Assembly: GCA_030141605.1 (NCBI GenBank)
Contig: JAQGDQ010000017.1
Location: 1,295,188-1,359,187, forward strand
DNA length: 64,000 nt
DNA from: Tubiluchus corallicola
Lineage: Eukaryota; Priapulida; Priapulimorpha; Priapulimorphida; Tubiluchidae
Direction of reading: 5' to 3'
The translations under genes and the position numbers were made by a program. The notes beneath the pieces were generated by a model. It did no database searches. It was not told where the DNA came from and saw only the letters and a list, made by a program, of their open reading frames with translations. Each line of letters opens with the position of its first letter. Position 1 is the stretch's first letter. Positions 1 through 64,000 of this stretch are shown here, piece by piece.

Positions 1-3000
1 AAGGTATGTGTTCGTCTCATTAATATTCATTTTTATTCATTTGTTCATTTATTTTTTATATAAATAAATGAAATTTTGATGGATATGCATGAAAGGGCCA
101 ATTTCTCCTGCAAATAATAGCAGGTCTTTGAGGACCTGGCCCTGTATTATGTAATAACGTTCTTGTTCAAAAAATGTACATCAAAACAACTAGAAACACT
201 GCTAACTAAAATTTCACTTAGTAAATCGCCTAGATTTCTACCAAGACTTGTAGAATATAATTTACTAACTATGCAGTTGCTTATAAGCGTTAGGACATCA
301 ATATCAATTTATTTCGATTATTCTGATGTCATCTCATTAATGATGTGTCTTGCACCATTGTTTTTTACAATTTTTCTGCAATGCTTTATTGTGATGTCAA
401 ATAGAATTTCCGGTTTAAGCCTATTGTTAATCAAAAAAATTGATTTTCTAATTCCTAATTCTTAATTGATAATTACCAAAATTGAAAGCATTCTTTTTGT
501 CCAATGTTGCATCTGCCACAAAAAAACTTCTCGGAAATCTGTTTAGTTGTATTTGAGTAATCCTGTTCTCAAAGAAGCTATTCGTGATCAAAACATAACC
601 TCTTTGGTGAAGGCAATGAAAAATGTGCACTTTTTACTTAAAATTGCAGTTTAAACATATAAGTTGAAAGAAACAGCTCAATGATTTTTGTAGTCTGAAT
701 AGTGTCGGGATTTTTTAGACTTATGTCTTCAGACACAAACAAGCTTCACCTTGTTACAGCATTTGCTTTAACTTCTTTGGGACTGCACCATTCAAAATAG
801 GTCTGATGAGACCTCTGGCTTTTCTCTACTGTATGAGCACAGACATAATTAAATGATTACAAATTAGGTACTGTTCTATTCAGGAGAATCTCAGATATCC
901 AATCAGTCTATTTGTTTAAACATTTATAAGTGATTTAATTGGATAAAATTAAGAAAAACACCCCCTTCTCAGGCACTCCCAACTTAGCTATTGAGTAGTT
1001 TGGTCTGGTGTACACTTGTGCGATCATACACACTAATTTATCAATCGCTTGCTTGCTACAACTCAAGAGAACCCTCTATGTACAGAATTATCCTTAAAAA
1101 TAGAGTTGATTTGAGGACAAAGTGTATCAGAGCGTTGTGTCTGTATAGTTGAAATTTTCTGCATTAACAGATTTCACACAAGTGATGCTGTACATTGTTA
1201 CAGTGCAGACACTGCAGTTACTGAAAGCTTTTTTCAATTTGTTGTCTAAAATTGATTTTTAATTTATCTATAGTAAGCAAATGCATTTCATATATAATTT
1301 TTCATGAAAGTCTGTTGTGTGAGGAGTAGAAACCTACAAAAATTATCAAATATAATGTAATCACTGCTTAGTGAGAACAGTTTTCATGAAGCCATGCAAA
1401 ATGGAGCAAAAACTTCCGATCCTGAAGGAGTTAATTACATCCATCTTCCCTTTATCGGCCTTGCTTGGTGTTCACTGTGTAAAAAACGTTAAAATATTTA
1501 TGTTCATTGTTCACGGTGTCATTTTCATAAATATCTTTTTTTATTTTACAGTTGGACAGACCTTTGTTTTTAACCTGGTTTCAGTGTTCCATAGCATTAG
1601 GGCTGTGCATAATTCTTGGCTATTTTTCAAAATGGCGGCCAAATCTTATAACATTTCCAGAGTTTCATATTGACTTCAAAATAGCTCGACAGGTGAGTAT
1701 TATGTGTTTAATTTAATGATGATTTAGGTTAATATGCACCTAGACAGATCACGGTGAATTGGGCGTGTATTTCCTTAAATAACACTGGCATAAAAGTTTT
1801 GTATCAGTCTTGGAAAAAGTGCAAGTATATGGGCACTTTTCTAAACACCAAAGATGATATTAAGAGTAGAAAGCAACAAGCAATACATGCTTTTCTTCAG
1901 CACAAGAATCTATTAGTTCAGTCAAGCAGGAAATTCAGTCTTAACATAAGACTACAGTTATTTAATGCTTACATTATTCGCATATTTATGTACAACAGCG
2001 AAACTTGGGGTTTAACGGTTACTCAAGAAAAACAGATTGACACATTTCATAGAAGTTGTCTTAGGAAAGTTTTAAAGATAAGATGGCCATACATAATCAA
2101 AAACGAAGATTTATACACCAGAACGAAAGCAATTCCTTGGAGTTCAAAAGTCAAGATCTGAAGAATAAGATAGCAAAGGTAGCTAGGATATCTTCTATGA
2201 TTACCAAGTGAGGAACCAGTAAAAATCGCCTTAAAGGAAGCCTTAAAACCTTGCCATGGTTCATGCGAGTGGGATGGGTTCAATACTCGCACTGGGCGGT
2301 ATCATGCATAAACCTTAGCTGCTTACCTCCTAGAGGGAGGACTTACATACATGCAAAGGTGGCACTAAGACACTTCTGATGATTCAGTGACTCATCTTAG
2401 AGTTTTGTTTTTGATAATGAGTCAAGCCTCGGTCATGCCATAAATGTCTCTTTGAGTAGGTTCTGCCTTTGAGTGCTTTCCGGCATGCCTTGTGCCAAAA
2501 GTTGCTTCATTATTATGAGGAGTAATCATGTCAGATTGCAATTTGTAAATGTTGAAAATCTTCCTTTGTAAGATCAATGATGGCTCGTAACTAAAATTAG
2601 TGGGGTGCTGCTACAGAAAATTTTTAGTCATTGTTTTAATATTGTGTAAAAAGAATGAAACATATGTAATTTTAATGTTGTAATTTGCAATTGTAATTTT
2701 AAACAAACAAACATATGAAAGTTTATACATAAACTTGATAAATCTAAAACAAAATAGTATTTTTTGCTTACTAATAGCCTAAATTTTCGCAACTCAAGCT
2801 TGATGCATTCGAAGTAAGCTTGTGACAACTGACAACAAACTGTATGAGCAACAGTACTTTTTCTAACTGGGCTCAGATATGTGCGCATGGCTGCATGCTC
2901 ACAACAAGCAAACACCTCGTTGCTGGAGTGCACTGTGCAGAGCTTTAAAGCAAACCTCACGTGCTCTGGTTCCGTACAAGTGTAAAGAAAGAACTAAAGA

Positions 3001-6000
3001 AAAAAGACTTATTATGTTGAATATTATCGATAATATCGAGTGAAAAAAGGGGATGCTGCAGTTCCATGGCACCTACATACGAGCCGTCACTACTAGGATT
3101 TGATATGGAAATATTGATAATTATATGTTCTTTAACTGTTTAGACTGTCCACATAAGTTAAGGATAAAGTCTGAGACTAAAATCCTACCTACCTTTATTT
3201 TTTGTATGTCGGTTGATTCTAATTTTTCATTTTCTAGGTATTTCCACTGTCAATAATGTTTGTGGGTATGATAACATTCAATAACTTATGCCTGAGAAGC
3301 GTCGGTGTCGCTTTTTATTACATTGGACGGTCCCTCACTACCGTATTTAATGTGGTAAGCTGATTTAAACACTCTTTTTTGAAACTATGGCGAGGATCGG
3401 TTTAGTAAGCCTATATGCAGTCTAATCCTGATAATATTTTTCCACTTATAATGAAATTCTCAATAGTATGACAATTTTATTATGTCTCTGCAATGGTTAT
3501 AATAAAACCTAATCACGTATTGTTAATTCGAAACTAGTTATTACAAAAACCCCGTTTATACAACGTTTTCCTAAACTCCTGCCAATATAATTTTAACACA
3601 AATAAACGCTTTTAATACGATTTCTGCTATAGCCAACCCTGTTTGGACTCTAGACACTCTTCACCTGTTGCCACGGTAACTACAGCAATGTTGTTTACAA
3701 CCATTATGCTTCATAATGTAATGCACATACGTTATCATGCAGTTGCAACATTTTGCCGTAGATTAAATTAGTCAATACATTCAGCCAGATATTCTGTATT
3801 CAGTGCAAAGTTTAAAACACTTCATTACAAATTTTGATTGTAAGAATGCAAAACAGTAAAATTACTGATTTCCTCAAGACTTAATAATAAAACGTAAGTG
3901 AGTTAATTACAGCTTATTTTTACTTTGATTTGTTTTTATGTTAAAAATGTTTACAATTTAAAAATTCATCATTGACATGAGTGTACAAATAACTACTTGC
4001 AGTCAAATTGTTGATTTCCAAAACACGTCCCATTGTGGAAAATTTTTTCCCTTATCGTTTAAAACTAGTACTTGTTACTACCTGCCATCCCATCCCTAAA
4101 CACAGAGACTTTGCTTGCAGGTATCGAATTGTAATACCGTAGCAGCGGCTATAGTTACGTAGGTGGGCATTAACGTTGTAATGTATTACACACTGTACAT
4201 TCGAGTTATTAACATACCGCAAGCTCTCGGGCACCATTAACCCCTTGTTGCTTTAAAGTTTAGACTAACCAGAGCAATTGACTGCTAAAACGTTGATATA
4301 ATTTTGCAGTTTGCATTTACGCGAAAGTGGAGGTTAAACAAGCTTAAATTATGCTCACTGACAAAAGAAACCTGATGAAGAAACTGCACGTCCATTAATT
4401 GCTATTTTACATCAGAAGTAAAAATACGTGTAATGAATGGTACTAAACCCATTTGATACGGAAAAATATTTTGGTGCTGCGAAAATTGTATTAACAGGAT
4501 TCGATTGAAAACGGTTAAAAATTACCGCATAAAACTGAAAATAAACCAAAAAGTAGCCTCTCACTTCAAGTGCCGGACATTGGCTAATAGGGGAAAGGGA
4601 GCAACAGCTCCCACTGAGCACATTTTTCAAAAGTGGTGCCTTTTCGACAATTTTTTTAACTCTTTGATAGGCTTGGAAAAATTTGTTGGAATCATTACTT
4701 TATTTCACCAACCTGCCACCTGTTTTTGAAATGAGCATGCATTTACGCAACTCATTTGTCAGGGTTGATTGATTGAAACTGTATTTTCCTCGTGTTTTAA
4801 TCTTAAACACAAAATTAAAATGTATAATCAATGTGTTAAAAATTGTTTGGTATTCGTCACGTCACGTTTTTTATGTGCTTGCTCCCCCTAACTTTAGAAT
4901 CAGGCTATGCCCCTGGCACCAAAGCAAGATTGCCAATAGCCATCTATTTTAGTTTTGATATTGCTGAAAATATTACAGTATATGATGTATAGTTGTGCAC
5001 AGTTACCAAATAGACAGTGCATAATTACCGATGGAAAAGATCAATCAGTTAACATGTCCATTTTCTACCAGGCAGGCTGAAAATAAGGTTTTTTAATCAT
5101 TCTGTCTTCCACATATTAGTTTTGCAGGAAAATGAATGTCAGGTATTTTTTGAGTTAAAGGAAAACTAGAAGACTGATTAGACTCATCTCATTTTAATTC
5201 ACCATCCATAATATACATTTTCTTGCCTATAAAAGTTAGCAATTGTTTTTTATATTTGAATAATTAGCTTGGAGTGTTAATTAATGGCAACCGAACACAG
5301 CTATCGCTTATGTCACAAACTAACCACAAATTCTGCAATGGTATGTATCTTCCCTGCACGTCAAGCACGTTTGCGTAAGCGAAGATTTCTATGTCACAAA
5401 ATGGGCTCTATGTCACAGGCGAATACTGTAAAATCTAAATCTACAGTGTAGATTATGATCATGCTTATCACGGTGCTGCGCCTATTTGTTGGCCACGCGA
5501 GTGTGGCAAAAAGTGCCATTGCCAGTCTTAGTGGATTCGTTGAGTCACTCGTAGCTTTGAAAGTTTTACAAAATTTAACTGTTCGAGGTAATTATTATTT
5601 AATCTAAGTTTTCATTTAAAAAAAGCTGTTGTAGTTTTCAATATTTTAGAACATACTTTATTATGGACTAATGTCTGCACAGTCGTCCATTTTCCTTTAA
5701 ACATAATACTTTTTGGTCACAATTTCAAGTTGTATTAACTCTGTAGAGTTTTATGTCTTGATTTGTTTAATCGGAAGATGACTGAACTGATAAATTTAAT
5801 CACTGTATCATGCATTCGCGCCTTCGGCTGCTTGCAATTTATTTCAACGCTGATTTATTGCAGGTACTTACGTATGTGGTGCTGAAGCAACCAACGTCTG
5901 TGAAAGCTGTGATTTGCTGTGGAGTCATTGTAGGTGGATTCATTCTAGGCGTGGATCAGGAACAGGTTGCCGGTGAGTGAAAAATGAACACTAACCTAGA

Positions 6001-8658
6001 AAAATCGCAATGTGTAAATTGAATATTACACGTTATACCCGGTGGTGAATGATTTTTGCTAAAGGGTGCAAAAACAGAGAGTTATAGCACAGGGCAATTT
6101 AAAGGAAGACCGGAGCATTGTTTAGACTCAATCTCATTTTAATTTACTGTCCAAAATATACTATTTCTTGCCTATAGAACTTAGCAATTGTTTCTTATAT
6201 TTGAATAATTAGCTTAAAACGTAATTACCGGTAACCAAACACAGCTATTGCCTACATCAGAAACTAACCACAGTTTGTGCAATGGCAGGCATCTTCCCTT
6301 GCATGTCAAGCACATTTGCATAAGTGTTACTGTTTAAACGCGGGATGTCTCGAAAAGAGGTTCTTCATCACATGACGTCAGAAACACAGCATAATCATGG
6401 TTATCGTGGTACCGCCTTCTATTTGTTGGCTATGCGAATGTGACAAAAAGGATCCGTTGGTAATCTTACTAGATTCACTGAGCCGCGAGTAGCTTTGAAA
6501 GCTTAACAAAATTTGAGTATCCGAGATAATTATTATTTAATCTAAGCTTTGATTTAAAAAAAGCTATTGTAGTTTTCAATATTTTAGAGCATTCTTTATT
6601 CTAAACCAATGTTTACACAATCATTCGGTTTTCCATTAAAGACACTGAAGACCTAAGCCTACTGAATTTTCAATATTTTAGATTTTCATATATTTTTAAT
6701 AATATATCAAAGCACTACTTGCGTGGGTACCCAATCTTTATGTCGTCAAGCACTTTTCGTGGGGTCTTGGGCTAGTCCAAAAATGCTGTTTTCACGAAAA
6801 GTATCTAAGTAAGTCTTGTTTCTTCAGTCTCTCATTACTTCATTTTGTTCTGGAAAGTAAAACTGGGTTTCTTTGCTCTAAATGCAGTATATCAGTACTT
6901 GATTTTCCGGAAAAACGAAAATGCAAGTTGTTGCATGCTGTACACTTGCGTACAGTGCACACCATTCAAAAGAGTGTCGCTCGGCATTTTACCTTGAATA
7001 CCTATTGCTGTTGCATTACTGGTCGCTGAGAAACAGGTGCAACAATCACATGAATGAATTAATGAAACAATCTCTTGTTGTTCAATGATTTGTTGAATAG
7101 TAATTGCTCCAATGATGCCCTCTAGATTGAAGGCTGTGCAAGGACATGGTATGTTCTCCATTATTTGAGCAATGCTTTTAATATAGTGAATTCTTCTGTT
7201 CCGTTACTCAATGTTTTTGTTTCCCTAGCAAAAGTTTATATACATGCTGTAGCCTTGTATTACGTGTGAGTAAGAACCTTTAAAAAATGCTATTTCTACT
7301 TATAGTGCAACGAGTTTCTGTATTGGTGGAATCATATTTTTGTTTTTCTGTATTTTATAATTTTAGTTTCAAAATTCTAAATTAAAATATGCAATTACTA
7401 GTTAAAGCAATATTGTGCAAAAAGAAGGAAAGGTAAAAAGTCTTGTCTGAGTCAGGATTTGAACCAGGGTCCTTAGATTATATGTCAAATCTTCAATTCA
7501 TTTTTTGGCTCATTCCAGAATACATCGTACGTTGGGTTTGGTTTCAAAATTCATATTTTACAAAAATGTTTGATTTCAAAACATCATCATTCTTGCTTTC
7601 ATCATCATTTTCATCATTCTTGCTTTCACTTATTACTGCAGAACTTACAGCCGTTTGTAACTAATCACTTAATGGCGTGTTGCTAATCACTTAATCACGT
7701 AACAAAGTGGCCTACCATAAGTCCGCTCTCTCGTGATTTTAGTCGAGTTATACCAATGGCATAACACAGTATTTTTAATGCAGATTATTACATAAATGTA
7801 TTGTTAGCTAAAGTGACAATTTACATGTGTAATAGGATTAAAACATCTTTTGTTTCAAGCTTTGAAAAATCTTGAAAAATAACATTAGTGTTGTTAAGTA
7901 TGTTCATTAGACGTTTTTAAGTGCATTTGCAAGCAACAAGTTTGTTAATAACTACACGTGTTACCAGTGTGGATGCTTTTAGACTGTGTTGGTATTACGT
8001 TATGTGATGTATGTGAAATAAACTGATTCAACTTGTTTACGTCATAAAACCACTTACTAATCCTACTTACCAAACTAAAAAAATTGTTTCATTTCAATAC
8101 AGACAGTTTGTCTTTGTTTTAGGTACTCTTTCCGTTATGGGAGTAATTTACGGGATCCTTGCCAGTCTTTTCGTGTCTCTAAATGCCATATTTACGAAAA
8201 AAGTTTTACCATTCGTCGATGAGAATATCTGGCGGCTGATCTTGTACAATAATTTCAATGCCTTCTGGATGTTCTTACCCCTCATGATTCTCGCCGGCGA
8301 GCTCAACGGGTTTCTCAGCTTTCCGAGATTATTCGACTACACTTTCTGGTCATTTATGATTCTCAGCGGCGCATTTGGCTTCACAATCGGCTATGTTGGG
8401 TCATTACAAGTCCAAGTGACATCGCCGCTGACGCACAACATCAGTGGGACAGCTAAGGCATGTGCGCAGACTATTCTAGCTTGTGTGTACTTCCAAGAGA
8501 CAAAATCGGTGCTTTGGTGGTTGAGCAACGCGGTTGTGTTAACAGGCTCTCTAGCGTACACGCACGTGCGACGCCAGGAGATGAAGGAAAGACACATAGA
8601 GGAAGCGAAGTCCTTATTAGAGAATGACCAAGACAGCACAGAAAAAAGTGCTGTTTAG
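1..8658 (+). CDS. SLC35C1: GDP-fucose transporter, 3' part (5' exon outside window)
   Basis: Golgi multi-pass antiporter of the nucleotide-sugar transporter family. It imports GDP-fucose into the Golgi lumen for fucosylation. Exons read: 1-3 (last codon AAG of an upstream exon, donor gtatgt), 1552-1692, 3238-3354, 5864-5972 and 8123-8658. All junctions are GT-AG and the frame is unbroken, giving about 301 aa against roughly 364 in human, so about 60 N-terminal residues are missing. Family landmarks are [73 protein letters not shown] and [11 protein letters not shown]. Several hydrophobic membrane segments are visible, followed by a charged cytoplasmic tail (RRQEMKERH). Introns 2 to 4 carry a LINE fragment, a hAT-like MITE and two TTAA MITEs. 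Intron 1 (4-1551) shows nothing recognisable. Identity is sure; use of base 3 as the exon end is inferred from the donor and frame. Confidence 0.93.
1750..2395 (+). pseudogene. LINE reverse transcriptase C-terminal fragment
   Basis: Decayed non-LTR retrotransposon piece inside SLC35C1 intron 2. The frame from about 1786 reads [17 protein letters not shown], then [17 protein letters not shown] and YNSETWGLT, followed by [14 protein letters not shown]. This is the typical region after the polymerase domain of RTE- or CR1-like elements (YLG...I..R...A...LLYGSETW...FHR.CLR). After a stop at 2161 a second frame continues ([16 protein letters not shown]), so there is a frameshift. The catalytic domain is absent. 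A related fragment lies at 16500-16880. Confidence 0.7.
4577..4915. mobile_element. hAT-like MITE, copy 1
   Basis: Non-coding dispersed repeat in SLC35C1 intron 3. It shares long stretches with 47135-47490, including TGAGCACATTTTTCAAAA, GAAATGAGCATGCATTTA and TTATGTGCTTGCTC. The ends, ATTGGCTAATAGGGG and GGCTATGCCCCTG, are diverged relatives of CAGTGGCGTAGCTA, a terminus common in hAT elements. Family assignment is inferred from the ends only. Confidence 0.5.
5155..5700. mobile_element. TTAA-type MITE, copy A
   Basis: About 546 bp, starting TTAAAGGAAAAC and ending in the inverse form TTTTCCTTTAA. It is homologous over its whole length to 6099-6639 and to the reverse complement of 28747-29271, with shared internal words such as TATTTGAATAATTAGCTT and TAATTATTATTTAATCTAAG. 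It has no coding capacity. Termini at TTAA suggest piggyBac-like mobilisation (inference). It lies in SLC35C1 intron 3, just upstream of exon 5864-5972. Confidence 0.65.
6099..6639. mobile_element. TTAA-type MITE, copy B
   Basis: Second copy, in SLC35C1 intron 4. It begins TTAAAGGAAGACCGGAGC and ends GGTTTTCCATTAA. It is closest to the copy at 28747-29271, with which it shares about 23 bp of flank beyond the terminal TTAA (AGACACTGAAG..CTAAGCC). These two copies therefore come from a common, longer source or sit in the same older repeat. Confidence 0.65.
7435..7495 (-). repeat. tRNA-derived SINE remnant (B box)
   Basis: On the minus strand an exact pol III B box, GGTTCAAATCC, is followed by CTGACTCAGACAAGAC and a run of five T, resembling a tRNA T arm, 3' end and terminator. 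No convincing 5' half or anticodon arm is visible, so this is a SINE remnant and not a tRNA gene. Confidence 0.35.
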
Positions 8659-8768
8659 CAGTTTTTTCGGACAGTTTCAAACTAATTTGTTAATTGGATT
8701 ATGTTTGATGTTATTTTTAAAATGTGCCGTGATGTGTTCACTGCTGGCAGCTTGGAGATACGAGAACA

Positions 8769-8774
8769 AATAAA
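8769..8774 (+). terminator. SLC35C1 poly(A) signal
   Basis: Canonical AATAAA 111 bp after the SLC35C1 stop codon. It is the first such hexamer downstream and fits a short 3' UTR. Confidence 0.6.
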
Positions 8775-9005
8775 ATAGGGGAAGAACTAACTAACTATAT
8801 ATTTTTGGGGGATCTAATTTACAGGGAAATAGAATTTACTGCTTTAGAATGAGTCCAGTAATATGGCAATTGTTGGGAGGATGGGTAGAAAATTGTCAAA
8901 ACGATGTGACTACCCAGGTACATCATATTTTAATTTTAAAATTTGCACGTCTGTGAACCTCAAATTAAGTTATTGTTATCAGTTTTACTGTTACATTTTT
9001 AATAG

Positions 9006-10724
9006 TACAGTAGGTGTCATTTAGTTAATAGAATCAGTCGATTAATTGACTCAAAAACACCTGGTACAGACTGCTTCTATTAAAATATGTGTAAAACCTG
9101 TCAATGATAGGCTCAAACAACTCTTGAAGTTTTGAAGTCCTGAATAATATACTTCTAAAAAGTCATTAACGACATACTAGAAGGTTTTGGGGTGCACATA
9201 GTTAGTATACACTCTGCAACTTGTTAACTGGTGATGGTATTGGAAGTTATGAGAAGAGGTGAAACAAGCAAAACAAACATGGCGGGTGCGGGCTAAAAAC
9301 ACAGTTAGATTTACAGACAGGTTAGGTGGGATGGCACCCTCAAGGTAGAAATAGCAGAGGGTGCAAGTGCTCGGAAGTGATTTCTCTGATATCCAGTGGA
9401 AGTTTGTTCCACGAATGTATTGCTCTGGGGTAGAAGGAGTATAAATAAATATTGACTCTTGCTGATGACTGAACAAATTTGTTGTTATCTTTGAGAGATG
9501 GGGTGATGTAAGTTGGTAAATTTATACCTATCCTGTGATGCACTATATCATGAAAGATGTTTAGTATCGTTTGACGACGTCTAATTTCTAGTGTTTCCCA
9601 GCCGAGTTCCGAGATCATCCTAGATACTTCATTTCTGGTATATTCATTTTGTACAAATCGTGCTGCATTTTGCTGGACTTGCTCGATGCATTTTGCATTT
9701 ATCAATGCTAAAGTCCATAAGCCAGTTTTCCCCCCATAATTGTAGCTGTGAGAGATCATTTTGTAGGATATGGTGATCGTGATTACTCCATATAGGTCTG
9801 TACAGAATCGAGTCATCAGCAAATAGTCGGATGTTAGATGATATATTGTCACTGATGTCATTTATATAGAGGAGGAATAATTGACTCCTCATAATTGACT
9901 CAACATGTGTGCTTTTAGTGGTTTAATAAGACACTTTTGTGGGACCAGTAAGCTTTTATGTCATCTTAGTTTGTTTTTGTGCTTTAATAAGTAGAAACAA
10001 TCATGTTGTGTACCGTTTTGTTTATAAGCAGGTACATTCATTATTTGCTAATATGCTACCCTAGCGGTTTTGCACCTCACCCATACACTGCAATTAACAT
10101 CATCCCCAAAGAATTTGTGGACATTTAATCACGTGTCTAACAGTTTGCTTTTCAAGCTTTTGCTGCCTTTCAAAGAACGTTTAATCTGTTAGCAGCTGAT
10201 GTTATACCAGGGATGCAGGTACAGTAAAATAAAGTGTTGCAAAGTTGACGGTAGATTAACGGTGAAAACTTGAATGCTTGCATGACAGCTGTGTTGTTTA
10301 ATGAATGGTTAGTGAAATGGGATGCAAGCTTAAAGTGAAACATGCATCTAAGTGTTTGTGCATCATACAGCAACAGGTTTTCTACATTTTTATCATTATG
10401 AAAACCTTGTGACACATTTTTGCAAAAAAAATGACGCAGCCGACTTTGAACAAATTTTTGTAAATAAACAGACTTGTGTGATTTAGAAAAGTAAACTATT
10501 TTATTAATTCACTTTATAAGTTAATATATTTAAACAGCTGCATAGGAATTTAGGTATTACTTCATTTCTAAAATTCATTACCTAAGCCTTTGGAGTGCAT
10601 ACTAAGCTGATGATTCATATTTATATACTAGTAAAACTACATCTGTCAGTTAATGGATTCTTTCGGTTAATTGGATCAAAACACTTAAGTCCCAAAGTGT
10701 GTCTATTAAGCGGCGCCTGCTGTA
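9006..10724. mobile_element. TA-flanked TIR element, copy 1, with nested LINE
   Basis: The left end TACAGTAGGTG and the right end GGCGCCTGCTGTA are inverted relatives. Read in reverse, the right part matches 23272-24042 closely, for example TCTAAATCACACAAGTCTG and the CAATTAACCGA region. The ends and TA target suggest a pogo/Tc1-mariner MITE. The extra length relative to the other copy is largely a LINE fragment inserted near 9100-9893. Confidence 0.6.
9180..9893 (-). pseudogene. Truncated LINE ORF2 (reverse transcriptase)
   Basis: Minus-strand remnant read in two frames. Upstream (to 9892) it reads LFLLYINDISDNISSNIR and then LFADDSILYR, which is the polymerase FADD catalytic motif. Downstream (9340-9700) it reads CIEQVQQNAARFV, then ISELGWETLEIRRRQ and FYPRAIHSWNKLP, the usual end of jockey/CR1-type ORF2. 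The sequence between these blocks is missing and the frame shifts, so it is dead. It sits inside the TA-flanked element. Confidence 0.8.
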
Positions 10725-12011
10725 TTAGAACCTGTTTTTCAACAAAATCCTTTCAAATAATGAATTAATTTCTAGGGTGATAGTGTTTTGGTCTGTGCCC
10801 GATAAAAAAGCTCTGCATTTATGCTCAGAGTCAAGTACAGCTAAGGGAACAATTCTTTTTTATTTTAATTTCATATTTTTTTATCTCACTGCTTTCTATT
10901 TCTAACATTAGTTTACACTGGCTACTTATTAGTGCAAAATATAGTAATTAAGTATGCATGAACACATGTATGAATTTGTTTGTACTATAACAATGGCCTA
11001 ATAGTTATATAGGAGCTATATTGTTTTAAGACAGATAAGATGTAACAAAAGGAACTACTGTTAAAGAAAATTGTTGAACTTTATTATACATAATTGTTAG
11101 TTGCAATAACAAACTGAGGTTTATATTGCATGGTTTTTATTGATGCAAGTCTTTCATAAAATGCTTTTTCACTTGTCTTGTGAGATAAGTATTTTTTGTT
11201 TACTTAAGTCACTTCAAAACACAGAGTAATAAAAACACTGGTTCTTTTAAGCTTTGAACTGGTGTACATCAGATAGCTTGGAGTACTGACACACTTTCAA
11301 CTGTGCTCAATCAACTTGACAATTCAAATCATATAGAAACTTCTGACTCAATGTCACCGCTTTTGTTGTAATAACATTAGTGAGACAATTGTTCTATTTG
11401 TTGTACAAGAATTAGAGAAGTAGCCTGGATGATTCTACGGGTAACATTTGATCTCCGGTATTTTGGCTGCAAATGATAAATAACACGACTGGATCGTCGT
11501 ATTAACAATTTCAAAATTTGAACAAAATGCACAAATAGTAACAATTTTGTTGCAAAATATTGTGTTTTGTGCCACCTGCTATTGAACTATTAATCTTCTG
11601 CTTGTGCCAAGTACTGTATCATGAAAGACGTCAAGCATTTATAGGCTAGAAAAGAATTCCCACTTCCACAAAATCTCCAAGTTTCTTATTGTTCTTGGAC
11701 TTATTTGTTATGTATAACTTTTAAAATAAGATTTTGTTGTATTCTTTTTTAAGGAGAATTTTGTACTTCGTACAATCGATGTGTTTATTCAAATGTTTTG
11801 TGTACTGATATATAAACATGTTGTGTGGCTGGTTATGCACTGAGTGCATGTGTGTTTTTTCCAATAAATTTAAAGATAGATGCAAGTGCAGTGTATTGAG
11901 TTATCCTCTGGTTGTATTCGTTTCTGCTAAGTCCCATCTTTATTTGTTCATCTGGAACAAGCTATGATAACTAACAATACATATTCAAAAATTAAAAAAA
12001 CCATGTTCAAA

Positions 12012-12303
12012 TTTTATAGTTAAAGCACCACAACTTTATTAAAAAGTTAAATTTACATAGTTAAAAAATCGTAAAATGTTTCGACAGAGCTACTGCTGTC
12101 ATCATCAGTGGTAAATTTTTACAAACATACTAGTTTATATAGGCAGAGCCTACAGCATAGAACATTATGTATTTTATATAGGCTCTGCCGTCTACATAAA
12201 CTGGTTGTATGTTTGTAAAAATATACCACTGATGATGACAGCAGTAGCTTTGTCGAAGTGTAAATTAAAAGTTTTAATAAAGTTGTGGCGTTTTAACTAT
12301 AAA
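12012..12303. mobile_element. Foldback element with hammerhead-like motifs
   Basis: Two arms, about 12012-12156 and 12180-12303, are imperfect inverted repeats of each other. Both contain a CTGATGATGACAGCAGTAGC-type core followed by TGTCGAA, and both end with a TTTTAATAAAGTTGTGG-like tail (AATAAA). A single related arm lies at 56570-56710. The combination of CTGATGA and GAAAC resembles ribozyme-bearing Penelope-like or retrozyme repeats (inference). The left-arm TTTATT at 12035-12040 would also read AATAAA for the minus-strand ACTR8 transcript. Confidence 0.6.
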
Positions 12304-12479
12304 TGTTTTTAAGTGCCTGTAATAAAAAATATTCAAAATTGCTGTTCTATACAATAATATTCATTATGCATCCATGAATAATACAGCAATAAAAGTAGCA
12401 TTTACAAGTAATAATTACTGTTTAATTAAATGTACAATTACAATTTACAAGTACTGAACACGAATTTTAGTCAAATGTT

Positions 12480-13832
12480 AATGGTGTTCGTTCCCACATT
12501 GTTAATCTCTTGTGACTGAGTGTCGTGCCCACAACAGTGGTATGAATAGAGCATATTCTCACAATGCGATGACAATGGCATTGTTGCCTCATAAATAGAC
12601 CTCATCCCCATATAATAGTGACTCCCACATGACTGAAACTCATTCTCATAACAGCATTATTGCCAAATGGAGGTCATTTCCATAACATTATGATAACAGC
12701 ATTAGTGCCACATGACTGGATCTCAAGCCCACACAACAGTGGGTACTCTCACATAAAACGAGCTCATTCCCATAACATTATGATAACAGCATTAGTGCCA
12801 CATGACTGGATCTCAAGCCCACACAACAGTGGGTACTCTCACATAAAACGAGCTCATTCCCATAACACTATGATAACAGCATTAGTGCCACATGACTGGA
12901 CCTCATGCCCACACAACAATTGGTACTCTCACATAAAACGAGCTCATTCACATAACAATATGATAACAGCATTAGTGACATATGACTGGACCTCATGCCC
13001 ACACAACAGTTGGTACTCTCACATAAAACGAGCTCATTCACATAACAATATGATAACAGCATTAGTGACATATGACTGGACCTCATGCCCACACAACAAT
13101 TGGTACTCTCACATAAAACGAGCTCATTCACATAACAATATGATAACAGCATTAGTGCCATATGACTGGACCTCATGCCCACACAACAGTTGGTACTCTC
13201 ACATAAAACGAGCTCATTCACATAACAATATGATAACAGCATTAGTGACACATGACAGGACCTCATACCCAGACAACAGTTGGTACTCTCACATAAAACG
13301 AGCTCATTCACATAACAATATGATAACAGCATTAGTGACACATGACTGGACCTCATGCCCACACAACAGTTGGTACTCTCAAATAAATGGAGCTCATTCC
13401 CATAACACTATGATAACAGTGTTATTGCCAAATGGAGCTCATACCCATAACACTATGATAACAGCATTAGTGCCATATGACTGGACCTCATGCCCACACA
13501 ACAGTTGGTACTCTCACATAAAACGAGCTCATTCACATAACAATATGATAACAGCATTAGTGCCACATGACAGGACCTCAAGCCCACACAACAGTGGGTA
13601 CTCTCACATAAAACGAGCTCATTCCCATAACACTTTGATAACAGCATTATTGCTACATGGTTGGACCTCATCCCCACAACTGGAGTACTCCCACATGAAT
13701 ACAGCTCATTCCTACAATGTTGTTCCTAAATTAATGGAGATCATTTCCACATAAGTGTTATTCCACGTAAATGGAGCTTGTTTCCACAACACCATTACAC
13801 CCACGTAAATGGAGCTCTTTCTCGCAACAGTG
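12480..13832 (-). repeat. Minisatellite derived from ACTR8 terminal coding sequence
   Basis: Tandem array of roughly 1.35 kb directly downstream of the ACTR8 stop. Near the gene the unit is about 38 bp. In the core (about 12711-13660) it is a regular 90-bp higher-order unit built from two diverged halves. For example, CATGACTGGA recurs at 12711, 12801 and 12891. Because 90 is a multiple of three, long spurious ORFs stay open on both strands. On the minus strand the motif CTGTTG..GAA.GAGCTCCATTTA is recognisably the ACTR8 terminus. Confidence 0.9.
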
Positions 13833-16800
13833 TTATTCCCATGTGAATGGAGCACGTTCCCGCAACAGTCGGTATCCAAACGTCTTCCACTCTCGCTGTC
13901 GAATCCACAACTCCTGCGCAGTATCCAAAAGAGACATCACGGAAGCCCCTTTCCATGCGGTTGTTCTCGGATCCGATTTCTACAAAAAAAGACCCACTTA
14001 TTACGACTTTAAACAGAATCATTTTTGTCAATTCAATCTCTCATTTTCATTGGTACCATGTTGTACTGAATTCAATGAATTAACATATTGTTACTGAGGC
14101 AGCTGTGTCGGGTCAGGTGTAGGGCTCTCTACACGCCCTGCTTCCACGTCAGCACCGACTCACCCCTTTCTTGTATGTCCAGACGTCTTGTTTGGGCCTA
14201 CACGTGGTGTGAGAAGCCAACTGACCTGCAATGCCAGTATAAAAGCGTGTAGAGGTCACGACAGTCTGGATTTCTGACACAGGTGCTCCTCGGGTGTAGT
14301 GCTGTTACTGCGTTAGTTAGTTACTTTTTTGTGCACGTGTATTTTGGTTCCTTATTTTTATTAGTGCTGTTAATAAACTCCGTACAGTGTAGTTTTTTTG
14401 TGTATTTTGTTTTATGCGAGTTATATGACATGCTATAACAGGTATAAGGTACTAGTTTACAGACATTAATTTAGCTAATTAACATAACATTTGTAATTAA
14501 CATTAACATTTGTAATTAAGTATCGGTTACACAACGATTATATAATGGAACTTCATGATGCGCAATATCAAGACCGCCATGCCATCTTGGAGTTCGACCC
14601 CCTGGGTCGAATTCAGTCCAATATTATTAATTTATTCAGTAATGTACACTTATGGTACATTTACTTTATGCTCCTTGATGCAAAATATATATTATCACAC
14701 AACTAGAATCAATACTTGTTTACAGTTTCAAGACCTCAAAATTGACAAATTGGAACCAATTACTACTGCTCTATTAAATTACGACAAATGCACCTACTGA
14801 TCTGATGTTCTTACATAGAGACATTAACATCATTCACATGAAGCTGGCAACACAATTTGATAATTTGATAAATATAATATAAGGCTACTAACATTTGATC
14901 AGATTTTGCAAGTAAACTTGACCCGAACAACCTACCAAAATTCACTTGCCAATTGTGCATTGAGATAAACTTGACTAAACAAAAATTACGCTGCATTGCA
15001 CATGCAAGCAACATTACCCTTGGTTCCGTAATGACTTCGACTGGCTCCGACTTCAAATGTGGGGGCGCTGTAATGCTGACTCTGTGACGCAGCCAGAACT
15101 CGGCACCGGTGAACATCATCCCACCTCCAACCATGAGTATCGTGTTCACCATCTTTCGTTTCACCTCAATGTCAGGATCTGAAACAAAATTTGTAGATTT
15201 GTTATAATTCTTGTAGATTAAAGTTATAGTTCTAGTAAATTAAATGTAGGGGATATGACAGCACACAAGTCTAGCATTTAGTCAAAAGTAAATTTTCTAA
15301 AAAAATGGTAAAACCAAGATAAAGTTAGAAACCAAAATTAAAAAATTACAAAAAGAATTACTAATTCGTAACTAATTTTTTTATTTTTCATTTAGTTTTT
15401 AGTTTAGCAGTTCAGTGTCTCTTAGCACACTAGTTTTTAATGTTTCTGAATTGGGTGAACAAAGGAAGGTATTTGGGTAGGACCTGAATTTTGTTGGTTC
15501 GGATTTATTAGTAAACAATTTCTAGCAAAAAAGATTAGGGTCGATGATAATAAATATACGTTGGTCAAGAAAGAAGGCATTAGATAAGCATAGGGAGAAG
15601 AAGAATGGTCCAACGCTAACACGCCGCCCGAGCTGCGTCAAGATAGGTGATTACCAGAGGTGACGATAATGCCCATTTCTCGACTGCCATCCTTCCTCCA
15701 GTACATATCCATGTAATTAATTAAGGCTGAGTAGGTCTAGGAAGGAGTCCCATAAAGTCCTATTTCAGTGGTAAATGGTTAAAAAAACCCAACGTGAGTG
15801 AGGTTTGAACACTGGACTTCTGGATCGGCAGCCAACAGGCATAATCACTCAGCCACCGTGTGCAAGAATAAGGTAAAATTGTACACTAGAATATGTTGCA
15901 CCTATAGCGTAAAGTGAATCGTTCCTTAGGCTTAGTTTTAACCAGGAGGCATTCATCAGAATCATCATGTCCAACTCACCACATCTCTCGATGCTTCGAA
16001 ATATCGCCTGATCTATCGGAAGCACCTGTACAGCTTCCTCAGCTATCCGGTCATTCTCAGTTGCCTGTTCCTCGCTCGCTTCCTTGCCTAAATTTGATGC
16101 TTCATCATCCCTTGCGATGTCGTCATCAAGCTGTGACTGGGCAATTTGCGCATCGTCTGCTTGCTGTTCCGTTTCTTGTTTACCTGGATCAGTGGTAGGA
16201 TCCTTGACCCGCCTCTAGATAGGAAAAGAAATGTGATTAGTCTTTCCTAAACATGGGAATAAAAACAGGCTGAATTCAAACCACTGACCCTTTGCTTACA
16301 AGGTGAATGCCTTCACAGAGGCCAAGTAGTCTAGTGGTCATGTGGTCATTACATTCGCCTTGTAAACAAAACTCCTTGTTTCAAATCCAGGCTGTTTCAT
16401 GACTCGGTCACACTTTTTTCTTTTGGAGAAGCTCGATTTCAATGCAATTTTGATTCTGATTACAACTTTTTATAAATGACATTGAAATCAAAATAGAAAC
16501 AAAATTAAAAGAAAAGGATCTGGTATTAAATAAAGATAAAACAGAAGACTATCAGATAAAAATGAATGCATGGAGAAAATGCAAATACTAGACAGTGCTC
16601 TAACAACAGATGAAGATATATCAAGAAGAAAAACCTTAGCACTAGCAACATATTCCAAAGTAACAAAATTTTTTGAAAGTAAGAGGATCAGTCTAGAAAT
16701 AAAATTAAGAATCTTTCCTGCACTTGTGTAAACTGTGTTTCTCTACAACTCCGAATTGTGGACAATCAAAGCACATCACAATCAGAAATCGGTGCATTCC

Positions 16801-19800
16801 AAAAAGATCTTATCAACACACCATTAGATATCAAAAATACAGAGACATAGGATGTTACAGGTGACAGAGCAACCTGGTCTAAAGTGATTGCAAGTGCCAT
16901 GTCAGAGGACGTTTGACTCCGGAGATGATGATGATGCTTTCAAAATTTAATGACTGCAGACTCATTTCGATAGAATGACTTACACGTAACTATTTTATCC
17001 AGTTCATGCTGTACATCAGTAAAAGCTAAGGGAGAAATTCAGTAGCACTAAAAGATGGAATAAATTATTATTGTTCAAAGCTTGTATGTTAAACAACACA
17101 TATACTTCACAGATCTTTATTAGCTAAAAATATTAAGTGAAACTTAGCAAATTTATGATAAAACAGTAGATGTGACAATTCAAGCAGATATGGACATATA
17201 ACTCCATTTTTATCACTGTCAAATCTTCCATAAAACACACCTTAATTTGATTTAAATAATCGCCATCAAAAATGTCTTCCGGATCCGTGTAATTTCTTTT
17301 CCACTTGAGCACATGTTCCGTGCCGGACATTCCAAATAGTTCTGGCGCAAAAAGAGCCAAAGGTGCCATCATGCATTCATCTCCGATACTAACGGAATAT
17401 TCCCAAATTTTCTGCCCTGGTTGCTTCACGTGTATCGTCTGAGTTTGCAATCGACAGTTTGCCTACAAATATATATTAAGACTTTTAACCTCTTGTTTCT
17501 CAGATACAATGCATACAGAATCCCAGCCGTTTTTTGCAATTTGTAAGTATGTACGAAACTATGTAGGAATATTCCGTATTTTACATATATAATAACATTT
17601 TTATTTGATTATGACTATGAGACCATGGACTCTGCTAAATGAAGTATATGAGAGTCACTAATCATCGTCATTTAAGGCTAGTATGCTAGCAGCTTACCAA
17701 GTTGTAGTTCTTAACCAGTCTTTTTTTATATTTCTGCTTAAATTGCAAAATTTTTATCTATTTTTTTACATATAGTAAGCATAAAATCGTTCATAGTAAT
17801 GTGAGAAAGCTAAAAAATGATTCGCTTCCTCTAACTGTAAACTAAAGTGATTTAGTGCACTTTCGCATGATGTTGACTTCCCTTGCTACTCTAGCAGTTG
17901 CACACTACATAACACTATGCATCATCAACAGGTGAATCACAGCAGCTGCTGTAGAATGCTACCTGTCTCTAGTTAGCAGCTAGAGATTCATCATGGTCTC
18001 AGACACTGTATATAAGTGAATGAGGGAGCACCTGATTTATTCGGCATGCATGGGAATACGGTGTACTGCCAACTGCCAGATATACCTGGTGTTATAGAGA
18101 GTAAAGTGGTTCATTATTCATTTTGAAGATCTTGAAACAAGCTACCTATTAACTTATTAACTAAGGGCACAGAAACAACCTTTTGTATAAAAATATATGG
18201 TCCCAGTTTCCATAAAATTGAACATGCTGAGATCCATAAAAAGTTTCATAAATTTTATAACAAAGTTTAATGTTCATCTGTTCCTAAATTTTATAAGAGT
18301 ATTGCCAAATTCCATAAGAATGTTTAAATACATGAGCATGTTTCTAAGCTCCACTGTAAAACATAATATCCTCATATAACAATATCTTATCATTGTACTA
18401 ACCGTTGAAACAAATGTGCAATTTAGTCGTGGGTTATTTTAACGGATTTTAATTGATTATAATCTATTTGGGCTGTTATCGATTATTTTTCTCTGCTGTC
18501 AATACAAATCCATTGTATTAACAGTACTATTTTCCTCATATTTTTCAGAAAATGCACAAAAATTGCACGTTAAATATAGCCATGATTGCAGTAAAATCGG
18601 ATAATATCTTTGCCTGGTAACTTAAAGCATAGACTTAGACATGAAAGTTATTCATAAGCACGAATATTGGTTTTCACGAGCACCTGTTTTCTCCTAAAAT
18701 TGCTGACTATAATAATAATTATAATTATAATCGATTATTGAATCAGTTTCACGTCCAATTACGAGATTACGAAAATGCAGCCAATGCTCCACCACTACTA
18801 TGCAAAATATCAAATCATACTCTATCGGATTAGCATTAAAGCTTAGTATTAAACAAGTAACTCTTAAAGTGGAAGAGCAGAACTTGCCAAATCCATATGA
18901 CAGAATTGCTCCTTGATGGTTTGCAGAAACATGGCATCCGTCCTACATTGAGGATTGCATTCTTTATATGGAAACTTGAAGTTCTTTAGCAACTGATAAA
19001 AAGCCAAAGACACATCGCTCCCTCCATAGTTAAAATGAAGCCTGTAACAAAAAAATAAATGGTACTTTACCAATAAGAAAAAGAAAAAAACGTATCTTTC
19101 ACAGAAAATGGAGCGCACAATTTTAATGTAAATGGTTATGGTAGGACCAGAACTGAGCTCATTACCAAACACAATCCTCTGAGATGAAACACCGAAAACT
19201 GACAGAAGCATTGTAGCCAATTTCGAATGCACATACAACTTCCTTTAATTAGGTGAAAAGCTGAAGTAGCAAAATAAATGAACGTGCCAAGCAATCTTCA
19301 CTTACTGGCCGGACTTGGCACAGCTTAACCTCTGTCGCTAAACACACGCCGTGACCATCAAGCTATATCTGTAACCCCACTTTAGCGATTAAATGAAAAA
19401 AGGCGCAAGTTTCTCATTTAGCATGTTTTAGTCATGCATTTATCCCACATTTTCATAAATCTATCCACGTTTAAAACATAAATAAGGATAGTCTCACCTG
19501 CTATTGGGCAAAATTAGTCCATCTTCTACACAACACACACTGGTTTTCTGATCTCCTACATCGACAACGCAACCTGAGCTTACACCAGCTCCAAAAACAG
19601 AACACACTGATTCCTACAACACAAATATTTTACTTGAATAAAGCACGGGTACATCAGTTTACCGTTACTATATTGAATACTAATATAGTATATATATAGC
19701 ATTTCAATATAGGTGTTTGTTTTAATTGGTAAATAACGACTGCATTAGGCAGCAAGTGCTGTGTGGACTAGCCTAATCATCAGCACGTGCCATATCACAA

Positions 19801-22800
19801 TTTTAACACCTTTGGATTATAAATTTGTCTGAGTCACAGTAAGCACTATACAGCACCAAGATCATGTCAAGCAATGCACTTTAACATGTACACAATTTTG
19901 AATTGAAGTTAAAAAGTGCCCTTTATTTTATATTATAAATTAAAAGAATTTCACACTAACCCCTGGCCTGTGTGCAATACATGATTGCCAACGCATTATT
20001 ATCCAGACAAAATTAATAATACACTAAATATTTCCTAATCACGTTTGGATCCTGACTAACCAATGGCAAAACAGCACTCAATTAGGATACATCTGACACC
20101 CATTCCAACAGATAAGCACAGTGTAAATACCACAACTAACTCATCATTCTGATTTTGGAAATCATTCAATTGCTCAAAGCTGTCGTTTAAAGGTTTTTAA
20201 ATTAACATAATACTGCTACATTATAAGTCACCTGCTGTACAAAGCAAGCAGCAAACCCAAGTCTAGTGAGCAGAAGATTGGTAAGTTCTCGAACGTGCCA
20301 CTTGTTATAAGAATCCGGAATGATCAGCACGGCTCTGTAATGCTAAAGCAAATATTAAACTCAGTAACTCATAAAATAAAATGTAAGAAAAGCAATAAAG
20401 CACAGTAGAAATTTACAGCCAGAAAGACAAAAGTATGTCAGTTAAGTTAAAACATTTTAAACAAAAGATTGTTTCAGTCGAGATTAATAGGCAAAAATAT
20501 ACAGCCAAACGTGAGTTGTTTTTTAGCATTGATAATGGCTAAAGTAACCGAAATGATTACTTGCGCTAAATAAATGTATTGATTTCTAGAAGCTAGTTCT
20601 TTAGTTTAAAAAACATTTAGATTCTAATGGAAATGTTAGGCACAGACAACTATTTCAGTTGCTTTAATTTAGTAAAATATACAGCCAAACATAAGTTGTT
20701 TTTTAGCATTGATAATGGTTAAAGTAACCGAAATGATTATTTGCACTATTAAACACGTTGATTTCTAGAAGATTTTTCTTTAGTTCGAAAAACGTTTTAT
20801 ATTCTAACAGAAAACTGAAGAAATGTTTTTACTAGAAAATACAGATGCAAACGTTAGTCTCTTAAGATTTAAAAATAGCCCTCTCTATTGGCCTCCCTCT
20901 CTGTTGGTTTATTTTAGTTCAAAATCAAAAGGACGCACAAGTAAACATATACACTATTTTCTGTGAAAGCTTCAACTGATTAAAAATAATTCAGTATGAA
21001 AATGGCTAACTTGTGCATTACTTTTGGACTTGTGCTGTGGAGTGGGAAAAATAGAGAGCTCTGAACACTACAGTATAGGGCAGCAAAAACAGCAGGTAGA
21101 CTAATGCTAAAATGAATTGCTATTAGTCCTGGAAGAGCACAGCTTCTTAACCAAACAAATGTAAAAATTAGGCTAAAAATTTCTTGATAAATAATCTAAA
21201 AAAATTAGGTTAAATTTACTAACATTAAGCTTGCTTACTTTTAAATCTTTGATTGGTATATTCAGATAGTTTGAAATTGCCACACTCCATATTGACTCTA
21301 GATCATTCAATACTGCTGTGAGAGATCCTCCTACGTTGCCATGGAGATTCAACTGCCCTCTTCTCATTGGCCAATGTATACTGTAACCAGAGTTTGGTTG
21401 AACCAGTAAAGCCTATTAAAAATGCAATCAAAATGGTACTGTACGGTACTGCCAATTGCTTTGACACACCATGTAACATATGAAAAAATCATTACACCTA
21501 TATGCAAAGAAAGCTTTACAAAATGTACACAATGGTTAATCAACTTCGCAGATTAAATACACTTTAAATTGTTAATACCTCGTCACCCACTAGAAGCAAA
21601 GGATGATGTGTAGACGTGTTTGTCCAACTCACATCCGAAAGTTCTTCCAAAACTCGTTTCTGCGCTCGAAGGTTAAAAGCGATCGTCTAAAGCAAAACAG
21701 GTTAAGAGTTAAAACACAACAAAACCCTCCACTTACATAAAGCTTAAAAAATCCGTCTTGAAATTTTATACCACTTACATACTGCCTTTTTTCATCAAGT
21801 GTTTAAGCCGGCCAAAACGCTGTATAAAACGTGAAAATTTAAATTCCCGCGATGGCCGTTAGGCGCAGACATTTTGATGGTAGGTCGTTTGAAACAAATT
21901 TCGATAGCATTGTGTGAAGTTTGAAAAAATAATCAGAGCATTCGTAGCAAACATGTTGCTAACAAAGTAAATTTTATATTACTATATCTTGTCAATACAA
22001 TTAAAAATAAATTTAATAACCAGTAATAATAAATCATTTCAAAATAAAAAATGCCATGATGTTTAGCTATTTGCTGTCACTCACAGTCTCACATAAGTGC
22101 AAGTCTCGATGTTAAAAGAGAAGTACATCTATTTAAAGGGAAGAAAATGGAATTTCAAAGTAAATCCCCAAAACATCCCTTACAAAGTTACATTACTTAG
22201 CATTACATTCACTTGTTTGAAAGACATATGTAATTGGAAAACAAAATTCTTAATAATACAAAATGTTTGCACCATTGATAAAACAGCACCATATTATCAT
22301 CCTAATGTGCACCACTGACTCGCCAAAAATGCATCATTAACCATTTTTTACTGTTTTTTTAAGTTATATCGCCAATACAATTATCCTAGCTAAAAACAGA
22401 TTTTGTGACATATCGTAACTTCTATGAATTTTTTTATTCTTCTAGTACAATATTCACAGATGTTCCTAAATATACAGGGTGTTCCAAAAGAAACAGTGCT
22501 CTAACAAAGGCTATGTCAATATTACATGAAACAAAGTCCAATAAGTATGGTCATACTAAATTACATGGTAGAAAATTGGTGTTATGATGTAAAAATATAT
22601 TATTTTTATGTAATTAAGATATCATAATGTAAAAGTCCAGGTTCATTTTGTTATATGTGATGTATACTGCACCATTTCTTCTGGAACACCCTTCTACTTT
22701 TTTAATGAGTCCTACTAATTCCACTTTTTCTGAAACATCAGTGAAAATTTCATAAAAATATTGCTTATGACAGTATCACATGGAAAGTTGTAATTTTAGA

Positions 22801-25800
22801 TGATCGGACGTACCTGTTCAGGTAGAGTCTGTCGCCATTGGCAACTGGTCGTTGATTTGCATGTCCACATCATGTCCTCTGCGGTGTCCACACCTTGTTG
22901 GTGAAGAGACAAATATGAATCCTAAAAAACACACAACCAAGCAAACAAAATAGAAAACAACTTTGATAAAAAAATTTTAGAGCTAGGTAACTACTTTTTT
23001 GTTGCAGACATCGTTTTTTTATTACTGCTTCCTTAGAAATTTTTATCTGCTTAAAAGGTAATGCAATAACACAAAACAATTCTCCTTCTTGCTGGATACT
23101 TCTTAAGTGTCAGAGCTCACATATCCACGTCTTAACCATCACACACGCAAAAAAAGTTGCTGCTTTTTTTGGGAGTAAGCTGCCAAGTGTTCAAAGTTTC
23201 TAAAGTTCCCTTTATAGAAAGATTCCACACTAGTTTCACACTAGAAATGTACAGTCACGGAAGTTCAACACTACTGTAGAGGCCACTTAATAGACTCACT
23301 TTCGGACTGAAGTGTTTTGACCCAATTAACCGACTGAACCTATTAACCGATAGGCATAGTATTACTGGTATAGAAGTATGAGCCACCAGCTTAATATGCA
23401 CTACAAAGGTTTTTAATGAATTTTAGAAACAAAGTAATGCCTAAATTCCTTTGTGCAGTTAAAAATTAGAAAAAATATTTTAAAATATTAATTACGTATA
23501 AGTGAATTAGCAATAAATTAAAAAGTATAGTTTTCTAAATCACACAAGTCTGTTTATTTGCAAAAATTACTGTACCTGCATCAGTGAATGTTGGCTGATT
23601 AAGTGTGAAAGCATGATTTGCAACGAGAGCTTCAAAAGGAAACAGCTAGACAAGTGATTAAGTATTTACCTTCCAGAAATTCTTGGGCAATGCAGTGGAT
23701 GAGCAGGCAATCGATTCAAAGCAAAATGGCTATGCTTGTATGCTAGCATATTAGCGCGTGGTAAACGTACCAGCTTACAGACAAAATGCTACTTGACATG
23801 ATTGTTTCTACATATATTATAATTCACAAAAGCAAAGTAAAGATGACATAAAAGTAGGAAAAGCTGTTTGGGCACACACAAATGTCTTATTTTAAGCATG
23901 TGAAGGGAAAATACTGAGTCAATTATGCAGAGTTATTTGAGTCAATTACTGACAGTTTTTATGTAAATTTGAATAGAAGTGGCCCGTGCCAGGCGTTTTT
24001 GAGTCAATTAAGTGATTAAATCTATTAGCGGCACCTACTGTATATACGGTGTGTTCACTTAATACAAAAATCGATGATGCATACATGGTGCTAATGCTTC
24101 AATGTCGAGCGGGTAAACCATAGATAATAATATTACAGCAAGCAGAAGACAGCATTATTGTTATAGCAATGTTGTAGATATGAGGAACACATTGTACTTT
24201 TTTACCCACTAGCCATTCGATGGTGCAGCGTGTCACCCATTCATGCATTCGATGGTACAGTTTGGTTTAAAAAAAACATTGTTTAGTTATTTCAACATTT
24301 AGAATCAACTCACTATTTGTCCAACTCCAGGAAGTATGAGATCTTCATGGCATTTAACATCTGAAGTTGGATTCCGCCGAGCAATCACATGTGGTATGGT
24401 GATTGGAAAGGTGTCAGATGCACGTCCAATTCGGAGATTTAAGGAACCAGGATGTATTACAACTATAGCCGTTCCCTGGATAGGTCCCTAAAAGGAAAAA
24501 AGCACTTTCCTAATACTGTTTTAAATTAAATAATCTGTACAGGCAGCACAGTCACTAATTAACGTTCACAATCATTATGCTGGAATAATGATACTCAAGA
24601 TCTATTGTTTTAGTTCCCCAATGTGACCGGACTCTGTCATCCATTTTCATCATATTCACACAGGACAACACTCAATCGATGAGATTCAAGTTGCCAGAGT
24701 TCATTTAACTAAAACTCCTCACACCACTCAAACTCAGCCGGCCTGGGGACACCACACGAACACATATCACGATACTAACCTCACGACACGATATGTATCA
24801 CGACACACAATATATATATATATCAAACTATCATCTTAAGAATCCTAAATGCTAAGATAATTCAGCAAAATGTTTGATTTCTGTTTATACTATAGCATTG
24901 TTTGCAATGGAAGCCCACAGAAATGCAGCTTTTGATTTAAAATATGCTGGTGCGTTTTATGGTACACATTTGCACGAAGCCATTTCAGTAACTTACAAGC
25001 AAAAACGTAATTTGCTACTACATATATGATTACAAAAGACATTGTGCTTTAAACCACTTCACTTTGGCTGGCTGCTAGCAGCAGGTGCCTGTGTCAAGGT
25101 CAAGTCTGCTCCTCTGCTAATACTGTGTTCACTGCACTGATTGTGACATTCTGGAGCTAAACTACAGTACTTTGTACAGCTGCGGCTTGAATCATATCTC
25201 ACAGTTTTAATCAAGCTTGTGCTAAATATCAATGATTCAGATTATTGCGATACTGGTTCACTGCGACGATACATGTACTGCCACAAAAGATATCATGACG
25301 CATAGATGCATTGTTACAGGCCTAGTTAGTAGGAAGTGCTTTAAACTGTAATTCCTCAACAGGTCTATGTGTTTTCACTAACGTTTGCAAAGCTTCAATT
25401 CAACAACGTATGGCTCTGTGAATGGCAATCCACAGGTTAAAAAATTCAGTAATGGTAAGTCTTTCCGACAGTATAGATCAAAACTACGACAGATGGCAGA
25501 CTTTTCCATACCAAATTGCAAAATTGCACCTCTAGTCGACGTGCAAATGGAATTTAACTTTGACAACCCATCAGTTTCCTCAGTCTTGACTCCACCATCA
25601 CTAGCTACAGCTACACCAAGCTAATCAACATTGACATCAAAAACACTTATATGTTATTATCAACGTCGATTTAATGCTTTTTATTAACATGGCTGCTTAT
25701 AACATGTGAATGTCTTTAGGTCTATACTTGAACTAACTTTTCAAGTCACCCGTTCTTGCTTCCACTCACTATGCCTGTGCACAGTCAAAGTGTGTCTGCA

Positions 25801-26544
25801 CGGCATATCTATAAATTACACCTCCATGTGGATCGGAGAAACAAATGAAGTTCGTTCAAAGATGCACAATTCGTGGTGTCAACCATGTTCAATTTCTATC
25901 TATAGTGATCTTTCACCAATTTAATCACTCGAGGAAAGTTAGTTGGCATGAAGGAAAATGAAGGTTTTGGGCTATCCACATGAACTAAATTAAATATGGA
26001 TCAGCCTTCTTTGGATTACCCAGGTTGATAAAAAGCAAGGATAAGAAAGTAACAGCCATCTAGTCGCAAAATAAGTCAAAAATGGTATAGCAAAATTTAA
26101 TCAAGTTAAACAAGCAATTAATAACAGACATATCATTCCAAAATCTTACATCAAAATAATTTGATTTATTTTGCACTACATGGCAAACTCACATGATTAA
26201 TTGGCATAAAATCAAAACTGAATTAGTGCAAAATCAAAACATATCATTAACAGAAATAAACATCGTCTTAAACATCATCATATTGCTCTCTGGGTGGCCC
26301 CTATAAGCTGTTGTTTCCTTGGTCTCCCTAAAACATACATAATCTAATGTTGATGTTCATGTTTATAACTTGACAAATGCACACATTATTGACAATATCT
26401 ATATTATGTACTATCATCTTCTAAATCGGTTATAAAACTGCAGTTTATTCTAACTCAAATAAATTGAAATACAATACTCACTTCTCCAAGAATTGGTTCT
26501 GGAACAGCAGGCGTGTAGGGTCTTTTTGCTGGAGTAATAACCAT
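13833..26544 (-). CDS. ACTR8: Actin-related protein 8 (INO80 subunit)
   Basis: Nuclear actin-fold protein, known as part of the INO80 actin/ARP module that binds linker DNA and nucleosomes. Twelve coding exons on the minus strand: 26544-26482, 24487-24314, 22921-22814, 21686-21579, 21412-21239, 20342-20232, 19613-19498, 19041-18888, 17462-17241, 16214-15980, 15178-15018 and 13979-13833. They give 590 aa (human about 624). Landmarks: VVIHPGSLNLRIGRASD (about residues 29-45, first phosphate loop), LLLVGDEALLV, HWPMRRGQLN, LTAVLNDLESIWS, LIIPDSYNKWHV, VVDVGDQKTSVCCVEDG, YGGSDVS, DPEDIFDGDYL, ILMVGGGMMF and a final LLRERAPFTWE. The start ATG follows an in-frame TAA 14 codons upstream. Exon 16214-15980 is an acidic, Gln/Glu-rich insert that aligns poorly with human. 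One intron (after 18888) has a GC donor. The gene is divergent to GRIPAP1. Identity is very sure. Confidence 0.96.
14090..14450 (+). mobile_element. Possible solo LTR in last ACTR8 intron
   Basis: GC-richer island inside the intron 13980-15017. It has a TATA-like CAGTATAAAAGCG near 14239, an AATAAA near 14372, a T-rich tail and inverted ends resembling TGTTAC...ATAACA. This TATA-plus-poly(A) layout is typical of an LTR. I found no target-site duplication and no internal region, so a promoter-like unique sequence remains possible. Confidence 0.35.
15781..15862 (-). repeat. tRNA-derived SINE head
   Basis: Minus strand: an A-box-like GGTGGCTGAGTGATTATGCC, an anticodon-arm-like CTGCCGATCCAG, the B-box-like GTGTTCAAACCTC, then a T7 run. 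The spacing matches a tRNA-type pol III promoter. It lies in an ACTR8 intron. Confidence 0.45.
16283..16400 (+). repeat. tRNA-Thr-like SINE pair, head to head
   Basis: At 16322-16395 the plus strand has a D-arm-like TCTAGTGGTCATGTGG, a CGCCTTGTAAACAAA anticodon-loop-like stretch (TGT in the anticodon position) and a B-box-like GTTTCAAATCC. An inverted partial copy of the middle part precedes it (CTTTGCTTACAAGGTGAATG). Stems are imperfect, so a functional tRNA is unlikely. Confidence 0.35.
16500..16885 (+). pseudogene. LINE reverse transcriptase C-terminal fragment
   Basis: In an ACTR8 intron, opposite to the gene. The plus frame reads WRKCKYLDSALTTDEDI, then SRRKTLALATYSKV, KRISLEIKLRIFPALV, a stop, and FLYNSELWTIKAH. 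It is the same element family and the same region as 1750-2395 ([17 protein letters not shown]..., YNSETWGLT), with several disruptions. Confidence 0.65.
20461..20820. repeat. 180-bp tandem duplication (2 copies)
   Basis: Two direct copies offset by exactly 180 bp, each containing AAATATACAGCCAAAC, TTTTTTAGCATTGATAATGG, AAAGTAACCGAAATGATTA and TTGATTTCTAGAAG. They lie in the ACTR8 intron 20343-21238 and have no coding potential. Confidence 0.85.
22473..22692. mobile_element. Short mariner-like MITE
   Basis: About 220 bp with inverted ends. CAGGGTGTTCCAAAAGAAAC on the left pairs with ATTTCTTCTGGAACACCCTT on the right. It has no ORF of its own. The GGGTGTTCC terminus is common in mariner-type elements. 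It lies in an ACTR8 intron. Confidence 0.55.
23272..24042. mobile_element. TA-flanked TIR element, copy 2
   Basis: Compact copy (about 770 bp) of the element at 9006-10724, in opposite orientation. The ends are TACTGTAGAGGCCACTTAAT and GCGGCACCTACTGTA. It has no LINE insertion and therefore shows the uninterrupted structure. It lies in ACTR8 intron 22922-24313. Confidence 0.6.
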
Positions 26545-26645
26545 TGCAGAATTAACAAACTCTGTTGGATCTTCTTGCTTATTCACTTACTCATTTTGTT
26601 ACGGTTCACAAAACATTTGATCTGTCAGCTACCTCATGTCATGGT
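26545..26645 (-). other. ACTR8 5' leader with small upstream ORFs
   Basis: A strong acceptor-like tract, TTTGTTTCTTTTTCAG, ends at 26646 on the minus strand, 101 nt before the ACTR8 ATG. The leader that follows holds three tiny upstream ORFs (ATG ACA TGA, ATG TTT ...TAA and ATG AGT AAG TGA). The acceptor implies either a 5' UTR intron or spliced-leader addition. Upstream ORFs could reduce translation. Both points are inferences. Confidence 0.45.
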
Positions 26646-27131
26646 CTGAAAAAGAAACAAAACCGTGAAACAATAATTTCAGCCATTTAAGTTTTAAAAA
26701 TTTGTGCCTGTTTCTAAGAGTGTACTCTGTTAACCTTAATCACAACAGTATAACTATTCAATTCAATTTTATTTGCTCAAATACACTATAGTACATTGGC
26801 AAAACACACTTAACACAATACAGTAAAATAATACATACGTAGAGATGCAGATAATTAAAATAACACATAATTTTAATGCCTAATTTTGTTGAACCGTTAT
26901 AATGCTCACACAGAAAAAGGCATTGAAAAAATAAGTAACGTAAAGTAAGATATGTCAAAAGTATTGTTGAATATATAAAATAAATGTGTTATACTAGGTT
27001 GCCAAAAACTGACCATGTGTACGCTGCCATAATGTGAGAATTCATGAAACCTGCAATTCAATTGGTCTGCTTCAAGGAGTAATAATGCATCGTCGTGTTT
27101 GATTGGACACCTATTTTATTTACCTTTTCAG
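26646..27131. promoter_or_regulatory. Divergent ACTR8/GRIPAP1 intergenic region
   Basis: Only about 490 bp separate the two leaders, so control elements are probably shared. Two ATTGG (inverted CCAAT) words lie near 27062 and 27102. No TATA box is placed convincingly. The region ends in a good acceptor (TTATTTACCTTTTCAG) on the GRIPAP1 side. Confidence 0.5.
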
Positions 27132-27157
27132 TGGTCAGGTGGAGCTACAAAACGAAA

Positions 27158-30100
27158 ATGGCTTCCGCCCTGTCTGATGATGAATTTCAACGAATGCAGG
27201 TAATTTGAATTCACGAGCCGTTATCAACCACAGAAATATTTTCTACAAAACGAAAATGATTTGATTTGATACATCTATACGTATAACTCAGACAGTGTAC
27301 TGTTATACTTAGGGTTACCATATTGTATGAGTTGGAAAAGAGGACACTTGCACACTTGTAATTTACAGTAAGTAGGCCAAAATGACCAGTCTAGGGTCTA
27401 TTAAAACAATGCAAATTATACAAATAGGCCTACATGTATGGTCGACTGCACAGATATGCATAAAAGTCTTTGCATGACAGATGTTTAAAATGATGCTGAA
27501 CAAAGAGAATTCCTTTCACGGATTCAACATGCAACTTGTTTCTTTCCTTTGTCCACTGGCTTTGCATAAGTGAAAACACTCGTTCAGTGTTAGCATTGTG
27601 TGATGGAATCATTTTAAGTCATTAGCGAATACGCCGAGTATCGACAGCGGTGTGAGTCGTGTGACCCATAGTGATATGTGCATCGCTTACTTTCGTTCAG
27701 TAAATATATACACAAAGCTTTTACAAGGGTTGCAGCTTGAGATGTTAGCAACATCTTGTATTGAAAATTAACGAGCTTTTCTTTGTCTCGTACTGTCGTA
27801 TGCCTCTGCAGTTGGCAACGTCCGTACATACGGATTGAGGCAAAACCCGGACAAACTGCTGATTTTTTGAAAACCCGCCCGGACAGAGGCCCAAAAAGAG
27901 GACGTGTCCAGGGAAACCCAGACGTATGGTAACCCTAGTTATACTATACCGCTTCTTGGTCTTTCGGTTGCATCAAAATTTCAGAACTATTAATAAGTAT
28001 TATAGGGCTTACCATAATTAGTACATTGGACATTGCCACAAAAACAAAAAAAATAAAATAATGATTATGTAATTTCATGTTATAATTAGTTATAATGAAA
28101 AATTTATCGTTGTTTTTCCTTGTGCAGATGACAGTTTGAATGCTTAAATGTTGCATAGTATCCAAGTGGCACTGTCTGTGGTCACAGTGTGATGTTTGCG
28201 TAAACTGAAGTCTAGTTGTTTACATTGCATTTCAGAGAATTCAAAAGTAATACTCGAAAAACTGACAGTAGAAGTACTAAAATTTCTTTTCCTAATATGT
28301 TCAATGTGCATACATGTACAATTGTACATATGCATGCCTACATTATATTGCCTATTTTTAGGCTCAGTTACTGGAGCTACGAACTTCTAATTACGATCTT
28401 GACAATAAATGCAGAAAATATTACCATGGTGAGTATGATTTCACAACAATTTAAGTAATCGTAGCTGATCCTTGTGTATTGTATTTAGACTACTTTTACT
28501 GCAGTTCTTCAATTGCAAGCTGTCTGACCAGTATATTTTAATTAAGAAGTTGTTTTGGTGTTTAATTAATGCAACAATTAATTATTAAGCTCCATTAGAA
28601 TAGAACTGTCCATTTGGCTTGAAAGGCAAGTGCATGAAGGAGTCTTTAAGAAAACTGCTGGAAGTTGGTGAAGTTTCTTTTTTATAGGAGTGTACTAGCA
28701 ATGATAGGCAGTGATTTTATGTAGTAGGCTTAGGCCTTCAGTGTCTTTAATGGAAAACCGAACAATTGTGTAAACATTGGTTTAGAATAAAGAATGCTCT
28801 AAAATATTGAAAACTACAATAGTTTTTTTTAAATCAGAGTAAATAATAATTACCTCAGATACTCAAATTTTCTTAAACTTTCAAAGCTACGCGCAGCTCT
28901 GTGAATCTACTAGGATTGCCAACGGCGCGCCTTTTTGGCACATTTGCCTGGCTAAGAAATAGAAGGCAGTACCGTGATAACCATGATCATGAACTGCAGT
29001 GTTAGTTTCTGGCATCATATGACCCCATTTTCATTACATCACGCGTTTAAGCAGTAACACTTATGCAAACATACTTGACGTGCAAGGGAAGATGCCTGAG
29101 CTTAGTTTCTGACGTAAACAATTGCTGTGTTCGGTTGCCGTTAATTAACTTTCTAAACTAATTATTCAAATATAAGAAACGATTTCCAACTTTTACACGC
29201 AAGAAAATGTATATTTTGGGCAGTAAATTAAAATGAGACTTAGTCTAAACAATCGTCCGGTTTTCCTTTAAGAGAACTGCTCGAAGTTTGTATAAAGCTT
29301 TTTTGATGTAGGAGAGTACTAGCAATGATTCAGTAGCACCTGCTTAATCAAAATGAGGATAAAAACTCAGGCAGTGATTTTATGTGGTAGGCTTAGGCCT
29401 ACAGCAAGGGCCGGCTCTAGGTAGCTCGATGTCCTAAGCAAAAGTATTTTTAGTGCCTGCTCCTGCACATTTAACCCCTTCCCCCACGTTCCCCACCAAA
29501 TTTCCAATATTGAATTTTTCTTGTATAATATTATAATAAAGTGTAATGTGTAATAGTACCTGTGCATTAGGATTATACAAGTATTATAATGTGCTAATTA
29601 AGTGTAGTTAATCACCCATCTACAGCTTGTGTTGATTGAATATGAAATTTGATTTATGACCTCATTGAACTCTAGATGACACGCCTACCTTTCCTTGTCT
29701 GTATTTTGTCCTGTAGACTTTGATTCTTATAGGTTTATCTGCCAGTTAGGTAAATGCTATTGAATTTTATAACGGAAAGGTCATTATATAAACACTTATG
29801 TAGAAATTGCGGACAAAAGCAGTGTAACGTATCAGTAATGTCTGCTTGAAGTGACGCAATATTTTTTATAAAGGAAAGTACAGTGTTTTGCTAGGGGAAA
29901 ACTCTTGCTGGCCATCACAGCGAATCATACATTTCAACAAGAAAATAAGTCAGTTTGTTCGTTTAATTTAATTAGTGTTGTGCAGGAAATAGTGTAGTTA
30001 AGGAAATACACATACACTATGCTATTACTTATACTAAATCTAACAATTAAAGAATTTCTTCCAAAATTTGACACCCCAAAATTTGGCACCCTATGTAGCC

Positions 30101-33100
30101 GCCTAGTTGCAGAGCCAGCCCTGCGTACAACTTCTTTAAGAGATTTGCTAGAAGTTACTAGTATTGTCTAAGTTTCTTTATTGGTTGTATTCCAGCATTT
30201 GACGACATGCTTTTCAATGTTTTGCCTGAGATGTTACACTTTCATAATTCCAGCAATATATACATATGCTTTGTGTTATGTGTTGCTACAAATGAACCTG
30301 TTTTTGCCTATACATACTTATATGTGCAGAATTTCTGGAAGTTAAGATAGTTGTGATAACTGACAAACGTCACATAGCTTTGCACACACATTATATACCT
30401 CCTCAGACTTTATTCATCACATTGCAGTCTTGCATGCCTGCAGTAATTTGCTGTAATACCTTCGGACATGAGCCCCTATAAATTAACAATATTAACTGTT
30501 AATCTATAAGGGGTACATTTATACAGTAGACTAGAATTACCACTTTGCCATTTATTTTTGTGAATCAAAAACTATTTATTGGAGTTTTTATTGTATTCGC
30601 TTGTTTATTTCCCTGTTTATTACTTTCAGATCTAGTTACACTGCAAGAAAAGTCGTCAGCATTGGAAAGGGAATTACAAAAGGCTAATAGGACCATTTCA
30701 AAAAGCAAAAAGACAAAGGTATTACGCCTGTAGGATAGCGAAACCTGTTTGTTAAAATATGTTTTGAAGCTGTTTAACTGCAAGTGATAATTCAGTTACG
30801 TTGTATAAAGTATTATTTGTGGTGATTATAAAGTACTTTTAGATTTTCAGTCATATTCTTGAACCATATCACCATTGCATAATTTTAATTAATGGTCACA
30901 CGTAAAAATATTATAAGCGTATATGCTTATTGTTTACATGCTAAATATTTTATATGCTAAATGTTTTAAATATAAAGATATTTAATAGTGAGTGGCAAAT
31001 GTACTGATTATTTAAAGAGTAAGCTTACTTAATGTTCACTGTATTGACAATTTACTTTTTTGTAAATAAATATTACCTATAATTTATGTGTGATTCTTCG
31101 TACATCTTCAAAACACTTTTTCGTTATAGCCTAGCTTATGACGTAATGTTGCATGTTGAGATTATGCTCTAATAATAGAACAGCATTGAGCAATTTAATA
31201 TTTATAACGAATAAATATAAATGGATTGTCTCATTCATCATTAATTACATTAGAGTAATTGCCAGTTTTGCTCGCTTTCTAAATTGGCAACTTTTTGTAT
31301 TGAGTAACAGCATGATCAGTAAAAGGTTGACCTAAGTAATTACTTTCACTGCTGTTTTGCAGGAGTTTGACGCACTCATTTCGGAAAATGAATCACTCTC
31401 ACACAAGCTTCAAAGTCAAGAGGATGACTTTAGATTGCAGAATGATACTCTTTTGCAAGAGCTGTCTAGGGTGTGTACATATCTGCATTATAAAAAAGAT
31501 AAAGTAACATAAGCAATAATTTATTGCAGGAGCTATCTATGGTTTGTCTACATTGTAAAATAATAAAACTTCAACACGTTTGATATTCGAAAGTCTTCCT
31601 TTGTAAATTACCTGAACGTATGTTGCCTTAATTACAATATTTTTATTTATTTCTATTACATTTCACATTTTATTATCATTTCAAAAGACTGTCTTTACAA
31701 ACATTATATGCATTTGCAAATGCTAACAGCAGTGGCTTGTGTCAGGATAATGTAAGAAACCAAATTGCCAAAAAACTGCAATAAAAGCAAAGCTGCCATA
31801 TTACAAATGTGCACGTAGATGTGTGTTTCTTATCTTTTATACATAAAATGATGAGGGTTATCATTTAAATACTAGAGTTTAAAAGTTCAAAGTTTAGCTG
31901 ATCTTATTTTTCCCTTAAGAACTAGGGTGGATAAACTTGCTGCAAATGTTGATTCACAATGGAATTTGACTAATAGCGTCTATGATTAGTGATTGCCGGG
32001 AATCCCTGGTTTTCCTCGGTGCATTGTAGCTGTTTCTCACGTTCTCTAGTTTTAGTGAAAAGCTTACCATACTCTTAAATTGTATTACAGTACCAGCACT
32101 GACATTTGACAGCTCCTCACAGATCAGCAATTGATTTTATTTTCAAAGTGAAACTTTGTTTAAATTTAGTTTGTTTGCCAAAAATTGCTTTTATAGTTGA
32201 CGATAATCACCTCAGTTGGAATCTGTCTTAGATTGGTTTTATCCTTTTTCGTATTTTGAAGATGTGATTACGATCAACTTCCTGTTCTTTGGTTTGTTGA
32301 AGTCAACAGTCTCACTGCCCTTTTAATGGAGAAGTCATCTCATCTAACTGTTAGAAGTAGTCTCATAGCACTGTACCAAAGATTCTGGATTGATGCCTTT
32401 ACCGTGCTACTGTTTAAGAACAAGATGCGTTATCTGCACTTTCTTTAATGCAGGTGCATGTAGTTATGTATGTTAACAGTTTCTCATGATCATCTACAGT
32501 CAAATCGCAATACGGAAACATGGTACAAACTAACAAAAAATTTTTTACGTGGAAAAGTGCCACAAATCATAATATTCATGCTGTGTGCAATTTGTGCAGT
32601 GCGATGATAGTTAGGTGTAAGTAAACTAAATATATTGACGACCAATTCAAGAAACAGTCACGTAATTTGACAGAAATATTTTCAAGCAACAAATGAAATT
32701 CCATCGTATTGAATCGAAAATTATCGGTCATAATCAAAATACAATCGAAAATCGAACATTAAAAAAAGTTTGAAATCATTTGCTCTCCGTCTATGCTGAA
32801 ATTGTAAATAAACCTTGGCATCCACACATGCATTCGTTTGTGACTTATTCTAAATAACTGTAAATTCCAGGATTTTACTGAGGATTGCTACAACAGACAT
32901 GCAGAACTTTCCATTTAGCTGGGTATTAACAGGCTTGTAGTATCACATTTTATTTCTTTGCTTCCTTGTGGATACTTCTCTATGAAAAACTTTTGAATTT
33001 ACAGTTAGTGGATCAGAATGAAGTATTGGAGAAGCAGCTGGCAAACGTCGGAAGTGGAGGTGACTCAGCGGCTCAGCACAATGAGGAGAACGCACAACTG

Positions 33101-36100
33101 CAGTCGGAGGTTCGACGAATTCAAGCCGAAAACGAAGCTCTGCGCAAAAACTTTACAGGTTCATTTTATGTCTTTGCTGGTTCAGGTTTTTATACTGTGA
33201 ATATAAAAATATGCATTGTGTCCTGGTTTGAGTTTAGACTAAATTAATTGTCAGTTGTTCTCACCAATTTATCACAAATGAATATCTCTTTCCCTAGTTT
33301 AGCATTGCTAGCATAGCTGTTAACAAAAAAAACCTTTAACGGACATCAAGAAAATATAATTTTTGTTAGCTATACTTTCGTTTTCCCTTGTGTTAGCTGC
33401 ACTGAGGTCTTTATTATTAAAATGTATGTGATGAAGCCAGTGAGGGTGGAATTGCAATTAAATTGAAATGTCATTTCTGTTAACTTGTACTTCCTTCTGC
33501 CAATACCTGTGAATTCGCAAACAACTTCGTAAATAGTGTGGTGGCATAACGCATGTGAACTGCAATGACTTTTACCTCTAAGGCCTTTAATGTAAAGTTT
33601 TGAGTCTTAAAAGTCAGATTATCTCTGTCGTGTAATGGTTAGCATAGTTGGCTAGAAACCTGGAGTTCTTGGGTTCCACTTCTAACAGAGGTGTAAAACT
33701 TATCAGACATTCTAATTTAGTATTGCTTTTGCACATTTATCTGATCAGGAGCAAAATGAAAATTGGGTTTACTTGATCGTAAATTACTTGTTTCATTCAT
33801 TTTAAGCAGAAAATGTGAAGAATGTGCATTTTTTTTACAGAAGCAGAAGAAAAACTGAAGAGTAGTATTTGTGACTTACAGGAAAAAGTTAGGTAAGTAG
33901 CCAGTTTCATATACTCTTCTGTTCTTCATTTTTACATTAAATGATGATAATAAACATCAGCAAAATCAGAATTTTCTCTCAGATTAATTAGTGGCCCTGA
34001 AAAAACTCTTCTGGAGTGGAAAAAAAGCTAATTTTTGTGCAGTTCAGCTCACTGAGAGAAACCAGAGTCTATCACTTATTGACAATGTCTACTTAATGTA
34101 GGTGATTGGGGCAGGACAGGAATCTAGTTCGATGTCAATAATATTTTTGATGTTGAATGATGGCCAGTTTTTCACAGCCAAAGTTATTGGAGTAAATTTC
34201 TGTAAAATTTGATTTTTATTTGATGACAGAGTTCTCAGTGAGATTAACTGTAAGCTGGAGTCAAAATGCTCTCAGCTACAAAGCGAGAGCGGGGAGGATG
34301 ACAACTTGGCGAAAGAGACTTCCGCTGAAGAACTTGAGGCCAGCGAGAACACAGGTGAATAATCATCTTATTCATTTGTTGCTGTTGCTTGATTTAGTTA
34401 GGGAATCTAAAGCTGTCTTTGATGGTGTTTCATGTGCATGTAACAATATTCAACTAACATTCATGGCTTACAAGCTTTGTTGGTTTATGTGGATATAACA
34501 ATATTCAACTAACATTCATGGCTTACAAGCTTTGTTGTTTCATGTGCATGTAACAATATTCAACTAACCTTCATGGCTTACAAGATTTGTTGGTTTATGT
34601 GGATGTAACAATATTCAACTAACATTCATGGCTTACAAGCTTTGTTGTTTCATGTGCATGTAACAATATTCAACTAACATTTATGGCTTACAAGCTTTGT
34701 TGTTTCATGTGGATGTAACAATATTCAACTAACATTTATGGCTTACAAGCTTTGTTGTTTCATGTGAATGTAACAATATTCAACTAACATTCATGGCTTA
34801 CAAGCTTTGTTGTTTCACGTGGATGTAACAATATTCAACTAACATTTACGGCTTACAAGCTTTGTTGTTTTATGTGCATGTAACAATATTCAACTAACAT
34901 TCATGGCTTACAAGCTTTGTTGTTTCATGTGCATGTAACAATATTCAACTAACAATGCTTACAAGCTTTGTTGGTTTATGTGGATGTAACAATATTCAAC
35001 TAACATTCATGGCTTACAAGCTTTGTTGTTTCATGTGCATGTAACAATATTCAACTAACATTTATGGCTTACAAGCTTTGTTGTTTCATGTGGATGTAAC
35101 AATATTCAACTAACATTTATGGCTTACAAGCTTTGTTGTTTCATGTGAATGTAACAATATTCAACTAACATTCATGGCTTACAAGCTTTGTTGTTTCACG
35201 TGGATGTAACAATATTCAACTAACATTTACGGCTTACAAGCTTTGTTGTTTTATGTGCATGTAACAATATTCAACTAACATTCATGGCTTACAAGCTTTG
35301 TTGTTTCATGTGCATGTAACAATATTCAACTAACAATGCTTACAAGCTTTGTTGTGTCATGTGGATGTAACAATATTCAACTAACCTTCATAGCTTATAA
35401 GCTTTGTTGTTTCATGTGCATGTAACAATATTCAACTAACATTCATGGCTTACAAGCTTTGTTGTTTCATGTGCATGTAATAGTATTCAACTAACATTTA
35501 CGGCTTACAAGCTTTGTTGGTTTATGTGGATGTAACAATATTCAACTAACATTCATGGCTTACAAGCTTTGTTGTTTCATGTGCATGTAACAATATTCAA
35601 CTAACATGGCTTACAAGCTTTGTTGTTTCATGTGAATGTAACAATATTCAACTAACATTTATGGCTTACAAGCTTTGGTGTTTCATGTGCATGTAACAAT
35701 ATTCAACTAACCTTCATGGCTTACAAGCTTAGTTGTTTCATGTGGATGTAACAATATTCAACTAACATTCATGGCTTACAAGCTTTGTTGTTTCATGTGC
35801 ATGTAACAATATTCAACTAACATTTATGGCTTACAAGCTTTGTTGTTTCATGTGCATGTAACAATATTCAGCTAGCATTCATGGCTTACAAACTTTGTTG
35901 TTTCATGTGGATGTAACAATATTCAACTAACATTCATGGCTTACAAGCTTTGTTGTTTCATGTGGATGTAACAATATTCAACTAACATTTATGGCTTACA
36001 AACTTTGTTGTTTCATGTGAATGTAACAATATTCAACTAATGTTCGTGGCTTACAAGCTTGACTATACTATCTTCTAAAAACTGAGACAAACTAGCTGCT

Positions 36101-39100
36101 GGAAAAAGTTTTCACATCTATAAAAGTATACTTTTTTCAACAATAGATGGCAACACAAGTCTTTTAGATCTGGTCACACAGTCTGATGAGAAAATAGCCA
36201 AGTTGGAACTTCAATTGCAGGAGTGTAGCGGTATGTGACATTTTTCAGTTAGTGTGGTTTTGCAATTAATTTATTTGATGAAGTGATGTAATGTACTTCC
36301 GATATTTTGTGTTAAAATAAAAGACAATAGTATTGATGTTAATTAACCTAATTTATCTTGTGTTAACACACTGATTACCAATTGCAAGTATATTCACACT
36401 GGGTGGTGTTCCACCCACTGCTACTATGAGTACACCATGTAGTTGATTAAATGACATCTATACCCCAAACCAAAAAACTTAGCAGTTCAAGCATAGCACT
36501 CGTATGTGTACTGGCCTGATACTATCAAAGCAGAATTTAAATATAACCAGTTATTTGTGCCATCGTATGCCAGTTGCCAGCTACATGTTATCTCGTACTT
36601 GAGAAAAAACACTAGGCTAATGACATGGTGGTGAACTTGTTAGCAAAACTTCGGCAGTAGGTTATATTGGGGTAATGTTGGCCACATTTAGATTTTTTCA
36701 ATGATGTAAAACTATATTTTATAAATACTATATGTGTGTGTGTGTGTGTGTGTGCGTGTGGGTGTGTGTGTGTGTGTGTGTGTGCGTGCGCATGTGCGTG
36801 CGTGTGTGAGTGTGTGTGCGTACAAATACAATATAAATATTTTATATATGTTATAAGAAGGCAGCATGTGGCCTAATTTGAGTGTATAAAAACTGGATGA
36901 CCGACATGATGGCCGACATTGCCCACTATAATCTATTATGTTTTACACTTTTTTTGTTAGACTGATCCCAAATAATCAATACACAAAACCTCAAAGTCTG
37001 TTGATATGACCAGTAATGACTTTAATTTTATTCACCTTAGAAGCAGCTTTCACTGTAGTATCATATATAATATGCTACATTTTTTATTCTAGAATTGAGC
37101 TTGCAACTTGAGACCGAAAGGGCTGAAAACAGGATTTTAAAAGAGAGTATACAAACATTAGAGGTAGGTCTTGGTGCCTTTATTATAAATATGTATTTTG
37201 ATAAAAAATGTATTCGTTTTTTATTGTTTACTTTTTTATTGGTGTCTGTAACGTCAATCTTTGTCATGTGTCTTCCACTCAGAAATGTGATGGGAGAATT
37301 GAATTTGGAAAGAAAATTTAGGCTCATAGTGTTAGTGTTTTAGTGATCTAAGGCATTTATGACTATTGCAGGTTCCGTTCTACCATCGAATGATTTTCAC
37401 AGTTCCAGGTTAAGTTACCCAAAAGATATTTTTTAAATTTTCTTCTTGAAGTAATACAAGTTGAAATCAGTTTACTATATGTTTATGTTTTTATTTATGT
37501 TTTTACAGAAACAGTATAAAGATCAGGTAACTTCTCTGGAAGATGAGGTTGCCAAGGTTACAGACAAACTACGAAAAAAGCAGGAAAGTTTGGTACAGCT
37601 GCAAGAGGAGAAGGAGAAGCTCTACACTACAAACAAGTAAGACTTATATACCTGTCTTGTATTTAGATTTCTCATAATACATTATACTAAATTGATATGC
37701 TATCTCTAGCAGTGTGACATTATCACTATGCAGGCTGGAAGTTATGCGAAGTTCATGTTTTAGAAATTAAAGCTGCAGTTATGTCATGAGTCTATTCTTG
37801 CTAAATCATTTAGCTGTGAATCGTTTAGTTGTGTTTACAAAATATAACTTATGAAAATACAAATAAGATTAATCGGATGACTGGCTGAGGAAAAAAAGAA
37901 TTAGTAAATACGGGGTGGTGCATTGCTGGGGTGTACAATACAGAATGAATAAGTAACAGTACACGGCAATATATTACATCAATATATTGCTGAAACAATG
38001 GAGAAACTATCTTATGCTTAGAGTTTAGTGTCAATGTTCGCGTCTCGCACAGCCTGTAATCTTGAGGGGTATGATCACAGCAGTGACTTGAAAAAGATGA
38101 AATTAATTTTTTGATTTCATCCTAATAGTCCAAAAATGCCTCAATTCTGCCTAATACCATGGGGCATTATCCTGGAAGACAGAATGGCTGCTCAGATAAT
38201 AAAAAACATGCCATTGATCAGTATTCAAGAGAAAATTTGTGAGAACATCTGCAAAATATGTTGGAGGATCTTGAATTTTTCGAATCAGTGCTCTAAGCGT
38301 ACACCTCAAAGTTGACACGTCAATTGACACACACTTCGGAAACTGAACAATAACAGCAGTTAACAATTAACAAAATACAAAATATATTTTAGCAATAAAA
38401 TTCCAAAACACTACTAAGTCAAAGATAACAAACACAACCTATATTGTTCAGAATTTTAGTAAAAATGGTTTTAGGTTTTTTAATTGCTGAAAGGTCACCT
38501 GCAAACTAACAAAATTTTCCAAAATTCACGCTGAACCAACTTGCTTCATTTAACTACTAAAGAAAAAGTGCTTTAGGCTGACTGTTGGCTATAGGATACG
38601 GAAGGTAGCTACAAGATTAAGCCTCAAAATTAAGTTTTAGCTATAATAACAGAATAACCTTTTAACATTTAAACTTACAGACAAAGCTTACAACTCACTA
38701 ACATGATCGTGTATCATTTCTTGTTCTGAGAACCTTTCATGCCTTGCCCATTATAGTTTATACTTTCATCTGTCCATTATACTATGAGCCCTATTCAACA
38801 ATGCTTATAAGTCATTCATCACGAAAGTTACCTGCGAATTGGCAAGACAGGTAAATACTTGTCGACCTCTGTTATGGCAGCTTACGTTTTCGTACGACGA
38901 AATATTTACATACACGTAAAAGCCAGCTTCTAGGAATCAGCATGTGTATTGAGTTAATTGTTATTATAATGGCTTCAGTAGCTGAAACGATTGTCAAAAC
39001 TTGTTGAATATCTACGCTTCTGACAGTTCATTACTACGTTGCTTCTAGGGACCAATATGAGAACCTTCAGACATCCAAACAAAGAGAAATTCAGAGTTTG

Positions 39101-42100
39101 CAAGAGCAGCTTGAGAACACTCAGGCGACCGTGACAGAGTTGACGCAATCAGTCGAACAACTTAAACAAGCCGCTGCAGCATCTGAAGACAAGTTGAATG
39201 ATGCGGTGTCGACACTAGAAGAGCAAGTGGGTGTTACATCTTACTTTTCTTTGTACTAATAATGACAAAGTGTATTATTAATGATAAGTGCATGTATTAA
39301 TAATAACATGTTAATTGTTATTAGCTATCCAGGTAAATAGCTAATAATTAGGTAACTAACTGGGGTAATCTTCTGTTATAGGTTTATTGATTTTTCTGGA
39401 CTGTCTTATACGTTTCAGTTTTGTAGGTTTGTTTGCTGACAGTTTAAACAACAGTTCTTGATTTGTAGATTTAAATAGACAACATTTGTTTCTACTGCAA
39501 TTCCAAAGTATAAAACAGAATGACTCCTACAAGATGCTTCTGAACAATGTTTGACTAGATCCATGATATGGGAAAGCAAAGTTCCTACCTTTTTTCTAGG
39601 TTCTTTTTATCAAGATAATTTTTGAAATTAGCTTGTCATAATGTCACGTGATATTGTAAACTAGTTGAGCAAGCTTGTCAGCTGAGTTGTGTATAATCGA
39701 CGAACTTGACCACTAGCCCATGCTCGTAAACTTCCATGCTAGTTGCTAGTAAACTGGTACTACTAAATGAGAGTTTTACGTAGAAACAAATTTTTGATAT
39801 AACTTTTTGACTGGTTTAAATACAAAAGGATGTCAAAAGATTTATTTCTTTGTTTACTTTACAACTTGCTAACGGGATGTGTGTAGGATAGCGAAAATCA
39901 CCTACTGCCGATGATGCATTTTTTTATTGCGGTAGTTGCCGCTTAATAAAACCACACGTAATAAAACCAGTCAGATTTTAGAACCAATTTGGTGCGGTTC
40001 TATATTACTCTTGTAGAAACTATTGTTTAGAAAATTCGGTTAATAAAACCAGTGTGCCATTTATAAGACTACATTTTTTGGTAACAAACAGCAAAAGCAA
40101 TAATAAAATGAAAAAAACTAAAATGTATTTTTGGTAGTTTGCTTATTTTTTAAGAAACAGTAGAAATTTAAATCACGTTTCCTAGATTCACCTCCGTTTA
40201 GTTTAAATCAAACTGAAAGTTAAACGCTTGTTTGAAGTGAGCGTAACCGCTCTGAATGTACAGCTGCTAGACTTTAGACTGTTGAATGAACTGTTGAATG
40301 GAACAGAAGCACACAGACTTAGATACATGGGAAAATTATAGTTCTTAGATAGATTTATAGACTACTGCAACCCAGTAGCCAGTGGGAAGTGCCTGAGACA
40401 GAGTGTAGCAGACTTAGCTACAATTTTTTTGCTAATCTACTTATAAAATTTCTAAACCCTTTAGTTTCAAACCAGCTTTCAGACACCTGACTGTCACCTG
40501 TCTGTTCTTTACCTGTGCTGTAAACAGTCAAGTTAATCCACTTAATGTGGGACATTTCTATATAGAGTTTTTGTTGCAATAAAGTATTTCAGTGGTATTA
40601 ACTTCTGTTTTAAACGTTTCTGTCGTTGTATCTTGAAAAAAATTGTCTTGGAGGTGAATGAGAAATCTAACTACTTGTAGTTAAAACTGATAGCCAGTTA
40701 ATAAATATATTTTTAAAAACTATTGTAAAAATGAAGTGTTTTTCTAAACACATGTGCGTACAACGGGACCCTACGTAATAAAATCACCGTTCATCCAAGA
40801 CCACTTTTTGCTGGTCCCGTGGTGGTTTTATTAAGCAGCGGCTACTGAAGTATCAACTGTGGTTGGTTATTGACTTTAGCGATTTACTATGAATTCTGTG
40901 ACTTTAAAAATTATAGCTTAATTCCTGAATTGCTTTGCTTACTGCTAATGGCCAACATGGCATTTTGCATACTTTCTTTGATATTTCAAGTTGTTGGATA
41001 TAATATAAGTTACTATTAGTGCATACAAATACTTTGCTAAAACACCCCGTGTCCCATTAAAGGCAATTCCTACGACTTCTGTGCACCCTTTCCCAACTCA
41101 AGCCTATCGGTTGTTTCAGGATTAACTAGTTTCTTTTAATTTAGCTAATGAATTCACCTTAGTTAAAACTAAAATTAAATTTGCCTACAATTTTTAAATT
41201 TACTTCAAAAATTAAATTAATATATAATTTTAGATGACTAACAGCTTTGCTCAGAGCATACAACAATTAGAAGATGACAAAACTCGTCAACAGGTAGCAG
41301 CAGCAGAGCTAGAGAGCAAGCTGAAGCATGCGCACAATACTCTTGCTGCTGTGCAAAATAGGGTTGAGGTATGGTTCGTGTTTCTGTGACTTTGAACTAT
41401 GTTTATTCTAGCAACTAGAAACATAATTTTAACCATTACTAAACTTATCAAGCCATTTCTGATGTGTTGATACCATTTGTAAGTTTGGCTTTTGCTAATA
41501 ATTTATTTTTATAATTACTGATAAAGTAATGATAATTACTGATATATGACTGATTACTGGTATAAGTTAAAGAGTTTTCAGGCACTGTTTGCCCAATTTA
41601 TTAGATTTTTCTATTTATGCATTGCAAAATTCTCTGTCAAAGTTTGTGAATCTGGGGTTTCCAATTATTGAACACGAATTCTAGATGTGATTTTTTGCAC
41701 TAAGACTAGCAGTTCATCTGTTTGTCAAATGCGAACAAATTTGTTCATACGTTATTCTAAAAAATGAAGTGTCTGGCTTCTATGTCCATTAATTCAGTAT
41801 TCATACAGAGCGGTTCACAGCCAAGTGGCTTCATGCATATGCTCTGCATGAATGGTTCATGACTATTTGTGTGTATCATTGCTTTAGGCATTTTCAGTCA
41901 CCATTCTGATCCTGGCTGCTTATTTAGGGAAGATATACATTTTTATCCAAATATCTCAAACAAGGTCAATGGCCTCTTAAGGTTACGGTAAGAAAGATAT
42001 GAATTACGAAGATATGAATTACGTATCCAGTGAAATAAAATTAGACTTTCATCCGAACCCAGTTAAGACATCTCTGCTGGTTCAGTGGCTCATGTTAGAG

Positions 42101-45100
42101 AGAGTATTAGGGGAGTTTGTCCTTGGTAATGAGCCAGGTTCTGGTCTAGCCACCACTAGCAGAGTTCTCTACCAGAAGGTGAAAATTGTAAAAATGTATG
42201 TAGTTGAAGTAGTGAAATATCTGAATCTATGCATGTAGTTGAAGTGGTGAAATATCCGAATCTATGTATGTAGTTGAAGTGGTGAAATATCCGAATCTAT
42301 GTATGTAGTTAAGGGGTGAAATATCCGAATCTATGGTGAAATATCCGAATCTATAATTTCATGTTAGAATCGATATTAAATTGAAGAAAATTGAATCGTA
42401 TTCGAACGTTTGATGCAGAAACCTAGCCACTGGTATTCACATTTAGTAAATCCTGCCTTTGAATGCTGGTTCTTGGCTTGCAGTATGGTAAAGCGTAAAA
42501 CAAGATTTCGTGTGGTGAAATAACAAGTACAGTACAGTAAATCCTCACTGAACGAGGCTAATGCATTCCAGCAAAATGCAACGTTAAGCGAAATGTTGCT
42601 AAACGAAGTCAAGACTTCCATAGAAAGGAACGTAAAAGAACTGAGATACGTTCCAGAGACAAAAATCAATGCTGCTTAAATCATATAAATTAAAGGTTTT
42701 ACTCATGTTTCTACTGATTAATTTCTTTCTACTTGCTTGAAACCACCTATATATCTCACCTAGACAGTGATTAAACAGTAAACACTGCAGCAGAGTCAAA
42801 ACCAACCCCTGGTCGACCTTGGGAATTTTATCTAGTCTGGTTACTATAACAACAGGTTCATGCAAAATTCAATGCTCCTAGTACTCGCTTGACACAAATG
42901 GCTAGCATTTAGTGATCAGTCGGGAAGCAAAAACGTATGTACTTGTATAATAATTGCACTGTTTACATTACTTGTGCACTTTTTAAATATAATAAGGCAA
43001 TATATACTGTTGTAGTGCATCAAATTAGGTAATAAACTGGTGATAAAACAAAAATTGGTGGCTTCAAACAAAGTAAAATTTGTCGTTAAAATGAAACAGT
43101 GCGTTGTTAAGTGAAAAAAGGTGTCAAATGTTCAGCATCATTAAAGCGAAACATCACTAAACGGTGAGTCGTTAAGCGAGGACTTGCTGTATATCGAAAT
43201 TCACAGGCTTGGTTTGCAATTTCAGGGGCCATTCGTGTAGAGTTTTTTGCCCATGTACCATTCTTACCAAATTTAAATTTGATTGACCTTTATTAATTTG
43301 AATAGCTAATAAATCAGCTAATTGTGATTCAACAGGAATTAGAGAAAGAAAAGAGCAGCTTGAATGAAAAACTTGAAGAAGTGGAAGAGGAGAGAGATGG
43401 ACTGAATAAGATGTATGCAGAACTAAATAAGGTAAAAGCTAATGATTTTATATTACCTATTATTGGTGTGATTCACATCAATGCATTGTTGGATAATTTA
43501 TCAAAAAATGTTTTATCAATATTGTAGCATCCTTCATGACAATTATTCACTAAACTATACATTCTTCATGCAATGCTGAGTTCCGTTGTCTAATTGTAAT
43601 TGTAAAGCATTTTAAGTAACCATTTTTCTTCAGTAGGTATATTTTATCAATAATTTGCATCTTGTGGACATTGCGCCAATATCAAATGTGGAACAAAAAT
43701 TGTATGTACCAAACCATATTAAAAAGTAAGACTTATATTCATACTTGTAATTTAAAATAAGCAGACTTCTGGAGCAGTGCTGCTTTTACAAACTGAAACA
43801 AAAACATGGCAAATCTTACCATATCCATTGCACTCAGTAATTTCCATCGGTCATTTTCTAACGTGACGTGGGAATCTGTAATTGTTCATGAATTTTGCAG
43901 GTAGCGGAGAAACGTAAGGCCCTTCTTGACGATCTTGCAATTAGACTCCAACAAACAAGCGATGAACATGCGGAAATGATGAGTAAAACGAAACGTGAAC
44001 ATGAAGAACAAATCAACACTCTTCAAGCTAGCCTAACATCCGAACGAGTAATAACTTCGTCATATATGTAGACTTTGTCTATTTGTCATTATATACTCGA
44101 CATTTTAAGTGTTGCGTAATTATTTCTTGCATAATTTTTCTGCATTGCAAATATTTAGCACTTAGAAGCAAATTGTTATCGAAGATAATCAGTGGTTGTT
44201 TATATTAATTTATTGTTTAACAACTACTTAAGCCTAATCTTGGTTATAATACTTTACAACAGACATTTTACAAGTATCAACTATAAAACAGGATTTCTGG
44301 TATTCTATCAGAAATCGAACGCTCTGCATAAAGACTGCAAATTTCAGTTATTTCTGCCCTATAAATGTGATAAAATGCTTTAAAAAGAGTCAACAATTGT
44401 ACTTTTCCAGAAAACGTAGTGTTCAAAATGTCTAATTTTCGTCATGTCAGGCAGTGTGTAAGGTACGAAATTGCTTACATGCTTTTTCAGTTTCCACACT
44501 GAACTGTTGCATCCAGCATTGCCTTTACTACATTGTTCCTTGCCAAGAACAACAGTTTATATGTGGGGTAAAAACTGCCAAATATTGTGGCACATGTTAG
44601 TGATATGTTTCATTACTTTAATGTCGTAGGTAAAAACGTCCGAGCTTAATAAAAGCAAGGAAAAGCTTGAGGAAGCACAAGCACTGGTTCGTTCCCTGGA
44701 AAGCTCAAAAAGCTGGCTCGAGCGCCGCCTGGAGGAGGAGGAAGCAACTAACATTCAGCAGCGTGAAGAAGCAAGTATATCCGCACAACAGGCTGAGCAT
44801 AAGCACGTGGAGGCTATTGCCAGACTGACTTTAGAACATGAAATGACGTTACAGGTGAGTTAAACCTGTTTAAAGCAGCACAGTAATAGTTAAAAAACAC
44901 TTTTTTGACATTTTTGAATACATTGTGTGATATTTTGGACAAGGCGATTTTCCCATTGACAATAATATAAGAGCAAAATGGCAAAGTACTAAAATTTAAA
45001 AAATGCAAAAATTCATATTAACTAATGTGTCCACATTTTAAGCTACATTACGGGTAAAGTGCTTTCTCAAAAATATATAATGTTCATAGATTTATCATTT

Positions 45101-48100
45101 AAGTGTCGCGCATGTATGCAGGACAATGGCATTCCACACTTACTGGTATAACACCCGTGTCCTTGGATATGTAAACAAAGCTAGTGTAATCAGCTGTTTT
45201 GCGTGCATGCGCTGGATGAAATGACAAAAATGTTACATGTAGATATGATCAGCTTTGTTTATCCTGCTTGATATGAAATGTGATTTCTTTTTCATAAACA
45301 TTTATATTTTGAACTGTGTTGTAAAAGAATTGTTTATAAATTTCTTGGTAAAACTCATAGCGGCACCTAACTAATCTCACACTATCAAGCTAAATTTCTA
45401 GCTTAATAAATGTCATGTTGTAAAAACATGTTGTTAAATTTGTAGCTTAATAAATATCATGTTGTGAAAACATGTTGTTAAATTTCTAGCTTAATAAATA
45501 TCATGTTGTGAAAACATGTTGTTAAATTTCTAGCTTAATAAATATCATGTTGTAACAACATGTTGGTAAATTTCTAGCTTAATAAATGTCATTTTGTAAA
45601 AACATGTTGGTAAATTTCTAGCTTAATAAATGTCATGTTGTAAAAACATGTTGTTAAATTTGTAGCTTAATAAATATCATGTTGTGAAAACATGTTGTTA
45701 AATTTCTAGCTTAATAAATATCATGTTGTAAAAACATGTTGGTAAATTTCTAGCTTAATAAATATCATGTTGTAAAAACATGTTGGTAAATTTCTAGCTT
45801 AATAAATATCATGTTGTAAAAACATGTTGTTGAATTTCTAGCTTAATAAATGTCATGTTGTAAAAACATGTTGGTAAATTTCTAGCTTAATAAATATCAT
45901 GTTGTAAAAACATATTGATAAATTTCTAGCTTAATAAATATCATGTTGTAAAAACATGTTGATAAATTTCTACCTTAATAAATATCATGTTGTAAAAACA
46001 TGTTGAAAAATATTGTACAATCTAAAAAGTATCAAGACTTGTTTATGTCATAAAAAATTTTATTTAGTTTCTCTGAACATTTAGTTTTGAGATTTCACTT
46101 TTCTTCTCAAAAAGTTGTTAACTTAAGTGAAGAAATTTGAGTCTGTAGATTCGTGTACTCTCTGCTTTGTAACAAAATCTTTTGACTTAAATTTTAGGAC
46201 TTGAGTCAGAGAATTGAAAAACAACAAGGAGACATTGATGAACAAAAGAAAACTATTATAGGTTTAAAACAGCAGATAAAAGATGGGCTAGAAGAGCGGA
46301 AAATACATGAGCGTAAAGGTGCTCAAATGGTAAGCACGTTCTATTGTTTAGGTGTTTTCAGTGTTACAGTTAGAGGTGTGAAGCTCGTCACATATTATTG
46401 TACGTTCTTTAAGCCTGCCATATGTTTTTCAAATGAAAAAATTATTGATGTTCGCTGCTAACATAGATTATTGTTGTCTTTGTTCGTATAAGTATAATTA
46501 TCAGATGAAATAATTTTAAAATAATAATGCCTCATTGGATGCAAAAGGCACATCAAGCATTATATGTATACAGCACAACAATTTAAAAAAAACAAATATT
46601 TTTAGTTTACAGTAATCAAATAGTGTTATTTGTCGCACACGACTTTGAATATGTTAAATGGCATTTATAATACTCTAATGTCCAGGCCTGATTGTCTTAG
46701 CTGGTTTGTAGCACAGCCTAGTATAAGTCCTCTAGTGTGACATTCTAGATAAAGCACATTTGCAAGAGAAGTATAGCTTACTGAACTCGTCTAGAGACAG
46801 AGTCACTTTTATTAATTTTTCTAAAGGCACTTCAATCTTGTAGTGGAACTTTGGAACTAATTGTTGTTTTGTGAAGTACTCAGAAGTAGTAAAGTAAGTG
46901 CTGAATAGTTGATTGGTTCAAACAGTAATTGCAGAAAATCTTGTTTAATGTGAGTGTTTAACATTTCAGGTAAAGGATTTAAAAAGACAACTGCACGGTG
47001 AGAGAAAACGGGCCGAAAAACTACAAGAGAAACTACAAGAATTCCTAAGTGACAGTCAGCATAACAGAGGATGTAAGTAGTATGCTTGGACCTAAAAAAT
47101 ATTGTTTGGTAACCTGACTAAGTTCAATCAAATGCAGTGGCGTAGCTAATAAGGGAGGAATGGGAGCAACCGCCACCCCTGAGCACATTTTTCAAAATTG
47201 ACGCCTTTTCAACAAACTGCCTTATTACTTTATTTGACCAACGTGCCTCCCGTGTTTCTGAAATGAGCATGCATTTATGCAATTCATTTGTCAAGGTTGA
47301 CTGACTGAACAAGGGATTAAATTGCCCCCAAATGTAATTATTATAATATATTCTTGTCACACAATTGTCTAGTAGTAGGCCTTGCATACAAGTCTCAGTA
47401 TCTTTACGTTGTATTATGACGGTGTTGTATCACGTCACCTTTAATTATGTGCTTGCTCTGCTTATTTTACTCCCTGGCTACACCAAACCCTGATCAAATA
47501 AACAGAGATAATTTCAGTCTAAGAGTCTGTGCTACTTCTCAATGAAAAGTCAAAACGTGTCGCACAGCATTAGCGTGCTGATTATACTTTCTGTAGTACA
47601 GTAGTACTAGCTAGCATACACATTGTTCACTATGATTTAAAGAAAATAAATAAAAAAGTAAGAATCCTGCCTACCGACCCGTTTGATTTTTTGAACATTA
47701 CCCTAACCAAACATATTTTTTGCCCTTAGTAGTATTATTAGTCAGTCTTTGTGCCACTTTTGTGCCAAAGAAGTAAGAACACAGCCATTCTACTTCTTTA
47801 TGCTTTGACAAGATAAGACGTTTATGCTTTAGTAAATTATCTACAAGCAGCTGAGAAAAAAATCTAAGAAATTGCTGCTGTCCATGTCAGCGCATTTGCT
47901 TTTGTTATATGCTGCTCTTAGGTTACTGAGTATTTTAGATTTCGGTTTTAGGGACTGGTATTTCTGTTATATTTTCCGTCATGTGAAATGCATACTCTGA
48001 TTATTCAAAAGTAAAGCTGGTTTTTAAAACTATGTGACTTTTTGGCAGAACCAATGAAATTTTCAGCTAAATTGACCAAACTGTATTCAAAGTGCTCCGA

Positions 48101-51100
48101 ACTTATTAAGCAGTAATAAAAGTGCTTATATTTACAGTGGATAAATTAAATTTCGAATGTTTATTTTGTATTAATTTCCCCTCCTTTGAAAGATGAATAA
48201 TTGTTCCTGTATTGATTAGCTTCTTATCTAGAATTTTTCAATTTTTTTCTAGATCTTTCATTAACTAGAACGTACATTAACTTTCAAAGGAGAGATCAGT
48301 TAGTTGTTTGTTTAATAGCCCATTTTTTATTTCAGCAGTAGAGGAACTCTTCCAACCAGTCGAACCAGCTAGTCGTATCAAGAACGATGCAAGTAGTGTG
48401 TCTTCTTGGAGTATGTTGAGTGGTAGTCACGGCACTGAGCGATCGCCTAGAGATGAACGAACGGTAATTATATTATTTATATTATTTTCATTCTACTAAC
48501 CATAAACAGTGACTGTATTATTATTTTTTTATTTTTGGTGTATGGTCTATTATATCCCATGAAATATTTGTTATGCAGAAATAGTTATTTTTATGCATTT
48601 AAGCTATATGTTAATATTGCGTTTTCCATAATAGTATTGATCAAAAGGCTATTACTGGAAATAGGGAATAATACTAACTTTCCCGCCTCTCCGTGATACA
48701 CATATTTTAGTGCTTTTTCACGTCGCGTGAATTATAGTGTCCCGTAGATATTGTCCAGGCTCAAATTGCTGCCATCCGATATAAATTTGCAAGTTTTTTG
48801 ACAATTTTGACAAAATGTTTTCCTAAATAAAAATTTTCTGTTTATGCTTAGATGCTTAAGAAGCGTATTATCAATTCTGTAGTTTTTAATTGTTTTTTGT
48901 TATTATACATTGGTTTCTAGGGAATCCACTAGACTTGCTTCATACGCTCTCCCATTGAATCATACAAATGGAAGAAATTAGAAAATCTAAAAAAATTTGC
49001 ACCTTCAGTGAGGGACGAGCCAAAGACCTTCTGCATTTCAAGCAGCTATTCTCTTTGTTACACATTTTGTGACTCTATCTCTAAAAAATGTTTTAAATGC
49101 AAGTGTTTTGTAGAAGTGAAATATGCTGTACTTCAGCAAAAACAGGCTTTGTGCTGTTGACCCATTGGACAACAATATTTTAGCATTTCTTAGTCTTACT
49201 GTAGTAAACTTTCTTGTTCTTATCATAGTCACCATCGAGAGAGACACCGCCGTTCCAGCTAGAAGATGAAAATGCAGAGCTTATGAAGAGAGTTGCAACT
49301 CTACAACAAGAAAATGCTGACTTAAATGAACGAGTAAGAACACATGAAACTTTTAACTTTTTTCTCAGTAAACTGTACATGTTAATCATTGAATCATGTC
49401 ACTTGAATACATAACCCCAACCATGCCAAATCTAGGTACATTTGCCTTTGAGGTGCTTCTTGCATTCAGAAACATTGCATTAACTATTAGGCCACTTTTT
49501 TATATTTTTATGGTTCTACTAAATTGCAATCTTCGAGTGCAAACGCAACGAAAGCTTGTAAAATCAAATGCTTGTCGCCAGTGCTGATTTTCTCTGGTTA
49601 GTGCACACAACGAACACGGGACAGAATGCTGATTCTTTTGCTTTGACTGACTCTTGCATTAGAAGAAAGTTTTTAGATGATGCGTCAAAAACTGTACAGA
49701 AGAGAACTAGAGAGAACGCATTACCTAATCTGAGCCTCAGATCAGATACAAACAAGTATTACCTAAAATTTAATGTCTATAAGAATATCAGTTTTAAAGC
49801 ATAATCATTAGTACTGATGTTGATTGTAGTTTTTCTTTTCTTGATTGATATTATGTTTGACAACTCTAATATGTTTGTCAGACTACAAAAATTGCTTCTT
49901 ATTGAAATACTTGTTTGCACAGTAACTCTGTAAAAAAGTCTTCTTTGTCACAGTGTTGTTATTACTTCCTTTCTCAGCGTTATTCTTCATGTAATAAATT
50001 TTATCAGTTTTTAATATTGTGACATCACAATAAATATTCTTACTTCATATTCTAAATTTTTACGAAAACAAAACAGAATGCAATAAAACAGTAACCATGC
50101 TTTGTGTTCTGGACTAGTTAAGGTATTTTGTCTAAAAACTGTCATGTCACACCAGCCATTTTTACCTCGTGTTTCAAGAAAAAAATTAAGTGCACTATGC
50201 AAGACCATCTTCTGTGTGCCTCTAACTTTCTTAATTATTTCTAAACATTTATAATTTTTCATTGTTTCTCCCTAGGTGGCACACTTGGAAATGAGTAGTT
50301 CGGCAATGGCAGAAGACGTACTTCAGAAAACCCTGATAATTGAACACTATATTACTGGATCTCGAATAGGTAACTGTTATTTCATTAAAGGAAAACAGGC
50401 TGAGTCTTCATATCCTTCTCCATTTTGATGTGCATTAAGTATACGTTTTAACACCTATAACAATGCCAAAGCGTTTATGCCTTTGCTAGTTTACTATTAT
50501 TTAGAGCACTATCACGAAAATTAGCTTTTTTTGTATTCAAAAATCTGTTATTTCGTCAGGAGTCAAACGTTCTAATGCTCTTAATTGTGAAACAGCCTGA
50601 ATAGCCGTAAGAACTATGCATTAGATTAGTATTTAAATTTGGTGTATAATTATAATCAAGTTGATGTTTTTGGGATTGGAAGGATTGGATAAAGTTGCAT
50701 CAAACTAAATAAGCTTCTGTGCAAAAAATCTCATGAGACACTTTGATATGAGATTTTGTTTTACAAGAATGCCAAACCAGGCAGTAATGAATTATGATCC
50801 ACATCAATTATCAAACTTTATCATTGGTCTAGTTGACCGTAAAGGGAACATGGAATTTCATAATCACAAAATTTACCAAGTTTTCACAGCGCTGTAAATA
50901 ATAGCTTTTCAAATCAATTTTTTCTTCTCTTTAGATCAGGTACAGCGTTCACCATCTCATCAGGAAAAGATGGGGTTGAACAGGTTCAAGCACAGCGTGG
51001 TCGATTTTGTTACTAACCGGTCAGATGAGAATCAGAAGGAGTTGAATAAGAAGCTACAACACATGCTAGAGGAGACACTGACCAAAAACATATATTTGCA

Positions 51101-52180
51101 ACAGGTATGGTGTTTAGAGTGATATCATGCTTAATGTAATAAAGTGATATTTCAGAAACATAAACACATTGCAATGTTAATGACAATGGATAAAGACGAG
51201 AAAAATTTTGCTGTGTGAAATTAAATTTTTTTCTCATACATAGTTATAGAAATGACTATGTGTCTTTTTTAAAGTTAATAAAAAGTGGTAATGTGTTGTC
51301 TTTAAGTGTAAAAAGTCTCCAGTTGAGTAAAACAAGGTGTCCAGCCGAGTGATACTGTGCTTAGCAGCCAAAGTTAAGCAACACCAATGCTGTTCAATGG
51401 ATAGATGGATGAACGTAGTGCTCGGTACTCGTTCCAAGCTGTTTTTCACAATACATATTCTGGCTGTTTGCCTTGTAGAGGGAAAATTCATGTGCATCTG
51501 AATAGGGTGTAACACTTTTGCTGGTTCAGTGTCTGATCTTAAAGTCTCGGGAATAACCTAGGTACCAGTCCTGCCATGAAATTAAGTAGACACTAGTGGA
51601 GGGACTGATTAATCTATTTAATGGATTATAATCAATTCAAACTTTTATTTTTGATTGTCGATTTTTGTTCAGGTGTTGACGCAAATTAACTCCATTACCG
51701 ATGCCATTTACACTTATATTTTTGAAAAATCACAGAATTGCATTATGAATGTAGTGGTCATCACGGGTGCAATAATTCTACCTAGATCAAATAGCTGTAT
51801 TTAATTTTTTTTTCAGATTAAAATCAGCGTTTGCTTTTATGTTGTCTAGCTATAAATTTACACCGGTCTTGCTTTGATCTTGTTTCACTAAACATCATTG
51901 ATTGTTTCTTGTACCATAAACATTAAAAAAAACTTGGGTAAGCATTTTAGCTTGGCTGGGGCGACACTACTCAGTTAATGAATCGATTAATTGGTATTGG
52001 AAACAATGTTTTGTTTTGATCACCTTTCTTACAGTGATCACTAGATTTTAAAGCCATCATTGCTTGATTGCTATAATTTAGCATTTATTTTGTTAGGATG
52101 TGGAAAGCCTATCACAGCAATTAATGGAGATGAATAAGTCATCATCACAGACGTCTACACCCGATCAGCCAACTGCGTAA
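27158..52180 (+). CDS. GRIPAP1: GRIP1-associated protein 1 (GRASP-1)
   Basis: Long coiled-coil protein, known in vertebrates as a Rab4 effector linking recycling endosomes to AMPA-receptor scaffolds. 22 coding exons: 27158-27199, 28362-28428, 30630-30718, 31363-31470, 33005-33158, 33841-33892, 34230-34354, 36147-36230, 37093-37163, 37509-37636, 39049-39226, 41234-41368, 43336-43431, 43901-44047, 44630-44854, 46198-46329, 46970-47072, 48339-48463, 49229-49333, 50276-50369, 50935-51104 and 52097-52180. They total 837 aa (human about 841). The start [25 protein letters not shown] is nearly the human N-terminus. Other matches: [94 protein letters not shown]. Nearly the whole chain is heptad-rich; no membrane segment. 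Tandem arrays sit in introns 7 and 15. Identity is very sure. Confidence 0.96.
27310..27937 (-). mobile_element. hAT element relic with exact TSD
   Basis: 628 bp in GRIPAP1 intron 1. Perfect 13-bp inverted ends, TAGGGTTACCATA and TATGGTAACCCTA, are flanked on both sides by the 8-bp duplication GTTATACT (27302-27309 and 27938-27945). On the minus strand, 27612-27430 encodes [20 protein letters not shown] followed by [12 protein letters not shown], the hATC dimerisation region of hAT transposases. The rest of the transposase is gone, so this is an internally deleted, immobile copy. Confidence 0.85.
28747..29271. mobile_element. TTAA-type MITE, copy C
   Basis: Reverse-oriented copy (525 bp) in GRIPAP1 intron 2. 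It starts TTAATGGAAAACCGAACAATTG and ends CGTCCGGTTTTCCTTTAA. It interrupts a sequence (TCTTTAAGAGAACTGCT...GAAGTT) that also occurs nearby without the element, which places the insertion at TTAA. Confidence 0.65.
29406..30123. mobile_element. hAT-like non-autonomous element
   Basis: In GRIPAP1 intron 2. The ends AAGGGCCGGCTCTAGG and CAGAGCCAGCCCTG are inverted, like the CAGGGCCGGC termini of many hAT elements. The flanking 8-mers CCTACAGC and CGTACAAC agree at 6 of 8 positions, consistent with an aged 8-bp duplication. Inside the element no transposase can be read. Confidence 0.55.
33620..33695 (+). repeat. tRNA-like SINE
   Basis: TCTCTGT and ACAGAGG can pair as an acceptor stem about 70 nt apart. 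Between them are a D-arm-like TAATGGTTAGCATAGTTGG and a B-box-like GGGTTCCACTTC. The anticodon and T stems are poor. It lies in GRIPAP1 intron 5. Confidence 0.35.
34380..36060 (+). repeat. 55-bp minisatellite, about 30 copies
   Basis: GRIPAP1 intron 7. The unit is about 55 bp: TTTCATGTGCATGTAACAAT, ATTCAACTAACATTCATGG, CTTACAAGCTTTGTTG. Variants (GCATG/GGATG/GAATG, TTCATGG/TTTATGG/TTTACGG) recur in the same order: a short unit containing AACAATGCTT occurs at 34951 and again at 35332. This shows a 381-bp, seven-unit block duplicated within the array. Confidence 0.95.
36731..36822. repeat. (TG)n microsatellite
   Basis: Nearly pure TG dinucleotide run with CG and CA interruptions, in GRIPAP1 intron 8. 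Confidence 0.95.
37940..38300. repeat. Dispersed repeat pair, copy 1
   Basis: In GRIPAP1 intron 10. TATTACATCAATATATTGCTG, GTCTCGCACAGCCTG and GGGTATGAT parallel 61545-61700. CATTGATCAGTATTCAAGAG parallels 62400-62430. The two parts keep order but not spacing. I cannot assign a family. Confidence 0.5.
39930..40847. mobile_element. TIR element, pogo-like
   Basis: GRIPAP1 intron 11. The ends GGTAGTTGCCGCTTAATAAA and TTTATTAAGCAGCGGCTACTG are inverted and related to those of the TA-flanked elements at 9006 and 23272. Subterminal TACGTAATAAAA words repeat near both ends. No ORF is recognisable. Confidence 0.5.
42195..42356 (+). repeat. About 37-bp tandem repeat (about 4-5 copies)
   Basis: GRIPAP1 intron 12. 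The unit reads ATGTAGTTGAAGTGGTGAAA, TATCCGAATCTATGT. The last copies are truncated to TGGTGAAATATCCGAATCTA. Confidence 0.85.
42533..43191. mobile_element. pogo/Tigger-like MITE
   Basis: GRIPAP1 intron 12. The left end TACAGTAAATCCTCACTGAA and the right end TTAAGCGAGGACTTGCTGTA are inverted, with internal TTAAGCGAAA-type motifs. This matches the classic TACAGTAARTCCTCGCTTAACG terminus of pogo-group elements. There is no transposase. Confidence 0.65.
45391..46012. repeat. 44-bp minisatellite, about 14 copies
   Basis: GRIPAP1 intron 15. The unit is about 44 bp: AAATTTCTAGCTTAATAAAT, ATCATGTTGTAAAAACATGT, TGGT. Each unit contains the small hairpin CATGTT...AACATG. Confidence 0.95.
47135..47490. 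mobile_element. hAT-like MITE, copy 2
   Basis: GRIPAP1 intron 17. Starts CAGTGGCGTAGCTAATAAGG and ends CCCTGGCTACACCA. It is homologous to 4577-4915 (see the shared words there) and better preserved at the left end. Confidence 0.55.
51340..51440 (+). repeat. 5S-rRNA-derived SINE fragment
   Basis: AAAGTTAAGCAACACCAATG, then AATGGATAGATGGATGAACG, resembles the 5S rRNA 3' half (AAGTTAAGCAACGT...GTACTTGGATGGGTGACC). A second diverged piece is at 59085-59165. It is too diverged to be a 5S gene. It lies in GRIPAP1 intron 21. Confidence 0.4.
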
Positions 52181-52236
52181 TACCATAACATTCGTAGAAT
52201 AATAGTGTGTATAAAATATTTAATATAATATTTATG

Positions 52237-52840
52237 TAGTAAATTCTCGCTTAACAGCGGTGTGTTTAGCAACAGTTCGTTTTAACGATGATAAAATTTT
52301 GCCACTCATTTTCTCACTTAATGACAAGTGCTTTACTTCAAATTGAACATTTCATTTTATTTGGAGCAGTAAAACATTGTTTGTTACATTTTTGTTTTCT
52401 AAAAAAGCTGCTTGTAACACCTATCTGTGAAACTATTAACGAGGTGTGATTTACGCATAATGAGGTTAGGGTGTAAGTACTTAACCTGCCAATGAAATGC
52501 TGCCTACTGGATTCTTCCATTCCTGTTACTATAACCTGGTTGCTCAGGCCAGAAGGTTTAGCACCAGACAGCCAGCTTGAGAAGAGCTTCAAAGGGCTTC
52601 AAATTTTTGTCTAATCCATTACCTACTACAGATTGAGAAAGCATCAAAATGAAGTCTAACAGAAGTTGTAAAATGTTTGATATTAATATCCCAAGCATTA
52701 ATTATTTTCTGATGGCACTGGGACGGATCCTGGTGGATTTGTATTATTTCATTCGACGGGTAAATCTTCGTTCATCGTCAATTAGTTCAACACCTTTTCT
52801 GCTGGAACATATTACTGTCGTTAAGCAAGCACTTGCTATA
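52237..52840. mobile_element. pogo/Tigger-like MITE, second copy
   Basis: Begins about 56 bp after the GRIPAP1 stop. The ends TAGTAAATTCTCGCTTAACA and CGTTAAGCAAGCACTTGCTA are diverged versions of those at 42533-43191. The GRIPAP1 3' UTR is probably either very short or runs through this element. The first canonical AATAAA on the plus strand that I see is at 52900-52905. Confidence 0.5.
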
Positions 52841-52899
52841 ATAGTATAATTTGTAAATAATATAAACATATAATATTTGTTACAGCTTATGGTAAGCAA

Positions 52900-52905
52900 A
52901 ATAAA
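52900..52905 (+). terminator. Candidate GRIPAP1 poly(A) signal
   Basis: AATAAA about 720 bp after the stop, just past the pogo-like element. Closer non-canonical A/T-rich hexamers (52200-52240) are alternatives. Confidence 0.3.
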
Positions 52906-53357
52906 CAAGTTTAAAAGTTACTGTCCATCCAAAGGAAATGTAATTTACGTGTACGAGAATTGTTTGTATTTAATAGTATTGTGAATATTAAAACTCAAAA
53001 TAACGTGAGTTTAGTCAGAGGTCAAATAGTTGATAATATATTATGTTACATAATGTGTTTACAATTGATCACTGTGTATACTTTGTTGTTAAATTATTTC
53101 TAATTATAATTAACGAACATTATTAGTAGTAAATTTTTTGTTTGTCCCTTAAAACAAAAATTCTTCTTTATCTGCTACTGAATCAACTTTCGCTTACTAG
53201 GATATATTGTTGAATTTTTCATAAAATACTGTAATATAAAAGTCAGTGCGGTTGTATTTTATATGAAAAAAATTGCTGTAACCAACTACATTAAAACATG
53301 TGATTGAGGTGACTCTATAAGTACAATCAGTAGTAACACATCAATTATTACATGCAG

Positions 53358-53720
53358 CCACTCATGTACTGGATCAATTTATACATGTAGTGGATCAGTT
53401 TGATACATGTAGTTGTTCCGTTGATACAAGTAGTGGATCAGTTTAATACATATAGTGGTTCCGTTGATACATGTAGTGGATCAGTTTGATACATGTAGTG
53501 GATCAGTTTGATACATGTAGTGGATCAATTTAATATATGTAGTGGATCAGTTTGACACACGTAGTGAATCCATTGATACATGTAATGGATCTGACTGATA
53601 AATGTAGTGGATTAGCTGATACATGTAGTATATCAGTTTGGTACATGCAATGGATTAGTTTGGTATATATACTATCACGTGTGATGGATGAGTTGAATAT
53701 GTGTGTAATGGATCACCTGT
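53358..53720 (+). repeat. Degenerate 22-23 bp tandem repeat
   Basis: About 16 diverged units of TGATACATGTAGTGGATCAG plus TT. ACATGT is a palindrome in each unit. Confidence 0.85.
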
Positions 53721-56569
53721 CATGAACGTTGGCTGTAAAACTTATTGGGTAACATTTAAACTGATTTATTTATTTCCGGTGTACATAAATTTCTTTCCGG
53801 TTTTCTTTCCGGTATAGGCATAGTTTTAGTGCTTCAGATGACTTTCAAAAAAGTGAGGTTTCTATTCTTAAAAACTTTGCTACATCTGTCAAATTCACAT
53901 CTGCTCACCTACGCTTACCTGTTTGAAAAACTTATGTAACTAGAAAAGAAAATTCTTAGTAATTTAAATTGTTTGTGCCAGCAGGTAAAGTGTCACTGAC
54001 TCACCGTCCCAGTGTGCATCATTGATTCACCAAAAACACATTGGTCTTATTAACAATATAAAGTAATTCATACTTTTGCTTAGTTAGTGAAGTATATGCC
54101 ACGAATGCTCTGATTATTTTTTCAAAGCATACGCAAAGTTGACTAAAGTTCTTTCAAACCACCTACCTTCAAAATGGCTGCACTTCACAATAATTGTGAG
54201 AGTATAAATTTTCAAGTTTTATATAGCTGCTAACCCAAGCCGTGTATGCAATAAGACAGCGTACGATAATTTTTTATGTAAATGATGTAAAATTTCAAGA
54301 ACGAATTTTTTAGCTTTATGTAAGTAAATGGTTTTCTTATCCGTTAACAGAGTGCAAATGTAACAGCCATGGCATTGTCTTTAGGGTTAAACACTTCAGC
54401 TATCGACAATTGATACTTAATGACTTTGTGGCGTCTATTACTATTTTGAGAATACTTGCTACTACCATTTATTAAACCCGTCTGTGAAGCACTAAAAATA
54501 CTCTCTTATTTGGAGGAAATTAACAGTGCAGTTAGCTGTCAACACAGTTAAAATAAATGCGTCTAAACTTTCATTACTATCTCTCGTTGGCTAATCGACT
54601 TGCATTTTTCAGCCAAGTGAGCCAACTTTCATTCATGTAATTAATCACATGATACAGGGGAATTTATAAACTTGTGTATGAGTTAATATAATTATATTAA
54701 ATAGTTTTCTGTAAAATACATAAAGTTCGTTGTTTAGCATATAACATATACACTTTGCAGCAGTTATAGCTACAGCAGTCTTAATTGGCTTTCGTACTTG
54801 GGCTATTGTTTTAGTCACATTATAATAAACTATAGGCTAATGTCCTATTTCCTATAATGTATCATGTCCTATAGTATGTCCTATATGTACAATATTAGAG
54901 TTACTTCAAATGATTATTTAAAATTGTTGCAATAATTTGACATGCAGCATTTTCCTATTTTAATATGGATGTTAAATTACAAGCAGGTTGACTGATGCGT
55001 TTTGGGAATCGGTTTTTGTCAGTAATTATTTCCATTAATTTAATACAATTTGTGTTCAGTATCGGGTAGGAAATTTTTGTAAAAGTAAGAGCAATTTTAA
55101 TTATTAATACACTCTGAGATTTGTACATACTTTTTATGTAAATCATATAATGATAGTTTCTGCTAGTAATATTTTGTAAAATAAGGTATTTTATTTGTTC
55201 AAGCAAAGGTTATGTAGCAATTTTGCAAACTGTTATAATACAGAATTAATGTTAAGTTAATGTGTAATTATTATAAGCTAGTTTAGCTAATGATTGTTAC
55301 AAAGTCTTACAGCAACTTCTAGCTGTGCAAACTACTTGTTTGTGAATACTAATTTACAATGTTTAACATAAATGAGAGTTACATCGAGTTTTTTTACAAT
55401 TTTTTGCGACAGACAAGTTATGCAACATCGACTGAGTTACATTACAAATGCAAAGAGCTCGTAGTGTCATATGGAATTAAAATGCACTTCCAGTTTAACA
55501 ATTTTGATTCTATGAAATTAAAACTCTCAGCATATTTTCCTTTATTATTAACTATACAAGAGGCCTAGAGCTACAAATTTCACAAAATCCATAATAATCT
55601 ATGGTGATTTTGATTTCACGTATTTTGCTATTGATCCCGCTACTTTTCCTAGCGCACTGTAAAAAACTAAAAATTTGTGAAGACGCCAAAAGTGGAGGAC
55701 CTCATATCCTAGGTAACCTTGGCGGCTTTCTAATGGATAAAAAAGTGCTTCGTAAACTGTGTTGTATGTGAAGTTTATACCTCTGGGCACTCTTGGCTTC
55801 ATTCTGCATTGTCTCAAGACCATTCTTGTGCGCCAACAAAACAGACAGAAAATAAGACAAATGCAAAAAATATCGTTACTTAGTTTTTTTCTGCGATATT
55901 CATCATTTAAATTTGTTAGACTTTTTTTAATTATTTTTGTTATTAAAATTTCATTGACGGCCGCCTAAATATAAAATATTGGTGCATTTGGCCGAGTAGA
56001 TTTAAATAGGAAATCCTCACGCAACTGCTTGTGGTGCGTTGACTAGTAAGGAATGTTCCGTAGATAGCGATATAGTAACACATTTTCTAAGCAAACGTGA
56101 GGTGTTCCAAAACTGACAATAACTCGTTTCTTGGAGCAGTGATAACGAACAATCTCTCTTCTTCGCCATACTGAATGAATTTCACAAAAAGCTGATTGAA
56201 AAAACAGCCTTATCAATACCGATTTGTTTCAATAATTACAATGAAAGGGAGGGCGCGTTCAGACTCGGCTGAGTGATTTAACTCGGCAAGTTTTCTTCGG
56301 CAGTAAGAGCGAGTTGACAATTAGCAAAACTTGTAACAGTTCTCGTAAAACCGTTCACACTCTCAGAAAGACCTCTTGAGAGAAGACTCACTATAGTCTG
56401 AAAGCGTCGTTAGAAGCTGTGGTCTTACAACTAAATAGTAATCGGTTAGATATATACAGGGTGTCAGGAAATAATTGCAGCGCTAGACATAAAAATAATC
56501 AGAACAGCAAATATATTTTTTAATATTTTATTCAGTATTTTTTATTAAAGACACTTAAAAACATTCCAT
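53721..56569. other. Intergenic, no gene found
   Basis: No supported coding region or RNA. Part of 53915-54240 resembles 21800-22340 (for example AAAATAATCAGAGCATTCGT on the opposite strand), so it is a rearranged dispersed repeat. The rest is unremarkable AT-rich DNA. Confidence 0.5.
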
Positions 56570-56710
56570 GTAGTTAAAACACCACAAGTCAAAACTTTAT
56601 TAAAACTTAATTTACATAGTTAAAAATTCGCGTCAACCGTTTCGACAGCTACTGCCGCAATCATCAGTGATAATTTTTTACAAACATGCAACCAGTTTAT
56701 ATAGGCAACA
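56570..56710 (-). mobile_element. Single arm of the foldback element
   Basis: Matches the left arm at 12012-12156: AAACACCACAAG, AACTTTATTAAAACTTAATT, TTACATAGTTAAAAATTCG and GTTTCGACAGCTACTGC. The minus strand has CACTGATGA followed, after a short stem-like stretch, by CTGTCGAAAC. No opposite arm is found nearby. Confidence 0.55.
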
Positions 56711-58344
56711 AAAACGTCGTTAGAAAAAGACGAGTAATGACACGATTCCCATAGAGACGCGAACGTGAATCTTTAAATTTCTTATTTATCATCCGAATTT
56801 TGTACATGTATTTACGCTAATTTTTGTCCCTTCACAAATCAATTACAGACAGACGGATAAAATTAGATTGTCAAAACTTCGTTGATTTGTCAAATTTGAA
56901 GTTGTGTTACAAACTTGCTAATTCAGTATTTGTGACTTTTTGCCCAGTAAATAGAGGGCTCTTATGTATATATATTAGCTTTTCAATAAAAAGTTATAAT
57001 AACTACAATAACAACGTGGAGAAAAAGGAAGAGGAGAAAAATAAGAAAGTAAATGCTTCGTAGTGCTCGTAAGGCAACATTATTATCCACGAAAAATAAG
57101 CACTGAGTCAGAGACAATAGTCATAAACTTATTTTATATTACTATGCAGGATGTAATAAATTTTCTCAGTAGTCTGCTATAATACAAGTAAACCTCTACT
57201 GTTCTGTTTTCATACAGCTCTGCACTGGTGCAAAGTCAGAATCTAGCACTAAAGATGGTTGTGGCAGGACTGGAATGTACCTCATTATGAAAGGTAATTC
57301 TCTATGATGTGACACTGCACCAATAGGGGCGCCTAGGCCACATTAGCATTCAAGTAAAGCAAACATTCTACCAAGTAACGTGAATTAGCCAAAGAAACAG
57401 TATGGCAGATAAAACCGTCCAAGAGCATCTTCTAGGTGGAATTTATTTTTATTATTTATTTTTAAAATACTATTATGCAAAATACATTCCATATTGTAGG
57501 AAAATGCTTTAAGATTACAGGAAACATCGATAGAGTTTTAAACACTCGTAAAGGTTAGTAGTCAGTACAGTATTGGCATACAGTTACACAGTAAAAGGCA
57601 CCTAGCATTTATCATAATCATAAACATAATTGCATTACAAACAATGAAAACAAGGAGTTAATACAATAAACATAATTACCAATTCTATGCATTACACACA
57701 CATACGCAATAAAAGACAATGAGCATGCGTGTAATGAACATATAACAAATACAAATGCATTACACATAGTAAAAAGCAACGAGCAAATTTGACAAATATC
57801 ACCGAACTCCCATAGGGCTTCGAAAATACGTCATAAGCATAAATTTATAATTTCTGGCATATACTAATAAAATTTTAGACACTAAATCTGATTCTCTAGA
57901 CAAAAAAGAGTTTTGGCCTCCTTGCGAGTTGCGCACCACATGCACTTTGTTATTTCGTCATTTTATGTTAGGCAGTAATTATTAGTTAAAGTGATTACAG
58001 AGAAAAGCACAGCGAAAAAGCTATAATATTTTATCGTGAATAGGTTGTTCATATACGGGCGCAGGACGATAGGAATTCATCTGAGATTACATCTACAAAA
58101 GCACTCGGAGCGTTATTATCACGGCTAGAGAAGACGTAGTCCGAATCTAACGTACGCAGAGTGCTAATAAAATCATTTCTATTGCTTTGATATACTAATA
58201 AAAATTCGAATAATAAATGATGTACAGACTATGGCTCGTTCAACGGTCACACATGCCCATAGGAGTATACCCAAATTTGCACAAAAATTCTTTGAAGTTT
58301 CCAAATTTGCTTTGATTCCCAAATTTTAAAATGACATCTTGGTT

Positions 58345-59010
58345 TTACATTACAAAGAGTATAACGTCAGTTTTACCAGGTGAGCAGTTAATAAACTGAT
58401 TCCATTTTCTACACCAGATATAAAGCCTATCGCAGTACAGGTGTCCTAAACTTACTACATTAGTATCTGAGGGAACCGAGGCAAGGACTGTGCCATCATC
58501 ATCGTATTTGAACGCATCAACCCCAGGCAAAGTCAATATTTCTTTCAACATACCTGACACTTAGAAAATGAAAAGTGAAGATGAGGCAACCGAACCCTGT
58601 GGTAATCTAGTCTTACAGTCATATTCACATGAAGCAGAATTACTAAGTTTAATAAATACTTTTCTGTTGTAAAGAAAATATTCGAGTAACTCTATCATGC
58701 TTCTTGGGATACCAGCAGAATGAGAGCGAAAAACAAGGCCGTCTAACAAGACTGTATCAAATGCACGTTGAAAATCGCAACAGAAAGCCAGAGATGGGAC
58801 TTTTTGTAATTGATGTTCTTGTATATTGGAAAGTATCGCCCGCAATTGTGACCAGACATGAATCCATCTTGTACTTTGTCTATAAGACTATTTTCAAGCA
58901 CACATTTTTCTTAGACGGTTTGCAATTTATACGTTTTGCAAGTTTCTCCAAAGTAACTTTTAAGTAAGATGATATTGTTATTGGCCTAAAACTCCCGGGA
59001 TCTTTGTAAG
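58345..59010 (-). pseudogene. LINE reverse transcriptase fragment
   Basis: Minus strand, broken by at least two stops. From the 5' side: FRPITISSYLKVTLEKLAKR (RT domain start), then FCCDFQRAFDTVLLDGL, TRLPQGSVASSSLF and, after one stop at 58561, VDAFKYDDDGTVLASV, where the catalytic box appears as YDDD. Order and spacing are those of a non-LTR RT. It is a different family from the fragments at 1750 and 16500, which lack this region. Confidence 0.8.
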
Positions 59011-59084
59011 TAGCTTATTTTCCTTTTTACTAAAGATGACTTTAGAGTGCTCCAATATTCAGCTACGTTGTGGCATACGAAGGT

Positions 59085-59165
59085 AATTGTGACTGTTCAG
59101 ATGGTAACCCGTCCATTTACTTATTAAAGTAAGTATTGCTTAACTTTGGTCACTAAGCACACACT
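59085..59165 (-). repeat. 5S-rRNA-derived SINE fragment
   Basis: Minus strand reads GTGCTTAGTGACCAAAGTTA, AGCAATACTTAC, then GTAAATGGACGGGTTACC and ATCTGAA. This parallels the 5S 3' half and the piece at 51340-51440. Confidence 0.4.
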
Positions 59166-59599
59166 GACCGCTCAACTATTCTAATTCTATCAAAATTCTA
59201 CAAACCAGGATTACTTTTTTCCCCTTCAATGACGGTCGACTGAATTGGGGTAGGAGTGCTTGTAACAACGTAATGAGGACTTCGTTAATATTTCTTACCA
59301 AGAATTTTTCACAAGAATTGGTTTTTAACATTCAACTTTTTTCTTCTTGGGAACTTCTGTACACAACTTTATCAACAGAAAGAAACTGTTCTTAACCGAG
59401 TACCGCGAAGAGTACCGCTAAGAATTATCTGAATCATCCATAAAAAAATGAACAGGTTACTAGTGAGCAGGTTCAAAAGACAGATGTGTAGTGAGTTCTA
59501 CAATTTTATTCTTAGTTCTGCTAAAATTAAATGTACATTATAATAACAACAGCGCCATCAGTCATGCTTGCGTCTTTTAAAGTGCTTTTTTCATCTACC

Positions 59600-59880
59600 C
59601 TGGGCAGACTAAAACCTGTAGGGAAATTTGTCCTACTGCTGACGTCATCGTTACTTTGGCAACGGCGATGTTGAGCTCCCAGCGGAATGCTGACCAATCA
59701 GCGCGCGGTCCGCGGTATGGCGAGCAAGAGCGGCGTGCGTTTGCGGCAGAAAATTCATTCGCTTTTCGTGGAGTGAAGTTTATCGTTTGTCGATCTCGTG
59801 TTCAGAAAACGAGGAAGAAATTCGTCCGCAATGCAGGAAAACGGCTTTGACGACATGTTCGGTGTTGGATAGATGGTGGT
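59600..59880 (+). promoter_or_regulatory. Candidate promoter and first exon of a further gene
   Basis: A local GC-rich, CpG-containing island in AT-rich surroundings. It has a perfect CRE, TGACGTCA (59640-59647), a CCAAT box in GACCAATCAGCG (59694-59698), then GCGCGCGG and CCGCGG. Downstream is a short ORF starting ATGCAGGAAAACGGC (59830, 13 codons to TAG), then ATGGTG directly before a donor-like GTAAGG (59879). The gene would run right, perhaps out of the window. I cannot name it. Confidence 0.4.
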
Positions 59881-60297
59881 AAGGCACATCCTAGTTTATA
59901 TGGAAGCCAAGCTTGGCTTCTTTTTTTTACAAACCTGTTGTTTTAACACTCTGCAATTTGACAAAATATTGATGTAATGAATCATTTTACAAAAGGCTGC
60001 TGCGGGTTATATGCGTTGGTGCAAATGCAAATGCATGCAAAACTTATGAAATTGCATTTGCCGCTGGTGACACAACGGTTAGAATAAGAAAAAATCGTGC
60101 GCGTCATGCTGTATGGCAGTTCCATTTTTGAAACAGTAGGGGTGCAGTAATATGAGTACCCTTTTCTAAAGCCGCCTCAGAACTGTGTAAACAAATGATT
60201 GCTTCCTCCTCTGTAACTTATTCTCGTTAGCGAAGAAACCTCTGCTTTCGATTTAGCATTTAATGTGTGTCAAGGTTGTTCCATTCTCCCCTGGCAG

Positions 60298-60436
60298 GGG
60301 TGGCCGTTATGTTGAGGTGGGCCTGCCTGCGGAAGCTATTTTGAGGCGTCACGGAAGCGAAGAACTGTTTATGGCTGAAGATGCTGTAGCACGAGACCAG
60401 CTTCTCTTCTTCACTGCACCTTTTTTTGCACAATAG
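60298..60436 (+). other. Possible unassigned exon
   Basis: GC-richer block preceded by a good acceptor (TTCCATTCTCCCCTGGCAG). One frame stays open for 45 codons to TAG (GGRYVEVGLPAEAILRRHG..., ending TAPFFAQ). The opposite strand is also open here, so coding is uncertain. It could be the terminal exon of the gene suggested at 59600-59880. No family is recognised. Confidence 0.25.
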
Positions 60437-62470
60437 CGATTGTTTATGGGCGCCTTTTGTCCGTGAGGTGGAAATTATAATGCAAGCGCTTTTAATTGAT
60501 ATCCAGGAATCGTAGACTGCATATTGTTAATTCTCTTACTGGCGTTGTGTCTATCTTATAGACAATGTTATTGATCCCTGGCAACATCGCGTCTTGAAGT
60601 CCCGTCAGGCCAGAAGCCAGAATTTATACATCGGACAGTCGACCGTTGATTGTTGAACGTTTCTGCCATTGAAATGTGATTGCTTAACTCTGTCACTGTG
60701 CAAAATTTTGTGTTGGAGACGGACGGATAAAACTTGGATAAGTAAGTGAGTTTGTCAGCATGTTTTGCAAGAGACTTATCTGAGTTGGAAAACGTGGGAA
60801 TGTATATAGCCTGTGATGTAGGGTGTAGTAGCGCTTTGACATTATTTTTGCGTTCTGAGTAGCGTTCTTTTCTCGCATATTTCTCACTTTAATAGGCCTA
60901 CATTTTTTTACACAAAAATGGCAATGCTAACCTGCAAAGTTCAATAAAGTGTGCTACCATATTTTGAAATAGTAGTACCTGGTAAAAATCACTTAATTGT
61001 TTAAGTTATTCCTAAATCTTTTAAAAATAAAAAATAATGTTCTAACTGATGTTTTGTCACTTCAGCTTATAAAATTTCGATTTTGTGTGGTAAACGCGCT
61101 TAGCAATTTAACGCAGGTGTCTTCTAGACTATTTAGGGTAATGAAACTTCCCGTTTTTACAGAAGAATAGTCAACTTGCATAAAACATCTTTTTGCGCTA
61201 CTTTTTATGTTCTTTTTATGGTTACGAAACTGTAACTAGGTAATGACTATGAGTAAACAAACTTTTAGTTTTAACCTAGAACATTATTAACACTTATTTT
61301 GCAAATTTCTTATCCACCCAATTATTATATTAACGTGTGGTATAAATCTTAATCCTGCGAAGCTAAAGCAATATATTTTTGATAAAAAAACCAGCAATAC
61401 TAATTCTTCTGTGTATTGCCGGAATTTATTTTTATAGACCGGTTTTGTATGAAGACCTCCAGGGCGTCATGAAATGACATATTGGCCAGCTATACAGGCA
61501 CATTCATATCTTTTTGCTTGTGGTACAGAAACAACGAACAACAGTGCATAAGAGTTATTTATTACATCAAAGTATTGCTGAAACAATTGCGAATGTATCA
61601 CGCCCTCAATGTTTATAATAAAAGTTTCGGACGTCTCGCACAGCCTGCGATATCTAAGGGTATGATTGGACCACCGACTTCAAAACTCTGGGATCAATTT
61701 TTTTCGAGTGAACTGAATGGCACGGGGAAATTCACTGGACCTCAACTCGCGAAACACGTTGAAGGACAAAGTGGACGCTTAAAGCAAAACCGCACAAAAT
61801 CTTAAACTGTAGGTCAAAACAATCTGCTCTTTAAAATATTGAAAGGAAGCATACTGTTTTTTTTCAAAAACGACTTACGTGAAAGGAATATTATCACACA
61901 AACACAATTTCACGTTCGCGCCACTAGTTCTTCGCAGTTACATGTATTTCGCTATTCGCTAGTTAGACGGCCACTAGCGCCTGCATTTCGGAAACGCATT
62001 GCACAAAAACAGGTGCTGCACCTCTCTTCTTCATACGTGTTAGTTTGTGACGAACTACACACGTTCGACAACTCATACGTGAACACATCGGTAAATTTGA
62101 AATTTTAACTTTAATCTTAGAACTTGCCTAGTTTTAGTACTGCGCATTGAATATCTTACAGTAGCGCTGTACTTCAATTTTCGTTTTCGCTAGCACGCGC
62201 AACACGCTCGTCAAATATTTTTGCTGTTGAAAATTATGTTAGTTTGTAATGTCATCAATAGTTGGGCTCAGCAGTCGTTAATTAAGTTTTTAATCTATTA
62301 TTTATTTATCAGAAACGCTTTTGCAATATTAATTGTGTTAAAATGTATACTTTTATCGGATTTGAAAATCATCCTGTCTTCCTTAAATGACCCAAAAACA
62401 TGCGATTGATCAGCATTCAAGAGAAAACTTGTGAGACATCTCCAAGATGTTAAGTTCTTACCTCTGAATA
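60437..62470. other. Intergenic, no gene found
   Basis: AT-rich with no supported gene. 61545-61700 and 62395-62460 are the second copies of the dispersed repeat at 37940-38300. Confidence 0.5.
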
Positions 62471-62669
62471 CAGCAGACTTTACTAGACATCCGAGGCTTA
62501 CCCACGGGTATGGCCGGTTCGCAGACTTTACTAGACACCCGAGGCTTTCCCACGGGTATGGCCGGTTCGCAGACTTTACTAGACACCCGAGGCTTTCCCA
62601 CGGGTATGGCAGGTTCGCAGACTTTACTAGACACCCGAGGCTTACCCACGGGTATGGCAGGTTCGCAAC
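62471..62669 (+). repeat. 48-bp tandem repeat, 4 copies
   Basis: Unit of 48 bp: GCAGACTTTACTAGACACCC, GAGGCTTTCCCACGGGTATG, GCCGGTTC, with very little divergence. As 48 is a multiple of three, several frames stay open through it (ADFTRHPRL.HGYGRF). This is a property of the repeat and not evidence of a protein. Confidence 0.95.
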
Positions 62670-62764
62670 AGTTTCAACAATATTTTGATGTAATAAATTG
62701 CTCTGTACTTTTACTCCTTGCTTCTGTATCCCCTAGGAAAAATTATGTATTACTCTGCACTTAA

Positions 62765-64000
62765 AAGTTATCACTAATAGATAGAAACGTATTTTTTATT
62801 ATTTTTAACCATTAAAATATTTCTTATTTAATCCATTTTTAAAATAATTTCTATTTCTTTTTTAATCTCTTCTTATTTTGCCAAAACAGAAAAATCAAAA
62901 AGGAAATTATTGATGAAACGAATCATCATTTATGACGCTATTCCTACTGAGAAAATTTTCTTGACCTCTGTCCATTTATGGCTCTTGCACTTATGCTTTT
63001 CCATCCATCTTTCTAAGAAGAAAACCGCGTAGAAAAAAAAAAGAAAAACGTCTTAGAGGTGCTTGGTGGATTCTTGGAGGAAATTTAAAACTCTTTGGAA
63101 AGAGGAGAAACCGACCAGCACAGTGATGTGGGTCTCTTTTGCAAATGCCTCTACCAAGATCGTAATTTGGGAAGGGTTTTTTCTGGTCGACCTGTATCAA
63201 ATTATTAAGCATCACGTCTCAGCGAAATGACTGTACAATGCAAAAAGAGCGTAAGAGGGAAGTCAGTGATTTGCGAGAGATTTTCTACCAGGCGGAAGAG
63301 GCGTAAATAGACGAGTCAGGTTTCCCTTTTCCCTGTTTCACTTAGAGAAATACTTCTAGCGAACTGAGCTTCTCAAATTTACTGGTGCGGAGAACTGGGC
63401 TCGCGTGCACCCAGGTCACGAGTCAGTCAAGATTACCCCGATAAAAAGGTGCTGAATTACTGTTGCTTTTAAATTGATATAAATTCTTGCAAATTCAATT
63501 TAATGTTTAACACAATAGGTGATTTTGCAATATTTTGCAGTAATCTAATTGTAACAAAAATGAAGATTACCATGACAGGCCTATTCTGAGTTAGTGTTGC
63601 TTTCAAACTGTAATTCGGTCGCTTCAAAATTAGTTTAATGTGTATTATTAGTTTTTATAACAAGCGATTCTCTGAGCAATGGCACGATGTGACAATTATT
63701 TTGCAACTGATGGCGAGGTGAACAGCCGAGTGGTAACAGCAAACGCTTTGCGACAAGTGGATAGTTGAATGACTTCCAGCGTAAGGGGTCACTATAAGCA
63801 GTATAATGCAGGACTCACTATAACGACTCGCTATAATCATAATGTGAAATTAGACATTAAGTTCTAACATACTGTTGTGTTAGTAATTGTAGCAGCCGTC
63901 TTGTCTGCTATCTTGATGTATGTGTATATACTTATATGTATATATGTGATTGGTGATTCTTGATTGACTTATATATATATATATATATATTACTCATTAT
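62765..64000. other. Intergenic, no gene found
   Basis: No supported gene. Short tracts near 63780-63840 (CTCACTATAACGACTCGCTA) recall pogo-like termini. An (AT)n run lies at 63970-63990. Confidence 0.5.

Follow-up and report, generated by a model that had tools for sequence, protein, structure and literature searches.

The 64-kb window, which is the whole stretch of DNA analysed here, contains the last coding exon of ACTR8 on its minus strand and, directly past the stop codon, a tandem array of copies of the final 38 bp of that exon. The exon translates as SDPRTTAWKGASVMSLLDTAQELWIRQREWKTFGYRLLRERAPFTWE-stop, giving 47 residues with LLRERAPFTWE as the C-terminus. In a PDB sequence match it aligned to human Arp8 (4fo0) up to the final residue of the chain (E 1e-15), so that an earlier note on this DNA was correct in placing LLRERAPFTWE-stop on the conserved ARP8 tail, and conservation of the tail extends to human Arp8 residue 593. 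Joined pieces of further open frames in the window also matched 4fo0 (5.7e-55). Pfam gave weaker results, with Actin_micro at 5e-7 (above the cut-off) and Actin at 2.5e-5 (below the cut-off) for the tail exon, and no match at E up to 0.1 for any of the four open frames containing internal ACTR8 exons. The name ACTR8 is based on the PDB sequence matches. Searching the 343.5-Mb assembly with the tail exon returned a single full-strength match, the ACTR8 locus itself. The other three of the four genome matches were weak (34, 27 and 28% identity, E 0.011 to 0.50), which removed an ACTR8 paralogue as the source of the array; we take these three to resemble other actins. The features of the locus are as follows.

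13833 to 13979, minus strand: ACTR8 last coding exon (translation and PDB match to human Arp8; sole full match in the genome), with the stop codon TAA at 13835-13833
13832 to 13869, minus strand: copy 1, the coding 38-bp segment, taken as the donor-lineage copy (copy alignment)
13794 to 13831, minus strand: copy 2, reading LLRERAPFTWV-stop, 30/38 identical to copy 1 (copy alignment)
13685 to 13793, minus strand: copies 3-5, plain near-edge 38-bp monomers with 29, 26 and 26 of 38 positions identical (copy alignment)
12656 to 13683, minus strand: core array of approximately 90-bp higher-order units (TRF and copy alignment; TRF places the limits of the 90-bp period at 12670 and 13712)
12466 to 12655, minus strand: the five monomers of the far edge, of which two have doubtful scores (copy alignment)
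12421 to 12426, minus strand: ATTAAA, the first canonical poly(A) signal past the stop (motif scan)

Glocal alignment of the terminal 38-mer identified 32 noncoding copies spanning 13831 to 12466, an array of approximately 1.37-1.4 kb. The earlier claim that the terminal segment repeats directly after the stop therefore holds, now with every copy aligned to the ACTR8 terminus in this genome. TRF reported a period of 38 at 13733-13869 and a period of 90 in two stretches, one at 12670-13434 (8.5 copies, 95% matches, 0% indels) and the other, with greater divergence, at 13435-13712 (3.1 copies, 86% matches, 2% indels). The earlier description of a 1.3-kb array of 90-bp units was right about the units but not about their extent, as the period of 90 covers only about 1.04 kb of the 1.37 kb, with plain or diverged 38-bp copies on both sides. 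Each 90-bp unit consists of a monomer of about 40 bp, a truncated monomer of about 12 bp and a 38-bp monomer, and copy 6 (13683) forms the start of the first, diverged unit. The eight core units carry 1-7 differences each from their consensus, and their monomers are of two alternating types, 24-28/38 identical to the gene. Growing divergence away from the stop, as described in the earlier note, is seen in the first five copies, with copy 6 down to 24 of 38, but not beyond them: at the far edge, which is eroded, the copy at 12538 is near the gene again (29/39 identical), and the last two monomers retain a CpG at column 13 that most copies have lost. Overall the array is a homogenised core flanked by aged edges.

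As a null for the copy scores we used 60 dinucleotide shuffles, the best of which scored 30.5 and the mean 21.5. The two copies adjoining the stop scored 48 and 43. Eleven of the 32 copies exceeded the best shuffle and a further four equalled it; two scored less than the average shuffle and are uncertain as copies, the monomer being short, and this counts against the origin proposed below. Similarity to the array begins sharply at 13869. We scored ten 38-mers of the exon against the array: those with starts at 13909-13979, five in all, reached 12.5-21.5, compared to 48 for the one starting at 13869.

The array was found at one locus. A 1500-base DNA query against the whole genome returned the self-match alone, and a two-unit query returned seven matches, all inside the array. 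A degenerate 31-base pattern, searched genome-wide with up to three mismatches, occurred at four sites, again all in the array, with none for the reversed-pattern control. Because the genome DNA search omits very common words, these results are strong evidence for the absence of the array elsewhere, but no proof. The earlier note had named the same array at unrelated loci as the observation that would count against its reading; we looked for such loci in this genome and found none. A dispersed or satellite origin was rejected on the same DNA and pattern searches. With head-to-tail units in the range of roughly 10-100 bp, a short total length and, as far as a search omitting very common words can tell, one or few loci, the array is a minisatellite. 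At about 1.4 kb and one locus found it lacks the long arrays or many loci of satellite DNA, and the genome searches did not show the unit dispersed as in transposon-derived sequence. The block-homogenised multi-monomer unit with divergent monomers inside it also makes this a higher-order repeat, in the sense given for alpha satellite in PMC5615363.

The ATTAAA at 12421 to 12426 begins 40 bp beyond the array, and neither AATAAA nor ATTAAA occurs between the ACTR8 stop and 12426. For this reason the array probably occupies the ACTR8 3′ UTR, and would be transcribed within it. RNA folding of three array segments was in no case better than shuffles (z 0.26, -0.02 and 0.05), and a structured 3′-UTR RNA was set aside on this result. 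Just 3′ of the array, at 12000-12320, lies an inverted-repeat element with at least 114 genome matches (the best 40 of 1169 first-look candidates were scored), which resembles a MITE or foldback element; its minus strand carries a separate ATTAAA and AATAAA. Further along, an exon of a transporter-like gene (8017-8658, plus strand) is arranged tail-to-tail with ACTR8; its Pfam match to TPT (E 7e-6) is below the cut-off, and we assume that it resembles a GDP-fucose transporter. Between this gene and ACTR8, the open frames at 9340-9922 (minus strand) are presumably those of a decayed reverse transcriptase.

Minisatellites are common in this genome. Counting arrays with a period of 10 or more and a TRF score of 150 or more, we observed seven in four of twelve sampled 10-kb pieces, which are no random sample, and six in the window when the two ACTR8 TRF rows are counted as one. 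The other window arrays lie at 34426-36060, 42194-42335, 45391-46005 and 53363-53673, with units of 55, 35, 44 and about 22 bp, respectively. At 62473-62667 a 48-bp unit is present in four copies that are 97% alike, with several open frames on each strand; this repeat could lie inside coding or transposon-derived sequence. A blastn-short test for seeding of the other window arrays by nearby sequence gave no match outside any of seven arrays, but it was too insensitive to be informative, as it also missed the ACTR8 case, where the coding copy adjoins the array.

The columns of the alignment contain information on which sequence came first. The consensus of the 32 copies differs from the gene at six of 38 columns. 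Three of these are C-to-T, at columns 7 and 13, both CpG in the gene, and at column 26, which would be a CpG if the seed had G at column 27, as 21 of the 32 copies do. The remaining three, columns 15, 27 and 33, are synonymous third positions (CGT/CGA, ACA/ACG and GAA/GAG). The gene CpGs at columns 7 and 13 read TpG in 29/32 and 27/32 copies, respectively; of the two CG readings left at column 7, one is spurious and comes from the alignment of an insertion-bearing copy. A consensus built from the ten edge copies, a set that includes copy 6, is closer still: it differs from the gene at four columns, two of which are CpG-to-TpG decays (7 and 13) and two synonymous changes at third codon positions (15 and 27), and has a 5:5 C/T tie at column 26. 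These four differences persisted when copy 6, the two copies of lowest score or copy 2 were removed from the set, and the removals introduced nothing else but ties at synonymous third positions or T at column 26. In the array the observed/expected CpG ratio is 0.28, as against 1.18 for the last exon and 0.64 for the window. The array thus preserves a coding sequence that differs from the present one by synonymous changes.

Taken from the other side, the present coding copy differs from the inferred seed at two synonymous sites only and does not resemble an array member that is free to change, although both changes were synonymous in 9% of simulations, which is weak evidence alone. Because the CpG decay runs in one direction, from gene-like to array-like, and because the protein tail is conserved, these comparisons support the gene as donor and the array as product. 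The earlier note had reached the same direction from conservation of the tail, which the 4fo0 alignment upholds, and the CpG-to-TpG polarity together with the copy consensus now supports it independently.

We considered whether a repeat already present beside ACTR8, a satellite or part of a transposon, might have overwritten the last codons or resemble them by chance. The abundance of minisatellites in the sampled pieces and the multi-copy element directly 3′ of the array would be in keeping with such a history. However, the codons that match the array are those of the conserved ARP8 tail, no further array copy was found in the genome by DNA and pattern searches, and overwriting would have needed TpG-to-CpG changes that restored conserved arginines; we regard this origin as extremely improbable. 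An even smaller chance, close to nil, attaches to the array encoding a repetitive plus-strand protein. A frame of 373 aa (12633-13754, plus strand) is open across the array, antisense to ACTR8, and weak Pfam scores summed over the repeats reach 1.2e-8 for MAGI_u1 (above the cut-off), 1.3e-4 for TCAD7 and 0.054 for Microp_apicomplexa_14, sums in which no stretch passes alone. Yet long open frames are expected here because 90 is divisible by 3, and a random 90-mer of matching composition leaves a given frame open in 16% of cases and at least one of the six in 66%. Against their consensus the eight core units show three synonymous to 26 nonsynonymous differences in the plus-strand frame, no sign of constraint, and thus no frame held by selection across units as in a coding repeat protein. 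On the 90-bp period expectation and Pfam, the open frames on both strands over the array were dismissed as genes.

A different question is posed by copy 2, which has accumulated five changes relative to the inferred seed in its 12 codons and yet, alone among the 32 copies, retains all ten residues of LLRERAPFTW. By inspection, the first ten codons of the ACTR8 frame are interrupted by an early stop, gapped or altered in a residue in 30 of the 32 copies. The intact peptide is unlike the prediction of pure neutrality and counts against the gene-to-array origin: neutral simulations kept the ten residues in 11 of 3000 runs when started from the inferred seed (P about 0.004) and in 2 of 3000 when started from the present gene and given seven changes (about 0.0007), in a model that presumes CpG hypermutability and the inferred seed and for a copy chosen post hoc among the edge copies. 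A shifted frame also stays open along the full length of the last exon and on into copy 2. It is conceivable that copy 2 was selected as a coding sequence, serving as an alternative or back-up terminus, but we consider this very unlikely, and give slightly less credence to the more general view that the out-of-frame tail copies are not mere debris and that copy 2, with its own stop, served as such an end of ACTR8. Three of its five changes are synonymous and the other two both fall in the eleventh codon, altering residue 11 (E to V). As the period of 38 is 2 modulo 3, copies 1, 2 and 3 lie in three different frames. Functional use is unlikely because the shifted frame would wreck the conserved rest of the exon, which the product would lose, and because only about half of the peptide survives in copy 3. 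Given a model weighted towards CpG change and a copy selected after inspection, we treat copy 2 as a curiosity that offers weak evidence for later coding use.

The explanation that we favour, and hold to be very probable, is a local tandem duplication across the stop, followed by multiplication, homogenisation of a 90-bp unit and CpG decay. The last 38 bp of the ACTR8 coding end, stop included, would have been duplicated into the start of the 3′ UTR. The extra copies would have been free of coding constraint because translation still ended at the first stop, and may have multiplied by slippage and/or unequal exchange during replication or recombination. Neighbouring monomers, one of them truncated, would then have formed the 90-bp unit, which spread and homogenised the middle while the edges aged, and methylation-type CpG decay would have marked the noncoding copies.

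No new mechanism is needed for this; the array is a clean example of a known process and mechanistically ordinary. Arrays that grew from duplicated sequence, and higher-order units within them, are known from PMC5615363 and from titles cited in PMC3389668. What seems uncommon is that a still-functional, deeply conserved coding end is the founder. In the literature covered by our search, outside which most subscription journals fell, we recognised no ACTR8-derived array or minisatellite seeded by a coding terminus. To our knowledge most minisatellite origins are untraceable, the founder having been noncoding and gone. At ACTR8 protein conservation has held the founder in place, which makes it possible to read the seed, the direction in which it changed and the succession of events, and the noncoding copies record earlier synonymous states of the last codons of the gene. 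The array is thus well suited as a calibration case for the birth of arrays and the formation of higher-order units.

The minisatellite 3′ of apoB, one of the VNTRs of 3′ UTRs or 3′ flanks, likewise lies just downstream of a coding end, but it is an AT-rich repeat that is not known to derive from a coding tail, unlike the ACTR8 array, which derives from the coding tail and is known here from one assembly. In alpha satellite, aged monomers lie at the flanks; the ACTR8 array similarly has older flanking monomers and adjacent monomers amplified and homogenised together, although at about 1.4 kb and one locus it is no centromeric satellite. The closest parallel is with minisatellites that arose when unique sequence was duplicated in tandem, as reportedly described by Haber and Louis in 1998 and by Taylor and Breden in 2000. 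Like these, the ACTR8 array has a single locus, 38- to 90-bp units and a local unique source; unlike these, its founder can be identified, as a conserved coding terminus still intact as the first unit.
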